Source: Brucella tritici | GTDB taxonomy: Bacteria > Pseudomonadota > Alphaproteobacteria > Rhizobiales > Rhizobiaceae | Assembly (NCBI RefSeq): GCF_902825325.1 | Contig: NZ_CADEAR010000001.1 | Span: forward strand, 186,001 to 250,000 | Direction of reading: 5' to 3' | DNA: 64,000 bases | Part shown: one piece after another, positions 1 to 64,000 of the stretch | Position numbering within the stretch: the first letter of the stretch is position 1 | How the letters are laid out: each line of letters begins with the position of its first letter | Program-made: the position numbers and the translations under genes | The notes under the pieces: generated by a model | Told to the model about the DNA's origin: nothing | The model's database searches: none | The model's input: the letters and a program-made list of their open reading frames with translations, nothing else

Positions 1-650
1 TCGGCATCATATTGCGGCAGGATGCGATCCGTCGCTTCCACCACAGTAACCTTCGCGCCAAGCTTGGCAAAGGCCGTGCCGATTTCCAGCCCGATATAGC
101 CGCCGCCGACAATGGCGAGCTTTTCCGGAATTTTTTCCAGTGACAGCGCTTCAGTGGACGAAATGACTTTTCCGCCAAATGGCAGCGCCTGAATTTCGAC
201 CGGGACCGAGCCGGTTGCGATCACGATGTTTTCGGCGTGGATCGTCTGACGGCCTGTATCGGTTTCAACGAGAACGGTCTTCCCGTCGAGAAAGCGAGCT
301 TGCCCATGGAACATGCGCACGCGCGACCGTTTCAGGAGGCCTGCCACGCCGCCATTGAGGCGGCTCACGATGCCGTCTTTCCATTCAAGCGTTCTGGCAA
401 AATCGATGGCCGGATTTTCTGCCGAAATACCGAGTGCGCCCTTTGACGCGAAGACAGAAAGCCGGTGGAATTCGTCGGCTGCGTGGATCAGCGCCTTGGA
501 CGGGATGCAACCCACATTGAGGCAGGTGCCACCCAGCCGTGTCTTTTCCACCAGCACTGTGTCGATGCCAAGCTGGCCTGCCCGGATGCCGCATACATAG
601 CCGCCGGGGCCGCCGCCGATAATCAGGAGTTTGCAGGAAATCTCACTCAT
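1..650 (-). CDS. lpdA: Dihydrolipoyl dehydrogenase (E3), 3' end beyond window
   Basis: E3 flavoprotein of the 2-oxoacid dehydrogenase complex; it reoxidises the dihydrolipoyl group on E2 with NAD+. The ATG at 650 gives a protein opening with an FAD dinucleotide-binding fold (IIGGGPGGY near residue 10). The redox disulfide motif [13 protein letters not shown] follows near residues 40-52, and a second GxGxxG ([11 protein letters not shown]) near residue 190 marks the NAD domain. About 216 residues are visible of a usual 460-470; the C-terminal interface domain lies beyond the left edge. It starts only 4 bases after the E2 stop, so it is the last gene of the E1alpha-E1beta-E2-E3 operon. The E3 identity is secure. 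Specificity for the branched-chain complex rests on its neighbours. Confidence 0.95.
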
Positions 651-654
651 TCGA

Positions 655-1971
655 TCAGCCTTCTACAAAAATCATGGCAGGCGTCTCCAGAAGGCTTTTC
701 AGCTTCTGCACGAAGACCGCTGCATCCCAGCCGTCGATCACGCGATGGTCGAAACTACAAGACAGGTTCATCATCTTGCGCGGCACGAACTGCACGCCGT
801 CCCACATCGGACGAACGGCCATCTTGTTGATGCCGACGATTGCGACTTCCGGGCGGTTGATGATCGGTGTTGTGGCGATTGCGCCAAGCGGCCCAAGCGA
901 TGTGATGGTGATGGTGGAACCGGTCAGTTCCTCACGCTTCGCCGTGCCGTTGCGCGCGGCGTCGGTAACACGCGACAATTCCGAAGCCGCCGCGAATACA
1001 CTCATGCTTTCCGCATGGCGCACGACTGGCACGATCAGACCGTTCGGCGTCTGCGTGGCAATGCCGATATGCACGCCACCAAACTGGCGGATGATGTCGG
1101 CCTCGTCATCGAAATGCGCATTGAGGCCGGGCTGCTCCTTCACGGCTTTCACGATCGCGCGGATGATGAACGGCAACAGCGTGAGGCGCGGACGGCCTTC
1201 CTTCTGCTCGTGATTGAGCTTGGCGCGAAGCTCCTCGATCTGGCTGACGTCGACTTCTTCAACGATAGTAATATGCGGAATATGGCGCTTGGCCTCGGCC
1301 ATGCGTTCGGCAATCTTGCGGCGAAGGCCGATAACCTTGATCTCGTTGACCGAACTATCGGCTGCGTAACCGGACAGAGCCGGTGCTGCGCCTGTTTCCT
1401 GCTGGAAAAAGAGGTCGAGGTCTTCATGCGTGATACGCCCCGCCGGACCTGTTCCGCGAACACGACGCAGATCGACACCTGCATCACGGGCCCGCAGTCT
1501 GACGGATGGTGTTGCCAACGGCTTTTCGCCCTCACCGCGTATTGGGCCAGCGCCGGTGAATGGTCGACCTGCACTCTCACGCTTCGGCGCAGCGGGCTTA
1601 GGAGGAACCGGCGTCTGCAACAGAACCGGTGTTTCAGGAGTTGGTGCTGGTTGCGGCTTGACCGTTTCCACGGTCGCTGGAGCCGGATTTTCCCCGGCTT
1701 TTTCGACAGGCTTTTCTTCCGTCGCACTGCCCTCGATCTCCAGCCGTACCAGTTCGGACCCGACCGCGATCTTCTCGCCCACTTCGCCATTGATGGCAAT
1801 GACCTTGCCGCCGCGTGACGATGGAATTTCCACCGTTGCCTTGTCGGTCATGACAGCTGCGAGAAGATCATCCTCGCGCACGACATCGCCGACCTTCACA
1901 TGCCATTCGACAAGTTCGGCCTCGGCAACGCCTTCACCGACATCGGGGAGCTTGATTGTAAAATGTGCCAT
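655..1971 (-). CDS. bkdB: Branched-chain 2-oxoacid dehydrogenase E2 (lipoyl acyltransferase)
   Basis: E2 core, which transfers the acyl group from lipoamide to CoA. The open frame begins upstream, but the protein proper starts at ATG 1971 ([14 protein letters not shown]), giving 438 residues. Domains in order: one lipoyl domain with the modified lysine at K44 in MTDKATVEI; a long Pro/Ala/Glu linker; a peripheral-subunit binding domain ([14 protein letters not shown]...[11 protein letters not shown]); and a catalytic domain ending with DHRVIDG, where H409 and D413 fit the HxxxDG active-site motif. E1beta ends 14 bases upstream and E3 begins 4 bases downstream. A single lipoyl domain and pairing with a two-gene E1 fit the branched-chain complex better than pyruvate dehydrogenase. 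Confidence 0.95.
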
Positions 1972-1985
1972 GCTTCCCTCCCCCC

Positions 1986-2999
1986 TCAAGATTCCATGAT
2001 GGATGTTAGCGCGCGACCTACCCGGTCCGGACCGGGGAAATAGGCCCATTCCTGCGCATGCGGATAAGGCGTATCCCAACCGGTAACGCGGAGGATTGGC
2101 GCTTCCAGATGATAAAAGCAGTCGCGCTGGACGAGTGCGGCAAGTTCTGCACCATAACCGCAGGTCAGCGTCGCTTCGTGCACGATAACGCAGCGCCCGG
2201 TCTTCTTCACCGACGCCATGATCGTGTCCGTATCGAGCGGGAGCAACGTGCGAAGATCGATAATCTCCGCATCGACGCCGGTTTCCTCGGCGGCTGCAAG
2301 CGCCACATGGACCATGGTGCCATAGGCAAGCACCGTCACGTCACTGCCCTCGCGGCGAATGGCAGCCTTGCCGAGCGGCACGGTATAATAGCCTTCCGGC
2401 ACATCGCCGAGATCATGCTTCTTCCAGGACGTCACCGGACGGTCGTGATGCCCGTCGAAAGGACCGTTATAAAGCCGTTTCGGTTCGAACATGATGACGG
2501 GGTCAGGGTCTTCGATGGCCGCCAGCAGCAACCCCTTGGCATCGGCAGGTGTAGACGGCATAACTGTCTTCAGGCCCGACACATGGGTGAAAAGCGCTTC
2601 CGGGCTCTGGCTGTGCGTCTGGCCGCCATAGATACCGCCGCCGGATGGCATACGGATCACGATGGGACAGGTGAATTCGCCCGCCGAACGATAACGCAGG
2701 CGCGCAGCCTCGGAAACGATCTGGTCATAGGCCGGGTAGACATAGTCCGCGAACTGCACTTCGATGCAGGGGCGAAGGCCGTAAGCGGCCATGCCGATAG
2801 CGGTGCCGACAATGCCAAGCTCGCTGATCGGCGCATCGAAGCAGCGTTCCTTGCCGTATTTCTTCTGGAGGCCAGCCGTACAGCGGAAAACACCGCCGAA
2901 ATATCCGACATCCTCACCGAACACGACGACTTTCTTGTCGCGTTCCATGGCGATATCGTGGGCGTTCTGGATCGCCTCGATCATGGTCATTTTGCTCAT
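1986..2999 (-). CDS. bkdA2: Branched-chain 2-oxoacid dehydrogenase E1 beta
   Basis: Beta subunit of the thiamine-diphosphate E1 decarboxylase, 337 residues, the usual size. Transketolase-type pyrimidine domain features are visible (MTMIEAIQNAHDIAMERD, VVVFGEDVGYFGGVFRCT, RCFDAPISELGIVGTAIGMA), with a C-terminal transketolase domain carrying DLRTLLPLDTDTI. The start at ATG 2999 lies 3 bases after the E1 alpha stop, so the two subunits are translationally coupled. YFGGVFRCT and FYHLEAPILRVTGWDTPYPHA resemble the branched-chain enzymes rather than PdhB. Substrates inferred from the family are the keto acids of Val, Leu and Ile. Confidence 0.95.
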   Translation of the reverse strand: MSKMTMIEAIQNAHDIAMERDKKVVVFGEDVGYFGGVFRCTAGLQKKYGKERCFDAPISELGIVGTAIGMAAYGLRPCIEVQFADYVYPAYDQIVSEAARLRYRSAGEFTCPIVIRMPSGGGIYGGQTHSQSPEALFTHVSGLKTVMPSTPADAKGLLLAAIEDPDPVIMFEPKRLYNGPFDGHHDRPVTSWKKHDLGDVPEGYYTVPLGKAAIRREGSDVTVLAYGTMVHVALAAAEETGVDAEIIDLRTLLPLDTDTIMASVKKTGRCVIVHEATLTCGYGAELAALVQRDCFYHLEAPILRVTGWDTPYPHAQEWAYFPGPDRVGRALTSIMES

Positions 3000-3002
3000 G
3001 GA

Positions 3003-4805
<1,803 letters not shown>

Positions 4806-5807
4806 TCAGCGGATCGCTTTACCGTCCGCATTAAATCGATGCACCTTGCTGTCATCAGGCGTAATGAAGATTACGTCGCCTTCATTGTAATGATGTTCGC
4901 CAAAGAGCCGTACCGTTATCAGACCAGCAGCTTCGGTTTCGACGTAAAGGATCGTATCGGCGCCGAGATGTTCAGCATGGATGACCTTGCCTTTCCACTT
5001 GCCGCTCTCGCGGCTGACGGAAATGTGCTCGGGGCGGATGCCGACAGTTTTCGCTCCAGTGTCATCAACACGGGTGCCGTCCACGAAATTCATCTGCGGC
5101 GAGCCGATAAAGCTCGCGACAAAGAGATTGTCCGGCTTGTTATAGAGTTCCATCGGCGAGCCGATCTGCTCGATGCGACCGGCATTGAGGACGACGATGC
5201 GGTCGGCGAGCGTCATCGCCTCAACCTGATCATGCGTGACATAAATCATCGTCGCCTTGAGCTCGCGGTGCAGCTTGGCGATTTCGAGCCGGGTCTGAAC
5301 GCGAAGCGCAGCGTCGAGGTTCGACAGCGGTTCATCGAACAGGAACAGTTCCGGTTCCCGTACCAGTGCACGACCGATGGCGACGCGCTGGCGCTGTCCA
5401 CCCGACATTTCAGCCGGACGGCGACCCAGATAAGGGTCCAGCGCCAGCATTGCCGAAGCCTTGGAAACGCGCGTTTCAATTTCGGCCTTGGGCGTGCCTG
5501 CCTGCTTGAGACCAAGCCCCATATTGTCCTTCACCGTCAGGTGCGGATAAAGCGCGTAGGATTGAAACACCATAGCGATACCGCGCTTGGACGGCGGCGT
5601 GACGGTTACGTCCTCGCCATTGATGAGCACCTGACCGGAAGAAACGTCCTCCAGACCCGCGATGGAGCGCAGAAGTGTTGACTTACCGCAACCGGAGGGG
5701 CCGACGAAGATGATGAACTCGCCGTCCTGCACTTCAAGATTGATATCTTTCAGAACTTCCTGTGCACCGTAGCGCTTGTGTATCGATTTGAGTAGCAGCG
5801 ATCCCAC
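4806..5807 (-). CDS. Carbohydrate ABC transporter ATPase (MalK/UgpC type)
   Basis: Cytoplasmic ATPase powering the permease pair encoded at 7005-8800. Walker [10 protein letters not shown], signature [15 protein letters not shown], Walker [13 protein letters not shown] and switch [14 protein letters not shown] are all present, followed by a C-terminal TOBE-like regulatory domain as in MalK/UgpC/MsmK. The chosen start is GTG 5807, preceded on minus by AAGGGAA at good spacing, giving [16 protein letters not shown] and 333 residues. Codons further upstream translate the dispersed repeat and are not protein-like. It is the last gene of the operon and is separated from the oxidoreductase by that repeat. 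The substrate is not readable from an ATPase of this family, which is often shared between systems. Confidence 0.92.
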
Positions 5808-5821
5808 GTAACAAATTCCCT

Positions 5822-5927
5822 TAGAGCATTTCCAGCAAAAGTGCGAAGCGGTTTTGCGTAGGATAATGCGTGAAAACAAAGAGATAGAGCGGTTCCACGA
5901 TTCCGTTTTAACTGGAACCGCTCTAAA
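5822..5927. repeat. Dispersed palindromic repeat (rhizobial mosaic type), copy 1
   Basis: A 106-base element starting TAGAGCATTTCCAGCAAAAG. Its right half is an 11-bp perfect inverted repeat, AGAGCGGTTCC (5886-5896) and GGAACCGCTCT (5914-5924). Related starts recur at 8819 and 44661, and AGAGCG...CGCTCT palindromes at 12556-12632. It resembles the RIME-type intergenic mosaic elements of Rhizobiales; the family assignment is from memory. Confidence 0.75.
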
Positions 5928-5937
5928 TTCTACCGGC

Positions 5938-7008
5938 TTACAGTTTGACAGGCTGGCCCGAGCGCACGCTTTCATCTGCCGCAAGGCAGATGCGCAGCGA
6001 TTGCAGCGCGTCATCCATATGTCGGTTGAGATCGATATCTTCGCGAATTGCCTTCAGCATGTAGGCTTGCTCGCGTTCGCACAATTCCTGATGTCCGGGC
6101 TCATCGGCCATGGAGAGATCCGTATCCGGTTTCATGAACTTGCCGTCTGCCCCGCGCTCTGCACGATGAACGCGGATTGTCGAGGTCTTGGTGTGCGCAT
6201 CCACGTCGTCGGATTTTGTCACGGCCTCGTTCATCACGATCGACACGCAGCCATTCGGCGAGATGACATCCTTCACGAAGAAGGCTGTTTCCGACATCAT
6301 CGGTCCCCAGCCTGCCTCGTACCAGCCGACCGTACCGTCATCGAACAACACCTGAAGATGGCCGTAATTGTACATGTCCGGCTTGATCTCGTCGGAGAGC
6401 CGCAAGCCCATGCCGCGCACTTCCACGGGCTTGGCATCCGTGATCTGGCACATGACGTCCACATAATGCACGCCGCAATCAACGATAGGCGACGTGGTGT
6501 TCATCAGGTTCTTGTGCGTTTCCCAGGTTGGGCCGCTGGATTGTTGGTTGAGGTTCATGCGGAAGACGTAAGGTCCGCCAAGCTGGCGTGCTTCGGAGAT
6601 AAGCCGCATCCATGAAGGATGGTGGCGCAGAATATAACCGATGACGAGCTTGCGCCCATTGGCCCGCGCGCAGTCGATCACCCGGCGCGCATCCTCAACC
6701 GTCGTTGCCAGTGGCTTTTCCACGAACACATGAGCGCCCTGCTCAAGCGCCGCGACGGCATAATCCGCGTGGCTTTCCGAATAGGTGGCAACGCAGGCCA
6801 GATCGGGCTTCAGTTCCTTCAATGCTTCATGGAAGGAAGGATGGATTTCATAGCCTGCCAGTTCATCGGGCACGGCAACCTTGGTGCGATTGACGAGACC
6901 AATAATCTCGAAGCCGGGATTGCGGTGATAGGCGAGCGCATGGCTGCGGCCCATATTGCCGAGGCCGGCGGAAAGAACACGAACAGGATTTTGCATTGCA
7001 GAACTCAT
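5938..7008 (-). CDS. Gfo/Idh/MocA family NAD(P)-dependent oxidoreductase
   Basis: Predicted sugar or polyol dehydrogenase of 356 residues. The N-terminal Rossmann fold carries [18 protein letters not shown], and the family's catalytic EKP motif is present in [17 protein letters not shown], with a C-terminal GFO/IDH/MocA alpha/beta domain. Start ATG 7008 overlaps the permease stop by 4 bases (ATGA), so it is co-translated with the transporter. This implies that the imported sugar, or a derivative, is its substrate. A second ATG four codons later is possible. The specific substrate cannot be read. Confidence 0.9.
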
Positions 7009-7844
7009 TTTACAGCCCCCGCGGTGATGCCGCGGATCAGCTGCCGCGAGAAGATGACATAAAGGATGAGGATCGGGAACATCGCCAGCGAAAGGGCCGA
7101 AAGGACGGCATTCCAGTTGGTGACGAACTGACCGATGAACAGCTGCGAACCGAGTGTCACCGTCTTGGTGGCTTCACTTGGCGCAAGGATCAGCGGGAAC
7201 CAGAGATCGTTCCAGATCGGGATCATGGTGAAGACGGCAACCGTAGCCATGGCAGGCCGGATCAGCGGCAGCACCAGCTTGAAGAAGATCGCATATTCCG
7301 ACATGCCGTCTATTCGCCCGGCATTTTTTAAATCGTCGGAAACGGTTCGCATGAATTCCGACAGGATGAAGATCGCCAGCGGCAGGCCTTGTGCAGTGTA
7401 GACGAGGATCAGCGCTGTCAGCGTATTGACCAGACCCGCAGCCACCATGCCCTGCAGCAATGCAACCGTGCCAAGCCGGATCGGGATCATGATGCCGATG
7501 GCGAGGTAAAGTCCCATCAGCGTGTTGCCCTTGAAGCGGTATTCGGCAAGCGCAAAGGCTGCCATCGCGCCGAACAGGATTACGAGAAAGATGCTCACCA
7601 CAGTGACGATGGCGCTGTTCTGAAAATAGGTCAGGAAGGAACCCTGCTTCAGAACCGTTTCATAACCGATGAGGCTGAAACTTTCGGGCGTTGGAAACTG
7701 CAACGGCGTGCGGAAAATCGCATTGCGGTCCTTGAACGAATTGATCAGCGTCAGCGCCACTGGAAACACGGCGATCAGCATGTAGAAGATCAGGGCCGCA
7801 TGGACGAGAGTGGTGCGAATGGGCGATGTACGTGCTTTCGACAT
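7005..7844 (-). CDS. Carbohydrate ABC transporter permease (MalG type)
   Basis: Inner-membrane permease of 279 residues with about six hydrophobic segments. The EAA-type cytoplasmic loop (DDLKNAGRIDGMSEYAIFFK) contacts the ATPase, followed by VLPLIRPAMATVAVF. The sequence ends GITAGAVK, as is common for MalG/LacG-class subunits. It follows the MalF-type permease by 11 bases and overlaps the oxidoreductase by 4 bases. Confidence 0.93.
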   Translation of the reverse strand: MSKARTSPIRTTLVHAALIFYMLIAVFPVALTLINSFKDRNAIFRTPLQFPTPESFSLIGYETVLKQGSFLTYFQNSAIVTVVSIFLVILFGAMAAFALAEYRFKGNTLMGLYLAIGIMIPIRLGTVALLQGMVAAGLVNTLTALILVYTAQGLPLAIFILSEFMRTVSDDLKNAGRIDGMSEYAIFFKLVLPLIRPAMATVAVFTMIPIWNDLWFPLILAPSEATKTVTLGSQLFIGQFVTNWNAVLSALSLAMFPILILYVIFSRQLIRGITAGAVK

Positions 7845-7855
7845 GGTCTCGTCCT

Positions 7856-8800
7856 TCAGAACTGATAGCGGCGCATACGGCGCTGGATGCCGAACAGGTA
7901 GAGCGACACGCCTGCCAGGATGATGAGGAACATCACGGCGGCGATGGTTGCGCCCATGGACGGATTGCCAAGCTGCAGCTGGAAGCCGAAGAAAGTACGA
8001 TAAAGGAACGTGCCCAGAATATCAGTCGATTTGTCCGGACCAGCAAGCGCGCCCTGCATCGAATAGACGAGGTCGAACGCATTGAAGTTGGCAACGAAGG
8101 TCATCACCGAGATCAGGCCGATGGACGGCAGGATCAGCGGCAGCTTGATCTTGAAGAATTGGCTCCAGCCGGTGATGCCGTCGCATTCGGCCGCTTCAAT
8201 GATTTCATCGGGAATGTTCAGAAGGGCTGCATAGATCAGCATCATTGGAATGCCGACGAACTGCCAGACCGAGACGAGCGACACAGTGACAAGGGCGGTA
8301 TCCGCCTTGCCGAGCCATGGACCGAACAACCATTTGAGACCGACGAGGTCCATCATCCACGGTGCGACGCCCCAGATCGGCGATAGGATCAGTTTCCAGA
8401 TAAAGCCGACGATCACGAAGGACAGCAGCGTTGGAAGAAAAATCGCCGTGCGATAGAAGGCAGCAAAACGCAGCTTCGGCAGTGACAGCATGGCTGCCAG
8501 CAGAATGCCGATCGGGTTTTGAACAAGCATGTGAATGCAAAAGAATATAACGTTGTTTTTTAACGCATTCCAGAAATCGCGCGACCAGTTAGGATCACCG
8601 AAAAGCGCCTGGAAATTCGCGAATCCCACAAAAGCGCGCTGTCCGTCGACGACATTGAAGAATGCCTGCCGCAAGGTCTCGATCAGTGGCAGCACCATTA
8701 CCGCCGTATAGATCAGGACACAGGGCAGAAGAAATACAAGTATATGCCAACGCCTCGGGCGCTTGTGCACGATACCTGTCATGTCGGCAGATTGGCTCAT
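7856..8800 (-). CDS. Carbohydrate ABC transporter permease (MalF/UgpA type)
   Basis: Inner-membrane permease of 314 residues. After a basic N-terminus (HKRPRRWH), hydrophobic segments begin at about residue 20. The EAA loop EIIEAAECDGITGWSQFFKI lies near residue 205, followed by LPLILPSIGLISVMTFVANF. It is the partner of the MalG-type permease downstream. It is separated from the binding-protein gene by about 257 bases holding a terminator and a dispersed repeat, so it is either transcribed by read-through or from a second promoter. Confidence 0.93.
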   Translation of the reverse strand: MSQSADMTGIVHKRPRRWHILVFLLPCVLIYTAVMVLPLIETLRQAFFNVVDGQRAFVGFANFQALFGDPNWSRDFWNALKNNVIFFCIHMLVQNPIGILLAAMLSLPKLRFAAFYRTAIFLPTLLSFVIVGFIWKLILSPIWGVAPWMMDLVGLKWLFGPWLGKADTALVTVSLVSVWQFVGIPMMLIYAALLNIPDEIIEAAECDGITGWSQFFKIKLPLILPSIGLISVMTFVANFNAFDLVYSMQGALAGPDKSTDILGTFLYRTFFGFQLQLGNPSMGATIAAVMFLIILAGVSLYLFGIQRRMRRYQF

Positions 8801-8818
8801 ATAGGCATTCGCTCTTCA

Positions 8819-8903
8819 AGAGCATTTCCAGCAAAGGTATCAACCGTTTGCGTTCGGAAATGCGTAAAACCGATGGTTAGCGTTCTCGTTCACGAGAATG
8901 CGT
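8819..8903. repeat. Dispersed palindromic repeat, copy 2
   Basis: Begins AGAGCATTTCCAGCAAAG, matching copy 1 at 5823, and continues with a degenerate GCGTTCGGAAATGCGTAAAA block. It then has a small hairpin, TTCTCG-TTCA-CGAGAA (8883-8898). It lies in the gap between the binding protein and the first permease. Confidence 0.65.
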
Positions 8904-9010
8904 GCAAACCGGGAAACCATATTTCCCATCCCTGCCCGCTCGCGTCATTTTAAACTGACACGGAATGCACCGATTGCAAAACAGCATGTCGATGCGTCAG
9001 ATGAAAAGAT

Positions 9011-9042
9011 ATGGGCGGCGCGCCCCCGCGATCGCCGCCCAT
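9011..9042 (-). terminator. Terminator-like hairpin after the binding protein
   Basis: ATGGGCGGCG (9011-9020) pairs with CGCCGCCCAT (9033-9042) in a perfect 10-bp stem. On minus it is followed by ATCTTTTC, a weak T-run. Placed just after the binding-protein stop, it probably lowers read-through into the permeases so that binding protein is made in excess. Confidence 0.7.
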
Positions 9043-9057
9043 ATTATCCCGCGTTTT

Positions 9058-10317
9058 TTACTTCGCAGGCTTGTACCAGCTATCCAGGCCTTCCTGCAGC
9101 TTCTTCGCGGCATCTTCCGGCGTCACAGTGCCGTTGATGACGTTGGCCGACTGAACCCAGGTTTCATTTTCGAGGTTCGGCGTGCCACGCGACAGGATCT
9201 GGTAGGTCGAACGAATGGTCGGCTTGCACTTTTCGCGCCAGGAAACGAATTCCTGCGCCAGTGGATCGCTCATCTTCACAGCCGTAGAGTTCAGGCTGAA
9301 GAAGCCCGGCAGCGCATTGGCGTAGATTTCAGCGAATTCAGGCGAAGACACCCAGTTCAGGAAAACCTTTGCCTGTTCTGCGTGCTTGCTCGAAGCATTG
9401 AGGCCGAGACCGATATCGTTGTGGTCGGAGATGTAGCAGGTATCGCCTGCATTCTTGACCGGCGGCGGGAAGGCACCCATCTTGAACTGTGCCTGCGTGT
9501 TGAACAGGCCGATTTCCCACGAGCCAGCCGGATAGATGGCAGCACGACCGAGCGTGAACAGGTTCTGGCTGTCCGGATAGGTCTGTGCTTCGAAGCCGTC
9601 GCCCAGATAGTCCTTCCACTTGGCAAGCACTGCAAACGGCTCGACCCATTGCGGATCGGTGAGCTTTTCGGTGCCTGCGATCAGAGCCTTGCGGCCTTCT
9701 TCGCCCTTCCAGTAGGTCGGTCCGATATTCTGGTAGCCCATGGTTGCGGCTTCCCACATATCCTTCGTGCCCATGGCCATCGGGATGTAGTTGCCGTCAG
9801 CCTTGATCTTGTCGAGCATCGCAAAGAATTCAGCCTCGGTGGCCGGCGGCGTAATGCCGAGCTGGTCGAAGGCGTCCTTGTTGTAGATGAAGCCGTGAAT
9901 AACCGAAGCCATTGGAACGCAGAAAGTCTTCGACCCGTCGTCGGTGGTCCATGCGGACTTGGCGACGTCCGAGAAGTTCTTCATGCCTTCGAGATCGGTA
10001 AGATCGGAGAGCTTGCCCTTGTTGAACAGTTCGAGTGAGGTGTCGAACGGACGGCACGAAATCAGGTCGCCGCCTGAACCGGCGTCGAGCTTGGCATTGA
10101 GGGCCGCGTTGTATTCAGTCGGCGCGCTCGGTGCGAAATTGATCTTGATGCCAGGGTTTTTGGCTTCAAAAGCTGGAATGATCTTTTCCTGCCAGATTTG
10201 CAGATCGTCGTTACGCCAGCTTTCAACCGTCAGCGTGACGTCTTCGGCAAGCGCAGCCGATCCCGACGCCAGAAGCGTGGAACCCAGCAGCATGAGTTTC
10301 AACGTATTACGAACCAT
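9058..10317 (-). CDS. Carbohydrate ABC transporter periplasmic binding protein
   Basis: Family 1 (MalE-like) extracellular solute-binding protein. ATG 10317, with GGAGAAGG just upstream on minus, gives 419 residues. It opens with a signal peptide (MVRNTLKLMLLGSTLLASGS...ALA, cleavage near AEDVTL). The mature part shows WQEKIIPAFEAKNPGIKINF and AIYPAGSWEIGLFN, typical of this family. The longer open frame upstream is not protein-like. It is first in the operon, divergent from the kinase/regulator pair. The substrate is unknown; a kinase of the GlcNAc-kinase superfamily next door makes an amino sugar or related sugar plausible. Confidence 0.93.
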   Translation of the reverse strand: MVRNTLKLMLLGSTLLASGSAALAEDVTLTVESWRNDDLQIWQEKIIPAFEAKNPGIKINFAPSAPTEYNAALNAKLDAGSGGDLISCRPFDTSLELFNKGKLSDLTDLEGMKNFSDVAKSAWTTDDGSKTFCVPMASVIHGFIYNKDAFDQLGITPPATEAEFFAMLDKIKADGNYIPMAMGTKDMWEAATMGYQNIGPTYWKGEEGRKALIAGTEKLTDPQWVEPFAVLAKWKDYLGDGFEAQTYPDSQNLFTLGRAAIYPAGSWEIGLFNTQAQFKMGAFPPPVKNAGDTCYISDHNDIGLGLNASSKHAEQAKVFLNWVSSPEFAEIYANALPGFFSLNSTAVKMSDPLAQEFVSWREKCKPTIRSTYQILSRGTPNLENETWVQSANVINGTVTPEDAAKKLQEGLDSWYKPAK

Positions 10318-10666
10318 TTGACCTTCTCCCGTTTTTAGAGCGCAGATGCGCAAAAGAGGCGAAAGTACGCCAGACCGTTTCGGTACGATCGCTCCTCGCG
10401 TTGCGGGAAAAGTACCGGCCCCCGCCGGTGATCTCCATCCCAAATCCGCGTGCTCCTCGCCCTCAGCGGCATTGCGCTCCCCTTCTGCTGAAATTAATGC
10501 CAAAAACGTACCAATTGTCCAGAGAAGTTTACAACTTTCGTGCAGAAAAATTTAAAATGGTCGTTTTTCTCGAATTTTATCAACGAATTAATCAAATTTT
10601 TCACAAGCCGACAAATCTGCTTGGTTAATGGTATTTTTTTGGTATCTTCAAGTCGGAGGTATCTTC
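10318..10666. promoter_or_regulatory. Divergent promoter region with TGGTAT direct repeats
   Basis: 349 bases between two divergent starts, AT-rich from about 10490 onward. TGGTAT occurs at 10629-10634 and 10640-10645, 11 bases apart (one helical turn) and 22 bases before the kinase start. A related ACCAATTG lies near 10510. These are candidate half-sites for the GntR-family regulator encoded two genes downstream. No promoter boxes are assigned with confidence. Confidence 0.5.
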
Positions 10667-11554
10667 ATGACTGAATTCTTCATTGGCGTTGACGGCGGTG
10701 GCACGGGATGCCGCGTCTTGGTGGCGGATGGCGACGGTGCGATTCTGGGTTCAGGGCGCAGTGGTTCTGCCAATATCGTCACCGATCCGCAGACGGCGCT
10801 GATTAATGTGATCGCGGCGATCGACAACGCTTTTGACAATGCCGGGCTGGACAAGGCGCATTATGCGACCAGCCATGCGGTTCTCGGTCTGGCAGGCGGT
10901 AATGTCGAGGGTGCAGGCACCCCGATAGAACGTGGTCTGCCCTTCGCGCACTCCAATGTGGAATTTGACGGCGTGATCGCCCTGCAAGGCGCGCTTGGCG
11001 ATCAGGACGGGATCGTCGCTATTCTCGGCACAGGCACGGCCTATATCACGCGCCGGAACGGTCGCATCCATTCGGTCGGCGGATGGGGCTTCCCTTTGAG
11101 CGACCTTGGCAGCGGTGCACGGCTCGGCCAAAGCCTGTTGCAGGAAAGCCTGCTCGTGCATGATGGCATTCATCAGCGCACACGCCTGACGACGGACCTT
11201 TTGAACGAGTTCGACAACAATCCGGATAATCTGGTCGAATTTGCCTGGACTGCGAAGCCCGGCGATTTCGGCAAATATGCTCCGCGTGTTTTCCAATATG
11301 CGAGCGAAGGCGACGAAACCGCACGGATGTTACTGGAGCGCTCCGCTGCCTATATCAGCGAAACGCTCGACGTGCTGATCAAACAGGGGGCAGAACGCAT
11401 CAGTCTGCTGGGCGGCATGGCGCCGCTTTATGTGGAATGGCTGCCGCCACACCAGCAGAAGCTTCTGGTCAAGCCTGCGGCTGATGCCTTGACCGGCGCC
11501 CTTCAGCTTGCCCTCAAGCGATATGGGCCGCAAAATGGAAAGGCGCGCGAATGA
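10667..11554 (+). CDS. BadF/BadG/BcrA/BcrD-family ATPase, probable sugar kinase (GlcNAc kinase-like)
   Basis: ASKHA-fold kinase of 295 residues. The phosphate-1 motif is FIGVDGGGTGCRV at the N-terminus, with a later GTGTAY loop near residue 125 and GGWGFPLSDLGSG, as in N-acetylglucosamine kinases of this superfamily. ATG 10667 sits after AGTCGGAGGT, an excellent ribosome site; the longer open frame is not needed. It overlaps the GntR gene by 4 bases and is divergent from the sugar ABC operon. It would phosphorylate the imported sugar in the cytoplasm. The exact sugar is an inference, and an amino sugar is the leading guess. Confidence 0.85.
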   Translation: MTEFFIGVDGGGTGCRVLVADGDGAILGSGRSGSANIVTDPQTALINVIAAIDNAFDNAGLDKAHYATSHAVLGLAGGNVEGAGTPIERGLPFAHSNVEFDGVIALQGALGDQDGIVAILGTGTAYITRRNGRIHSVGGWGFPLSDLGSGARLGQSLLQESLLVHDGIHQRTRLTTDLLNEFDNNPDNLVEFAWTAKPGDFGKYAPRVFQYASEGDETARMLLERSAAYISETLDVLIKQGAERISLLGGMAPLYVEWLPPHQQKLLVKPAADALTGALQLALKRYGPQNGKARE

Positions 11555-12321
11555 GCGGAAATTTCAGCGCTTTCCTGCCCAAGAACCTGCAGGGTTCTGC
11601 GCCGTCCTCCGGCGGGCCGCTCTATATGCAGCTACGTCAGTCGCTGGAGGCTGCAATCCGCGCCGGACAACTGGTCGACGGCGAAGCCCTGCCGCCGGAA
11701 CGCGACATTGCGGAATATGCCAATATCAGCCGCGTGACAGTACGCAAGGCAGTGGACGATCTCGTCAAGGCCGGGCTTCTCGTGCGCCGTCATGGTTCGG
11801 GCACGTTCGTCGTACGCCCAAGCGAGCGCGTGCAGCAGTCGCTCTCCATGCTTACTTCGTTCACCGAGGATATGGCGCGCCGCGGCATCACCACGCAATC
11901 CCGGTGGCTGGAACGTGGTCTCTATTACCCCTCACCCGAAGAGATGATGAAGCTGGGTGTTTCTTCAGAGACGCGCGTTGCCCGCCTCGGGCGTCTGCGT
12001 ATTGCGAGTGATATGCCGCTGGCCATCGAACGAGCAAGTCTTTCAAGCGAAATCCTGCCCGATCCGGATGCTGTAAAGGGCTCGCTTTATGCTGAACTGA
12101 GCCGTACAGGGTTTCGTCCCGTTCGCGCTGTCCAGCGTATAGCGGCCTGCAACATCAAGGATCCCGACGCACGTATTCTGGGCGTCAAGGAAGGCGATGC
12201 GGGTCTGTCCATCGAGCGACTGTCCTATTTGCCGTCAGGTCGTGTGGTGGAGTTTACAAAATCGCTTTATCGCGGCGATGCCTATGATTTCGTGGCTGAA
12301 CTGACAATACCGCAATCTTGA
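11551..12321 (+). CDS. GntR-family regulator with UTRA domain
   Basis: Transcription factor of 256 residues. The N-terminal winged helix has the GntR pattern (RAGQLVDGEALPPERDIAE, then ISRVTVRKAVDDLVKAGLL and RRHGSGTFVV). The C-terminal UTRA ligand domain (about residues 95-250) carries SIERLSYLPSGRVVEFTKSLY near its end. HutC/NagR-type proteins sense a sugar phosphate or similar ligand. ATGA overlap with the kinase and divergence from the ABC operon make this cluster its obvious target. It is followed by a strong shared terminator. Confidence 0.92.
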   Translation: MSGNFSAFLPKNLQGSAPSSGGPLYMQLRQSLEAAIRAGQLVDGEALPPERDIAEYANISRVTVRKAVDDLVKAGLLVRRHGSGTFVVRPSERVQQSLSMLTSFTEDMARRGITTQSRWLERGLYYPSPEEMMKLGVSSETRVARLGRLRIASDMPLAIERASLSSEILPDPDAVKGSLYAELSRTGFRPVRAVQRIAACNIKDPDARILGVKEGDAGLSIERLSYLPSGRVVEFTKSLYRGDAYDFVAELTIPQS

Positions 12322-12340
12322 ACGACAGGTTCATCAAGGA

Positions 12341-12364
12341 AAACGGCCCGTTTTCGGGCCGTTT
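12341..12364. terminator. Bidirectional terminator between gntR and cydX
   Basis: AAACGGCCCG-TTTT-CGGGCCGTTT forms a perfect 10-bp stem, with T-rich sequence after it on plus and A/T at both arms. It ends the kinase-gntR transcript on plus and lies 12 bases past the cydX stop on minus, so it probably serves both. Confidence 0.88.
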
Positions 12365-12375
12365 CTAAATTCGTG

Positions 12376-12531
12376 TCAATGGTGTTTCTTGCCTTCACGT
12401 GCCAGATCAGCCGTCGGATCAGCCGCCAGGCGCTTGCGCGCCCGGTCGTCCATCAACTCGTACCACATGGCATTGAGCACGGCGAAAGCCGCCGCAAGCG
12501 GAAGTCCCAACAACCAGGAAAAATACCACAT
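12376..12531 (-). CDS. cydX: Cytochrome bd oxidase small subunit CydX
   Basis: 51-residue single-span membrane protein starting MWYFSWLLGLPLAAAFAVLN, the standard CydX/YbgT N-terminus, followed by a basic C-terminal tail. ATG 12531 was chosen because it gives the conserved MWYFSW start; an 11-codon longer frame exists. It is the last gene of the cyd operon, 100 bases after cydB with a palindromic repeat between. CydX is needed for stable haem insertion and activity of the bd oxidase in enterobacteria and Brucella. Confidence 0.93.
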   Translation of the reverse strand: MWYFSWLLGLPLAAAFAVLNAMWYELMDDRARKRLAADPTADLAREGKKHH

Positions 12532-12555
12532 ATCGCTTTCCTTTCTCGGTTGGTT

Positions 12556-12632
12556 AGAGCGCATGAATAAGATGCGCGGTGAAACGAAACTTATAGAGCG
12601 GCGATCTGATGTAATCAGATCGCAAAGCGCTC
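12556..12632. repeat. Palindromic repeat between cydB and cydX
   Basis: Starts AGAGCGCATGAATAAGATGC and contains a perfect 10-bp hairpin GCGATCTGAT-GTA-ATCAGATCGC (12601-12623), nested inside AGAGCG...CGCTCT arms. Its right end abuts the cydB stop codon. It resembles the other dispersed repeats here by its AGAGCG/CGCTCT termini. In the mRNA it would form a stem between cydB and cydX. Confidence 0.7.
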
Positions 12633-13786
12633 TAATAAGCGTGATTACTATCGTCTTCGACCATTTCCTTATCCACCTTGCCCCACAGGACCTTGTAGAC
12701 CCAAGACGTGTAAATGACGATCAGCGGCAGGAAGATGAGCGACACAACCAGCATAATGAACAGCGTCATATGGCTGGATGACGAATCCCATACAGTCAGG
12801 CTTGAACGCGGATCGAGCGACGATGGCAGAATGAACGGGAACATCGACACGCCCACCGACGAAATAATGCCGAAGATCGATAGTTTTCCGAACAGCAGCG
12901 GCATGAGTTCACGACGGCTGCGCAATGCGATGAAGACTGCTAGTGGTCCCAAAATGCCGAGCGCCGGGGCGATCAGCAGGACAGGATAGTTCACATAGTT
13001 AGCGAACCATGCACCATGATCCAGTTCAACAGTCTTGCGTAGCGGATTGGATGGCCCGTCTGTGACGATAGCGCTTGTGATCCGATAACCCGAAATCCAA
13101 AGCCAGCTGACGACGCCAGCCAGTACATAGAGCACAATCGTCAGAACAGCCGCGATACTGCCGTAGGACCGGGCACGCGCCTGAATATCACCGGTCGTTT
13201 TCAACACCAGCCACGAAGCGCCGTGCATGCTGAGCATAGTCACCGAAAGCACGCCGCAAAGCAGTGCAAACGGATTGAGCAGACCGAAGAACGAACCTTC
13301 ATAGAAAATCTGAAGATCGTCGGCGAGGCGGAACGGAACGCCTTGCAAGACATTGCCTACAGCAACGCCGAAAATGAGGGCGGGAACGAAACCACCGATA
13401 AACAGCGCCCAGTCCCAGCCTCTCCTCCAGGCCTCACTGTCTCGCATGGACCGATATTTGAACCCGACCGGGCGCAGGATAAGCGCGAACAGGATGACGA
13501 ACATCGCCAGATAGAAGCCCGAGAAAGACACCGCATAGAGCGGTGGCCAGGCTGCGAAAATCGCACCACCCCCGAGGATCAGCCAGACCTGGTTGCCTTC
13601 CCATACCGGGCCGATCGTATTGATGATGATACGTCGCTCGATATCGGTTTTACCGATGACGGGCATGAGTATGTCGACACCGAGGTCGAACCCATCCATC
13701 GCGGCAAAGGCGATCAGCAATACACCGAGCAGTACCCACCAGATGATGCGCAGGGTTTCATAGTCCAACAAATCGCTGAGTATCAT
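12632..13786 (-). CDS. cydB: Cytochrome bd ubiquinol oxidase subunit II
   Basis: 384-residue integral membrane subunit with about eight to nine hydrophobic segments. The typical CydB start includes IIWWVLLGVLLIAFAAMDGFDLG, and GPVWEGNQVWLILGGGAIFA follows near residue 60. Together with CydA it forms the high-affinity quinol oxidase used at low oxygen. It begins 5 bases after the cydA stop. Confidence 0.97.
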   Translation of the reverse strand: MILSDLLDYETLRIIWWVLLGVLLIAFAAMDGFDLGVDILMPVIGKTDIERRIIINTIGPVWEGNQVWLILGGGAIFAAWPPLYAVSFSGFYLAMFVILFALILRPVGFKYRSMRDSEAWRRGWDWALFIGGFVPALIFGVAVGNVLQGVPFRLADDLQIFYEGSFFGLLNPFALLCGVLSVTMLSMHGASWLVLKTTGDIQARARSYGSIAAVLTIVLYVLAGVVSWLWISGYRITSAIVTDGPSNPLRKTVELDHGAWFANYVNYPVLLIAPALGILGPLAVFIALRSRRELMPLLFGKLSIFGIISSVGVSMFPFILPSSLDPRSSLTVWDSSSSHMTLFIMLVVSLIFLPLIVIYTSWVYKVLWGKVDKEMVEDDSNHAY

Positions 13787-13791
13787 GATCC

Positions 13792-15369
13792 TTACTCCGC
13801 AGGTGCAATGCTTGCCGGGGCGAGAATTGCTTCCGGCTTGCTGTCGGGTTCAGGTCCAGCCTTAATGGCACGGATCATCAGGGCCATCTCGATGATGAAG
13901 AGAACCGTATAGATGGCCACGAAACCGAGTATGGTCAGCAATACGGTAGATGCACCGAGATTGGAGACACCTACCGCTGTCGGCAATATGCCTTCGATGA
14001 CCCAAGGCTGGCGACCGAACTCTGCAACGATCCAGCCCATTTCGGCTGCGATCCATGGCAGCGGTATCGCAAACACGGCGATCCGCAACAGGAACGGGTA
14101 ACGGTCGAGTTTACGACGAGCGGACAGCACAAAGAATGTGCCCGTCAGCAGAATCAGGAAGAAGCCGATGCCGACCATGATGCGGAACGCCCAGAACAAG
14201 GGCAGGACGCCGGGAACGGTGTCGTTTGCGGCCTGCGTGATTTGCGCATCGGTTGCCTGACGCGGATCGTCGACATAACGCTTCAGCAGAAGCGCATAGC
14301 CCATCCACTGGCTGTTATCAGCAAAGACGTCCTTGACTTCCTGCGATACGGCGTTCGTATCGCCAGCCGCGCGGATTTTCTGCAAGGCGTCATAGGCGAC
14401 GATGCCGTTGCGGATATGGTTTTCCGCGTTCTGGACAAGATCATTGATGCCCTGGATAGGGGTCGTGAGAGAACGAGTACCGATCAGGCCCATGACCCAA
14501 GGAATATGCACTGCGAAATGGGTTTCACGCGCTGCCTGGTCCGGGAAGCCGAATACGGTGAACGAAGCCGGAGCAGGTTCTGTTTCCCACATGGCTTCGA
14601 TAGCAGCGATTTTCATCTTCTGGTGTTCATTGGCCAGATAACCGCTTTCATCGCCGAGCACGACAACAGACAGCGAGGCCGCCAGACCGAAGGATGCTGC
14701 AATAGTCAGTGAACGTTTGGCAAGCTCTACCGAACGGCCCTTGAGCAGATACCAGGCCGAAACACCAAGGACGAAAATGGATGCCGTGACATAACCGGCG
14801 GAAACCGTATGAACGAATTTGGCCTGTGCGACCGGGTTCATCAGCACCGCGAAGAAATCGGTGATTTCCATACGCATGGTTTCGGGATTGAATGCTGAGC
14901 CAACCGGATTCTGCATCCAGCCATTGGCGATCAGAATCCACAATGCCGAGAAATTGGAACCAGCCGCGACCGCGTAAGTCGCCATGAGATGCCCGACTTT
15001 CGACAGGCGGTCCCAGCCGAAAAAGAACAGGCCCACGAAGGTCGCTTCAAGGAAGAAAGCCATGAGGCCTTCGATGGCCAGCGGTGCGCCAAAGATGTCG
15101 CCGACATAATGGCTGTAATAACTCCAGTTCATGCCGAACTGGAATTCCATCACGATCCCCGTTGCGACGCCCATGACAAAGTTGATGCCAAAAAGCGTAC
15201 CCCAAAATTTCGTCATCTGCCGCCAGATGAGTCGCCCCGTCATAACGTAAACGGTTTCCATGATGGCAAGCAGCACGGAAAGACCCAAGGTCAGAGGTAC
15301 GAAGAGGAAGTGATAAAGTGCCGTGATTGCAAACTGCAATCGCGACAGGGAGACAATATCGAGTTCCAT
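13792..15369 (-). CDS. cydA: Cytochrome bd ubiquinol oxidase subunit I
   Basis: 525-residue haem-bearing subunit. The N-terminal segment LSRLQFAITALYHFLFVPLT carries H20, equivalent to the E. coli H19 haem ligand. FVHTVSAGYV near residue 190 holds the second histidine, FWAFRIMVGIG contains the methionine region, and GRQPWVI is the quinol-oxidase signature. The Q-loop is the short form, so this resembles bd-I or CIO-type enzymes of alphaproteobacteria. It is 163 bases after cydC and may also have its own promoter in that gap. Confidence 0.97.
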   Translation of the reverse strand: MELDIVSLSRLQFAITALYHFLFVPLTLGLSVLLAIMETVYVMTGRLIWRQMTKFWGTLFGINFVMGVATGIVMEFQFGMNWSYYSHYVGDIFGAPLAIEGLMAFFLEATFVGLFFFGWDRLSKVGHLMATYAVAAGSNFSALWILIANGWMQNPVGSAFNPETMRMEITDFFAVLMNPVAQAKFVHTVSAGYVTASIFVLGVSAWYLLKGRSVELAKRSLTIAASFGLAASLSVVVLGDESGYLANEHQKMKIAAIEAMWETEPAPASFTVFGFPDQAARETHFAVHIPWVMGLIGTRSLTTPIQGINDLVQNAENHIRNGIVAYDALQKIRAAGDTNAVSQEVKDVFADNSQWMGYALLLKRYVDDPRQATDAQITQAANDTVPGVLPLFWAFRIMVGIGFFLILLTGTFFVLSARRKLDRYPFLLRIAVFAIPLPWIAAEMGWIVAEFGRQPWVIEGILPTAVGVSNLGASTVLLTILGFVAIYTVLFIIEMALMIRAIKAGPEPDSKPEAILAPASIAPAE

Positions 15370-15532
15370 CTCTTTAAGCCGGTAACCCGGCCCTCCTGGT
15401 GTTATGAGCTACGCTTCCAGCGCGGCCCCCTTTTGAACGCGGCGGCTTCTTAGAACCCGTACTCCGCTTCAACTTCAAATATCGGTCCAGATATGGACAC
15501 GGACTTCAAATCATTCTCCATGCCCGCGCTGC

Positions 15533-17215
15533 TCACCTCATGGTATGGAGGATTTCGCCAAAGCGCGGCGAACTCTTACCTACGGACTCAACTAGAGCGC
15601 CTTGATTTAAAACAATGATCCGTTCGCAAATTTGCGCTTCACGACGGATATGCGTGGCAATCAGCAATGTGCGTGAACCTGCCTTGATCTTGAGGCGCTC
15701 AAGAACATCCCGTGCTGTCGCAGCATCCAGACCCTCGGTCGGCTCATCCAGCAGCCAGAGCGGAACATGGGTCAGAAAAAGGCGGGCCAGAGCCAGACGT
15801 CGCGCCTGTCCGCCCGAAAGCCCCAGACCACCCTCGCCCAGCATTGCATCCAGCCCGGCAGGCAGTTCGGCGATGAACGCGCCAAGACCTGCGGCTTGCA
15901 ATGCATCCACCAGTTCCTGATCGCTCGCATCAGCGCGCGCCAGCCGGAGATTGTCGCGAAGACTGTCCTGAAAAAGTTCGGTTCGTTGCGTGAGGAGACG
16001 GGCTGGCACAACTGCGACACTGCCCTGATCAGCCGGAATTTCTCCGGCAAGGAAATTGAACAAGGTCGATTTGCCTGCGCCGCTTGTGCCGACAATGGCA
16101 ATACGCTCGCCCGCTGCAATATCGAGATCGAGGTTTTTCAGGGCATCGCGGTCGGCGCCCTCGTGACGAACAGACACGTTTTTCAGGTGAACGGCCGTGC
16201 CATTCTCCGGCTGCTTGGGCGCCGCCAATTCGACATCGTCGTGCAACTGAGGGGCGACGCGCTTTGCAGCGAGTATCGTGCGTCCAAGTTCCATCGCACC
16301 GCGCCGCAAGACCGAAAAAGGTTCCATAGCCCCAAGAATGATAAGCATTCCGAGTGCTGCGACGGGCGCGCCGATACTGCCTGCCTGCATCAACAATCCA
16401 ACGGCGATAAGGCCACCTGCCAGTAGTGCCGCGTGAACAATACCGAAACCGGCGCCGGTAACAATCTCTATGCGATTAAGCTTGCGATCCGAAGCGGCGA
16501 CATAGCCGTCTGCACGCACCAAGGCCAGTTTCTGATCTTCGAGACGTCCCGCCATAAGAAGTTCGGTCTGTCCGGCAACCAGATCGACGGTGCGAGCGCG
16601 CAGTGCTTCCGTACCCTTTGCGCGCTGTCGCATGGATTTTTCGGACCGGCGAGCTGCCGAAAGCGGAATGCCAAGACCTGCACCGAGCAAAACAAGCGCT
16701 ACCAGCAGTCCGAATAACGGGCTCATCAGACCAAGCGCGATGCCAGCCACAAGCGCTGTCGCAAGTGCGGCACCGACAGGCACCACCACACGCAGATAAA
16801 GAGAGTCGAGTGCATCAATATCTGCCGTTAGGCGGAACAGGAGACGCGCCGGACGTTTCAATAAGGCGTTTGCAGCACTCGGGCGCGCCCAGCTACGGAA
16901 CAGCTTTTCGCGTAATGCCGCAAGGATGGCGAGCGTGGCATCATGGGTGACAAGCCGTTCCAGATAGCGGGAACCGGTGCGCAGGATAGCCAGCAGCCGA
17001 ATACCGGCGGCGGGCGCAAACACGTCGAACACAACGGCTGTCGCGATACTCAGGCCAGCAATCGCCGTTGCCGTTATGAACCAGCCTGACAGGCCGAGAA
17101 GAGCAATACCTGCGAGGACCGTTACGGTTGCTGTAGCAATACCGGCAAGGAGCGCCATCCCCTTGGTCCGGAAGAAAAGCCGCAAGATTGGCTGCAATGA
17201 CCGGAGACCGTTCAT
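15533..17215 (-). CDS. cydC: Thiol reductant ABC exporter subunit CydC
   Basis: 560-residue ABC half-transporter: six-span membrane domain to about residue 310, then an ATPase with Walker A GTSGAGKST, signature LSGGQARRLALARL and Walker B LWLLDEPTEGLD. With CydD it exports cysteine/glutathione to the periplasm, which is needed for bd oxidase and c-type cytochrome assembly. Its start overlaps the cydD stop by 4 bases. Confidence 0.95.
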   Translation of the reverse strand: MNGLRSLQPILRLFFRTKGMALLAGIATATVTVLAGIALLGLSGWFITATAIAGLSIATAVVFDVFAPAAGIRLLAILRTGSRYLERLVTHDATLAILAALREKLFRSWARPSAANALLKRPARLLFRLTADIDALDSLYLRVVVPVGAALATALVAGIALGLMSPLFGLLVALVLLGAGLGIPLSAARRSEKSMRQRAKGTEALRARTVDLVAGQTELLMAGRLEDQKLALVRADGYVAASDRKLNRIEIVTGAGFGIVHAALLAGGLIAVGLLMQAGSIGAPVAALGMLIILGAMEPFSVLRRGAMELGRTILAAKRVAPQLHDDVELAAPKQPENGTAVHLKNVSVRHEGADRDALKNLDLDIAAGERIAIVGTSGAGKSTLFNFLAGEIPADQGSVAVVPARLLTQRTELFQDSLRDNLRLARADASDQELVDALQAAGLGAFIAELPAGLDAMLGEGGLGLSGGQARRLALARLFLTHVPLWLLDEPTEGLDAATARDVLERLKIKAGSRTLLIATHIRREAQICERIIVLNQGALVESVGKSSPRFGEILHTMR

Positions 17216-18960
17216 TCCGCTGCCCTCCTCTGCCAGACCGGATCATTATCGACGCTGCGATCCAGGCGGACGATGCGACCCATCCTGCGGGCAAGGGTTT
17301 CATCATGGGTTGCGACGATCAACGTCTTGCCTTTGGCGAGCCTGAGAAGACTGTCGGCAATGATCTTTGCCGTTTCCTGATCCAGATGAGCGGTGGGTTC
17401 ATCGGCTAGAATAATATCTGCATCCGGATCGACAGCCGCGCGGGAAAGCGCTAGCCGCAGGGCTTCACCGCCCGAAATTCCGGCACCGTTCTCGCCAATC
17501 AGGCTGTTGCCGGTGACACCCAGAACATGCCCGAGCGCCATGTCATCGATGATGGTTTTTGTGGCTTCCGCTTCGGCCTTTCGACCAAGCGTGATGTTTT
17601 GACGGGCAGAGCCGGCAAAGATATGCGGCTTTTGGCCGATCCAGCTCATCCGCAGCCGAAGCGCGGCTGCAGTTTCGTCGTTAAGTTCAATACCCCCGAT
17701 TTCTATCCGCCCCGCTTGTTGAGCCGTCAGCCCTGCAATGAGCGCCAGAATGGTGGACTTGCCGTAGCCACTCGGCGCCAGTAACGCCACGTGTTCGCTT
17801 GCCTCGATGTCGAGGTTGAATGCATTGAGAACCTTGGTTCCTGTCCCATAACCGAAATCGATATTGTGCAAAGTGACTGCAGGTGCATCGCCAATCGCTG
17901 TTTGACTTCCACTCTTGCCGACAATTGGCATTGGATGCTCAGCGAGCTTTTCCAGCGCGTCGACAGAGGCTTCGCCTGCCGCACGATCATGCCAGACGGC
18001 TGAAAGATCGCGTAACGGTTCGAAAAATGCAGGAGACAGAAGCAGGACGAAAAGACCTTCGGCCAAACTCAACTTATGGCCCCATGCTCCGAAGTTGAGC
18101 TGGCCCAGCAGATGAAAGCCGATATAGACCGCGACCATGGCGACGCCGATGGCAGCGAAAAGCTCAAGCACCGCCGAAGACAAAAATGCGATACGCAAGA
18201 CAGACATGGTCTTCGAACGCAAGGTTTCGGCATTTTCGCGCAAGCGGTTCGCCGTAGAATTCACGGCATGGAAAGTGCGAATGGTTGTAAGGCCCCGCAG
18301 GCGGTCGAGCAGAAAGCCATTCATACCGCCAAGGGCAGTCAGTTGCTTTTCGCTGGCAGCCTTAGCACGCCAGCCGATCAATGCCATGAAGATCGGTATC
18401 AGCGGTGCAGCGACCATCAGGACGAGCGCTGCAGCCCATGAATACCAGAGCACGACCGCAAGTATCGCAAATGGCACCAGCATCACGCGGATGCGGACCG
18501 GCACGAAGCGCGAGAGATAGGGAACGACCATTTCCGCCTGTTCGGCGAGAATGCTTGCCGCCTCGCCGGATGACGGGCGTGTCACGTCAAGCGGTGAGCG
18601 TTGCGCAAGCGCTGAGACGGCAATGACCCGCAACCGCGAGAGCTCCTGTCGGGCGGCATCGAAAGCTTTTGCCGCGCCTGCGCTGTCCAGAATGCTACGC
18701 AGGCAACCGAGAGTGAAAATGCCTGCCGCACTGTAATAGATGGAGTTATCGAAGCCTGTATCAGCCAGTCGCCCGATGGCATAAGCGAGAATGCCGGCTT
18801 GCGGCAGCCAGAGAAGTGCGGCCAACGTCTGAAGATATGCCCCCCGCTTCAGCAAAGACGGAACAGGACGACGTTGCTTGCTGCGCGAACTTTGTTGGTC
18901 GCCTGCCGCTTCGCCGTCTTCTGCAGTCAATGTTTCCGTTCGGGGGACAACGGATGTCAC
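17212..18960 (-). CDS. cydD: Thiol reductant ABC exporter subunit CydD
   Basis: 582-residue ABC half-transporter, partner of CydC. A hydrophilic N-terminus (EAAGDQQSSRSKQRR) is followed by the membrane domain. The ATPase has signature ISGGEALRLALSR and Walker B IILADEPTAHLD. Its Walker A reads APSGYGKST, so the first glycine of the usual GxxGxGKS/T is alanine; the P-loop lysine and serine are kept, so activity is still expected. It overlaps the upstream regulator by 4 bases and cydC by 4 bases. Confidence 0.95.
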   Translation of the reverse strand: MTSVVPRTETLTAEDGEAAGDQQSSRSKQRRPVPSLLKRGAYLQTLAALLWLPQAGILAYAIGRLADTGFDNSIYYSAAGIFTLGCLRSILDSAGAAKAFDAARQELSRLRVIAVSALAQRSPLDVTRPSSGEAASILAEQAEMVVPYLSRFVPVRIRVMLVPFAILAVVLWYSWAAALVLMVAAPLIPIFMALIGWRAKAASEKQLTALGGMNGFLLDRLRGLTTIRTFHAVNSTANRLRENAETLRSKTMSVLRIAFLSSAVLELFAAIGVAMVAVYIGFHLLGQLNFGAWGHKLSLAEGLFVLLLSPAFFEPLRDLSAVWHDRAAGEASVDALEKLAEHPMPIVGKSGSQTAIGDAPAVTLHNIDFGYGTGTKVLNAFNLDIEASEHVALLAPSGYGKSTILALIAGLTAQQAGRIEIGGIELNDETAAALRLRMSWIGQKPHIFAGSARQNITLGRKAEAEATKTIIDDMALGHVLGVTGNSLIGENGAGISGGEALRLALSRAAVDPDADIILADEPTAHLDQETAKIIADSLLRLAKGKTLIVATHDETLARRMGRIVRLDRSVDNDPVWQRRAAE

Positions 18961-19541
18961 TCTCGCTTAGGCTCCTTTTTGGCCGATGTTCGCCCACGTC
19001 CGAGCGCCACGATCCTGTCCGTGGTTTCAAGGAAGCGGGTCACCTTGGCGCCAAGCGCCAGAAGACTAGTCAAACGGTCGGTATCGAGGCGCTTGACGTC
19101 GTCGTACCAGTTGGTCAGCCGTTCGATCAGGCCATACATGTCCTTCATGCGATCTTGCGCATAAAGATCGCTGTCGCCTTTCGGCTGCTCCATCAGGATT
19201 TCGCGCAAAACGGAGAGCGTCGGATCGATCTCACGTTTCTTGCGCTCCTCAGCGAGCGTACGCAGAATCTGCCACACATCGTCGGGCGTCGTAAAAAAAT
19301 CACGACGATCGCCGGGAATGTGTTTCAGCAGCACCAGATTCCAGCCCTGCAATTCGCGGATGCCCATGGACACGTTAGAGCGCGACACACCGAGAGCATC
19401 GACTATCTGGTCAGCGCAAAGCGGCTCAGGCGAAATGTAAAGCAGTGCGTATATCTGCCCCACAGTGCGATTGATGCCCCAACGGCTGCCCATTTCTCCG
19501 AAGTGGAGCACGAACGACTGAACGATTGGCGACAATTCCAA
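18957..19541 (-). CDS. GbsR/MarR-like transcriptional regulator of the cyd operon
   Basis: 194-residue winged-helix protein. The helix-turn-helix lies at about residues 40-75 (LCADQIVDALGVSRSNVSMG), followed by a wing with HIPGDRRDFF. The region FVLHFGEMGSRWGINRTVGQ is typical of the GbsR family. It is the first gene of the cyd operon and overlaps cydD by ATGA, so it is co-transcribed. Two CTGAA/TTCAG palindromes lie directly upstream and are likely its own operators. The signal sensed is unknown; redox or respiratory control is an inference from context. Confidence 0.88.
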   Translation of the reverse strand: MELSPIVQSFVLHFGEMGSRWGINRTVGQIYALLYISPEPLCADQIVDALGVSRSNVSMGIRELQGWNLVLLKHIPGDRRDFFTTPDDVWQILRTLAEERKKREIDPTLSVLREILMEQPKGDSDLYAQDRMKDMYGLIERLTNWYDDVKRLDTDRLTSLLALGAKVTRFLETTDRIVALGRGRTSAKKEPKRE

Positions 19542-19559
19542 AATTCTCTCTCCCGTAAA

Positions 19560-19590
19560 TTCTGAATTTTCAGAAATTACTGAAATTCAG
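19560..19590. promoter_or_regulatory. Twin palindromes upstream of the cyd operon
   Basis: TTCTGAA-TT-TTCAGAA (19560-19575) and CTGAA-A-TTCAG (19580-19590) sit 19-50 bases before the regulator start. They share CTGAA/TTCAG half-sites about 17-18 bases centre to centre. Position and symmetry suit autoregulation by the GbsR/MarR-like protein. Confidence 0.6.
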
Positions 19591-19934
19591 ATAATTCAAA
19601 TGGCCTCATCCTTCAATCCGCTTGTCCCGGGCGAAAGCCTGAACGGACAATTGGCCGCAGCCCTGAGCACTCCTCCAAATGCCCGTAAACACGATAGGCC
19701 GCCGCTTCCACTCCGCAGTCGGTGGGCAGTCGGGCCAAGGATTCGGCAAATGGCAGATAATGTTTCCGGTCGGCAGGATAGCCGGTCTTGGAGCGAACTC
19801 CAAAACAGGTCTCCGGTCAGACCGGAAGCGACAGCCGCTGCTTCCATAGTGAAGCGGCAATTTTCCCCATTTGGTGCAACGGAAAACGCAAGTTTTCCGC
19901 CCTCTCCGCACCCTCAAGCATGATACCTACAGAC
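19591..19934. other. Intergenic region between cyd and mnh operons
   Basis: 344 bases with no supported gene; open frames on both strands lack a ribosome site and protein character. A perfect 8-bp hairpin with a GCAA tetraloop, CGGAAAAC-GCAA-GTTTTCCG, occupies 19880-19899. It lies 36 bases after the mnhG stop and may act as a weak terminator on minus, although no clear T-run follows. Confidence 0.5.
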
Positions 19935-20288
19935 CTATGACGGGTCGGAAGATGAAGGCAGCTCCTTGCTGTCCTGCGTTCTGTCGCGATGGATCACGGC
20001 GCGGCTGAGCAGCATGAGCGTTACCGGCGTTGTGACAACCACAAAGACGGTAATAAGCACTTCATGCAGAATCGGCTTCGATTGCAAGATGGAGAAAAAT
20101 ATGATCGATGCGATCAAGATTCCACCGGCCCCAAACGATGAGCCAAGTGTGGGAGCATGAACGCGTTCATAAAAGCTTTTGAAGCGGACAAGCCCGATGC
20201 ATCCGACGAGCGTGAGGAAAGCGCCGGCGACCAGAAAAAAAGCAATGACAATAGCTGCCCAAACGGGAAGTTCGCCAGCGTTGTTCAT
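19935..20288 (-). CDS. mnhG: Na+/H+ antiporter subunit G
   Basis: 117-residue membrane protein with three hydrophobic segments. MnhG/MrpG features include FFLVAGAFLTLVGCIGLVRF, then FYERVHAPTLGSSFGAGGIL. It is the last gene of the Mrp operon and overlaps mnhF by 4 bases. It is a small accessory subunit of the multi-subunit antiporter, needed for complex assembly in characterised systems. Confidence 0.95.
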   Translation of the reverse strand: MNNAGELPVWAAIVIAFFLVAGAFLTLVGCIGLVRFKSFYERVHAPTLGSSFGAGGILIASIIFFSILQSKPILHEVLITVFVVVTTPVTLMLLSRAVIHRDRTQDSKELPSSSDPS

Positions 20289-20566
20289 TCGATCACCTCC
20301 CCGCGCATGAGGAATTTGGACAACGCCACGGTGGCGACGAAACCCAGAAGAGAGATAATCAGCGCCGCCTCGAAATAGATTATGCTGCCCGTGCGGATAC
20401 CAAACGTTATGAGCAGAAGCAGCGCATTGAGGTAAAGCGCGTCAGTCGCAAGAATGCGATCCTGCGCGCGCGGACCGACCAGAAGCCTGTAGACCGCACA
20501 AGCCATGGCACCGAGAAGCATCAGCTGAGCAGCAAGCAGGGACCAGAAGATGATAACTGCGCTCAT
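20285..20566 (-). CDS. mnhF: Na+/H+ antiporter subunit F
   Basis: 93-residue, three-span membrane subunit. YRLLVGPRAQDRILATDALY is the conserved MrpF loop, followed by a hydrophobic stretch and FEAALIISLLGFVATVALSK. It overlaps mnhE and mnhG by 4 bases each. MrpF was implicated in cholate efflux in Bacillus, but here it is best read as an antiporter subunit. Confidence 0.95.
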   Translation of the reverse strand: MSAVIIFWSLLAAQLMLLGAMACAVYRLLVGPRAQDRILATDALYLNALLLLITFGIRTGSIIYFEAALIISLLGFVATVALSKFLMRGEVIE

Positions 20567-21078
20567 GCGGACTTCTCCTCTTCCACAATATCTGCCGCTC
20601 CGAATATCTTGATGAGCGGCTGCTCATATCTTCCCTTGATCGTGTCCCGCCACGCTTGCGCATCATCCAGATCGAGCACATGGATAGTCAGTTCGCGCCT
20701 TGCGGCGTTGTAATCGACCCAGGCCGTGCCCGGCGTCGCAGTGATTATGCAGGCGAGGACAGCAAGCGCGGTCCGGTTTTCCAGATCGAGCTGGATAACG
20801 ACGAAGCCCGGACGCCGTTTGCGTTTGCGTGACAGAATGATGCCAGTCACCGCGATGTTGGATTGCAGGATGTCGTAGCTCATGGTGCCGAACAGCCAGA
20901 GCATCGTCGGGATCGAACGAATATGGTTCTTCTGCGGTTGCAGGGCCGTCATGATGAGACACGCCACGAGTGCGATGATCGCGCCAAGCAGGAGCTGTGC
21001 CCGCGTAAAGCCGTTCAAAAGCAACCAGAACAGGAGCAGCGAGGCGAACAGAAGCGGGTAAGGCAGGATTCTTTTCAC
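20563..21078 (-). CDS. mnhE: Na+/H+ antiporter subunit E
   Basis: 171-residue subunit with hydrophobic N-terminal segments (residues 5-45) and a cytoplasmic C-terminal domain. Family features are ILQSNIAVTGIILSRKRKRR and ACIITATPGTAWVDYNAARR. It overlaps its neighbours on both sides by 4 bases, indicating translational coupling. Confidence 0.95.
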   Translation of the reverse strand: MKRILPYPLLFASLLLFWLLLNGFTRAQLLLGAIIALVACLIMTALQPQKNHIRSIPTMLWLFGTMSYDILQSNIAVTGIILSRKRKRRPGFVVIQLDLENRTALAVLACIITATPGTAWVDYNAARRELTIHVLDLDDAQAWRDTIKGRYEQPLIKIFGAADIVEEEKSA

Positions 21079-22706
21079 TGTGCCTCCTCCGTTCCGGTGC
21101 CTGCGCGCGGCGTATTGAGGACACTGCTGATATAGGACGCCGGATTATGCAGCGAACGCGCCGTTTCATCCATGTAGCGCATGGCCGGACCGGCAGCGAT
21201 TGTAAGGGCCAAACAGATTGCCAGGAGCCCTGCAATCGGCACGACTTCCCGCACCAGAACGCGCGGCACATTGCCTTCGAGAGACGCCCAGAAAGTGCGA
21301 ATGCCAGTACGTGTCATCGCGATCAGCGCTGAAAGACCAGACAGTAGAAGGAGCGCGACCAAAGCCCAGCTTGCCGGGCTGACAGGCATTGCGAGCTGCG
21401 GTGTCGGGCCATCACCGTTGAAAACGGCGGCCAGGATCAGGAACTTGGCGATAAAGCCGGAGAACGGCGGCAGCCCGATCAGCAATATCGCGCAAATGCC
21501 GAAGAATGTTCCCAGGACTGCAAGGGTTGCAGGCAGAACCGCACCGATCTCGTCCTCGTCTTCCTCCTCCTCGTCATCGCCATAGGCTTCCATGGTAACG
21601 GCAAGAACGTTTGCAGCAGCGTCCTGTCCACGTTCGATCAATTCGATCAGCAGGAAAAACGCTGCGATGGTCAGCGTGGAACTGACCATATAGTACAATG
21701 CCGCGCCGGTCATGGCGGTGTTACCGCTGCCAATCGCCGCTAGCAACGTGCCGGAGGACACGAGGATACTATAGCTGGCGAGGCGGCCCATCGCTTGCGA
21801 TGCGACAACTCCGATCAGGCCAAAGGCAAGCGTGACCATTCCGCCGAAATAGAGCCAGTCGTTGCCGAAGCCATAGGAGGAACCGGCACCGATACCAAAC
21901 ATCAGCGGCGACAGGCGCAGAAGAACATAAATGCCAACCTTGCTCATGATGGCGAAGACCGCCGCCACCGGTGCTGCAGCAGCCGTATAGGTTGGCGCAA
22001 GCCAGAAATTGAGCGGCCACATGCCCGCCTTAACGAGGAATGCAACGCCCAGAACTGCCGCCCCTGCTTCAAGTAGCATACGGTCTTCAGCCGCGACCTG
22101 CGGAATTCTCTGTGCAAGATCGGCCATATTCAATGTGCCCGTCACGCCATAGATCAGGCTGACGCCGATCAGGAACAGTGAGGAAGCGACAAGATTGACG
22201 GCAATATAATGCATGCCAGCCTTTACGCGTGCCGGGCCAGACCCATGCAGCGCCAGGCCGTAGGATGCCGCCAGCATGACTTCGAAAAAAACGAAGAGGT
22301 TGAACAGATCGCCAGTCAGAAATGCGCCGTTCAGCCCCATCAGCAAAAGCTGGAAGATTGTATGGAAGTGCGGGCTGGCCTTGTGCCAATGCGCGAGTGC
22401 GAAGCTGAGTGAAGCCATGCCAAGCAGGCTTGTCAGCATAAGCATGAGAGCCGCGAGGCGATCCAAAACCAGAACGATGCCGAAAGGTGCTGGCCAGTTG
22501 CCAATCAGATAAACCAGAGCGTCGGGCGCCTTGTCGCTCGCCATACCGGCAAGCGTGATGGCAATTGCAATCAATCCCAAGGTCGAGATGGAGTTGATGG
22601 CCATCTTGAGCTTGCGCTTGCGCTCATCGAACAACAGCAGCACAGCCGCCGTGACGAGCGGCAGGACGATTGGAGCAACGATGAGGTGCGTTTTCCAGTC
22701 CAACAT
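21075..22706 (-). CDS. mnhD: Na+/H+ antiporter subunit D
   Basis: 543-residue proton-pumping-like subunit related to NuoM/NuoN, with about 14 hydrophobic segments. LFNLFVFFEVMLAASYGLAL near residue 125 holds the conserved membrane glutamate, and AFLVKAGMWPLNFWLAPTYT near residue 225 the conserved lysine region. An unusual acidic run, GDDEEEEDEDE, lies near residues 385-396 in a loop. The start overlaps the mnhC stop by one base. Confidence 0.96.
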   Translation of the reverse strand: MLDWKTHLIVAPIVLPLVTAAVLLLFDERKRKLKMAINSISTLGLIAIAITLAGMASDKAPDALVYLIGNWPAPFGIVLVLDRLAALMLMLTSLLGMASLSFALAHWHKASPHFHTIFQLLLMGLNGAFLTGDLFNLFVFFEVMLAASYGLALHGSGPARVKAGMHYIAVNLVASSLFLIGVSLIYGVTGTLNMADLAQRIPQVAAEDRMLLEAGAAVLGVAFLVKAGMWPLNFWLAPTYTAAAAPVAAVFAIMSKVGIYVLLRLSPLMFGIGAGSSYGFGNDWLYFGGMVTLAFGLIGVVASQAMGRLASYSILVSSGTLLAAIGSGNTAMTGAALYYMVSSTLTIAAFFLLIELIERGQDAAANVLAVTMEAYGDDEEEEDEDEIGAVLPATLAVLGTFFGICAILLIGLPPFSGFIAKFLILAAVFNGDGPTPQLAMPVSPASWALVALLLLSGLSALIAMTRTGIRTFWASLEGNVPRVLVREVVPIAGLLAICLALTIAAGPAMRYMDETARSLHNPASYISSVLNTPRAGTGTEEAQ

Positions 22707-23044
22707 CAGTTCTCCTTGCCGTCCACGTGGTCCGTACGCGTCAACCCGCGCGAGGCGAGCAGCACGACAAGGAAAAGTGCGGTCATTGCGAAACCGATGA
22801 CGATGGCGGTCAGAACGAGCGCCTGTGGCACCGGATCGGTATATTGTGCGGCCTGAACGTCAACACCGCTGTCGAGCACCGGGGCAGCATTGATGCGCAG
22901 GCGCCCCATTGAAAAGATGAAGAGATTGACTGCGTAGGAAATCAGCGACAGGCCGATCGCCACCTGAAAAGTACGCGGGCGAAGAATGAGCCAGACGCCG
23001 GATGCCATCAACACGCCGATTGCCAGAGCAAGAACGAGTTCCAT
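22706..23044 (-). CDS. mnhC: Na+/H+ antiporter subunit C
   Basis: 112-residue NuoK-like subunit with three hydrophobic segments. VASGVWLILRPRTFQVAIGL-type features at residues 14-35 and DPVPQALVLTAIVIGFAMTA near residue 70 are typical MrpC/NuoK. It shares one base with the mnhA stop and one with the mnhD start (TGATG-type junctions). Confidence 0.95.
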   Translation of the reverse strand: MELVLALAIGVLMASGVWLILRPRTFQVAIGLSLISYAVNLFIFSMGRLRINAAPVLDSGVDVQAAQYTDPVPQALVLTAIVIGFAMTALFLVVLLASRGLTRTDHVDGKEN

Positions 23045-25959
23045 CAGTTCTCCTCCTTCGTTGCGGCGAGCTTCTCGACACGATGTTTACGAAGCGATTG
23101 GTGCGCGAGAGCGATCAAAACAAGGACGGTAGCGCCGACCACGAGGGTGAAGACACCAAGATCGAACAGCAGGGCGCTGGCCGTCGGCATTTTTCCGATA
23201 TGCGGTATTTCCGTATATTGGAAGAACGTGGTGAGGAACGGATAGCCGAAGAACCACGATCCTGCGCCTGTTGCAGCTGCAAACAGCAAGCCCAACCCGA
23301 TCCAGCGCAAGGGCAGAATGCGCAAGCGATCTTCTACCACACGCGCGCCTGACGCCAGATATTGCAGCAGGAATGCAATTGCGAGCGTGATACCGGCCGC
23401 AAACCCGCCACCCGGCAGGTCATGACCGCGCAGGAACAGATGTACCGCCAGCACGATGATGACCGGGAAGAGCCACTGCATGATAACCGAAGGCACGGCC
23501 AGGTAATCGGCCAGTGTTTCACCTGCCTTGCGGTCGGGTGCTGCCTCGTCATAAGCATCCTGAATCTTCTGCTGGGCAGTCGATCCGGTTGTGTCGGGCG
23601 CAGGACGGAAACGGCGCAGGAGTGCAAAGACTGTAAGACCCACAATGCCGAGGACGGCGATTTCGCCAAAAGTATCGAAAGCGCGGAAGTCGACCAGAAT
23701 GACGTTCACGACATTTTTGCCACCGCCGCCTGAATAGGCGTTTTCGAGGAAATAGTCGCCAATGCTGCTCGGCGATATCCGGGTCATCACCGCATAGGCG
23801 ATCACGGCCACACCTGCCCCGCTGCCGATTGCAAGCAGCAAGTCGCGATAGCGGCGGATCCGTGGGCCGATTTGCACCGGAATCGGGTCGGGATCCTCCC
23901 AACGCTTCGGGAGCCAGCGAAGCCCGAGAAGGAGGAGAACGGTCGTCACGATCTCGACCAGCAACTGCGTCACGGCAAGATCGGGTGCGGAAAGCCAGAC
24001 GAAGGTGATGCAGGTAATAAGCCCCGCCCCGCCGAGAAGGATAAGTGCGGCCAGCCTGTGATACTTGGCCTGATAGGCCGCGCCGATAGCGCATGCTCCA
24101 CCGAGTATCCAAAGACCGGCAAAGATCGGGTCTACAGGCTGAGCGCCGAGCGAGCCAGACTGCAGGCCGGAAGCGAAAATCGGCCAGGCGGCTGCAAGAA
24201 CGGCTACCGCAACCACGATACGGAGCTGCGGCTGCAGACGGCGTGTGCTGAGGAAAGCTTCAGCCTTACGCGCCCAGTTCCATGACAAGGTTACCAGAAC
24301 GCGCTCGAAAATGCGCTGCCCCTGCAGATGCCGGAAGAACGGCGGGCCGTCTTCACTGGTCGCAAGATAGTTCTTCAGCATCCAGTGCAGAAGAATGCCG
24401 CCGATCATGGCAACGATACTCATCATCAATGGCAGGTTGAAGCCGTGCCAGACCGAGAGACTATATTCAGGCGTGGCTGTGCCCAGCACCGACAGAACGG
24501 CCGAATGCAGGAATGGGCCGATGGAAAGGCTCGGAACAATGCCTATCAAAAGGCAAAGAAGAACCAGAAGCTCGATAGGACGACGCATCCAGTGCGGGGG
24601 CTCGTGCGGCTCATGCGGTAGGTCGTGCGGTGGCGGCCCGAAGAACGTCGAATAAATGAAGCGCACGGAATAGGCGACTGTGAAGATACCGGCAATCGTC
24701 GCCACGTAGGGCGTGATGGTGTCGAGCCACGACGCCATGTGCGTTTCCACTGCTTCGGCAAAGAACATTTCCTTGGAAATGAAACCGTTGAGCAGCGGCA
24801 CGCCCGCCATGGCCGCACTCGCCACCATGGCAAGTGTTGCCGTATAGGGCATGGGCCGCAACAACCCGCTCAGCTTGCGCATGTCGCGTGTGCCGGTCTC
24901 ATGGTCGATGATACCGGCAGCCATGAACAGCGACGCCTTGAAAATCGCATGGTTGACCATGTGGAAGATTGCAGCAACGGCGGCAAGCGGACTGCCAAGA
25001 CTAAGCAGAACGGTGATCAGGCCAAGGTTGCTGATCGTCGAATAGGCAAGTAGTCCTTTGAGATCCTGCTGGAAAACCGCGAAGAAACTCGCAATCAGAA
25101 GCGTGATCAGACCGGCCGAACCGACGATCCAGAACCACTCTTCTGTTCCGCTGAGAACCGGCCACAGGCGCGCGAGCAGGAAAACGCCCGCCTTCACCAT
25201 GGTTGCCGAATGGAGATAGGCCGATACAGGCGTCGGTGCCGCCATGGCATTGGGAAGCCAGAAGTGGAACGGAAACTGTGCACTTTTCGTGAAAGCACCA
25301 AGCAGGATCAGAATAAGAGCCACGCCGTAGAGCGGATGGGTTCGAACGATGTTGCCCGCCGCCAGAACCTTGTCAAGATCGTAGCTTCCGACAATATGAC
25401 CGAGGACGAGAACGCCAGCCAGCAGACAGAACCCACCGATACCCGTCACTGTCAGCGCCATGCGCGCGCCGTCGCGGGCACTGGCATTGTGATACCAATA
25501 GCCGATCAGCAGGAACGAGAAGATGCTGGTCAGTTCCCAGAACACGGCAAGCAATATCAGATTGCCGGACAGAACCACGCCGAGCATCGATCCCATGAAG
25601 GACAGAAGGAATGAGAAGAACCTCGGGACGGGATCCTCGGGCGACATGTAATAACGTGCATAAATGACGACCAGCAGGCCGATGCCCGTGATCAGCATCG
25701 CGAAAAGCCAGGCGAATCCGTCCATTCGGAAAGTGACATTCAGGCCGTAAGCCGGGAGCCATTCGACGGTGCCGCGAAGCACTTTGCCATCTGACACGAT
25801 GGGATAAAGGCTGGCGGTGACGATAAAGGCGACGAGCGCAATAGCTGCCGTAAACCAGGCCGAACCACTACGATCCGCCCCCCTGAATAATCCGGTTATG
25901 GCGCTGCCGAGAAATGGTAGAAGGACAAGCAGGAAAAGCATTCTGCCGTCCATCGTCAT
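23044..25959 (-). CDS. mnhA: Na+/H+ antiporter fused subunit A-B
   Basis: 971-residue NuoL-like subunit with a C-terminal MrpB-type extension. The N-terminal antiporter domain includes LLAVFWELTSIFSFLLIGYW (membrane Glu), AKAMSGI-like loops, and FHFWLPNAMAAPTPVSAYLH with SATMVKAG. The MrpA C-terminal region (from about 600) has GALWIL-type helices and LAVTQLLVEIVTTVLLLLGL. The last 150 or so residues (PGGGFAAGITLAIAFLLQYL) are the MrpB part. Fusion of A and B is usual in alphaproteobacteria (PhaAB). First gene of the operon. Confidence 0.96.
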   Translation of the reverse strand: MTMDGRMLFLLVLLPFLGSAITGLFRGADRSGSAWFTAAIALVAFIVTASLYPIVSDGKVLRGTVEWLPAYGLNVTFRMDGFAWLFAMLITGIGLLVVIYARYYMSPEDPVPRFFSFLLSFMGSMLGVVLSGNLILLAVFWELTSIFSFLLIGYWYHNASARDGARMALTVTGIGGFCLLAGVLVLGHIVGSYDLDKVLAAGNIVRTHPLYGVALILILLGAFTKSAQFPFHFWLPNAMAAPTPVSAYLHSATMVKAGVFLLARLWPVLSGTEEWFWIVGSAGLITLLIASFFAVFQQDLKGLLAYSTISNLGLITVLLSLGSPLAAVAAIFHMVNHAIFKASLFMAAGIIDHETGTRDMRKLSGLLRPMPYTATLAMVASAAMAGVPLLNGFISKEMFFAEAVETHMASWLDTITPYVATIAGIFTVAYSVRFIYSTFFGPPPHDLPHEPHEPPHWMRRPIELLVLLCLLIGIVPSLSIGPFLHSAVLSVLGTATPEYSLSVWHGFNLPLMMSIVAMIGGILLHWMLKNYLATSEDGPPFFRHLQGQRIFERVLVTLSWNWARKAEAFLSTRRLQPQLRIVVAVAVLAAAWPIFASGLQSGSLGAQPVDPIFAGLWILGGACAIGAAYQAKYHRLAALILLGGAGLITCITFVWLSAPDLAVTQLLVEIVTTVLLLLGLRWLPKRWEDPDPIPVQIGPRIRRYRDLLLAIGSGAGVAVIAYAVMTRISPSSIGDYFLENAYSGGGGKNVVNVILVDFRAFDTFGEIAVLGIVGLTVFALLRRFRPAPDTTGSTAQQKIQDAYDEAAPDRKAGETLADYLAVPSVIMQWLFPVIIVLAVHLFLRGHDLPGGGFAAGITLAIAFLLQYLASGARVVEDRLRILPLRWIGLGLLFAAATGAGSWFFGYPFLTTFFQYTEIPHIGKMPTASALLFDLGVFTLVVGATVLVLIALAHQSLRKHRVEKLAATKEEN

Positions 25960-26281
25960 GCGCCACAGGCCTCCTAGCCGAAATCAAGGTTGATCCGAAG
26001 CAGGCACCGCTCAAGAAAACAGCAACAGAATCGCTCCGGCAAGTTGTAGAGAGGAATCATATATTCCGATGGCGTTATTATGACCGGCCACGGAACATTA
26101 TGGCAATAGCTTTCAATGGCTTATCGCATAGATTTGAATCATTTTATCGTCCCCTGCGCCAGAAAATCTATAATTTATCGACGGCTGTGAACCGCGATAC
26201 CTAGCTGTCGACCATATTGACCTGAAAATCTTTCAACCTGATGACACAAAACTGGTCATGAGTTTTGCCGCTGAAGCGGCT
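25960..26281. other. Intergenic region upstream of mnhA
   Basis: 322 bases, rather AT-rich around 26040-26230, with no supported gene. It should contain the mnh promoter reading minus. A short hairpin, GCCGCT-GA-AGCGGC (26267-26280), lies immediately after the stop of the neighbouring FAD-protein gene. It may be a weak terminator for it, but it lacks a T-run on minus. Confidence 0.5.
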
Positions 26282-27619
26282 TCATCCTTCGAGCAAGACG
26301 GCCGACAGCCGCTCTGCTTGAACGCGAATGTCCGGAACGGCAGTAACCTCCCAGAACGCGCCTTTCGTAACCGGTCCGATAGCGAAAAACGGACCGGATG
26401 GTTCTCCTCGCGCATTGAGAACCTGCAGATCACGCGTGACATCGAAACCGAGATCGAGTGCATCCGGTCGGGCCAGCCCATGTTCCATGAGACCGATCAG
26501 CGCTGCATTGCGGGTTGTCGAGAAACGCGGATTGCCGCCACGGCAGTCGATAACGGTCGTCACATGCAGTTTCTCGACCTGTTTGCCGCGTCGCGGGCGA
26601 TAGCGGACTTCAATTCCGTTGTCTTCATCACGGACGGAAACCAGGTGGCCTGCTGCGATTTTAAGTTGGCCACTGTTCATGGCGCCCTCGATGCGATCCG
26701 CAACAGCCGGTGCCATGCGATGTCGATGCACGTCCCACCACGGGCGCAGGTGGCGAAGGAAACTGCGACGCTGCGACGTCGGCAGCCCCGCCCATATATG
26801 CTGTGTATGCGGGCGTAAACCATCTATCACGCCGCGCCAGCCGGAACCTGCTTTTTCCGCTTCAACCATCAGGGCGCGCACTCGCTGCATGAGCTTCGAA
26901 AGGCCCAGCGATACTGGCAGATCGTCCGCCGCGATTGGAAAAGCTTGTGCGGGCGCATGAGACGCGGGCAGAAGTCCACGGCGCGAAATCGCATATATTT
27001 CAGCATTATGGCCGTTATCGAGCAGCGACAATACGCTATCGACCATCGACAGACCTGTGCCGAATATCGCAACCGGAGCATCTGCGGGCACGTCGAAATA
27101 GCCGTTGCTCGACCAATATTCCGTAATCTGATTGCCTGTTTTTGCGATGGCAGCTTCGTTGCCCGTTGCCACAATCACAGCATCGGCAATGAACTTATCT
27201 CCGGTCCCAGCGGTAACGGTTGGCCTGCCGTCCTTCAGCGCGATATCAACGATGTCGGACTTTTCAACCGTCAAACGTGTATCGTCTTCGGAAAGATAAG
27301 GCGCGATCAGATGCTCCAAATAAGAGCGATAGAGCTTGCGTGGCGCAAAACTGTGCGGCTCCCACGAATGGCCGGTGGCGGCAATGTCGCTCGACCGCAG
27401 CCAGTTCAAGAAATGATCTGGCTGATCGGGATAGGCACTCATATTGCTGGCACGGACGTTGAGAAGATGGCTCGGGTTTTCCGTCGCGTAAGCTATGCCT
27501 GCCCCCAACTGGCCTGAACGCTCGAAAATTCGCACGTTTGATTCTGGCGAACGCCGAAGCAATTGTGCGGCCAGAATGATGCCGCTTGCTCCGGCTCCTA
27601 TGATGATAAATGACTTCAA
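26282..27619 (-). CDS. FAD/NAD(P)-binding protein, YdhS-like (COG4529)
   Basis: Predicted flavoprotein of 445 residues with an N-terminal dinucleotide fold (FIIIGAGASGIILAAQLL) and GIAYATENPSHLLNVRASNM, a signature of the YdhS-type FAD-binding family. A second nucleotide site, AIFGTGLSMVDSVLSLL, is near residue 170. The start chosen is TTG 27619, preceded by GGAAGAGG at 10 bases; it gives MKSFIIIGAG. A further-upstream TTG at 27673 would add 18 residues translating a hairpin. The substrate is unknown; family members are annotated as hydroxyacylglutathione-hydrolase-linked or monooxygenase-like without proof. Confidence 0.85.
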   Translation of the reverse strand: MKSFIIIGAGASGIILAAQLLRRSPESNVRIFERSGQLGAGIAYATENPSHLLNVRASNMSAYPDQPDHFLNWLRSSDIAATGHSWEPHSFAPRKLYRSYLEHLIAPYLSEDDTRLTVEKSDIVDIALKDGRPTVTAGTGDKFIADAVIVATGNEAAIAKTGNQITEYWSSNGYFDVPADAPVAIFGTGLSMVDSVLSLLDNGHNAEIYAISRRGLLPASHAPAQAFPIAADDLPVSLGLSKLMQRVRALMVEAEKAGSGWRGVIDGLRPHTQHIWAGLPTSQRRSFLRHLRPWWDVHRHRMAPAVADRIEGAMNSGQLKIAAGHLVSVRDEDNGIEVRYRPRRGKQVEKLHVTTVIDCRGGNPRFSTTRNAALIGLMEHGLARPDALDLGFDVTRDLQVLNARGEPSGPFFAIGPVTKGAFWEVTAVPDIRVQAERLSAVLLEG

Positions 27620-27975
27620 ACTATCGTGACCTCTTCCCGTTTCACGAAAACGACGCGAAAAGCGCGTCGTCAATTTATCGATCCTAAATCCTACTGTTTT
27701 AGTTAGATTCCATTAAACAATCGCTCTTGTAAACCCTATATAGCCGTGATGTTCCCAGCATTAAGGGCCATTCTTTGAGGCCGCTCGGCTCAAAAACAAG
27801 GCCGAAAAGTAAACAGTAAAATCCAGTTAACTACGGATCGTTGACAGTGTGTTTCAGAAACGCGGGCTGGTTTCTGCGGTCTAGATGGCAATATTTCTAC
27901 CAGCATCATTCATCGGGTGTCTTGAAAATCCCAAGCTGGACATCCCGTCAGACCGCTGAAACACAGGACAGAGTA
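27620..27975. promoter_or_regulatory. Divergent promoter region with leader hairpin
   Basis: 356 bases between divergent starts. On minus, ACGACGCG-CTTTT-CGCGTCGT (27650-27670) is a perfect 8-bp stem followed by TTTCG, in the leader of the FAD protein; it looks like an attenuator or terminator. The rest is AT-rich and includes GTTAACT-like sequence near 27826. No regulator site could be assigned. Confidence 0.5.
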
Positions 27976-28575
27976 ATGAACAATTCCCTGCTGAATTCCA
28001 TCAAGAAGCGCCGCACTCAGTATGCTCTGGGCAAATCCCTTCCGCTGTCGAACGAAGACACGGCCGAGCTGATCCGTGAAGCGGTCAAGCACACACCTTC
28101 CTCCTTCAACTCGCAGAGCTCGCGCGCTGTAATCCTGTTTGGCGCCGAGAGTGACAAGCTGTGGAACATCGTGAAGGAAGCGCTTCGCCAGTTTGTCCCC
28201 GCCGACGCTTTTGCGCAGACGGAAGCCAAGATCGACAGCTTTGCTGCCGGTGCCGGTACGGTTCTGTTTTATGAAGACCAGACCGTTGTGAAAGGTCTTC
28301 AGGAAAACTTCCCGCTTTACGCCGACAACTTCCCAGTCTGGTCCGAACAGTCGGGCGGCATGGCACAGCACTCAGTCTGGAGCGCGCTCGCCAATGCAGG
28401 CATCGGAGCCAGCCTTCAGCACTACAACCCGCTGATCGATCAGGAAGTTGCCAAGACCTGGGATATTCCTGCATCGTGGAAACTTCGTGCACAGATGCCG
28501 TTCGGCTCGAACGAACAGCCTTTCCCCGAAAAGGCATTCATGGATGACGCCGACCGCTTCAAGGTGTTCTTCTAA
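27976..28575 (+). CDS. Nitroreductase-family protein (Frm2/Hbn1-like)
   Basis: 199-residue flavin reductase-like protein. It starts MNNSLLNSIKKRRTQYALGK, with the FMN-binding RRTQYAL motif. TPSSFNSQSSRAVILFG and HSVWSALANAGIGASLQHYN match the bacterial relatives of yeast Frm2, which lack part of the classical nitroreductase C-terminus. ATG 27976 follows CAGGACAGAGTA; the longer upstream frame is not protein-like. The substrate is unknown; links to lipid signalling or oxidative stress are known only for the yeast relatives. A terminator follows. Confidence 0.88.
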   Translation: MNNSLLNSIKKRRTQYALGKSLPLSNEDTAELIREAVKHTPSSFNSQSSRAVILFGAESDKLWNIVKEALRQFVPADAFAQTEAKIDSFAAGAGTVLFYEDQTVVKGLQENFPLYADNFPVWSEQSGGMAQHSVWSALANAGIGASLQHYNPLIDQEVAKTWDIPASWKLRAQMPFGSNEQPFPEKAFMDDADRFKVFF

Positions 28576-28593
28576 TCGCCTGATTGCACGCTA

Positions 28594-28629
28594 TGAAAAA
28601 GCCGGAGGAGAATTCCTTCGGCTTTTTCA
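28594..28629. terminator. Bidirectional terminator
   Basis: TGAAAAAGCCG (28594-28604) pairs with CGGCTTTTTCA (28619-28629). A/T-rich arms give T-runs in both directions. It separates the nitroreductase gene (plus) from the Anbu gene (minus), whose stop codon overlaps its right edge. Confidence 0.88.
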
Positions 28630-29367
28630 TTTTACCTCGTCGAAACTGAACGGCGGCAATTGTTCGAGTGCAGATTTCAGTGCTTCCGACCAGCTCTCCG
28701 ATACAGTCTGGTAATAGGGGTCGGTGGCTTCGAACCGTTTGCGGGCACCCATTTTGAAGCTATCTGCTTCGTAGATCTGCATATCGAGTGGCAATCCAAC
28801 GGACAGATTGGCTTTCAGCGTGGAGTCGAATGAGACAAGCAGCAGTTTCACCGCTTCCTCGAAACTCATCTGTTCCTGATACGCACGGACAAGAATGGGC
28901 TTGCCATATTTGTTTTCGCCAATCTGGAAGAAAGGCGTATCGGCCGAACTCTCGATGAAGTTACCCTCGGGATAGATATAGAAAAGCCGCGGCTGTCCGC
29001 CTCTGATCTGTCCGCCGAGAATGAATGAAGCGCCGAAAGCGTCAGCACTCTGCCCGCCAGTCGCGGAATTCTGGATCACTTCCTTGACGGTATCACCAAC
29101 GAGACGTGCAACCTGAAACATCGAAGGCGCATCGAAAACGGACGGATGTCTGTCTGCCGGAGCCTTCATACGTTCTTCCAGAAGGCTTGCGACGGCTTGC
29201 GTCGTCGCAAGATTTCCAGCCGAAAGCAGAACAATCACACGCTCACCGGGCTCAGACCAACTCCGCATCTTCGTAAAGATAGAAATATTGTCGAGCCCGG
29301 CATTCGTCCGCGTATCGGACATGAACACAAGGCCGCGATCGATTTTTATTCCAACGCAATAAGTCAT
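28627..29367 (-). CDS. Anbu proteasome-like peptidase (COG3484)
   Basis: Bacterial proteasome homologue of 246 residues, Ntn-hydrolase fold. ATG 29367 gives MTYCVGIKIDRGLVFMSDTR. After removal of Met, Thr1 is the expected nucleophile, Asp17 falls in MSDTRTNAG, and a lysine sits at 32 in FTKMRSW, close to the proteasome Lys33. VIVLLSAGNLATTQAVASLL is the conserved second strand and helix. No dedicated ATPase unfoldase is adjacent; instead it ends an operon with transglutaminase-like, alpha-E and ATP-grasp genes, a grouping known in many bacteria. Its natural substrates are not known. Confidence 0.92.
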   Translation of the reverse strand: MTYCVGIKIDRGLVFMSDTRTNAGLDNISIFTKMRSWSEPGERVIVLLSAGNLATTQAVASLLEERMKAPADRHPSVFDAPSMFQVARLVGDTVKEVIQNSATGGQSADAFGASFILGGQIRGGQPRLFYIYPEGNFIESSADTPFFQIGENKYGKPILVRAYQEQMSFEEAVKLLLVSFDSTLKANLSVGLPLDMQIYEADSFKMGARKRFEATDPYYQTVSESWSEALKSALEQLPPFSFDEVK

Positions 29368-29404
29368 AAGCAATATCCGGCAGGCAACTCACTATCCAGA
29401 AGGA

Positions 29405-30202
29405 TCACTGCCCTACATTGATGTGAACCGCAAGACTTTCCACCGTGCCGCCCAGACGAACCCCCGAAATCGGCGCTGCATCTCGGTAGTCGAGCCCGGT
29501 TGCAATCCGCACATAGCGATCATTCGGACAGACATTATTGGCGGCATCGAATCCGACCCATCCAAGACCGTCGATATGGGCTTCGGCCCAGGCATGGCTC
29601 GCGGTTTGTTCCTCCACGCCTTCCATCATCAGATATCCTGAGACATAACGCGCAGGAATGCCTATCAGCCGGACTGCTGAAAGGAATATATGCGTGTGAT
29701 CCTGACAAACGCCTTTCCCGGTTTCCAATGCGCTTTCGGCATCGGTTGAAACGCTCGTCGTTCCCGGCATATAGGCGACCGCCTTGTGGATGGTGTTCAT
29801 CAGATCGTGCATCAGGGCAAGCCGTTCCTGCCCGAGCGCGAGATCACCTGCCAGAGCCCTGACGCGTTCGCCAGGCGTGGTCAGCGGCGTCTCGCGCTCG
29901 AAAAGCCAGAGCGGAGCATAGCCATAGACAGGTCCCAATACGCCGACCCTGTCTTCCACATCGATACTGCCGCTGGCGGTTATGACAATCTCGCTGACAT
30001 TGCGGGCGTGCTGGACCAGATCAGTCTTGTTGCCGAAGCCGTCGACATAAGAAACCTCCGGCTCGCCACCTTCGATTTTCAGTTCCCAGTGCCTGACTAC
30101 CTGCCCCGGAACGGTTGGCGGACGCAGCCGCAACCTTTGCACCGCATAAGGAACCGGATGCTCATAGCGATAATGTGAAACGTGCCGGATGTTGAGCAGC
30201 AA
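29405..30202 (-). CDS. Transglutaminase-like cysteine protease family protein (COG1305)
   Basis: 265 residues. An N-terminal beta domain (LLNIRHVSHYRYEHPVPYAV) is followed by the transglutaminase core: catalytic Cys in ALETGKGVCQDHTHIF, His in TASHAWAEAHIDG and Asp in WVGFDAANNVCPNDRYVRIA, so the triad is complete. The start is TTG 30202 with TGAGGTC at good spacing on minus. It begins 9 bases after the alpha-E stop. In this context it may cleave or form amide bonds on a peptide built by the ATP-grasp partner; this role is inferred. Confidence 0.9.
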   Translation of the reverse strand: MLLNIRHVSHYRYEHPVPYAVQRLRLRPPTVPGQVVRHWELKIEGGEPEVSYVDGFGNKTDLVQHARNVSEIVITASGSIDVEDRVGVLGPVYGYAPLWLFERETPLTTPGERVRALAGDLALGQERLALMHDLMNTIHKAVAYMPGTTSVSTDAESALETGKGVCQDHTHIFLSAVRLIGIPARYVSGYLMMEGVEEQTASHAWAEAHIDGLGWVGFDAANNVCPNDRYVRIATGLDYRDAAPISGVRLGGTVESLAVHINVGQ

Positions 30203-30211
30203 GCGAAGACC

Positions 30212-31153
30212 TCAATAGAAATTATAGGTTTCAGCGATCTCGTTGCCGAGCCGGTTATTGCGGGTAATGAATTCGGTCAGGAATTCATGCAAGCCCACGT
30301 CGAAGATCGCGGATATGTCCTGATTTTGCAGGCTTGCATAGATTTCGTCCGCTGTCTCGTGGCAGGCAACACGATTGCCATAATCTTTCGACAGATAATC
30401 CAGATGTTCGGCGATGCTGCGATAGCAATAATGGAGTGAGCGCGGCATGCGGCCATTCAGGATCAGATAGTCCGCCACCTGCGCCGGACGGTAGTCACCG
30501 TCATAAACCCAGCGATAGGAACGATGTGCCGATACAGAGCGCAGGATCGATTCCCATTGATAATTGTCCAGCGTCGTACCGACATAGGAAATGGCAGGCA
30601 ACAGGACATAGTATTTCACATCGAGAATGCGGGCCGTGTTGTCGGCGCGCTCGATAAAAGTACCGAGGCTTGCAAAATCGAAGATTTCGTTGCGCAACAT
30701 CGTGCCATGGAAAGAGCCGCGAATGAGCGCAGTCTCGCGCTTGATCTGATCGAGAAGCTGCGGGAGATCACTTTCCTTCAACGGCCTGCACAACGATTTT
30801 TTGAGCGACATCCACGCTTCATTGACACTTTCCCACGCCTCGCGTGTCAGCGCCGTGCGCACCATGCGCGCATTGGAACGCGCGGTTTCAATGCAGGTCA
30901 TCACGCTTGACGGATTATCCGTATCGCGCAGCAGGAAATCCGCAACGTTGGCAGCGTTATAGACATCGTATTTAGCGGAAAAGCCCTGACTTGCACCCGC
31001 TGAAACCGCCACCGACGACCATTCCTCCGGTGCGTCAGACGTTTTCGTCAGTGCCATGCGAAGTCCCGCATCGACAAGGCGCGCCATGTTTTCGGCACGC
31101 TCTATATAGCGGAACATCCAGTAAAGTCCGTTTGCCGTACGGCCAAGAAGCAT
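30212..31153 (-). CDS. Alpha-E domain protein (COG2307)
   Basis: 313-residue mainly alpha-helical protein beginning MLLGRTANGLYWMFRYIERA, the standard start of this family, with conserved ERADNTARILDVKYYVLLP near residue 165 and helical repeats throughout. No catalytic residues are established for the family. It lies between the ATP-grasp gene (53 bases upstream) and the transglutaminase gene (9 bases downstream). Some organisms fuse alpha-E to the ATP-grasp protein, which suggests they form a complex. Confidence 0.92.
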   Translation of the reverse strand: MLLGRTANGLYWMFRYIERAENMARLVDAGLRMALTKTSDAPEEWSSVAVSAGASQGFSAKYDVYNAANVADFLLRDTDNPSSVMTCIETARSNARMVRTALTREAWESVNEAWMSLKKSLCRPLKESDLPQLLDQIKRETALIRGSFHGTMLRNEIFDFASLGTFIERADNTARILDVKYYVLLPAISYVGTTLDNYQWESILRSVSAHRSYRWVYDGDYRPAQVADYLILNGRMPRSLHYCYRSIAEHLDYLSKDYGNRVACHETADEIYASLQNQDISAIFDVGLHEFLTEFITRNNRLGNEIAETYNFY

Positions 31154-31206
31154 AAATCATTCCCCTTTTCGCGCCCTGATCTTGTCGTCAGTTGCAGCAC
31201 TTCAAT

Positions 31207-32619
31207 TCAATCGTCGAGCACCCACGTGTCCTTGGTTCCTCCGCCCTGGCTGGAATTCACGACAAGCGATCCCTCTTTCAATGCCACCCGTGTGAGCCCG
31301 CCGGGCGTTATGCGGATACGGTCGGAAACCAGAACAAAGGGGCGGAGATCGACATGGCGCGGCGCAAGCCCGCTCTCGGTGAAGATGGGCGTCGTTGACA
31401 GCGCAAGTGTGGGCTGCGCGATGTAATTGCGCGGCCTTGCCTTCAGTTTTTCCGCAAATGCATCGCGTTCGGCCTTCGTCGAGGCCGGTCCGACCAGCAT
31501 TCCATAGCCACCGGAGCCGTGTACCTCCTTGACGACAAGCTCGGCAAGATTGTCGAGCACATAAGCAAGGCTATCCGGTTCGGAACAACGCCAGGTCGGC
31601 ACGTTTTCGAGAATGGCCTTGCGGCCCGTATAGAACTCCACGATTTCCGGCATATAGGAATAGATCGCCTTGTCGTCGGCGATGCCGGTTCCGGGCGCAT
31701 TCGCGATCGTGATATTCCCTGCCCGGTAGACATCCATGATGCCGGCAACGCCAAGCGTCGAATCCGGCCTGAATGTCAGCGGGTCAAGAAACGCATCGTC
31801 CACACGCCGGTAGAGCACGTCGATAGCGCGATAACCTTGTGTGGTGCGCATAGCCACACGTCCGTCAACGACGCGCAGATCGCTTCCCTCGACCAGTTCG
31901 ACGCCCATCTGATCGGCAAGGAATGCGTGTTCGAAATAGGCGGAATTGTAAATGCCGGGCGTCAGCACCGCGACAGTCGGCACATCCTGCGTGCCGGGAG
32001 GCGCAACGCTTGCGAGCGACTGGCGCAGCAATTGCGGGTAATTCTCGACCGGGCGCACCTTGACGTTCTGGAACAGTTCGGGAAAGAGCTGCATCATCGT
32101 CTCGCGGTTTTCCAGCATATAGGAAACGCCGGACGGCGTACGGGCATTATCCTCCAGCACATAGAACTGGTTCTCAGCGGTGCGTACAATATCAACGCCG
32201 ATAATATGGGTGTAGACGTTGCCCGGAGGACGAAAACCGATCATTTCGGGCAAGAAGGCTTCATTCCTAAAAATCAGCTCTTTCGGAATGCGCCCTGCCC
32301 GGACGATCTCCTGTCGGTGATAAATGTCATCGAGGAAGGCATTGAGCGCCATGACGCGCTGTTCAATGCCCTGCGACAGGCGCCGCCATTCCTGCCCGGA
32401 AATGATGCGTGGGATGATATCAAAGGGGATGAGGCGCTCGCCCGCCTCCTGATCGCCATAGACAGCAAAAGTGATACCCGTCTTGCGGAAGACGCTTTCG
32501 GCGTCATCGCTTTTCTGTAGAAGTTTGTGCGGATCCTGTTGGTCGAGCCACTGCTTGAGAAATTCGTAAGGCTGGCGGACATTCCCGCCATGGTTGAGCA
32601 TCTCGTCAAATGGCTTCAC
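31207..32619 (-). CDS. Circularly permuted ATP-grasp protein (COG2308)
   Basis: 470-residue predicted amide-bond ligase. Family features: TFAVYGDQEAGERLIPFDII near residue 53, HIIGVDIVRTAENQFYVLED and NARTPSGVSYMLENRETMMQ near 140-170, VLTPGIYNSAYFEHAFLADQ near 220, and the nucleotide-binding glycine-rich EVHGSGGYGMLVGP near 368. The start is GTG 32619 with AGGGGA upstream on minus. It is the first gene of the Anbu operon. The ATP-grasp fold implies ATP-dependent carboxylate-amine ligation, but the product is unknown. Confidence 0.92.
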   Translation of the reverse strand: MKPFDEMLNHGGNVRQPYEFLKQWLDQQDPHKLLQKSDDAESVFRKTGITFAVYGDQEAGERLIPFDIIPRIISGQEWRRLSQGIEQRVMALNAFLDDIYHRQEIVRAGRIPKELIFRNEAFLPEMIGFRPPGNVYTHIIGVDIVRTAENQFYVLEDNARTPSGVSYMLENRETMMQLFPELFQNVKVRPVENYPQLLRQSLASVAPPGTQDVPTVAVLTPGIYNSAYFEHAFLADQMGVELVEGSDLRVVDGRVAMRTTQGYRAIDVLYRRVDDAFLDPLTFRPDSTLGVAGIMDVYRAGNITIANAPGTGIADDKAIYSYMPEIVEFYTGRKAILENVPTWRCSEPDSLAYVLDNLAELVVKEVHGSGGYGMLVGPASTKAERDAFAEKLKARPRNYIAQPTLALSTTPIFTESGLAPRHVDLRPFVLVSDRIRITPGGLTRVALKEGSLVVNSSQGGGTKDTWVLDD

Positions 32620-32775
32620 TTAATTCCCCTTCTTTTCCTTATTATTCAGTCCGGAATTAGGGAAAAGCAAGCACGGAAATCATGCAAAAGCGCAAAGCTG
32701 GGTTGCGCAGTTTCTTCGTGACAGATGATCTCAGGCGCGCTCTAATTCATCCGCCAATGCAATTTCGATGATGGT

Positions 32776-33297
32776 TCAGCCTGGCCGGTGGGCCTTTACG
32801 ACTGTCGGATCGGTATCGATGCGCCCGGCCCCGATCAGGTCAAGACAATAAGGCACCGCTGGAAAAATCGCCTGCAAGGTCATGGCAATCGAAGCAGGTT
32901 TGCCGGGAAGATTGAGGATGAAGCTCTTGCCGCGGCTGCCCGCCGTCTGGCGTGACAGAATGGCGGTCGGAGTCTGCTCAAGACTGACGCGGCGCATCAG
33001 TTCACCGAAGCCGGGCAGTTCCTTATGCAGAACCGCCTGCATGGCTTCCGGTGTTTCATCGCGCGGGCTCGGCCCTGTGCCGCCTGTTGTCAGGATCAGG
33101 TCGCAAGCTGCCTTGTCGCAAAGACCGATAAGCGTATCGCGCACCGATTCCATGCCATCGGGAATAACGCGACGAATGGTTTCGTAAGGCGTAACGACAG
33201 CGCCTTTTATCCATGCTTCCATAGCCGGGCCGCTCAGGTCTTCGTATTCCCCGCGACTTGCACGGTCGGAAACAGTCACGAAACCGATCTTTACCAT
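32776..33297 (-). CDS. mog: Molybdopterin adenylyltransferase
   Basis: 173-residue MogA/MoaB-fold enzyme that adenylates molybdopterin before molybdenum insertion in cofactor synthesis. Motifs: GFVTVSDRASRGEYEDLSGP at the N-terminus and the MPT-binding LTTGGTGPSPRDETPEAM near residue 70, then LPGKPASIAMTLQAIFPAVP. ATG 33297 is preferred over a GTG one codon earlier. It stands alone, with 156 bases to the ATP-grasp gene, and no other moa/moe gene is in the window. Confidence 0.93.
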   Translation of the reverse strand: MVKIGFVTVSDRASRGEYEDLSGPAMEAWIKGAVVTPYETIRRVIPDGMESVRDTLIGLCDKAACDLILTTGGTGPSPRDETPEAMQAVLHKELPGFGELMRRVSLEQTPTAILSRQTAGSRGKSFILNLPGKPASIAMTLQAIFPAVPYCLDLIGAGRIDTDPTVVKAHRPG

Positions 33298-33394
33298 CAC
33301 ACTCTCACAGTAAGTTTTTGGATTTCAGCAGACTTCGGGCGATCTTATAGGCGTTCGCCGGTATGATGTGAAGGTTTGTACACCGCAAATGAAA

Positions 33395-33414
33395 ACGCCG
33401 CCCGAAGGCGGCGT
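33395..33414 (-). terminator. Terminator of the amino-acid ABC operon
   Basis: A perfect 8-bp stem ACGCCGCC-CGAA-GGCGGCGT, followed on minus by TTTTCATTTG. It lies 24 bases past the binding-protein stop. Confidence 0.88.
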
Positions 33415-33438
33415 CTTGCTTATGATGTAACCCGAAAA

Positions 33439-34290
33439 TTACGGCGTAACGTCGAAACCGAACCACTTTTCCGACAGACGCTTGATCGTGCCGTCAGCCT
33501 TTGCGGCTTCAATGGCTTCGTCGAACATCTTCTTCAGTTCGGTATCGTCCTTGCGCAGACCGACAGCAACGCCACGACCCAGAATACCGCCCTTGAAGAA
33601 CGGACCGGTCATGACGATGTCTTCATTGCCCGGCTTCTTGGCAGCGTCCGTGAGGTAAGCGAGCGAAGCCACGATGAGGTCAACACGACCGGCCTTCAGG
33701 TCGAGATCGTGCTGTTCCGTGGTCTTGTATTCGCGGATGTCGATGTTGTCCTTGAAGTACTTGTCGAGGAGGGTCAGGCCAAGCGAAGCGGTCTGGACGC
33801 CAACGGTACGCCCCTTGATTTCAGCCGAAACTTCGTCAATCGCCTTCTGCGCAGCCGCTTCATCCTTGGCGAGATAAAGGGTCTCGCCGGTGTGCGGCAG
33901 CTTGGCGTAAGGGCTGTCCTTCAGTGTTGCGAAAGTCTGCGGCGTCAGGCCGTAGGAAATCGAGAAGCTGATGGTTTCTTCACGCTTCGGCGTTGCGGTA
34001 AGACCAGCCATGATCGCATCGAACTTGCCAGCGTTGAGCGCCGGAATGATGCTGTCGAAAGGCTGGGCGACCATCGTGCACTCGACCTTCATGCGAGCGC
34101 AGAGATCCTTGTAGAGATCAACTTCATAGCCATCCAACGAGCCATCGGGCTTGGTGAAGTTGTACGGGCGGAATGCGCCTTCCGTGGCGATGGTGATCTT
34201 CGTCCACTTCTTTTCCTCGGCATGGGCCGAGACGCTCGTCAGTGCGAGAGCGGAAATGAACACGGCTTTGAAAAGTCCGATGGTCTTCAT
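33439..34290 (-). CDS. Amino-acid ABC transporter periplasmic binding protein
   Basis: Family 3 solute-binding protein of 283 residues, Lys/Arg/ornithine or opine type. The signal peptide is MKTIGLFKAVFISALALTSV with cleavage near AHA-EEKKW. The mature start ITIATEGAFRPYNFTKPDGS and GYEVDLYKDLCARMKVECTM are canonical. ATG 34290 was chosen because it starts the signal peptide; the longer frame is not protein-like. It is the last gene of the operon headed by the M20 amidohydrolase. Ligand specificity is not certain. Confidence 0.93.
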   Translation of the reverse strand: MKTIGLFKAVFISALALTSVSAHAEEKKWTKITIATEGAFRPYNFTKPDGSLDGYEVDLYKDLCARMKVECTMVAQPFDSIIPALNAGKFDAIMAGLTATPKREETISFSISYGLTPQTFATLKDSPYAKLPHTGETLYLAKDEAAAQKAIDEVSAEIKGRTVGVQTASLGLTLLDKYFKDNIDIREYKTTEQHDLDLKAGRVDLIVASLAYLTDAAKKPGNEDIVMTGPFFKGGILGRGVAVGLRKDDTELKKMFDEAIEAAKADGTIKRLSEKWFGFDVTP

Positions 34291-34351
34291 TGCAGTTATC
34301 CTGTTGCGGTTGTTTCTGTCCGGCTGTCGCCGGAACACAGAATTTCGATGA

Positions 34352-35146
34352 TTAAGCAGCGTTCTCGTGGCTGATGAATTTGCGGAAACGTTCGGATTTC
34401 GAGTTGCCGAACACATCTTCCGGCGCGCCGTCTTCTTCCACCAGTCCCTGATGGAAAAATACCACGCGGTTGGAAACGTCGCGCGCGAAGCCCATTTCGT
34501 GGGTCACGACCAGCATGGTGCGGCCTTCTTCCGCCAGGCTGCGCATGACGCGCAGCACTTCGCCGACCAACTCCGGGTCGAGCGCCGAGGTCGGCTCGTC
34601 AAACAGCATGACTTTCGGCTTCATCGCCAGCCCGCGGGCAATCGCTGCGCGCTGTTGCTGTCCGCCCGAAAGATGAGCCGGATAGAAATCACGCTTGTCG
34701 GCAATACCGACCTTCGCCAGCAAGGCTTCCGCCTCGGCGATGCATTCTGCACGCGGACGTCCTTGCACGTAGATCGGTGCTTCGATGATGTTTTCCAGAA
34801 TGGTTTTGTGGGACCACAGATTGAAGCTCTGGAACACCATGCCGAGTTCCGAACGAATGCGCGAAACCTGCTTCTTGTCCGTCGGGTAGGCTTCACCCTT
34901 CGAATTTTTCGCCATGCGGATGGTCTCACCAGAAACCGTCACAGTGCCCGACGTGGGAATTTCCAGAAGATTGATGCAGCGCAGGAAGGTCGACTTGCCC
35001 GAACCGGACGAACCGAGGATCGAAATGACCTCGCCTTCACGTGCTTCGAGTGAAATGCCTTTCAGCACTTCATTGGCACCGAAGCTCTTGCGCAGGTTTT
35101 CTACTTTCAGCGCCACCGGTGCATTGGGGGAAACGATTTTGCTCAC
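34352..35146 (-). CDS. Polar amino-acid ABC transporter ATPase (HisP/GlnQ type)
   Basis: 264-residue ATPase with Walker [10 protein letters not shown], signature [15 protein letters not shown], Walker [16 protein letters not shown] and switch [18 protein letters not shown]. It is slightly longer than most HisP proteins through an insert around [20 protein letters not shown], which is typical of opine and Arg/Lys transporter ATPases. It overlaps the upstream permease by 4 bases. Confidence 0.94.
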
Positions 35147-35862
35147 GATGTTTGTCCTTCGGAGGAAAGCTTGACGACCGGCTGGCGCAGATAAGGGGTC
35201 AGCTTATATTCTGCAAACATCAGCGCACGCGTCAGAACGAAGTTGATGGCGAGGTAGATCGCACCGGCGATCACGAAGATTTCTATGGCTCGATAGCTCT
35301 CGGCGATCAGCTTTGCTGCGATGCCGGTCACTTCCATAAGCGTGATGATCGATGCAAGAGAGGTTGCCTTGATCATCGATATCATCTCATTGCCGTAGCC
35401 CGGCAGCGCCTGACGGATCGCCAGCGGCATGACAATGCGCCGGAAGCAAGTAAAGGACGACATGCCACAGGCTTTAGCAGCTTCGATCTGGCCGTGCGGC
35501 ACCGACAACAGGCCACCACGGATGATTTCGCTCGCATAGGCCGCATTGTTCAGTGTCAGCGCGATGATTGCACACCAGTAAGGTTCACGCAAAACCGGCC
35601 ACAGGAACGAGTAGCGGATGGCCGGAAACTGGCTGAGACCGTAATAGATGATGAATATCTGCACCAGAAGCGGTGTTCCGCGGAACACGAAGACGTAAAT
35701 GCGCGCAATCCAGTCCAGCACCTTGACGCCCGACAGTCGCATCATGGCAAAAAGCAAGGCCAGTATGGCGCCAAATACGATGGAGCTTACCGCAAGCTTT
35801 AGAGTCAGCGGAACCCCGCCCAGCATCTGGAAGAATGCATCGGAATAGAATTCAAGGTTCAT
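35143..35862 (-). CDS. Polar amino-acid ABC permease (HisM type)
   Basis: 239 residues with about five hydrophobic segments. The ATPase-contact loop is [20 protein letters not shown], then [23 protein letters not shown] 35862 overlaps the upstream permease stop by 4 bases; nearly 100 further codons of open frame upstream are shadow sequence inside that gene. Confidence 0.94.
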
Positions 35863-36581
35863 TTTGCCCTCCTGACGCCGCGTGAGAAGTGGCGCTCGGC
35901 CATCTGCAGAAGTCCACCGGAAACCGACGAAATCAGCAGATAGAGCGCACCGGCAATGAGGAAGAAGTTGAAGGGCAGACCCGTCGAGCCCGCTCCGATT
36001 TGGGCTTGACGGAGAAGCTCGACCACACCGGCAACAGATACCAGAGCGGATTCCTTGAGCGAAACCTGCCAGACATTGCCGAGGCCCGGCAGAGCATGCC
36101 GCAGAGCAAGTGGCGCGATGATGCGGCGAAATTTCAACATCTGGCCCATACCGCAAGCGGTCGCGGCCTCGATCTCTCCTTTGGAGACAGCCCGGAATGC
36201 GCCTCGGAACACTTCCGTGTGGTGCGCACCGCAGGAAATGGCGATTGCCAGGACGCCTGCCAGGAAACTAGGAAAACCGATAAAGCCTTCCGCACCGAAA
36301 TATTTACCGAGGGCAGTCACTGCCGCACTACCACCGAAATAGAACAGATAGATGACGAGAAGGTCTGGAATACCGCGAATGATCGTGGTGTAGCCGTCAG
36401 CGACAGCGCGAAGCGTGCGACCGCCGGAAATCTTCGCCCAGGCGGCGAAAACGCCAATGGCGGCGCCGAGAAGGAAGCCCAGAACGGCGAGCGCCACACT
36501 CACCAGTGCACCCATCATCAGCACATAGCCCCAGCCGTCCGGCCCGAAGCTCAAAATATCGAGAAAGCCCATCTGCTTCAT
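35859..36581 (-). CDS. Polar amino-acid ABC permease (HisQ type)
   Basis: 240 residues with hydrophobic segments from about residue 18. The EAA-type loop IEAATACGMGQMLKFRRIIA is followed by PLALRHALPGLGNVWQVSLK. It is the partner of the HisM-type permease. It starts 73 bases after the M20 amidohydrolase stop. The two permeases, ATPase and binding protein form a complete importer. Confidence 0.94.
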   Translation of the reverse strand: MKQMGFLDILSFGPDGWGYVLMMGALVSVALAVLGFLLGAAIGVFAAWAKISGGRTLRAVADGYTTIIRGIPDLLVIYLFYFGGSAAVTALGKYFGAEGFIGFPSFLAGVLAIAISCGAHHTEVFRGAFRAVSKGEIEAATACGMGQMLKFRRIIAPLALRHALPGLGNVWQVSLKESALVSVAGVVELLRQAQIGAGSTGLPFNFFLIAGALYLLISSVSGGLLQMAERHFSRGVRRAK

Positions 36582-36654
36582 GATGCGTCAGGCCCTGTTG
36601 GAATTGGGGGATTGAATGTCATTTCAATTTTCGAAATCTGCTTGCCCGACCACA

Positions 36655-38076
36655 TCATTTTGCGGTTTCGGGCAGAGCGGGTTGAACGCTGTCCGGAATC
36701 GGATTGACGAAAACGGTTCCGTTGAGCCGTTTTTCATGATCCTGCTTTGCTTTCTCGATCTGTCCCGGATTACGGAACAATTCGATGGCTGTGCTACCCA
36801 TGATCTTGGCAGCATGGGCCATCCCCTTATGCGCTGCCGGCAGCTTGCCCTGTGCCACCATTTGCCACGAATGAAGCGGCGTGCCGATTGCGCAGGTCGC
36901 GCCACGCATTTGCACGGTAGGAACAACCCAGCTCACGCTTCCGACATCGGTGGAACCGACAAGGGTGTTATCGCCTTTATAAGGCGTATAGATATCTTCG
37001 CAAAGTGCCAGACCTTCTTTGGACTCCACGCCGAAGCGACGGAACGCATCGGAAATGTCTTCCTTGGAAAGCGTCCTCTGGAAGCGGCTTGCGGTTTCGC
37101 GGTCCTGCTCGTCAAAGTCCGGAGGCCCGAGACGTTCGAGCTGCAGATGCATCATCTGTTCCAACGGCGTGTTGCCGATCAGGTCGGCATCCCCGCTGAC
37201 GATTTCGCTGCGGACCGTCGTTTCAGTCATCAGCGCAGCGCCTTCAGCGATCTTCTTGACACGCTCCAGAAGGGTCTGCATTTCCGGCAGGCTGCGCGCC
37301 CGGACGAGATAACGCACCGTTGCCTTGGCCTGCACCACATTCGGCGCAAAACCACCCGTATCGGTCACGGCGTAATGAATGCGCGCCGTGGATGGCATAT
37401 GCTCGCGCATATAGTTCACGCCGACATTCATGAGTTCGACCGCGTCCAGCGCACTGCGCCCCAGATGCGGCGCCGACGAAGCGTGAGCCGCGCGACCGCT
37501 GAAGTGGAAATTGATTTCGTTGCAGGCGAGCGAAACCGGATCGTTGACGCCCGCAAACGGTGCCGGGTGCCAGCAGAAGGCAATGTCCACATCGTCGAAC
37601 AGCCCTTCGCGGACCATGAAACCCTTGGCCGAACCGCCCTCTTCCGCCGGGCAACCATAATAGCGCACGCGGCCCTTGATACCCTGTGCGGCAAGATAAT
37701 CCTTCACTGCCGCGGCAGCGAGCAGAGAACCTGCTCCCAACAGGTTGTGGCCGCAACCATGTCCGTGACCACCTGCCTCGATCGGTTGTTCCTCAACCAG
37801 TCCTGATATCTGGCTCAGACCCGGCAATGCATCGAATTCACCAAGAATGGCGATGACCGGTCCTTCGTCGCCAGCCTCGCCCATCACAGCCGTTGGCAGG
37901 CCTGCAATGCCGCGTTCGACGCGAAACCCTTCGGTTTCCAGCATAGCCGCATGGGCATCGCTCGATTTGTATTCTTCGTAGTTTGTTTCAGGATTATCCC
38001 AAACCGTATCGCTCAGTTCGAAATATGCGGCGCTCTTGGCGTCGACGATATCCCAGATATCGTGATGGTTTTTCAA
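36655..38076 (-). CDS. M20-family amidohydrolase (AbgB-like)
   Basis: Metal-dependent amidohydrolase of about 473 residues. Motifs: ILGEFDALPGLSQ, the metal-binding GGHGHGCGHNLLGAG, and YGCPAEEGGSAKGFMVREG with the catalytic Glu pair. It resembles the B subunit of p-aminobenzoyl-glutamate hydrolase and related N-acyl amino-acid hydrolases. The start is uncertain: TTG 38076 after GATGGAG gives MKNHHDIWDIVDAKSAAYFE, close to family N-termini, while the open frame runs to 38214. Located directly upstream of an amino-acid importer, it probably releases the amino acid from an imported conjugate; the substrate is not proven. Confidence 0.87.
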   Translation of the reverse strand: MKNHHDIWDIVDAKSAAYFELSDTVWDNPETNYEEYKSSDAHAAMLETEGFRVERGIAGLPTAVMGEAGDEGPVIAILGEFDALPGLSQISGLVEEQPIEAGGHGHGCGHNLLGAGSLLAAAAVKDYLAAQGIKGRVRYYGCPAEEGGSAKGFMVREGLFDDVDIAFCWHPAPFAGVNDPVSLACNEINFHFSGRAAHASSAPHLGRSALDAVELMNVGVNYMREHMPSTARIHYAVTDTGGFAPNVVQAKATVRYLVRARSLPEMQTLLERVKKIAEGAALMTETTVRSEIVSGDADLIGNTPLEQMMHLQLERLGPPDFDEQDRETASRFQRTLSKEDISDAFRRFGVESKEGLALCEDIYTPYKGDNTLVGSTDVGSVSWVVPTVQMRGATCAIGTPLHSWQMVAQGKLPAAHKGMAHAAKIMGSTAIELFRNPGQIEKAKQDHEKRLNGTVFVNPIPDSVQPALPETAK

Positions 38077-38523
38077 CTCGGCTCCATCGCTTATTATACC
38101 GCCGTCATACGGGATGAAGGCGGGCATCAGGACGTCCGGCAACGAACCTGCCGAAAACTTCCTCAGACTGCTATTTTTGATGATGCTGATAGAACTCGGG
38201 CCCTGCTCTCGCAAGGGCAGATCGGAGAGTTGACGCAGAATTGCTTATTTTCAGGCGATTTTCTGCCCTCAATTTGCTGTTTCGCTTCAATTCGTCCGAT
38301 TGAGTTGGCTTCTGGCCTCCCACACGCCTCAATATTCCTCGCACCTGTACCCAGCAGTACCCGAGACGAATGGCGAGGAGTAGCCGTGATATTGGTCAAA
38401 ATTGTCGGATGTTTTTCCAATATGAAAGGTTCTGCCTGACAAATTGCCAACAAGTTCGTGGAGCAGCGCGGTTACCGTCTCCGTTGCACTTGAGTGCCCG
38501 TGCGCGACACGATAGTTCGTTGA
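38077..38523. other. Divergent intergenic region (M20 operon / GNAT)
   Basis: About 447 bases without a supported gene; the first 138 would be coding only if the amidohydrolase used its earliest possible start. It should contain promoters for the minus operon and for the plus GNAT gene. No clear operator-like symmetry was noticed. Confidence 0.45.
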
Positions 38524-39117
38524 ATGAACAGAACTCCCAAGGCAATGGTCATGGTACAGGCGACGAAACCAGCAAATTTCATCATCCGTCCACTCCAGCG
38601 AAGCGAAGTGACTGACATCTGGCAGATCGATCGTAGTGAGATCATTGAGGAAATGTATCGTCTGGAAGGAGAAAAGCTTCTTCTGGAGCCACAGTTCTAT
38701 GACGTGCGAGGCTGGCCGGAAGGCGAAGCGGAGATCTATACACCTATCCTGCTCGACTGTTACGACCATGAAGGCGTATTTCTCGCAGCCTATCTCAATG
38801 ACACCCTGGTCGCCATCGCGGTTACGGATGTGCGTCCTGTCGGCGCATATCCTGACCTACATCAGCTTGGTTTCATGCATGTTAGCAATGCCGTTCGGGG
38901 AATGGGGCTTGCAGGCGAACTCTATCGACGCAGCATCGCCATGGCGAAGGAAACCGGAGCGGAAGGCTTTTATATTTCTGCGACGCCCACACGGCGGACC
39001 ATCGATTTTTATCTGAGGCAGGGCGCGAAGGTCACAACGATGCCCGATCCGCTGCTGTTCAACCGTGAGCCGGAAGACATTCACCTCATCCATCGATTCA
39101 ACGCGCAAGCTTCTTGA
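38524..39117 (+). CDS. GNAT-family N-acetyltransferase
   Basis: Up to 197 residues. The GNAT core is visible: an N-terminal FIIRPLQRSEVTDIWQIDRS, strand HEGVFLAAYLNDTLVAIAVT, strand and P-loop HVSNAVRGMGLAGELYRRSI for acetyl-CoA, and the C-terminal RTIDFYLRQGAKVTTMPDPL. The start is not settled: ATG 38524, 38545 and 38551 are all possible. It ends 31 bases before the response regulator, with which it is likely co-transcribed. The acceptor substrate is unknown. Confidence 0.85.
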   Translation: MNRTPKAMVMVQATKPANFIIRPLQRSEVTDIWQIDRSEIIEEMYRLEGEKLLLEPQFYDVRGWPEGEAEIYTPILLDCYDHEGVFLAAYLNDTLVAIAVTDVRPVGAYPDLHQLGFMHVSNAVRGMGLAGELYRRSIAMAKETGAEGFYISATPTRRTIDFYLRQGAKVTTMPDPLLFNREPEDIHLIHRFNAQAS

Positions 39118-39148
39118 CGCGGAACTGAAACCGCTATCATCGTCAGCC

Positions 39149-39817
39149 ATGCGTATTCTGCTCGTCGAAGACAATCTCACCCTCGCAAACTGGCTGGCAA
39201 AAAGCCTGCAACAGTCAAACTACAGCGTCGATACGGTGCACGACGCAGCCGATGCGGAACAGGCGCTTGCCTTCACGCAATACGATCTGGTGATCCTTGA
39301 TCTTGGCTTGCCCGACAAGACCGGACTCGATGTGCTGGAACACGTCCGCCGCAGAGGCAATGAGGTACCCGTTATCATTTTGACAGCCAACGCGAGCCTC
39401 GACGGGCGCATCCGCGGATTGGATGCTGGTGCTGACGATTATCTGGCAAAGCCCTTCGAACTCAGCGAACTTGAGGCACGCATTCGCGCTCACCTTCGCC
39501 GGTCAAGCCAGCGGACCGCGCCAGTCGTAACCTGCGGCTTGCTGCGTTTCGACACCAACACTCGATTATTCTCTCTCGGAAATGACCCGCTGTCGCTTAC
39601 GCCTAAGGAACATGCGGTTCTGGAACAACTTCTGCGACGTATCGGAACGACCGTCAGCAAGGCCACGCTTGTTCAAGGCATCTACAATTTCGACAGCGAG
39701 ACCGACGAGAATGCCATCGAGATTTACATTCATCGCCTGCGCAAAAAACTGGAAGGCACCAAGGCTGAAATCGTAACCTTGCGCGGCCTCGGCTATCTGC
39801 TGCGCGAAGCGAATTGA
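39149..39817 (+). CDS. OmpR-family response regulator (TctD-like)
   Basis: 222 residues. Receiver domain MRILLVEDNLTLANWLAKSL, phosphoacceptor D51 in LVILDLGLPDKTG, and K in DDYLAKPFELSELE. The C-terminal winged helix has LTPKEHAVLEQLLRR and ENAIEIYIHRLRKKLEGTKA. ATG 39149 starts the receiver fold; the longer frame overlaps the GNAT gene. The partner kinase starts 2 bases after the stop. TctD-type regulators commonly control carboxylate uptake, but the closest transporter here is the convergent NitT/TauT-type system. Confidence 0.93.
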   Translation: MRILLVEDNLTLANWLAKSLQQSNYSVDTVHDAADAEQALAFTQYDLVILDLGLPDKTGLDVLEHVRRRGNEVPVIILTANASLDGRIRGLDAGADDYLAKPFELSELEARIRAHLRRSSQRTAPVVTCGLLRFDTNTRLFSLGNDPLSLTPKEHAVLEQLLRRIGTTVSKATLVQGIYNFDSETDENAIEIYIHRLRKKLEGTKAEIVTLRGLGYLLREAN

Positions 39818-39818
39818 G

Positions 39819-41207
39819 ATGAAACGGCTATTCACCCGCCTTTCCCAAAGTCTGCGCGCGCAACTCGTTTCGTGGATTGTGTTCCCGCTGATTATCGTTG
39901 CCGGGATCAATCTGTGGACCGCGTGGCGCGCGTCAGAAAACATGGCTGGCATCGTGTCAGACCGCATGTTGACGGCATCTGCACGCGCCATCGGCGAAGC
40001 AACCGCCGCCTCGCATAATGCTATCGATGCCGTCATCCCTCCGGTCGCATTGGAGATGTTTTCGACCGGAAATGGCGACCGGGTCTATTATCGTGTCGAG
40101 ACGTCGGATGGCCGCTTGCTGGCAGGCTTTCCCGACCTGCCAAAACCGGCCAAAATCGCGGATTACGACCCGCTCCACTATGAGGGCACCTATCGCGACC
40201 ATCCCTTGCGACTGGTTGTCGTGCGTCATCCTGTTGCCGCGCCACCCAACCTGCCACAAGCCGTCGACGTGGTCGTGGGTGTCACGCTTGCCGGATATAC
40301 CGCCATGCAGCGGGAGCTATGGCTGAACTCTGTGCTGGAACAATCGCTGCTTATCATTGTCGCCGGTGCCCTTTCGCTATTGGGCTTGCGCTTTGTGCTG
40401 CGCCCGCTGATCCGGCTCCGCAACGAGGTCCGCAATCGCACATCCGAGCTGGAACCATTTGATCCGCAGACAGTCCAGACCGAACTTAGACCGCTCGTCA
40501 CAGCGCTTAACCAGTATATGGAGCGCGTGCGCAAGCAGATGTCGGCGCAGCACCGCTTCATCCAGAACGCAGCACATCAGTTGCGTACTCCGCTTGCGAC
40601 GCTTTCGACGCAGGCCAGTTTCGCTGAACGGGCAACCGGTGAAAGCGACCGCAAGGATGTTCTGGCAGGAATCAAGAATACAGCGATGCAGCTCTCACGG
40701 CTTGCCGGGCAATTGCTCACGCTTTCGCGTGCCGAACCGGGCAGCAGGCGTCCCCGCGCCGACCGGGTTGATCTGGCGGAAGCGGGACAACAAATTCTGG
40801 AAAGCCTCGCGGGCAAGGCGTTCGACCGCAAGATTGATCTCGGGTTCGAACTTAAGGCGACCAAGCCGATGATTTCCGGCGATGGTACAATGCTGCGCGA
40901 GATGATCGTGAATCTGGTGGACAATGCACTCACCTATACACCTGAAGGCGGCATGGTAACACTTGCGGTCGATCAAGATGGACGAAAAATCAATATCCGG
41001 GTCGAGGACAACGGCCCCGGTATCCCGGCTAGCGAGTATGAGCACGTTTTCGAACGCTTCTATCGTGTTCCGGGCACGCTTGCGGACGGAAGCGGACTGG
41101 GCCTTGCCATCGTGCGCGAAGTCGCTGACACGGCGGGCGGCCATGTGGAGCTTTCCCAAACGAAAGGCGGCGGGCTTACGGTGACTATCACCTTGCCCGC
41201 CGCCTGA
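39819..41207 (+). CDS. Sensor histidine kinase (TctE-like)
   Basis: 462-residue membrane sensor. Hydrophobic segments at about residues 17-36 and 174-196 enclose a periplasmic domain of the 2CSK_N type. DHp box HRFIQNAAHQLRTPLATL has H253; the N box is MIVNLVDNALTYTPEGG, followed by the G1 motif VEDNGPGIP and G2 DGSGLGLAIV. It is paired with the response regulator by a near-overlap. The ligand is unknown; TctE relatives sense carboxylates, and acetate or other small acids are possible. Confidence 0.93.
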   Translation: MKRLFTRLSQSLRAQLVSWIVFPLIIVAGINLWTAWRASENMAGIVSDRMLTASARAIGEATAASHNAIDAVIPPVALEMFSTGNGDRVYYRVETSDGRLLAGFPDLPKPAKIADYDPLHYEGTYRDHPLRLVVVRHPVAAPPNLPQAVDVVVGVTLAGYTAMQRELWLNSVLEQSLLIIVAGALSLLGLRFVLRPLIRLRNEVRNRTSELEPFDPQTVQTELRPLVTALNQYMERVRKQMSAQHRFIQNAAHQLRTPLATLSTQASFAERATGESDRKDVLAGIKNTAMQLSRLAGQLLTLSRAEPGSRRPRADRVDLAEAGQQILESLAGKAFDRKIDLGFELKATKPMISGDGTMLREMIVNLVDNALTYTPEGGMVTLAVDQDGRKINIRVEDNGPGIPASEYEHVFERFYRVPGTLADGSGLGLAIVREVADTAGGHVELSQTKGGGLTVTITLPAA

Positions 41208-41231
41208 CACATTCATGCATTTGACCGACGA

Positions 41232-42119
41232 TCAGCTTCCCTGTTCGGAAAGCGCCTGTGGACGCCATTTCACCAGATGGTTTTCGACCAGTGTGATGAT
41301 GTATTCCACGACGAGCGCCAGAACCGCCAGAATGACCATGGCGGCAAAAACGCCGTTGGCATTGAACGTGCCCTGAGCGGTTGAGATCATCAGGCCGACA
41401 CCCTTTTTTGCGCCGAGAAACTCGCCGACGACCGCGCCAACGAGCGCAAAGCCGAAGCTGACGTGAAGGCTCGCCAGAATCCAGCTCATGGCCGATGGTA
41501 CGATGACAGTGCGCGTGATCTGCGAGCGGGATGCCCCCAATATCTGCGCATTGGCGATTAGCGCACGGTCGGCCTCACGCACGCCCTGAAACGCATTGGC
41601 GAAGACCACGAAGAACACCATGACGACGGCCAGCGCAACTTTCGATGCCATGCCAAGGCCGAGCGCGATGATGAAGATCGAGCCCAGCACGACGCGCGGG
41701 ATAGAATTGGCGATCTTGATATAGATCGAAAACACATCGGCAAGGAATTTGTTGCGGCCCAGCAAGATACCGCAAATGACACCGCCTACTGCACCGATCA
41801 GGAAGCCAAGCGCGGTTTCCTCAAGCGTTACGATGATCTGTTCCGAAAGCGGTCCCTGAGACGTGCCTTCCGTGATCCAGATCCATATCTGATCGGTAAT
41901 GCCCGAAGGACTTGCAAAGAAGAACGGATCGATCAGCCCGGTCCGCGCGCCGAGTTCCCAACCGCCCAGAACGGCGACAAGAATAGCAAGGCGTACGAGG
42001 ATAACGACCGCGCGTCGGCGACGCGCATCGGCACGAAATTTCGCTTCGGTGCGCGCAAGTTCGTCAGCACTTGCACTGGCTTGCAAATTTGCTGACGCGG
42101 AGAGAGTTTGTGTTGTCAT
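41232..42119 (-). CDS. NitT/TauT-family ABC permease (SsuC-like)
   Basis: 295-residue inner-membrane permease. A hydrophilic N-terminal 36 residues is followed by about six hydrophobic segments. The loop VREADRALIANAQILGASRS with ITRTVIVPSAMSWILASLHV is the ATPase contact; VGAVVGEFLGAKKGVGLMIS is typical of the SsuC/TauC class. It is the last gene of the operon and ends 24 bases from the convergent histidine kinase. Confidence 0.93.
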   Translation of the reverse strand: MTTQTLSASANLQASASADELARTEAKFRADARRRRAVVILVRLAILVAVLGGWELGARTGLIDPFFFASPSGITDQIWIWITEGTSQGPLSEQIIVTLEETALGFLIGAVGGVICGILLGRNKFLADVFSIYIKIANSIPRVVLGSIFIIALGLGMASKVALAVVMVFFVVFANAFQGVREADRALIANAQILGASRSQITRTVIVPSAMSWILASLHVSFGFALVGAVVGEFLGAKKGVGLMISTAQGTFNANGVFAAMVILAVLALVVEYIITLVENHLVKWRPQALSEQGS

Positions 42120-42133
42120 AGCATTTTCTCCGA

Positions 42134-42985
42134 TTAGTTTCCGTTGGCCAGAGCGCGCTTTTGGCCGATCTGCACTTCTTCCCGCAAATCGTCCCAGATT
42201 ACTTTGGCAATATCGACGAACTGACTGTCGTATCGGATATCCTCCATGACGCGCGGGCGTGGAATGTCGATGTCATAAACGCTCTTGACGGTGGCGGGAC
42301 CTGCAGTCAGCACGTAAACCTTGTCGGCCAGCGCGATAGCTTCTTCGAGGTCGTGCGTGACGAAGATGACCGATGCGCCGGATTGCTGCCAGAGATCGAG
42401 CAATTCGCCCTGCATCAATGTACGTGTCTGCACATCAAGCGCGCTGAAAGGTTCATCCATGAGCAGGATTTTCGGCTCATTGATGAAGGTCTGCGCCAGT
42501 GCCACGCGCTTGCGCATACCGCCCGAGAGCTGGTGCGGATAATGCTTTTCAAAACGGGCAAGGCCGACGCGTGCGATCCAGCTACGTGCCTTGTCATAAG
42601 CCTCGTCCTTGCCCATACCGCGATAGCGTGGACCGGCACTCACATTATCGATGACATTGAGCCAGGGAAAAAGTGCGTCTGCCTGGAACACGAAACCGAT
42701 ATCAGGGCTGATACCTTCAATGGGTTTGCCCATCAGGCGAACTTCACCGGCACTTGGCTTGGCGAGGCCGGTTACGAGATTAAGCGTCGTCGACTTGCCG
42801 CAGCCGGTTGGGCCGACAACACAGGCAAATTCACCCTGCGCAACATTCATGGTGAAGTCGCGCAATGCGGTCATCATCTTGCCGTCAGGGGTGACGAAAC
42901 GGCGGGTCACATTGTTGAGCGCGATTGCAGGCACGCTATTGCCAGCTTTCTCACGCGCAATGGTTCTGGGGGCTTCCATCAGCAT
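42134..42985 (-). CDS. NitT/TauT-family ABC ATPase (SsuB-like)
   Basis: ATPase of 283 residues with Walker A GPTGCGKST, Q-loop [20 protein letters not shown], signature LSGGMRKRVALAQTF, Walker B ILLMDEPFSALD and switch VTHDLEEAIALADKVYVL. ATG 42985 after GCGAGGAA was chosen; ATG 43027 would add 14 residues. It couples to the permease 14 bases downstream. Confidence 0.93.
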   Translation of the reverse strand: MLMEAPRTIAREKAGNSVPAIALNNVTRRFVTPDGKMMTALRDFTMNVAQGEFACVVGPTGCGKSTTLNLVTGLAKPSAGEVRLMGKPIEGISPDIGFVFQADALFPWLNVIDNVSAGPRYRGMGKDEAYDKARSWIARVGLARFEKHYPHQLSGGMRKRVALAQTFINEPKILLMDEPFSALDVQTRTLMQGELLDLWQQSGASVIFVTHDLEEAIALADKVYVLTAGPATVKSVYDIDIPRPRVMEDIRYDSQFVDIAKVIWDDLREEVQIGQKRALANGN

Positions 42986-43067
42986 GGGTTCCTCGCGGGT
43001 ATGCGGCACCGCTCGCGCGCGAACCATATCGCGTGCCTTGCAATGCGGTTGAGTATGAAGGCAGCGG

Positions 43068-43095
43068 GACCGACGTTCGTGGTCGAACGTCGGTC
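43068..43095 (-). terminator. Intercistronic hairpin after the NitT-type binding protein
   Basis: A perfect 12-bp stem GACCGACGTTCG-TGGT-CGAACGTCGGTC, 9 bases past the binding-protein stop and upstream of the ATPase gene. No T-run follows on minus. It is more likely an mRNA-stabilising or processing element than a full terminator. Confidence 0.6.
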
Positions 43096-43104
43096 GGGCG
43101 CTAT

Positions 43105-44142
43105 TTACTTCGCAGCGTCGAGCGTTGCGTTGGCCTTGTCCACGAACTCGGTCGTGAATGTCTTCGAAAGATCGACCTGCTTTTCCTGAAGCGGCTTCTT
43201 GAAGGTTGCGAGAACCTTGAGAACAGTTTCAGGACCATCCTTCGGCATCCGGCCATCCGGCGTGTACTGTGCCTTACCCTCTGCCAGTCCCTTTACGTAA
43301 AGGTCCTTGTCACCGACATAATAATCCTTGGGCATCTGGTCGGCGATTTCTTCAGCACTGTGCGAAGCGATATAGCGCATGGTCTTGACCAGAGCGTTGA
43401 CAAGTTTCTGCGCGTCTTCCTTGTGCGTCTCAAGCCACGCGCTTTGCACGTAGAACGATGCAGCCGGGTATGGTCCGCCCAGCGCTTCGATTGTCTTGTC
43501 CGGCGTGCGCATGTCGACCAGAACCTTGGCATCGCCGCTTTTCAGCATGTTTGCGACAGTGGGCTCTGTGGTCATGCCTGCCTGAACGGCATCCTGCTTG
43601 AAGGCCGCGATGAAAGTATTGCCTGCGCCGACTGGCAGCAACGTGTAGTCGCCCTGCTTCAAGCCATTACGCATGGCAAGATATTGGGTAAGAAAATCTG
43701 TTGAAGAGCCGAGACCCGTGACGCCGAGCGTGTGGCCCTTGAAATCGGCAGGCGACTTGATCTGGTCTGCATATTTGCTGGACACCAGCTCCACTTCGCC
43801 TGGAGCCTGACTGAACTGAACGATGGACTGGATGAACTTGCCCTTCGACTGCAGATCGATCGTATGATCGTAAAACCCGACCACGGCCTGAGCTGCACCG
43901 GCCAAAAGTTCGTTTTCTGCATCCACACCCGCGCGGCTGTTAATCAGCTCGACATCAAGGCCTTCGTCCTTGAAGTAACCGAGCTTTTCCGTCAGCACTG
44001 CAGGAAGATAAATCTGTTTTTCCATACCACCAACGATCACCGTCAGCTTCTCGGCATGGGCCGCGCCTGCGCCAAACACCATCGCGCTGCCAATTAAGGC
44101 CGCACCAAACAAATGGCGGCATGAATCGATAGAGATTGTCAT
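43105..44142 (-). CDS. NitT/TauT-family ABC binding protein (SsuA/NMT1-like)
   Basis: 345 residues with signal peptide GAALIGSAMVFGAGAAHA-EKLTV. The mature fold begins LTVIVGGMEKQIYLPAVLTE and KLGYFKDEGLDVELINSRAG, as in SsuA/ThiY/NMT1-like proteins. VGFYDHTIDLQSKGKFIQSI and HTLGVTGLGSSTDFLTQYLA support this. It is the first gene of the operon. The substrate could be a sulfonate, nitrate, thiamine precursor or aromatic carboxylate; the sequence does not decide. Confidence 0.92.
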   Translation of the reverse strand: MTISIDSCRHLFGAALIGSAMVFGAGAAHAEKLTVIVGGMEKQIYLPAVLTEKLGYFKDEGLDVELINSRAGVDAENELLAGAAQAVVGFYDHTIDLQSKGKFIQSIVQFSQAPGEVELVSSKYADQIKSPADFKGHTLGVTGLGSSTDFLTQYLAMRNGLKQGDYTLLPVGAGNTFIAAFKQDAVQAGMTTEPTVANMLKSGDAKVLVDMRTPDKTIEALGGPYPAASFYVQSAWLETHKEDAQKLVNALVKTMRYIASHSAEEIADQMPKDYYVGDKDLYVKGLAEGKAQYTPDGRMPKDGPETVLKVLATFKKPLQEKQVDLSKTFTTEFVDKANATLDAAK

Positions 44143-44437
44143 CTATGCTCCTCCGAGAGCTCCTGTTGGCCCAGCAAAGCCAAGCCCCTCCTAATATGCG
44201 CCGATTCCTCAATCGGTTCTGAATGGTTACCGCAGGCAAGCTTTCAACCAGCTTTCAACAAACTTACAGCGGGCTTGCAAACCCAACGAATTGGGAACCA
44301 GAGATTATCGCTATTTGCGTTCAGAGAAACCGAACCACCAGAAGTAATGCCATGATGCGTTTGATACCGCTGTCATAAAACGATCAGTTGCTTTCCCCCT
44401 GAATTAGGGGTTCAATCAGTCAAACGGGGAGGCAGTC
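44143..44437. other. Divergent intergenic region
   Basis: 295 bases between the NitT-type operon (minus) and the first small paralogue gene (plus). Promoters for both are expected. Direct AGCTTTCAACCAGCTTTCAA near 44239 is a short tandem AGCTTTCAA repeat; nothing else stands out. Confidence 0.45.
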
Positions 44438-44662
44438 ATGCCATTTCGCGGCAACAAGTATCAGGGTACATACGCGCCAACAGATCTTCAGGTCCTGCAG
44501 GCTGCCTATAATCGGTGCTGCGTATTACTCGAGCCTTGTGCGACCACAAACGAGAGCAAAGAAGCTCTCGCGCGCGCGATTATAAGAACATATGAATCTG
44601 GCGAACACGACCCCGAAAAGATCGCCGAAACGGTCGCGAAGCTGCAGCTTGCTCGCGTCTAG
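44438..44662 (+). CDS. Small conserved protein, paralogue 1 of 2
   Basis: 74 residues, not recognised. ATG 44438 follows GGGGAGGCAGTC, a strong ribosome site. Soluble and probably helical, it contains PTDLQVLQAAYNRCC near residue 14 and an ALARAIIRTYESGEHDPEKI segment. The same arrangement (PT-L-LQAAY-C, AR-II-YE-G, KIAE) recurs in the gene at 44998, so the two are paralogues. No signal peptide or membrane segment. The stop codon overlaps a dispersed repeat. Function unknown. Confidence 0.82.
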   Translation: MPFRGNKYQGTYAPTDLQVLQAAYNRCCVLLEPCATTNESKEALARAIIRTYESGEHDPEKIAETVAKLQLARV

Positions 44663-44752
44663 AGTATTTCCAGCAAAAGCGTGAAGTGGTTTGCGTTTGG
44701 GAATACTTTTAAAGTGGTGGGAGAGCAGGTCGAACGGTTCAATTAAAACATG
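44661..44752. repeat. Dispersed palindromic repeat, copy 3
   Basis: Begins AGAGTATTTCCAGCAAAAGC, overlapping the stop codon of the small gene. It continues GTGAAGTGGTTTGCGTTTGG and ends near GTCGAACGGTTCAATTAAAA. It is a diverged relative of copy 1 at 5822. Confidence 0.65.
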
Positions 44753-44997
44753 AGCCATGAGGACAACTATATTGACGGAGGGTCAGTTCAAACACGCTAT
44801 TTGCTTCCGGCAAAGCACTAGTAAAACCCATATGAAAGCCTGAGCAATTTTACTGCAGACTGATTATTTTACATAAACTAAACAATTATCGGTTATAAGA
44901 TTTTGCAATCGGCTGTCTTTTAGTATAGCGGATCGCACGAAATTACGGGTTTTCGGGTGGAATTATCTATCCGTCAGCCATCTGCGGAATGCGTAGA
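44753..44997. other. Intergenic region between the small paralogues
   Basis: About 245 AT-rich bases after the repeat copy. No supported gene. It probably carries a separate promoter for paralogue 2, since the AT-richness peaks at about 44840-44945. Confidence 0.45.
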
Positions 44998-45276
44998 ATG
45001 CCATTTTCGAGAGATTACTACTTCGGGCGTTTCAAACCCACCGAGTTGGAAAAGCTGCAAGCGGCTTATGTGAAGTCGTGCGAAACAATGACTCGTTGTC
45101 CTATCACCTCTCCCCACAAAGACGAAATGGCGCGCGAAATCATCCAGATTTATGAATGCGGTGTCGTCGATGCTGACAAGATCGCCGAACTCATGGTTCA
45201 GATTGAGGCGGTAAAACCGCGCTCTATGAGTGAACAGTTACTCGGCTTGACGACAACCGAGTCCAAGATCGCCTGA
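44998..45276 (+). CDS. Small conserved protein, paralogue 2 of 2
   Basis: 92 residues, not recognised. ATG 44998 was chosen to match its paralogue's MPF start; an ATG three codons earlier is also possible. Shared features with the 44438 gene: PTELEKLQAAYVKSC near residue 14, a second Cys near 28, EMAREIIQIYECG and DKIAELM. The C-terminus is about 20 residues longer (RSMSEQLLGLTTTESKIA). Soluble, no signal peptide. Function unknown. A strong terminator follows. Confidence 0.83.
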   Translation: MPFSRDYYFGRFKPTELEKLQAAYVKSCETMTRCPITSPHKDEMAREIIQIYECGVVDADKIAELMVQIEAVKPRSMSEQLLGLTTTESKIA

Positions 45277-45291
45277 CAAAATCACTTCAGG

Positions 45292-45330
45292 AAAAACACC
45301 CGGATGCGAAGGTCGCATCCGGGTGTTTTT
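45292..45330. terminator. Strong bidirectional terminator
   Basis: A 17-bp perfect stem, AAAAACACCCGGATGCG (45292-45308) with CGCATCCGGGTGTTTTT (45314-45330) around a 5-base loop. T-runs occur on both strands. It terminates paralogue 2 (plus) and the OmpA-family gene (minus), whose stop is only 3 bases away. Confidence 0.93.
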
Positions 45331-45333
45331 TGT

Positions 45334-47544
45334 TCAGCGCTGCGCGACAGGACGAACAAGCGGGGTTACTCGACGGATGGTGACCCGGCGATTTTCCTGC
45401 TCTGCGGCTTGCGTGCGAATCTTAAGGAATCGCTCACCATAGCCTTGCGTAACGAGATTTTCTGGGGGGATTTCATAGACTTCCGTCAGGAGACTTGCGA
45501 CGGATTCAGCCCGCTTGTCGGACAGAACCAGGTTCGAACGATCCGAACCGACGGCATCCGTGTGTCCCTCAATAAAGAACGTCTCGCCAGGGTCCTTGGC
45601 CAGCACTTTCTGCATGGCGGTTGCAACCTTGCGCAGTGTCTTGGCCTGCGAAAGGGAAACCTCGGCACTTCCGGTCGCGAAGTGGATCGTATCCAGATCG
45701 ATACGACGCACCTTGTCACGCAGGCGGGCGGAATGACGGACTTCGTCAATCGTGTAGACGCGTTCCACACGCTCAACTGGCGGCATGGCGAGGAAGTCAT
45801 AGAAATCGCGATCCGGATCGTCCGCGACGTCGATGATGTAATCCCTAACCGGAATGGTCAGGCGCATCGGGGGCAATTCGTAGCCGACATCAATAATAGA
45901 GGCTCGCGGATTGTCGTCATATTCCGGCGCATAGATCATCAAATATTCGTTGCCGTCCCGGTCAATACGGGAGCGCTGAAGAATGTCGCCATATCGATCA
46001 TAAACCGTGACGATCTGATTTCCGCCCGGACGAACGATGGTTTCACGGGTGCGTCCGCGCGGCAGCTCATCATAATAGGTATCTTCCGCATCGCGGCGCA
46101 ATCTCGGACGATCATCACCACGTACGAAAATACGGTCACCCACATCGAGAATGACGCGATTATCTACTTCCTCAATCACTTTGACGTTCGCGACATTATT
46201 GGTCACATTATTGACTGTCGTATTGTTGATAACCGTATTGTTCACCACTGTGTTGTTGATGATATTTGTGGTTTCCGGCACGGCAAAAACCGGTGCCTCC
46301 TTTATACGGGTACCCTCTTCCTTGAGATTGGCTTCGATTTTCTGCGGCAATGCGGCCTTCACTTCGTCCGGAATCGCAACCTGTGCCGCCGCATCATTTG
46401 GGGGTAGCGGTGCATTCTCCTCAGACGAACGCTGTTGTTCACGCTGCTTGCGACGCTCTTCACGCGACTGGCTCCCACCGGAATTGTCGGCATCCTTGTC
46501 GCTGTCGAGAATGGCGGCGCCATTTTCAACCGGCAAGACAACGGTGTCGTCTGTCTTGGCAGGGTCTTTCGCAATCTCTTGCTTTTCCTCGGTCGAACGC
46601 TGATCAACTATCTCCGGTGCTGGCTCCGGCGTAAGCTTTTGCTGGCCTTCGGTTGATTGCGGTTGTTCGACCGGCCGCACAGGTTGAGCCTCATTCTGCA
46701 GCTCCTCCGTTGCTTTCGGTTCTTGCGGTTGAGCTTCCTCGGGATGCTCTACAATCGATTCTTCTGCTGGTTCTTTCTGCGAAGGCGTTACCGGGTTTGC
46801 CTCTGCCGGTTGCCCAGCTGGCTTTTCCGCTTCCTGAGCGGGAGCCTCCTTGGCTGGCTTTTCGGCTGCAGGTTGCTCGGGTTTAGCTTCATGGTTCGCT
46901 GCTGGAGCTTCCTTTACCGGCTTTTCCGCGGGCACGGCTTGCTCTTGAGGCTCAACGGCCTTGCGAGCTGCATCCTCATCAGCCTTCTTTTGTGCTTCGG
47001 CTCGACGTAGGGCTTCCTCTTCAGCGGCCTTCTGCTGCTGTTCGCTCTGGCGCTGTGCCTCTTCCTCGGCCTTGTTCTTCTCGGCAGCCTGTTTGGCTTG
47101 TTCTTCAGCCTGTTTCTGCGCTTCGCGCTCCGCAGCCTTCTGTTGCTCCTCGGCTTGCTTCTGTGCTTCGCGTTCGGCCGCCTTTTGCTGTTCTTCAGCT
47201 TGGCGCTGCGCCTCTGCGTCCGCAGCGCGCTTCTGCTCTTCTGCTTGACGCTGGGCTTCCTCCTGAGCTGCCTTTTGCTGCTCTTCGGCTTGTCGACGGT
47301 TTTCTTCCTCGGCAGCGCGCTGTTGTTGTTCAGCCCGACGTGCTTCTTCTTCCGCTGCGTTTTGCTGTTCTTCAGCCTCGCGCTGTTGCTGCTGCAACTG
47401 TTCGTCGGACGGCTGCTGGTCTCCATTTTCTTGCGCCAGCAAGATTGGAGCCGTCAACATATCCGCCAGTACTGGCTGCGCAAGAATGGAGGCTGACAGA
47501 ACCGGCACGGCAACCGTGGCAAGAAGCTTCGAACGAATAGACAT
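45334..47544 (-). CDS. Large OmpA-family outer-membrane/peptidoglycan-binding protein with 15-residue repeats
   Basis: 736 residues from ATG 47544, which follows GAAGGAGAAGGAT; the longer frame is not protein-like. Order: signal peptide (MSIRSKLLATVAVPVLSASI...LA), a Gln/Glu/Ala coiled-coil region (about 40-200) with five 15-residue repeats, a Pro/Glu/Ala-rich linker (200-370), an Asn/Thr-rich stretch VVNNTVINNTTVNNVTNN near 460, then a conserved domain and a C-terminal OmpA domain. The last has IHFATGSAEVSLSQAKTLRK and FIEGHTDAVGSDRSNLVLSD, which bind peptidoglycan. It probably tethers the envelope, spanning the periplasm by its coiled coil. Confidence 0.9.
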   Translation of the reverse strand: MSIRSKLLATVAVPVLSASILAQPVLADMLTAPILLAQENGDQQPSDEQLQQQQREAEEQQNAAEEEARRAEQQQRAAEEENRRQAEEQQKAAQEEAQRQAEEQKRAADAEAQRQAEEQQKAAEREAQKQAEEQQKAAEREAQKQAEEQAKQAAEKNKAEEEAQRQSEQQQKAAEEEALRRAEAQKKADEDAARKAVEPQEQAVPAEKPVKEAPAANHEAKPEQPAAEKPAKEAPAQEAEKPAGQPAEANPVTPSQKEPAEESIVEHPEEAQPQEPKATEELQNEAQPVRPVEQPQSTEGQQKLTPEPAPEIVDQRSTEEKQEIAKDPAKTDDTVVLPVENGAAILDSDKDADNSGGSQSREERRKQREQQRSSEENAPLPPNDAAAQVAIPDEVKAALPQKIEANLKEEGTRIKEAPVFAVPETTNIINNTVVNNTVINNTTVNNVTNNVANVKVIEEVDNRVILDVGDRIFVRGDDRPRLRRDAEDTYYDELPRGRTRETIVRPGGNQIVTVYDRYGDILQRSRIDRDGNEYLMIYAPEYDDNPRASIIDVGYELPPMRLTIPVRDYIIDVADDPDRDFYDFLAMPPVERVERVYTIDEVRHSARLRDKVRRIDLDTIHFATGSAEVSLSQAKTLRKVATAMQKVLAKDPGETFFIEGHTDAVGSDRSNLVLSDKRAESVASLLTEVYEIPPENLVTQGYGERFLKIRTQAAEQENRRVTIRRVTPLVRPVAQR
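47068..47292 (-). repeat. Tandem 45-base repeats encoding 15-residue coiled-coil units
   Basis: Five in-frame units of 45 bases within the OmpA-family gene, residues 85-159. The two central units both read QAEEQQKAAEREAQK; flanking units differ at a few positions. Units of this kind gain or lose copies by slippage without breaking the frame. Confidence 0.85.
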
Positions 47545-47715
47545 ATCCTTCTCCTTCTGGAAGGCAGAATTGATATGCGTCTCACCCACAGATTCGCGAG
47601 GAGAGACGCCGTAGAGCCGCCAGCGATATCCATCGAATTGGGACAAATTCCGGCAGCTTCACAAATCCGTTATCGTAATCCACATGAACGCAGGCTGAAC
47701 TCAAACTTTCCAGAC

Positions 47716-49185
47716 CTACGAGATTTGCCGCATTCTCTTGGCCAAAAGCTCGATACCTTCCGCAATGCGATTAATCGGGATGGAGGAATAAGCGATACGG
47801 AAATAACGACATGGTCGGTCGTCGCTCCAGAAGAATGGCGACCCTGACTCGATTAACACGCCATCCTCGCGCAGATCGCGTGCGAGCTTGTCGGCATCCA
47901 TACCTTCCGGCCCTTCGATCCAGAATGCCGTGCCACCAAAACCCGACTTGCCGGCGATTTTCAATCCTTCGCGATCAAGCGCGTCGATCATGACAATGTG
48001 ACGCTTGTGATATTCGATCCGCATACGGTGGATTACCGCATCGTAATGGCCAAGCGCCAGAAAGTAAGCGGCCGTTCGTTGCAGATGACCGGGCGGATGG
48101 CGCAGCATGAGCGCACGTAGTGCTCTCGCCTCGCGAATGACAGGTGCCGGTGCAACCAGATAGCCTAGCCGAAGTCCCGGAAACAGCGACTTGGAGAAGC
48201 TGCCCACATAGAGAACGCGACCATATTGGTCGAGCGACTTCAGCGCCGGTGTCGGTGGCTGCAGAAAGCTCATCTCAAATTCGTAATCATCCTCGACGAT
48301 CACGAAATCACGTTCAGCAGCGGCTTCCAGGAGTGCGATACGTCGCGCGCGCGGCATGGTGGCGGCTGTTGGAGACTGGTGACTTGGCGTAACAAAGACC
48401 GCATCGATCTCATCTGGCAACAGTTCCGGCGGCAAGCCGCCTTCATCAACGTCGAGGGCTGTTACACGAGCTCCCGTCAGATGAAGCGTCGCGCTGATAT
48501 CCGGATGCCCCGGGTTCTCACATACGACATGCGAACGTCGCGTCAAAAGCAGATGGCTGACGATCCAAAGCGCGTTCTGTGCTCCCACCGTGACCAATAT
48601 CTCGTCCGGTTCAGCCCGTATTCCTCGGCTAGGTAGCGTGCGTGAACGGATATAGTTGACCAGTTCGACGTCGTCCGCGGCAGCAAAATCTCCAGCCATG
48701 AGAATAAAGTCTTCTCGTGCCAAGGCGCGCCGGGCGCAATCGCGCCATGCGGCAAGATCGAACAAAGTCTGGTCCATCTGGCCATATAGAAACGGATAGC
48801 GATACTTCCGCCAGTCCAGCGGCTTGCGAATGGTCTTGGCAATATTGAATCCGAGACGCAATTTGGACGACCAGTCAACCGCGGTATCGGGTGTCTGCAA
48901 GAAATCTCTGTCAGGACGACTGATGGGAGGGGTTATGGCCACGTGATAGGCACTGCGTGACCGCACTTCCAGATATCCTTGGGACACAAGCTCCTGATAG
49001 GCCAGCGTTACAGTCAGGCGTGAGACTTTCAGATAATCTGCCAGCCCCCGTGTCGAAGGCATGCGCGCACCCGGTAAAACAGCACCGGAGAGGATGGCCG
49101 ATACAGTCGTTTCACGGATCTGCGACTGCAATCCGGTGTTTCGGCTGCCATCTATGAAGAAGATCGTCGGCGAGACGGCGTCCAA
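47716..49185 (-). CDS. tauR: TauR, MocR-type regulator of taurine genes
   Basis: 489-residue fusion of a GntR winged helix and an aminotransferase-like domain. The DNA-binding part has GLQSQIRETTVSAILSGAVL, RMPSTRGLADYLKVSRLTVT and LAYQELVSQGYLEVRSRSAY. The PLP domain shows VTVGAQNALWIVSHLLLTRR, VEDDYEFEM, and the Schiff-base lysine K332 in VGSFSKSLFPGLRLGY. It is divergent from tauABC-tauXY-xsc-pta, the same arrangement as in Rhodobacter and Paracoccus, where TauR activates these genes. Direct CTGGA repeats in the gap are the likely binding sites. The name rests on family plus context. Confidence 0.9.
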   Translation of the reverse strand: MDAVSPTIFFIDGSRNTGLQSQIRETTVSAILSGAVLPGARMPSTRGLADYLKVSRLTVTLAYQELVSQGYLEVRSRSAYHVAITPPISRPDRDFLQTPDTAVDWSSKLRLGFNIAKTIRKPLDWRKYRYPFLYGQMDQTLFDLAAWRDCARRALAREDFILMAGDFAAADDVELVNYIRSRTLPSRGIRAEPDEILVTVGAQNALWIVSHLLLTRRSHVVCENPGHPDISATLHLTGARVTALDVDEGGLPPELLPDEIDAVFVTPSHQSPTAATMPRARRIALLEAAAERDFVIVEDDYEFEMSFLQPPTPALKSLDQYGRVLYVGSFSKSLFPGLRLGYLVAPAPVIREARALRALMLRHPPGHLQRTAAYFLALGHYDAVIHRMRIEYHKRHIVMIDALDREGLKIAGKSGFGGTAFWIEGPEGMDADKLARDLREDGVLIESGSPFFWSDDRPCRYFRIAYSSIPINRIAEGIELLAKRMRQIS

Positions 49186-49498
49186 GGCTTTACTCCATCA
49201 GTATATCTGTAATTTCGTCCAAATTTGCGTCAGTTTTTCCGCTTCATGCTCCACTTAGCAATAGTGTTTCTTCTTTCTGTTTCTCTACGTGGAATAATTT
49301 CGACGGCAAGGTGAGCGTGCCCGCCGATTTTCGGGCTGCGTCATCTTGATCACCAATCTGGACTTATTGACTATTCCAACTGGATATAAGGCAAATTTGA
49401 TGAGATGGCTATCGTTTGTAACTGGAACTGCAGATTGGCGAAAAACGCCAACAGTCATGACTAAGTCAGATATGGTTCTTAAATGGAAGGGGAACTCC
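49186..49498. promoter_or_regulatory. tauR-tauA control region
   Basis: 313 bases between the divergent tauR and tauA starts. It is AT-rich in 49200-49300 and holds the direct repeats listed separately. It contains no supported gene; the longer open frame leading into tauA lacks a ribosome site until GGAAGGGGAACTCC before ATG 49499. Confidence 0.6.
49358..49388 (+). promoter_or_regulatory. Candidate TauR direct repeats
   Basis: CTGGACTTA (49358-49366) and CTGGATATA (49380-49388) are direct repeats 22 bases apart, two helical turns, each preceded by CCAA(T). TauR of Rhodobacter capsulatus is reported to bind direct repeats beginning CTGGAC; this is recalled, not checked. They lie 111 bases before tauA. 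Confidence 0.65.
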
Positions 49499-50524
49499 AT
49501 GAACTATTTCAATAGCATGAAACGGGTGGCGTTATTTTCGGCCGTAGCAGCGCTTTCTACGTCTACGGCCTATGCCGAAACTACGGTCGTGGTTGGCTAT
49601 CAACAGATCGTCGGTCCGTTTCTGACCGCGATCGCTGCCGGAAGGTTCGATGCGGCAGCCAAGGAAGCCGGTTACACGATCGATTGGCGCCAGTTCGCAT
49701 CGGGTGGTGATATTTCGACGGCACTTGCGTCCGGTAACGTGCCCGTCGGTGTGATTGGTTCAACGGGTATCGCAGCGGCCGCCACACGTGGTGTCGACCT
49801 GCAACTATTCTGGATTCTCGATAATATTGGCAAATCGGAAGCACTGGTAGCACGAGAAGGCTCGGGCATCGACAAACCGGAAAATCTTAAGGGCAAGAAG
49901 ATCGGCGTGCCCTTCGTTTCGACCTCGCATTTCCATCTGCTCGTTGGCATGAACGACATCTGGAAGATCAATCCGCGTGATGCGGAGATCCTCAACATGA
50001 CACCGCCGCAGATCGTTGCCGCCTGGCAACGTGGCGATATCGATGCTGCCTATGTCTGGCCCCCTGCTCTTTCCGAAATCCTCAAGACTGGCAAGGAAAT
50101 CGCCAATTCTGAAGAAATCGGCGCAAAAAGCGTTCCGACCTTCGATGGACTTGTGGTGGACAAGAGTTTCGCCAGCGAGAATCCCAAATTCATGACCGCC
50201 TTCACCACGGTGCTGAAGGAGGCTTATGCCGACTACAAGGCCAATGGCAGCCAGTGGACGGCAGATTCCGAACAGATCAAAGGCATGGTCAAGCTGATCG
50301 GCGGCAATGCCGCTGACATACCGGGCGCACTCGCGCTGCTGTCCTTCCCGACAGCGGAAGAACAGGCCTCCCCAGCGTGGCTCGGCGGCGGCAAGGACAG
50401 CGGGGCGCTCAAATCCGTCACCCAGAGCGCAAAATTCCTCGTCGATCAAAAGCAACTCGACCAGGCTCTGGATGACTATAGCGGCAACGTAAATGGCAGT
50501 TTCGCCGAAGCCGCCGCGAAGTAG
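49499..50524 (+). CDS. tauA: Taurine ABC transporter binding protein
   Basis: 341 residues. Signal peptide MNYFNSMKRVALFSAVAALS...AYA, then mature ETTVVVGYQQIVGPFLTAIA. TauA-type features include DWRQFASGGDISTALASGNV, GSTGIAAAATRGVDLQLFWI, and WQRGDIDAAYVWPPALSEIL. ATG 49499 is preceded by GGAAGGGG. It delivers taurine to TauBC. First gene of the taurine operon. Confidence 0.95.
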   Translation: MNYFNSMKRVALFSAVAALSTSTAYAETTVVVGYQQIVGPFLTAIAAGRFDAAAKEAGYTIDWRQFASGGDISTALASGNVPVGVIGSTGIAAAATRGVDLQLFWILDNIGKSEALVAREGSGIDKPENLKGKKIGVPFVSTSHFHLLVGMNDIWKINPRDAEILNMTPPQIVAAWQRGDIDAAYVWPPALSEILKTGKEIANSEEIGAKSVPTFDGLVVDKSFASENPKFMTAFTTVLKEAYADYKANGSQWTADSEQIKGMVKLIGGNAADIPGALALLSFPTAEEQASPAWLGGGKDSGALKSVTQSAKFLVDQKQLDQALDDYSGNVNGSFAEAAAK

Positions 50525-50656
50525 TTGCGTGAAGTAATTCAAGCACCTCCCACCAGCGGCATGCCTTGGGCAAGCCGCTGAACCGAGACGGTTCCTGCAA
50601 TGTTTTGCCTTCTGGCTCAAGCCGGAACCGCTCCTTCGTTCCCGAAAGGTGACGTC

Positions 50657-51469
50657 ATGGAAACCTTGAACGTATCAAATGTCAGTCTGACCTATCCCGG
50701 TCTTTATGTGGAAGAAGCCGTGATCGCGCTGAAGGGTGTTAATCTGCGCATCGACAGCGGGGATTTCGTGGTGGCGCTTGGTGCATCCGGCTGCGGCAAG
50801 ACCACACTTCTCAATCTCATGGCAGGGTTCATGATCCCGTCATCCGGCGAAATCACGTTAGGCGGAAGGCAAGTGCGCGGCCCGGGCGCTGATAGAGGTG
50901 TCGTGTTCCAGAAACATGCGCTGCTTCCCTGGCTCAATGTAATCGACAACACTGAATTCGGGCTCAAGCTTCAAGGTGTGCCAAAGGCGGAACGCCGTGC
51001 GCGTGCCACCAAGAATCTGGCTCTGGTCGGCCTGCAGGATTTCCACAATCACAAAATCTACCAGCTTTCCGGCGGTATGCAGCAGCGTGTCGGTATCGCC
51101 CGCGCACTGACCTGCGATCCGGCGATGCTGCTCATGGATGAACCCATGGCAGCGCTCGATGCCCTCACCCGCGAAACGATCCAGGAACTGCTTTTGCGGG
51201 TGTGGCAAGTGACCAACAAAATGTTCTTCTTCATCACTCACAGCGTCGAAGAGGCCCTGTTCCTCGGTTCGCGACTGATCGTCATGTCACCGCGTCCCGG
51301 ACGGATCACCCATACCTATGATCTGGATTTCAACCGACGCTTTCTGGAATGCGGTGACGCGCGCGCCGTCAAGTCCAGTCCCGATTTCATCAAGATGCGT
51401 GAGACAATTCTGGGGATTATCTATGGCGATGAACGTGCATCAGGAAACCCGGAACTGGTCCATGCTTGA
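50657..51469 (+). CDS. tauB: Taurine ABC transporter ATPase
   Basis: 270 residues from ATG 50657, after CGAAAGGTGACGTC. Walker [11 protein letters not shown]-loop [20 protein letters not shown], signature [15 protein letters not shown], Walker [14 protein letters not shown] and switch [18 protein letters not shown] are all intact. The next gene starts inside its 3' end, consistent with coupled translation. Confidence 0.95.
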
Positions 51470-52289
51470 GTTTGTAACTCGGGCAAGACCAGTCAAACCC
51501 GGTAAAATCTATGGCGCCCCCGGCGACGGCAATAGTGGCTTTATCAGCCTCGTAACCGCACTGATTTTGTTGGGGCTGTGGTTTCTCGTAACGGGAATGG
51601 GCTGGGTCAAACCGCTGTTTCTCCCCTCTCCTTTCGCGGTCTATGGCAAGTTCATAGTTGCCATGACCGACGGCGTGGCAAACTCCACTCTGACCGAACA
51701 TACGCTCGTCAGTCTCGGACGCGTATTGGGTGCTTTCGCTATTGCCTGTATTACGGCAATTCCCATCGGTATCATGATGGGCATGAGCAGCTTCGTACGT
51801 GGCGTTCTCGATCCGATAATCGAGTTTTATCGCCCGTTGCCGCCGCTTGCGTATTTGCCGCTGATTATTATCTGGCTCGGGATCGGTGAGTTCCCGAAAG
51901 TGTTTCTCATCTTCCTCGCGATTTTCGCGCCGATGGCGATTGCGGCCAGAGCAGGCGTTCGCTCGGTCTCCACGGAGCAAATCCACGCCGCCTATGCAAT
52001 GGGTGCCTCCCGGACGCAGGTGATAACACAAGTCATCATGAAAGCAGCCATGCCGGAAATCTTTACGGGCATGCGCATCGGGATCGGCGTAGGCTGGACG
52101 ACGCTGGTTGCCGCGGAAATGGTGGCGGCCAATCGCGGCCTTGGCTTCATGGTGCTCAACGCGGCACAGTTTCTGGCCAGCGACACCGTCATCATGGGCA
52201 TCATCGTCATCGGTGTGTTCGCTTTCGCCTTCGACCTTTTGATCCGTTACATGGAAAAGGTTCTCATCCCGTGGAAGGGTAAAGTCTGA
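51423..52289 (+). CDS. tauC: Taurine ABC transporter permease
   Basis: 288 residues from ATG 51423; an alternative ATG at 51462 gives 275, the length of E. coli TauC, and overlaps tauB by only 8 bases. Six hydrophobic segments. Conserved TauC stretches: [40 protein letters not shown] and [20 protein letters not shown]. Substrate assignment follows from the operon. Confidence 0.95.
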
Positions 52290-52422
52290 TGGCGCTGCAA
52301 CCGCTTTAATCAGCCCGACCGAAATCTCATTCGCAATATCAATCGCGCGGCAATTCTGCCGCGCCACAGGGAAGCTTTGCCTAAAAGTGGGCTAGGCTTC
52401 AGACTTATCAAGGAGCATTGGA

Positions 52423-52812
52423 ATGTCCGCCGGACAACTCACAGAGAAGCATTTTTCCGACCTCTTCGACGCCTTCAACCGGCACGACATCGACGCGATT
52501 ATGGCCTTTTTCGCCGATGATTGCGTGTTCTACACCATCGGCGGCGAGGAAGTTTACGGCACCCGCCTCGAAGGCAAGGATGCCATTGCCAAGGCTTTCT
52601 CCGGCGTCTGGACCGCCATGCCCGATGTAAAATGGGACGGACACAGACACTTCGTGAGTGGCGACCGTGCCGTGTCCGAGTGGACCTTTCGCGGAACCGA
52701 TACCAACGGCGCACGCGTCGAGGCCGAAGGCTGCGATCTTTTCACACAGCGTGACGGCAAGATCGTCCGCAAGCAGGCATTCCGCAAGAACCGGCCTTTG
52801 CTGAAGGCGTAA
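52423..52812 (+). CDS. tauX: SnoaL/NTF2-like protein, probable taurine dehydrogenase small subunit
   Basis: 129-residue cystatin-like (SnoaL/NTF2) fold protein. It starts HFSDLFDAFNRHDIDAIMAF, with FFADDCVFYTIGGEE and a final RKQAFRKNRPLLKA. It sits between tauC and the FAD oxidoreductase, 133 bases and 39 bases away. In Rhodobacter and Paracoccus this slot is tauX, the small subunit of taurine dehydrogenase. The identification is by gene order and size, not by a catalytic motif. Confidence 0.8.
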   Translation: MSAGQLTEKHFSDLFDAFNRHDIDAIMAFFADDCVFYTIGGEEVYGTRLEGKDAIAKAFSGVWTAMPDVKWDGHRHFVSGDRAVSEWTFRGTDTNGARVEAEGCDLFTQRDGKIVRKQAFRKNRPLLKA

Positions 52813-52851
52813 GCCCCAACAATGTCCGTCGGTGATTTGGAGGACCGACAT

Positions 52852-54252
52852 ATGGATACCCACACTCTCAACAGTTTCACTGCCACTCAGCCATTCGACC
52901 CCGCCTATGATCCGGTGATTTCGAAGACGCCCGGACAGGGGCGCGACTATGCCCCGACCTACTGGATCGGCACTGCCGGACCGGTGCCGGAAGACGATGG
53001 CCCTATTCGCGGAGACGTCGAAGCCGATGTCGTGATTGTCGGCTCAGGTTATACTGGTCTTTCTGCAGCGATCCACCTCGCCCGGGATCATGGCGTCAAG
53101 GCCATGGTGCTTGAAGCAAATGGCGTTGCCTGGGGGTGCAGCACTCGCAATGGCGGTCAGGCGCAGATTTCCGCCGGTCGGCTCAAGCGTTCGCAATGGA
53201 TCGAGCGTTGGGGCGTAGAGGTTGCCCGGAAGTTGCATAAGGAAATTGCCGAGGGTTTCGATCTCTTCCGCGCGCTTGTTGCCGAACCGGAAATCGATTG
53301 CGATCCGCAGGATGGCGGTCATCTGTACATCGCCCATCGCGACAAGGTCATTCCCTCGCTGGAGAAAGAATCCCGCCTGCTGAACGACGTGTTCGGCTAT
53401 CGGACGCGCATGGTTGGTCGCGACGAAATTCATCGCGATTTCATCCGGGACCAGGAAGCCCGCGGCGCAATGTACGAACCGGACGGCATGGGCATTCATG
53501 CTGCAAAGCTCGCCTTCGGCTATCTTCGGCTTGCCCGCAAGCTAGGCGCAAAGGTGCATACTGCAAGCCCGGTTCTCAGCTGCCGCAAGAACGGCAATGT
53601 TTTCCATCTCAACACACCGAACGGTACGGTCAAGGCGCGACAAGTATGTTTTGCAACAGCAGGATACACCTCGCCCGGCCTCCATCCTCTCACCCGTTAC
53701 CGGCTGATGCCGGTGCTGTCGAACTCTGTTGTGACGCGACCGCTGACGCCGGATGAAATTGAAGCATGTGGCCCGAAGACCGGCATTCCGCTAACTGATA
53801 CGCGCACGCTTCGCCACTATTATCGTTTTCTGCCCGACGGGCGGATACAGATCGGTAGCCGCAGCGCCATTACGGGAGCCGATGCACCAAATCAGAAATA
53901 TTACGATCTGTTGCTTTCGGGGCTTTACCGGAAGTTCCCGGCGCTGACCGGCATCAAGATCGATTACTCCTGGTGGGGATGGGTCGATGTCAGCCATGAC
54001 ATGATGCCCCGCATCTATCGTCCCGATCCGACGCAGGAAATCTATTATGCCATGGGCTACGGCGGCAACGGCGTGATGTATTCCGCACAGGCCGGACGCC
54101 GGGTCGCCCAATTGATGACCGGTCGCGGACAGGAATTGGACCTGCCGATCTTCACCTCCGAACTGCCGAGCTACGGCATGCTGACGCCATTTAGGCGCAT
54201 AGGGCAGCGTGCGATGTATCGCTGGTATGCGCTGAAAGACGAAGTTCTCTGA
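52852..54252 (+). CDS. tauY: Taurine dehydrogenase large subunit, FAD oxidoreductase
   Basis: 466 residues from ATG 52852, after GGAGGACCGACAT. The N-terminal FAD fold VVIVGSGYTGLSAAIHLARD comes after a 60-residue lead. NGVAWGCSTRNGGQAQIS is typical of DAO/GlpD-class enzymes, and the C-terminal AMGYGGNGVMYSAQAGRRVA closes the FAD site. It would oxidise taurine to sulfoacetaldehyde plus ammonia, passing electrons to the respiratory chain (cytochrome c is proposed in other species). It precedes xsc by 22 bases. Confidence 0.9.
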   Translation: MDTHTLNSFTATQPFDPAYDPVISKTPGQGRDYAPTYWIGTAGPVPEDDGPIRGDVEADVVIVGSGYTGLSAAIHLARDHGVKAMVLEANGVAWGCSTRNGGQAQISAGRLKRSQWIERWGVEVARKLHKEIAEGFDLFRALVAEPEIDCDPQDGGHLYIAHRDKVIPSLEKESRLLNDVFGYRTRMVGRDEIHRDFIRDQEARGAMYEPDGMGIHAAKLAFGYLRLARKLGAKVHTASPVLSCRKNGNVFHLNTPNGTVKARQVCFATAGYTSPGLHPLTRYRLMPVLSNSVVTRPLTPDEIEACGPKTGIPLTDTRTLRHYYRFLPDGRIQIGSRSAITGADAPNQKYYDLLLSGLYRKFPALTGIKIDYSWWGWVDVSHDMMPRIYRPDPTQEIYYAMGYGGNGVMYSAQAGRRVAQLMTGRGQELDLPIFTSELPSYGMLTPFRRIGQRAMYRWYALKDEVL

Positions 54253-54274
54253 ATTGTAAGGAAAGGTATTCGCC

Positions 54275-56050
54275 ATGAAGATGACGACGGAAGAAGCGTT
54301 TGTTAAGGTTTTGCAGATGCATGGGATAGAGCATGCATTTGGGATCATCGGTTCTGCGATGATGCCGGTTTCGGATCTGTTTCCGAAGGCAGGTATTACG
54401 TTCTGGGATTGCGCGCATGAGACGAATGCGGCGCTGATCTGCGACGGTTATACGCGTGTGACTGGCAAGATGGGCATGGCGATTGCCCAGAACGGTCCGG
54501 GCGTGACCGGCTTCGTGACCGCCATCAAGACGGCCTACTGGAACCACACGCCGATGCTGCTCGTCTCTCCGCAGGCTGCCAACAAGACCATCGGTCAGGG
54601 CGGCTTTCAGGAAGTCGACCAGATGGCGCTGTTCGAGGAGATGGTCTGCTATCAGGAAGAAGTGCGCGATGCGACCCGCATTCCCGAAGTGCTGAACCGG
54701 GTGATCGAAAAGGCATGGCGCGGCTGTGCACCGGCACAGATCAACGTGCCGCGCGATTTCTGGACGCAGGTCATCGATGTCGACCTGCCGCAGATCGTGC
54801 GGCTGGAGCGTCCGAGCGGCGGACGCGATGCCATCGCCGAGGCTGCAAAGCTTCTGACGGAAGCAAAATTCCCGGTCATTCTCAACGGTGCCGGTGTCGT
54901 CATCGGTGGCGCGATCCCGGAATCCATCGCACTTGCCGAAAGGCTCGATGCGCCGGTCTGCTGCGGCTATCAGCACAATGATGCCTTTCCCGGCACCCAT
55001 CCGCTATCCGCAGGACCGCTCGGCTATAACGGCTCCAAGGCCGCGATGGAGCTGATCGCCAAGGCCGATGTGGTTCTGGCGCTCGGCACCCGCCTCAATC
55101 CATTTTCGACACTGCCAGGCTACGGCATCGATTACTGGCCGAAGGATGCCAAGATCATTCAGGTCGACATCAATCCCGATCGCATCGGCCTTACCAAGAA
55201 GATCTCGGTCGGCATTTGCGGCGATGCCAAACAGGTTGCGCGGCAGATCCTCGACCAGATGGGCGCCAATGCGGGCAATGCCGGTCGCGACGAGCGCAAG
55301 CAGCTCATCCATCAGCGCAAGTCCGCCTGGCTGCAGCAGCTTTCCTCAATGGATCACGAGGATGACGATCCGGGCACACACTGGAATGCCGGTGCACGCG
55401 AACGCGAGAAGGACCGCATGTCGCCGCGACAGGCATGGCGCGCCATTCAGGCCGGCATGCCGAAGAACGCCATCATGTCCACCGACATCGGCAATAATTG
55501 CGCCATCGGCAACGCCTATCCAAGCTTCGAGCATGGACGCAAATATCTGGCGCCGGGCATGTTCGGCCCCTGCGGTTATGGGTTCCCGTCCATCGTCGGC
55601 GCCAAGATCGGCCAGCCCGACACGCCGGTGGTCGGCTTTGCCGGCGACGGTGCCTTCGGCATCTCCATGAACGAGATGACCTCCATCGGTCGCAAGGGCT
55701 GGCCTGCGATCACCATGGTCATCTTCCGCAACTATCAGTGGGGCGCCGAAAAGCGCAACACGACGCTGTGGTACGACAACAACTTCGTCGGCACCGAGCT
55801 CAATCCAAACCTGAGCTACGCCAAGGTGGCGGATGGCTGCGGCCTCAAGGGCGTGACCGTCGATAGCCAGCAGGCGCTCACCGAGGCCTTGCAGACGGCA
55901 ATCGACGAGCAGGCCAAGGGTGTGACCACCTTCATCGAAGTCGTGCTCAATCAGGAACTGGGCGAACCTTTCCGCCGCGATGCGATGAAGAAACCCGTCA
56001 TCGTGGCCGGTATCGACAAGGCCGACATGCGCCAGCAAATGCCGGTCTGA
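54275..56050 (+). CDS. xsc: Sulfoacetaldehyde acetyltransferase
   Basis: 591-residue thiamine-diphosphate enzyme that converts sulfoacetaldehyde and phosphate to acetyl phosphate and sulfite, releasing sulfonate sulfur. The catalytic Glu lies in WDCAHETNAALICDGYTRVT; the ThDP motif GFAGDGAFGISMNEMTSIGR is followed by FRNYQWGAEKRNTTLWYDNN. Length and these motifs match Xsc rather than acetolactate synthase. The first 170 bases are less GC-biased at third positions than the rest. Confidence 0.97.
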   Translation: MKMTTEEAFVKVLQMHGIEHAFGIIGSAMMPVSDLFPKAGITFWDCAHETNAALICDGYTRVTGKMGMAIAQNGPGVTGFVTAIKTAYWNHTPMLLVSPQAANKTIGQGGFQEVDQMALFEEMVCYQEEVRDATRIPEVLNRVIEKAWRGCAPAQINVPRDFWTQVIDVDLPQIVRLERPSGGRDAIAEAAKLLTEAKFPVILNGAGVVIGGAIPESIALAERLDAPVCCGYQHNDAFPGTHPLSAGPLGYNGSKAAMELIAKADVVLALGTRLNPFSTLPGYGIDYWPKDAKIIQVDINPDRIGLTKKISVGICGDAKQVARQILDQMGANAGNAGRDERKQLIHQRKSAWLQQLSSMDHEDDDPGTHWNAGAREREKDRMSPRQAWRAIQAGMPKNAIMSTDIGNNCAIGNAYPSFEHGRKYLAPGMFGPCGYGFPSIVGAKIGQPDTPVVGFAGDGAFGISMNEMTSIGRKGWPAITMVIFRNYQWGAEKRNTTLWYDNNFVGTELNPNLSYAKVADGCGLKGVTVDSQQALTEALQTAIDEQAKGVTTFIEVVLNQELGEPFRRDAMKKPVIVAGIDKADMRQQMPV

Positions 56051-56069
56051 ACCAGTTCGTCAGTAATCA

Positions 56070-56096
56070 GGCCGGGAGCGCAACTCCCGGCCTTTT
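56070..56096 (+). terminator. Terminator-like hairpin between xsc and pta
   Basis: GGCCGGGAG-CGCAA-CTCCCGGCC followed by TTTT: a 9-bp perfect stem and short T-run, 15 bases before the pta ATG. It should reduce but not abolish transcription of pta. Confidence 0.8.
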
Positions 56097-56110
56097 GAAA
56101 AGATTGCGCC

Positions 56111-57088
56111 ATGCTGCCGTTGGAAAAGATTTTTGAGAAAGCCCGGTCGAGGCCGCGCCACATCGTGCTGGCCGAAGGCGAAGACCCGCGCATCATCGAT
56201 GCGGCGCTGCGTGCCGAACGCGAAGCCATTGCCCGCATCACGCTTCTGGGGTCCGAAAGCATCATCGGCAGACAGATCGACGGCTCGACAATTGCGATCA
56301 TCGATCCCACAACATCGAGCTTGAGCGCGGATTATGCGCAAAAACTCTATCGGCTGCGTCAGGCCAAGGGCATGACGGAAGAACAGGCTGAGGCAATGGT
56401 GAAGACACCGCTCGGCTTTGCAGCCATGATGGTGCGGGAGGGCGATGCGGATGGGACGGTCGCCGGTGCGGTTGCAACGACCGCCGATGTGGTGCGCCAT
56501 GCCCTGCAGATCATCGGCAAGGCCGAAGGCGCTTCGCTTGTCTCCAGCTTCTTCCTGATGCTGTTGTGCCAGTCGCATCATCAAAAGAAAGGCGCTTTCG
56601 TCTTTGCCGATTGCGGCCTCGTCGTGGAACCGGATTCCGCGCAGCTGGCCGATATCGCCATCCAGTCGGCCGATTCATACCGCCAGCTAACGGAAAAAGA
56701 CGCAGCCGTGGCCATGCTGTCCTTCTCCACCGGCGGCAGCGCCGCCCATGAGCGCGTATCAAAGGTCGTTCAGGCAACCCGCACCGTGCGGGAGCGGACG
56801 CCCGATCTGTGCATTGATGGCGAACTGCAGTTCGACACCGCTTTCGTGGAGGCGATCAGCCATGCCAAGTCACCGGGCTCCCCGCTGAAGGGCAATGCCA
56901 ATGTCTTCGTGTTCCCCAATCTCGAAGCCGCCAATATCGGCTACAAGATCGCGCAGCGCATCGGCGGCGCACAGGCCATCGGCCCCGTGCTCCAGGGCCT
57001 CGCCAAACCCGCAAACGACCTCTCGCGCGGATGCTCCGCCGATGACGTCCTCCACATGATCGCTATAACAGTCAATCAAGCCAAATGA
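56111..57088 (+). CDS. pta: Phosphate acetyltransferase
   Basis: 325 residues, the short single-domain Pta. It converts acetyl phosphate from Xsc into acetyl-CoA. Motifs: PRHIVLAEGEDPRIIDAALR, GAVATTADVVRHALQIIGKA, and the late conserved GEL-QFDTAF...KGNANVFVFPNLEAANIGYK. ATG 56111 follows a terminator-like hairpin; the ribosome site is weak (AAAAGATTGCGCC). It completes the taurine-to-acetyl-CoA route. Confidence 0.95.
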   Translation: MLPLEKIFEKARSRPRHIVLAEGEDPRIIDAALRAEREAIARITLLGSESIIGRQIDGSTIAIIDPTTSSLSADYAQKLYRLRQAKGMTEEQAEAMVKTPLGFAAMMVREGDADGTVAGAVATTADVVRHALQIIGKAEGASLVSSFFLMLLCQSHHQKKGAFVFADCGLVVEPDSAQLADIAIQSADSYRQLTEKDAAVAMLSFSTGGSAAHERVSKVVQATRTVRERTPDLCIDGELQFDTAFVEAISHAKSPGSPLKGNANVFVFPNLEAANIGYKIAQRIGGAQAIGPVLQGLAKPANDLSRGCSADDVLHMIAITVNQAK

Positions 57089-57113
57089 AGAACACCAAGC
57101 CGTTCGCGAACCG

Positions 57114-58769
57114 CTAAGGCTTAAGGAACCGAGCAGCGATGCCATAGAGAAACTGCGGCAGCACCGTAAAGGCATAGGGCGCATAGACCCGTTCCAGCCG
57201 CTGATGATACTCGCGTCCCCATGGGCCGATATTTACTACAGGATAAGAAAGCGCCTTTGGATTGGCGCGGTCGATAAACTGAGCAGCGGGCGTGTTGGCC
57301 GCGATGACTTCGCTATCCATCGCATCGGGGATATGACCGAAGAAGCTCATATCCGAAATCCCGGCAAAGATTTCCCTATATCGGATCGTCGTATCAAACT
57401 GGCGCTCCGTATCCACGCGCGCGGCTTCCAGAGCTTCGGTGAAACGCTGTTCTTCTGCCGTTTCGGTCCCAATCCGAACATGCGGATAGACAAGGCTCCC
57501 GAAACCGATAATGACCGTCGGACCTGTAATACGCGCCTCGGCAACCATCGCATTGACGAGTTCCCGCGTCATGAGGAGTGGGTTGTCGCTGCTTGAGAGC
57601 TCGGCTTCCAATGCAGCTATCCGTTCCAGTGCCGCGTCACCACCAATACGCCGGACTTCGTCGCGCAGCTCGACAGTGGTCAGAATTCGACCCTTGTGAT
57701 TGGCGTCTGCATCGCTGCCAACCAGCTTTGCAAAGCGTTCAGCCTCAACATTGAAGTGCCCGATCGCAAGATCCAGTGCCTCGCCGACAACCGCCTTGAA
57801 CCGCTGGAACAACGCATCGGGAGAAACGGAATGGGTCAGCCAGTTGAAGGCAATCCATGTTCGTTCCGGCGTGGTCACTTCATAGCCACCGCGGAAATCC
57901 CGCGCTTCAAGGCAGATCGGAGGTGGCGAAACTTCACCGTCCGCCGTATCGCAAAGGGTGGCATTGGCTTCCACCGCCCGCATGATTTCAGACGCAATGA
58001 GATGCGCGCTGACACCTTCGAACGGATAGCTTGCATGCGAAGGCTGCCCGATCACGAAGGCAAAGGGAAGCTGCTTTCCGATAGTGCCGCGATAGATGGC
58101 GCGGCCTTCCGCACCGTCACCTTGATCGCTTGTTGCATCCAGATTGATACCGGCGACAATGTCGAGACCCCAGCGTTCGGCAAGTTCCGGCAAAGCATCG
58201 CGCAGGTTGCGCATTCCCCGCGAACCGCGCTCTTCGTCAGGGGTCGCGAACAGGATCAGATTGCCTTCGCGATCAGGCTGTTGCGAGAAATATTCGAGTG
58301 TGGCGATGCCAGCGGCAACGCCACTCTTCATGTCCAGCATGCCGCGTCCCGGAATGTAATGTCCGCTCTGGAAGTCGGCGAGTGCCTTTTCTTCGTTCGG
58401 AGCAAGCGGGCGGCTGGTAAGATCGGCGAGAAGCGCTTCCAGCAAGGCATCCGGTTCAAAGGCCAGATGTTTCAAATCGCGGTAGTTTGCAGTTTCCACC
58501 ACGTCGAAATGGCCCGCCAGAGCTAGAGTTCTACGCCCTGTGCCGCGAACGACCGCGATGACATTCTTGGTCATCGGCGAACCGTGACTGTCGATGACGG
58601 CAATGTGGTCCGGATTCTTCTGGAAATAAGGAATCTCACGCAGAAGCTCGGCAAGCTTCGGACCGAAGGATGCCTCGTCAGGCGTTCCGGTCTCGCTCGG
58701 CCATCGTACCATGCGATAGGAGAGTTCTCGCACTCGTTCTGTCGGGTTCCATTCTTTTGGGGATGCCAC
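57114..58769 (-). CDS. RocB-like M20 peptidase/hydrolase
   Basis: 551-residue metal-dependent hydrolase of the COG4187 (RocB) class, longer than usual M20 enzymes. Metal-site motifs: LALAGHFDVVETANYRDL, GRGMLDMKSGVAAGIATLEY, and the catalytic TPDEERGSRGMRNL. The start is GTG 58769, after GAGGAAAGACC. It follows the amino-acid ABC ATPase by 82 bases containing a hairpin, so it is probably the last gene of that operon. RocB is linked to arginine use in Bacillus, but its reaction is not established; peptide or acyl-amino-acid hydrolysis is likely. Confidence 0.88.
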   Translation of the reverse strand: MASPKEWNPTERVRELSYRMVRWPSETGTPDEASFGPKLAELLREIPYFQKNPDHIAVIDSHGSPMTKNVIAVVRGTGRRTLALAGHFDVVETANYRDLKHLAFEPDALLEALLADLTSRPLAPNEEKALADFQSGHYIPGRGMLDMKSGVAAGIATLEYFSQQPDREGNLILFATPDEERGSRGMRNLRDALPELAERWGLDIVAGINLDATSDQGDGAEGRAIYRGTIGKQLPFAFVIGQPSHASYPFEGVSAHLIASEIMRAVEANATLCDTADGEVSPPPICLEARDFRGGYEVTTPERTWIAFNWLTHSVSPDALFQRFKAVVGEALDLAIGHFNVEAERFAKLVGSDADANHKGRILTTVELRDEVRRIGGDAALERIAALEAELSSSDNPLLMTRELVNAMVAEARITGPTVIIGFGSLVYPHVRIGTETAEEQRFTEALEAARVDTERQFDTTIRYREIFAGISDMSFFGHIPDAMDSEVIAANTPAAQFIDRANPKALSYPVVNIGPWGREYHQRLERVYAPYAFTVLPQFLYGIAARFLKP

Positions 58770-58792
58770 GGTCTTTCCTCGCTTAATAATTC

Positions 58793-58826
58793 CCCGTCTC
58801 CGTGCCTTGTTGAAGGCACAGACGGG
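58793..58826 (-). promoter_or_regulatory. Bulged hairpin upstream of the RocB-like gene
   Basis: CCCGTCT, a CC bulge, GTGCCTT, loop GTTG, AAGGCAC, AGACGGG: a 14-bp stem with a 2-base bulge. It lies 24 bases before the GTG start on minus. The sequence after it is AT-rich but not a T-run. It may be an attenuator, processing site or mRNA stabiliser. Confidence 0.55.
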
Positions 58827-58851
58827 TTCTCAAAACTGGTTTAACGTCGAC

Positions 58852-59616
58852 TTACTGGTTGAGATGTTTTTTGAGGAACGCTCTCGTTCGTTCATTTTCC
58901 GGATTGCTGAAGATCACGTCCGGCTTGCCTTCCTCGACCACAACGCCCTTGTCCATGAAGAGCACTTTGTCGGAGACTTCAGCGGCAAAGCGCATTTCGT
59001 GGGTCACAATCAGCATGGTCATGTGCTCCTGTGCAAGCTGCTTCATGACCTGGTTGACCTCCTCGACCAATTCCGGGTCGAGCGCGGAGGTCGCTTCGTC
59101 GAACAGCATGACTTTCGGCTGCATGGCAAGTGCACGAGCGATAGCCACGCGCTGTTTCTGTCCGCCCGATAAGCGCGACGGATACATTGAAGCCTTGTCA
59201 GCAAGGCCAACCTTCTTCAAAAGTGAAACGGCCAGTTCCTGTGCTTCCTGCCTGCTCTTGCCCTTCAACTTGATGGGGCCGAGCGTGATGTTTTCCATGA
59301 CATTGAGATGCGGAAACAGATTGAAGTGCTGAAAAACCATGCCCATCTGCTGGCGCACGGCATTGATATGCCGCTCGAATGCCCGCCCGTTCAACGACTG
59401 GTTCACCTGAATACCGTCCAGCAGTATCTGGCCCGAGTTGACCGTTTCCAGATGGTTGATAGAGCGCAGCAAAGTACTTTTACCGGAACCGGACGGACCG
59501 ATGATCGCGATGATCTGGCCACGTTCGACAGACAGGTCGATACCTTTGAGTACTTCGAGTGCGCCATAAGACTTGTGGACGTCCCGCACTTCCACCATGG
59601 GGTTACTGTTGCTCAT
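58852..59616 (-). CDS. Polar amino-acid ABC ATPase (GlnQ type)
   Basis: 254 residues with Walker [11 protein letters not shown]-loop [20 protein letters not shown], signature [15 protein letters not shown], Walker [16 protein letters not shown] and switch [18 protein letters not shown]. The Walker B segment reads DEAT rather than DEPT, a common variant in this subfamily. It overlaps the permease gene upstream by 4 bases. Confidence 0.95.
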
Positions 59617-60269
59617 CGGTAAGCCTCGACTTTCTTTTCCATCCAGTGCAATCCGGCTTCCAGGATGAGATTGAGTACATAGAAGATCACTGCGGCAGTG
59701 ATGTAGAATTCAAACGGGCTGTAGGTCTCGCTGATCGCCTGCTGTGACGCATGCACCAACTCTGTGATACCGATCACCGAAACAAGTGCCGTGTCCTTCA
59801 AGAGAGCAATCAGATTATTACCCACCTGCGGCAGCGCGTTGCGGACAGCTTGCGGCACGACGATGTAGCGCAGTGTCTGGCCGCTGCCGAAGCCAAGAGA
59901 GCGCGCGCCTTCATTCTGCCCCGGATCGACAGTCTGGATCGCGGTGCGGAAGATGTCAGAATTATACACCGCAAAGTGCAAGCCAAGGCCGATGATACCC
60001 GTCCATACGGCAGGAATGTTGATGCCGATCTGCGAGAGGCCGTAATAGAGCAGGAATAGTTGCAGAAGCAGCGGCGTTCCCATGAACAGCCAGATGAAGA
60101 AGCGGACCGGATAGCGCACCAGCCAGTTGCCATAGAGCACGAGCAGGGCGAATGCGATGCCGCCGAAGAAGCTGACGATGGATGAGGACACAGCGATGAT
60201 GAGCGTCCACCAAATGCCCGTCATCAGAAGTTCGGTATAGGGCGGGACGATGGAAAAATCGAGTTGCAT
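59613..60269 (-). CDS. Polar amino-acid ABC permease
   Basis: 218 residues with about five hydrophobic segments. The ATPase-contact region is [20 protein letters not shown], then [20 protein letters not shown]. It is the second permease of the pair, 11 bases after the first, and overlaps the ATPase gene by 4 bases. Confidence 0.94.
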
Positions 60270-60280
60270 GGGATCACCGC

Positions 60281-60928
60281 CTATTTGAGTGCGTAGCGGG
60301 CTTCGAGGAAATCGACGAAGCGTGCAACGATGTAGATGAGAACCATGTAGATGGCCGCGGCGATGCCGAAGATTTCAAACGGGCGGTAGGTCGAGCCGAT
60401 GAAGCGTTGGGCCGTGTAGGTCAATTCGACCACGGAAATCGCTGAAACCAGAGCCGATCCCTTGATCAGCATGACGGTGTTGACACCCAGCGAGCGGATC
60501 ATGAGCCGTGCTGCCTGGGGCAACACCACAAAGCGCATCGACTGTCCGCTGCCGAAGCCGATGGAACGGGCAGCCTCCCTCTGACCGACATCAACCGTCA
60601 GAATGGCGCCCCGCATGGCTTCGGCGTAATAAGCGCCGATATTGAGACCAAGACCGATAGCACCTGCTGCGAACGGTTCAAGATTGATGCCAATCTGCGG
60701 TCCACCGAAATAGAGAACAAAAAGCTGCAGCAGACATGGTGTGCCGCGAAAAACACTGACATAAGCTGTTCCGATGAAACGCAGCGGCCAGAAGCGCGAC
60801 AGTTTCGCTGCTGTGGCAAGAGCACCGACGCTCAAACCGATGAGAATGGCAAGTGCCGAGATTTCGACGGTAACCAGGGCGGCCTCCAGAAAGTATGGAA
60901 AGACCTCCGCCATCAAAGAGAAATTCAT
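60281..60928 (-). CDS. Polar amino-acid ABC permease
   Basis: 215 residues, paralogous to the permease downstream. The contact loop is EAARSIGFGSGQSMRFVVLP, then QAARLMIRSLGVNTVMLIKG. ATG 60928 lies 93 bases after the binding-protein stop. The pair forms a heterodimeric channel. Confidence 0.94.
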   Translation of the reverse strand: MNFSLMAEVFPYFLEAALVTVEISALAILIGLSVGALATAAKLSRFWPLRFIGTAYVSVFRGTPCLLQLFVLYFGGPQIGINLEPFAAGAIGLGLNIGAYYAEAMRGAILTVDVGQREAARSIGFGSGQSMRFVVLPQAARLMIRSLGVNTVMLIKGSALVSAISVVELTYTAQRFIGSTYRPFEIFGIAAAIYMVLIYIVARFVDFLEARYALK

Positions 60929-61021
60929 TATCTCCCCTTTCCTGTCTGGAAAACCAAGCCGGAAAGAAATGTTGCCGGGACAATTGCGTTAATAGCCGTC
61001 CCGGCTTGGGGTTTCACGCGG

Positions 61022-61798
61022 TTAGCGGATGTCGCGACCGATCCATTTGGTCGAGATTTTCTCGTAGGTGCCGTCGGCTTTCATGTCATCGAGAGCCTTG
61101 TTGATCGCGTCCTTCAGCTCAGGGTTACCCTTGCGCAGAGCAATACCAACATTGTCGGTACCCTGAAGTTCTGGCGTATCGAGCTGACGAACCTCTTCGC
61201 CGCTTTCCTTGATGGCAATCAGGATTGGAATGTCATCCGAGGCAATGGCGTCCACGCGGCCCGAACGAAGCTCAAGCAGAAGTTCCGGAATGCCCTTATA
61301 GGTGCGGACGGTCCAGCCGCCCTGCTCGCGCGCCCACTTGTCGCTGGTTTCGCCAAGCGTAACGGCAATGGTCTTGCCCTGCTTCAGCTCGTCCATGGAC
61401 TTAACCGGCGATGCTTCCGTCACGAAGATACCACGACCACCGCGATAGTAAGGGCCTGCGAAGTCGACAGCCTTTTCGCGTTCCGGCGTGATACTCATGC
61501 TGCCGACGACTACATCAAACTTACCTGCACGCAGCCCTGCAATGATACCGTCGAAAGCGGTAGTCACGACAACCGGCTTTACATCAAGGCGCTTGGCGAT
61601 TTCAGCACCGATATCAACGTCGAAGCCGACAACCTGGTTCTGACCATCAACAAAGCTGAACGGCGGAAAAACACCGCTCATGCCGATGCGCAATTCGCCG
61701 CTCTGCGTGACTTTTTCGAGGTCGTTAGCGTGGGCGGGAGCGAGCATCATCAGCGCGCCGACGCCAGCCGCAACGAGTGAAGACAGAAGGGTTTTCAT
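61022..61798 (-). CDS. Amino-acid ABC binding protein
   Basis: 258-residue family 3 binding protein. Signal peptide MKTLLSSLVAAGVGALMMLA...AHA, then NDLEKVTQSGELRIGMSGVF. PPFSFVDGQNQVVGFDVDIG and VVVGSMSITPEREKAVDFAG are standard family motifs. It heads the operon of two permeases, an ATPase and the RocB-like hydrolase, and is divergent from an Lrp-type regulator. The ligand could be arginine or another polar amino acid; it is not determined. Confidence 0.94.
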   Translation of the reverse strand: MKTLLSSLVAAGVGALMMLAPAHANDLEKVTQSGELRIGMSGVFPPFSFVDGQNQVVGFDVDIGAEIAKRLDVKPVVVTTAFDGIIAGLRAGKFDVVVGSMSITPEREKAVDFAGPYYRGGRGIFVTEASPVKSMDELKQGKTIAVTLGETSDKWAREQGGWTVRTYKGIPELLLELRSGRVDAIASDDIPILIAIKESGEEVRQLDTPELQGTDNVGIALRKGNPELKDAINKALDDMKADGTYEKISTKWIGRDIR

Positions 61799-62158
61799 TT
61801 TATTTTCTCCTAAGTGATCGTAACGCGATCACGGGCGATGCCCGTTCCGAGCGCCCAGATGGACGCATCTTTCCAGATCGTCGACGCCCGACGGGCGGCG
61901 GCAAATTTCTCGGGAAAACTGATTCGGAACAGGCAAGATCGACGCGCTCTGGTTACCCAGGAGCGGGAGAAAGAAAAACTCCATCGATCCACCTCCGAAA
62001 TTCCCCTGCCGGTTGCGTTGCTGCTTATCCGGCTTGTTTGTTTTCAAGCACGCTAACGGAGCAAAGGATCAACGAAAACGTCAATTCGGTATAGAAATGT
62101 CCAGTAATCTGCGATAAACGCAATCAAACTGACGAAATCGTCAAATGGCGGTGTAGTG
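61799..62158. promoter_or_regulatory. Divergent control region with Lrp-type boxes
   Basis: 360 bases between the ABC operon and the regulator. Two similar boxes, AACGAAAACGTCAA (62071-62084) and GACGAAATCGTCAA (62131-62144), differ at 2 of 14 positions and lie 60 bases apart. The second is a near-perfect palindrome (TGACGA-AA-TCGTCA, 62130-62143). A separate hairpin GTGATCG-TAACG-CGATCAC (61814-61832) lies in the leader of the binding protein. No gene is supported here. Confidence 0.6.
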
Positions 62159-62575
62159 ATGGATGATCTGGATCAGCGATTAATATCGGAACTGCGTATC
62201 AATGCCCGTGCGTCCATCCCGACGCTTGCGAGCATTTTGGGGGTGGCGCGAGGCACGATCCAAAGCCGTATGGAACGTTTGATCGCATCAGGGGTCATTG
62301 CAGGCTTTACAGTCAGATTGAAGGATCATGGCACCACCGACATGATCAGCGGTATCATGATGATCGAACTGACCGGGCGTAACATCAAAAGCGTGATAGC
62401 GACTTTACGCAAGAATCCCGGCTTTTCCGCCGTGAACACCACGAATGGAACATGGGACCTGATCGCCGAGATTGAAGTCCCCAACATGAATGAGTTTCAC
62501 CGGCTGGTAACAGGAATCCGCGCCATGGACGGGATCGCGAAGTCCGAGACGCACATTTTTCTCGGCCCCGCCTGA
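62159..62575 (+). CDS. Lrp/AsnC-family regulator
   Basis: 138 residues. N-terminal helix-turn-helix (DDLDQRLISELRINARASIP, LGVARGTIQSRMERLIASGV) and a C-terminal RAM domain (MMIELTGRNIKSVIATLRKN, TNGTWDLIAEIEVPNMNEFH). ATG 62159 was used; a GTG one codon earlier is possible. Divergent from an amino-acid importer with paired GACGAAA boxes between them, it probably controls that operon and itself in response to an amino acid. Confidence 0.93.
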   Translation: MDDLDQRLISELRINARASIPTLASILGVARGTIQSRMERLIASGVIAGFTVRLKDHGTTDMISGIMMIELTGRNIKSVIATLRKNPGFSAVNTTNGTWDLIAEIEVPNMNEFHRLVTGIRAMDGIAKSETHIFLGPA

Positions 62576-62587
62576 ACCTTCGAAGGT

Positions 62588-63250
62588 CTATTCCGCAGCT
62601 TCTGCTACATAACCGAATTGCATGATGGCGTCCGGCGCAGCAACGCCCGGCAAAATACGACCGTCATCCACCGGTGAACCCATTTGAGTAGTCATAGGAA
62701 TGACGCCTGCCCAGATTGGCAGGGCATAATCGGCGTCATCATCCTTCGGCGGACCGGAACGAACCTTTGCCGAGGCTTCTTTCAATTCCAGTTCCAGAAG
62801 CATGGTGGCCTTCAGTTCCTTGGCCATCATCGGGCGCAGTCCCTCCCACCGACCAGGAAAAAGCCCGTTTACGAAACTGCGCAAGTGATGTTCCTTCGTC
62901 GCGACATCCGAGATTTTACGCGCTGTCCCGAAAGCCATGACCGAGCGATAATTACAGGAATGATGAAACGCTGATCGGGCAAGGACCAGCCCATCGAGCA
63001 GTGTAAAGCTCACGCACACTTCTGCTTCGTCGCAGCTTTCCAGCATGCGGCTGGCGGATGATCCGTGCCAGTAAATGAAATTGCCTTCACGCCAGACCAG
63101 CGTTGGTGTGACATAGGGCGTTCCATTGAACACATAAGCCACATGCGCCAGAGGCTGAGCATCGATGATTGCGTGAACCGTGGCTGCATCATAGGCACCG
63201 CGCTCATGCATGCGCTTCACGCGGCTGCGTTCGGAAGGGGCTGTCGTCAT
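62588..63250 (-). CDS. Pyridoxamine 5'-phosphate oxidase-family flavoprotein
   Basis: 220 residues of the COG3467/NimA-like split-barrel class. RVKRMHERGAYDAATVHAII leads into AYVFNGTPYVTPTLVWREGN and FIYWHGSSASRMLE, the flavin-binding region; SVMAFGTARKISDVATKEHH follows. ATG 63250 after AGGAGAAATATCGGCC is preferred to a TTG 10 codons earlier. Divergent from a MocR regulator, it is a probable target gene. The true substrate is unknown. Confidence 0.87.
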   Translation of the reverse strand: MTTAPSERSRVKRMHERGAYDAATVHAIIDAQPLAHVAYVFNGTPYVTPTLVWREGNFIYWHGSSASRMLESCDEAEVCVSFTLLDGLVLARSAFHHSCNYRSVMAFGTARKISDVATKEHHLRSFVNGLFPGRWEGLRPMMAKELKATMLLELELKEASAKVRSGPPKDDDADYALPIWAGVIPMTTQMGSPVDDGRILPGVAAPDAIMQFGYVAEAAE

Positions 63251-63331
63251 GGCCGATATTTCTCCTTTATGTTTGGCCAAACTGCCGCCATAGTGGTTTT
63301 GAGAAAATAACCACTTTCAACGAATACGATA
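63251..63331. promoter_or_regulatory. Divergent operator region of the MocR pair
   Basis: 81 bases between divergent starts. AGTGGTT (63292-63298) and AACCACT (63309-63315) form an inverted repeat, and TTTGGCCAAA (63272-63281) is a perfect palindrome. Both are candidate regulator sites. Confidence 0.5.
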
Positions 63332-64000
63332 ATGCCAATTTCCAATACGCTTCCGGAATTCGGGATCGATCGCGCCAGCGATGTCTCGCTTACTGCGCAA
63401 CTGGTCGGTCAGATAAGACAAGCGGTTTTGGCCGGACGCCTGAAACCCAATGCAAAACTGCCTTCTACCCGTGCCTTGTCTCTGGAACTCGGCCTGTCAC
63501 GAACAACCGTTCTTGCGGCATTCGACCAATTGATCGCCGAAGGCTATCTGGAAGGACGTCAAGGTTCCGGAACCCATGTCACCGCCGAACTTCCCGAAAC
63601 CAGCCTGACAGTCGACCAACCGCCCCTTCATACGATAGCCCAGCAGCGGTTACACCGTGAGGAAGCCAAAGCCTTCCGGCTCGGTATGTTCGATAGCGAT
63701 CATTTCCCGCACGACGAATGGGGCAAACTGTTAGGACGCATCTGGCGCAATCCCTCCCCTGATCTATTAAGCAGCGACGATGTGTTTGGCTTTCATCCTC
63801 TGCGGTCATCTTTGGCCCGTCATTTGCACGAATGGCGCGGTATGATTGTCTCACCGGAACAGATTATCATCACCAACGGCAGCGCAGACGCTCTTGGCCT
63901 TATCCGGGAAGCGCTGTTTGCGCCGGGTGACAGACTCTGGATGGAAGAACCCGGATATCCGCCTGCGCGCAAGATCCTAGGTACCAATGGCCTCGACATA
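63332..64000 (+). CDS. MocR/PdxR-family regulator, 3' end beyond window
   Basis: First 223 residues of a GntR-aminotransferase fusion of about 450-500. The winged helix reads VGQIRQAVLAGRLKPNAKLP, STRALSLELGLSRTTVLAAF and GYLEGRQGSGTHVT. The PLP-domain start shows HPLRSSLARHLHEWRGMIVS, ITNGSADALGLIREALFAPG and WMEEPGYPPARKIL. The Schiff-base lysine is not reached. Divergent from the PNPOx-like gene, which it may regulate using PLP as effector. It is a paralogue of TauR at 47716. Confidence 0.9.
   Translation, partial: MPISNTLPEFGIDRASDVSLTAQLVGQIRQAVLAGRLKPNAKLPSTRALSLELGLSRTTVLAAFDQLIAEGYLEGRQGSGTHVTAELPETSLTVDQPPLHTIAQQRLHREEAKAFRLGMFDSDHFPHDEWGKLLGRIWRNPSPDLLSSDDVFGFHPLRSSLARHLHEWRGMIVSPEQIIITNGSADALGLIREALFAPGDRLWMEEPGYPPARKILGTNGLDI

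What the first reader, a model, noticed from the sequence alone, without database searches (positions are those of the whole stretch)
28627..32619. Complete four-gene Anbu / ATP-grasp / alpha-E / transglutaminase module
All four genes are intact, co-directional and tightly spaced (53, 9 and 37 bases). The Anbu protein keeps Thr1 and Asp17, plus a lysine at 32; the transglutaminase has its Cys-His-Asp triad; the ATP-grasp has its glycine-rich loop. Comparative genomics has linked these families as a predicted peptide tagging or amide-ligation and degradation pathway (named in work on amidoligases), but substrate and product remain unknown. No unfoldase is adjacent, so the peptidase may act on small or pre-tagged peptides. 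Having every component intact makes this a good test case.
Basis: partly seen in the sequence, partly recalled or inferred. Interest (0 to 1): 0.75.

Follow-up and report, generated by a model that had tools for sequence, protein, structure and literature searches.

The report
A known Anbu amide-ligase operon
This is an intact copy of a published four-gene bacterial operon of unknown function, and comparison across genomes suggests that its heart is a two-protein amide-making enzyme while the proteasome-like Anbu protein is an optional extra.

Summary
In detail: four intact, co-directional genes (CP-ATP-grasp, alpha-E, transglutaminase-like, Anbu) with gaps of 53, 9 and 37 bases. It is a published, widespread operon type. 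In this genus 31 of 35 genomes carry Anbu and alpha-E, 4 carry neither, and in those 4 the flanking genes are neighbours.

New here, by comparison. (1) CP-ATP-grasp and alpha-E are an obligate pair: all 182 alpha-E genomes among 349 Pseudomonadota have both. Anbu is optional: 118 of the 182, with at least 14 gains or losses on an alpha-E tree of 86 rows. Anbu rarely stands alone (2 of 120). (2) Alpha-E is an internal duplication (its halves match at 99.2%, E 5.5e-20). (3) In a sister protein fusing both domains, 8 of 8 copies lost the ATP-grasp glycine loop and lysine, but kept most of the alpha-E ER motifs.

Most likely mechanism (inferred): ATP-grasp plus alpha-E make an amide; transglutaminase and Anbu are separately dispensable enzymes that cleave or exchange it. 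Substrate unknown. "Complete pathway" overstates the case, since smaller versions are common. Bench work in this genus was referred; Pseudomonas putida KT2440 is the model proposed.

The parts
31207..32619 (-). Circularly permuted ATP-grasp ligase (PF14403/PF04174), first gene of the operon
   Evidence: solved relative 3n6x, E 2.4e-192
30212..31153 (-). Alpha-E protein (PF04168), two homologous all-helical halves, residues 1-144 and 150-313
   Evidence: duplication; predicted structure mean pLDDT 88.9, pTM 0.87
29405..30202 (-). Transglutaminase-like protein (PF08379 + PF01841), C166-H203-D219, TTG start
   Evidence: solved relative 3isr, E 1.8e-13
28627..29367 (-). Anbu, proteasome beta-like Ntn hydrolase; Thr1 directly after the initiator Met, D17, K32
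28596..28627 (.). Inverted repeat ending in a T run, directly after the Anbu stop and between convergent Anbu and nitroreductase genes: probable two-way terminator
   Evidence: read by eye; the terminator scan did not list it
32620..32775 (.). Gap between mog and the ATP-grasp gene, where the operon promoter would be expected
   Evidence: no sigma-70-like hit there and no sigma-54-like site
32776..33300 (-). Flank: mog, molybdopterin adenylyltransferase; marks one side of the insertion or deletion site
27841..28575 (+). Flank: nitroreductase-family gene; marks the other side of the site

Best explanation
It is a member of the published Anbu operon type. Most likely it works as an amide-making cassette with optional amide-breaking enzymes. 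Step 1 (inferred): the CP-ATP-grasp activates a carboxylate as an acyl phosphate and, with alpha-E holding or presenting the amine acceptor, forms an amide. These two are the obligate core. Step 2 (inferred): the transglutaminase-like protein and Anbu, each dispensable on its own, cleave or exchange that amide, so that the product can be undone or trimmed. Alpha-E is a two-repeat helical protein with one ER motif in each half. The likely setting is nitrogen limitation, shown in print for Pseudomonas and Burkholderia relatives but not for this genus. Shown here: intact genes, unit-like gain or loss in the genus, the obligate ATP-grasp/alpha-E pair, Anbu optionality, the alpha-E duplication. Not shown: any reaction, substrate or complex.
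For: ATP-grasp and alpha-E: all 182 alpha-E genomes of 349 have PF14403, and the five further PF14403 genomes have only weak matches, E 1.2e-7 to 3.6e-4. ATP-grasp lies directly upstream on the same strand for 130 of 137 alpha-E genes; 4 more are at locus edges, and in 3 the open frame of alpha-E runs into it (those three read in standard order). Anbu: 118 of 120 Anbu genomes have alpha-E, 64 alpha-E genomes lack Anbu; the Anbu label changes at least 14 times on the alpha-E tree, 11 of them forced by well supported branches. Module unity in the genus: 31 of 35 have both genes and 4 have neither, with mog and nitroreductase adjacent in those 4 and in G013, which carries the module elsewhere. 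Active sites are kept. The fused sister protein keeps E18, R19, R25, E168 and R169 in 8 of 8 while losing the glycine loop and Lys364; in the one case scanned it sits with a transglutaminase-DUF2126 'putative amidoligase'. Print, seen in passages: phosphate release from ATP by a Yersinia ATP-grasp of this operon (PMC6376114); inhibitor binding at Anbu Thr1 (PMC5666114); nitrogen-limitation or NtrC control (PMC5491218; PMC8050072; PMC7801951).
Against: No activity on tested peptides and no stable complex of Anbu with its operon partners were found (PMC6376114), and coexpression did not change Anbu (PMC5666114). The authors of PMC5666114 favour protein degradation over peptide synthesis. Two genomes keep an intact Anbu with no ATP-grasp, alpha-E or PF08379 match (G153, G359), so Anbu can have its own work. 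R175 of alpha-E is lost in 8 of 8 fused sister proteins. The co-occurrence counts are not corrected for kinship; the tree rows were chosen by me and the tree is a quick one.
Confidence: 0.55

Rival explanations
1. Protein tagging and degradation: the ATP-grasp and transglutaminase attach a tag to proteins and Anbu degrades the tagged proteins, like a small proteasome system.
For: Ring- or helix-forming Anbu with Thr1 that binds epoxomicin and MG132, and the authors' preference for degradation (PMC5666114); proposed in print (PMC6376114, citing Iyer 2009 and Valas and Bourne 2008, which I could not read).
Against: No unfoldase beside the operon; gaps of 53, 9 and 37 bases leave no room for a tag gene inside it (a tag elsewhere was not sought); 64 of 182 alpha-E genomes do without Anbu, so degradation by Anbu is not needed for the rest; no peptidase activity in print.
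Confidence: 0.15
2. Nitrogen scavenging: under nitrogen limitation the ligase joins a carrier acid to amines or peptides, and the transglutaminase and Anbu then release ammonia or amino acids, in the manner of glutamylated-polyamine catabolism (analogy recalled).
For: NtrC or nitrogen-limitation control in relatives; an amino-acid decarboxylase directly after Anbu in 13 loci and after the transglutaminase in 2 Anbu-less loci (Pfam family checked for 2 of them).
Against: The 15 loci are close relatives with other shared neighbours, so synteny may explain it; the window genome had no match to that decarboxylase (no positive control); no sigma-54-like site in front of this operon.
Confidence: 0.2
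3. Anbu is an independent hydrolase that merely rides with the operon, with no shared pathway.
For: Two genomes with Anbu alone; Anbu unlinked from the module in several loci; weaker induction of PP_2685 than of PP_2686 to PP_2688 in one P. putida study (1.1-4.8 against 11-37 fold; PMC7801951).
Against: 118 of 120 Anbu genomes have alpha-E; strong conservation of order; all-or-none loss in the genus; another P. putida study shows both ends of the operon induced alike (log2 4.44 and 3.99; PMC8050072).
Confidence: 0.1

Closest known systems
Anbu operon of Pseudomonas, Yersinia and others (PMC6376114, PMC5666114)
   Same: Same four families, same gene order, same Anbu catalytic residues; F30 and L52 of the S1 pocket as described for P. 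aeruginosa Anbu (for the paper, for the window).
   Different: No difference in composition found. No nitrogen-type promoter seen here.
Anbu-less three-gene module of close relatives (same family, e.g. L160-L164)
   Same: ATP-grasp, alpha-E and transglutaminase in the same order.
   Different: Anbu is absent from the genome.
Fused sister module: ATP-grasp-alpha-E fusion with transglutaminase and transglutaminase-DUF2126 (e.g. L080)
   Same: Same families; ER motifs largely kept.
   Different: The ATP-grasp glycine loop and Lys364 are lost in 8 of 8; R175 of alpha-E is lost in 8 of 8.
RimK/RimB of Pseudomonas (described in passages of PMC12239564)
   Same: Precedent for an ATP-grasp ligase paired with an enzyme that removes what it adds.
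   Different: RimB is a retropepsin-like aspartic peptidase; the window has no RimK or RimB family match among its four genes.

Membership tests
Anbu operon | ATP-grasp, alpha-E, transglutaminase-like, Anbu in this order on one strand | tested here: met
Anbu operon | Anbu Thr1 after the initiator Met, Asp17, Lys32 | tested here: met
   132 of 133 rows T1 (one Ser), 133 of 133 D17 and K32
Anbu operon | ATP-dependent activity of the ATP-grasp protein | not testable with these tools
   residues kept; activity published for Yersinia
Anbu operon | Induction under nitrogen limitation | tested here: inconclusive
   no sigma-54-like site upstream, 4 of 13 positions at best; no excess in 89 alpha-locus or 44 other upstream stretches; scan had no positive control
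Proteasome / HslUV-type ATP-dependent protease | AAA+ unfoldase partner in the operon | tested here: not met
   none among the four genes or the three flanking genes scanned; rest of genome not searched
Proteasome / HslUV-type ATP-dependent protease | Closed double-ring chamber | not testable with these tools
   published Anbu is an open split ring
Pup-like tagging system | Tag protein gene in the operon | tested here: not met
   gaps of 53, 9 and 37 bases; a tag elsewhere not sought
NIT nitrate-sensor domain (lead for alpha-E) | Fold or profile similarity | tested here: inconclusive

The most novel reading that the evidence does not exclude
Alpha-E is the true hub of a family of amide-forming machines: a duplicated two-site helical protein that presents an acceptor to interchangeable ligases. 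In the window's module the ligase is a live CP-ATP-grasp. In the fused sister module the attached ATP-grasp is dead and a transglutaminase-DUF2126 amidoligase supplies the chemistry. Anbu and the transglutaminase are optional erasers, so Anbu would be an amide de-conjugating enzyme rather than a proteasome.
Probability: 0.3. Interest if true: 0.65.

Novelty: already known. Interest (0 to 1): 0.4.

Why it matters
Anbu has been discussed as a proteasome ancestor for years with no substrate. If the ATP-grasp/alpha-E pair is the core and Anbu an optional eraser, the search for a substrate should start from what the pair makes, not from proteins that Anbu might degrade. That is directly testable in a laboratory strain. 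The alpha-E duplication and the dead-ATP-grasp sister protein give the first handle on what alpha-E does.

Tried and rejected
Fifth conserved neighbour: ORFs of 100 aa or more within 3.5 kb of the module in 157 loci, clustered greedily; the largest of the 26 clusters printed covers 23 loci, its representative has no Pfam match, and the next are 22-locus families dominated by alphaproteobacterial loci. None is general.

Sigma-54/NtrC promoter: no excess over shuffles in 89 alpha-locus and 44 other upstream stretches; the scan was not checked against a known site.

Profile search of alpha-E against solved structures: nothing better than E 0.13; single sequence: none up to E 1.

Literature: Iyer 2009 (PMC3268129) and Valas and Bourne 2008 (PMC3235984) are not held; I cite them only through other papers. 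Searches for alpha-E function or duplication listed nothing on it; this library holds open-licence papers only.

The control 92.4% (ATP-grasp pieces 161-320 against 310-470) is trivial: the pieces share residues 310-320 and 11 columns aligned. The other controls were at most 6.2%.

Full report
What is there. Four open reading frames on the minus strand, ATP-grasp 31207-32619, alpha-E 30212-31153, transglutaminase-like 29405-30202 and Anbu 28627-29367, separated by 53, 9 and 37 bases. Pfam assigns all four. Solved relatives exist for three: Anbu (5loy and others), ATP-grasp (3n6x), transglutaminase (3isr); none was found for alpha-E. Upstream on the same strand is mog, downstream and convergent a nitroreductase gene. 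An inverted repeat with a T run at 28596-28627 lies right after the Anbu stop; I read it by eye, and the scan did not list it. The genome has one match for each of PF14403, PF04168 and Anbu.

Whose genome. The nearest named loci are Ochrobactrum sp. RH2CCR150 and Brucella pseudogrignonensis (Anbu 91 and 89% identical). So the window is from the Brucella/Ochrobactrum genus; this is an inference.

One unit in the genus. Anbu and alpha-E are each found in 31 of 35 genus genomes, and the four without are the same: G004, G020, G025, G032. In all four, mog and nitroreductase are neighbours with nothing between. The same holds in G013, which carries the four genes elsewhere on the same contig (L033, L194). 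So the block was gained, lost or moved as a whole; which of these was not resolved. Two poor assemblies (G001, G006) have alpha-E in split frames. dN/dS medians are 0.034-0.099 for the four genes, 0.061 for mog and 0.127 for the nitroreductase (pairs with dS under 2).

What is essential and what is optional. In 349 Pseudomonadota genomes alpha-E occurs in 182, CP-ATP-grasp in 187 of which 5 are weak, and Anbu in 120. All 182 alpha-E genomes have ATP-grasp. 118 of 120 Anbu genomes have alpha-E, and 64 alpha-E genomes have no Anbu (Fisher p 1e-42, not corrected for kinship). The two exceptions, G153 and G359, have no PF14403 and no PF08379 match; their Anbu keeps its residues and lies near a folK-like gene and a short-chain dehydrogenase (names by eye). 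Seven genomes of the window's own family have alpha-E but no Anbu; in the five of these that I read, ATP-grasp, alpha-E and transglutaminase are in the usual order. On an alpha-E tree of 86 rows (20 from Anbu-less genomes; named loci thinned to one in three; quick method) presence of Anbu changes at least 14 times, 11 forced by starred branches; the label is still more clustered than in shuffles (mean 18.2; 2 of 500 as low). The transglutaminase is optional too: five Aurantimonadaceae loci lack it in the operon, though their genomes have PF08379 elsewhere, while G341 and G345 have ATP-grasp, alpha-E and Anbu and no PF08379 match.

Active sites. In 133 Anbu rows (not de-duplicated, selected by profile score) T1 is Thr in 132 and Ser in one (L149); D17, K32 and G50 are invariant. 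In 28 genus loci T1, D17, K32 and G50 are all kept. In 116 transglutaminase rows the Cys is kept in 112; three full-length rows have Pro, Ser or Ala with His and Asp kept, and one row is a fragment. In 135 ATP-grasp rows Lys364 is kept in 133 and the loop glycines in 131-132. The score and coverage cut-offs exclude degenerate copies such as the fused sister proteins.

A sister protein with a dead ligase. Eight loci have ATP-grasp and alpha-E fused in one frame (and L080). In 8 of 8 the glycine loop is gone and Lys364 is Leu or Arg, whereas R426 and D464 are kept. The alpha-E part keeps E18, R19, R25, E168 and R169 in 8 of 8, R15 in 7 of 8 and R175 in none (depends on the alignment). In L080 its neighbour is a 1156-residue transglutaminase-DUF2126 protein, DUF2126 being labelled a putative amidoligase; long transglutaminase frames sit beside several others, but their DUF2126 part was not scanned.

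Fifth neighbour. None is general among 157 loci. A pyridoxal-dependent decarboxylase follows Anbu in 13 Mesorhizobium-like loci and follows the transglutaminase in 2 Anbu-less loci (Pfam checked in 2). These are close relatives that share other neighbours, and the window genome gave no match.

What is in print (passages seen). The operon and its order, phosphate release by the Yersinia ATP-grasp, no peptidase activity and no stable complex: PMC6376114. Anbu split ring, inhibitor binding at Thr1, preference for degradation: PMC5666114. NtrC dependence of ATP-grasp, alpha-E and two transglutaminase genes in Burkholderia cenocepacia, no proteasome gene named: PMC5491218. P. putida: PP_2685 and PP_2688 induced alike on nitrate (PMC8050072), but PP_2685 only 1.1-4.8 fold against 11-37 fold for the other three in PMC7801951. 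RimK/RimB as a precedent for an ATP-grasp ligase with an eraser: PMC12239564.

Reading. The obligate pair makes an amide and the two optional enzymes act on it. This is an inference from who can be lost. It fits the ATPase result in print and the residues kept here. It is not proved by any reaction, and the failed pull-downs and peptidase assays in print count against a simple complex. The window's copy itself is an ordinary, healthy member of a known kind.

Noticed in passing
L080:9636-12092 (-), L136, L144, L147, L157, L168, L169, L175: Fused ATP-grasp-alpha-E sister proteins lost the ATP-grasp glycine loop and Lys364 in 8 of 8 but keep most ER-motif residues.
   Followed up: partly
L138 (6035-6775, -) and L139 (6258-7001, +): Orphan Anbu with intact T1, D17 and K32 in two genomes that have no ATP-grasp, alpha-E or PF08379 match, beside a folK-like gene.
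   Followed up: partly
L051-L068 (part), L083, L161, L162: Pyridoxal-dependent decarboxylase directly after Anbu in 13 loci and directly after the transglutaminase in 2 Anbu-less loci.
   Followed up: partly
L032, L038, L039: A solute-binding protein gene (SBP_bac_5; Pfam checked for L038) lies between Anbu and the nitroreductase on the opposite strand to Anbu in these three genus loci, and is absent from the window.
   Followed up: no
L024, L173, L177: Transglutaminase-like proteins whose catalytic Cys is Pro, Ser or Ala with His and Asp kept: possible pseudoenzymes.
   Followed up: no
L149:6042-6788 (+): An Anbu with Ser instead of Thr at position 1.
   Followed up: no
L194 and L033 (G013): The four-gene block is away from the mog-nitroreductase site, which is empty there: the block moves as a unit.
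   Followed up: partly
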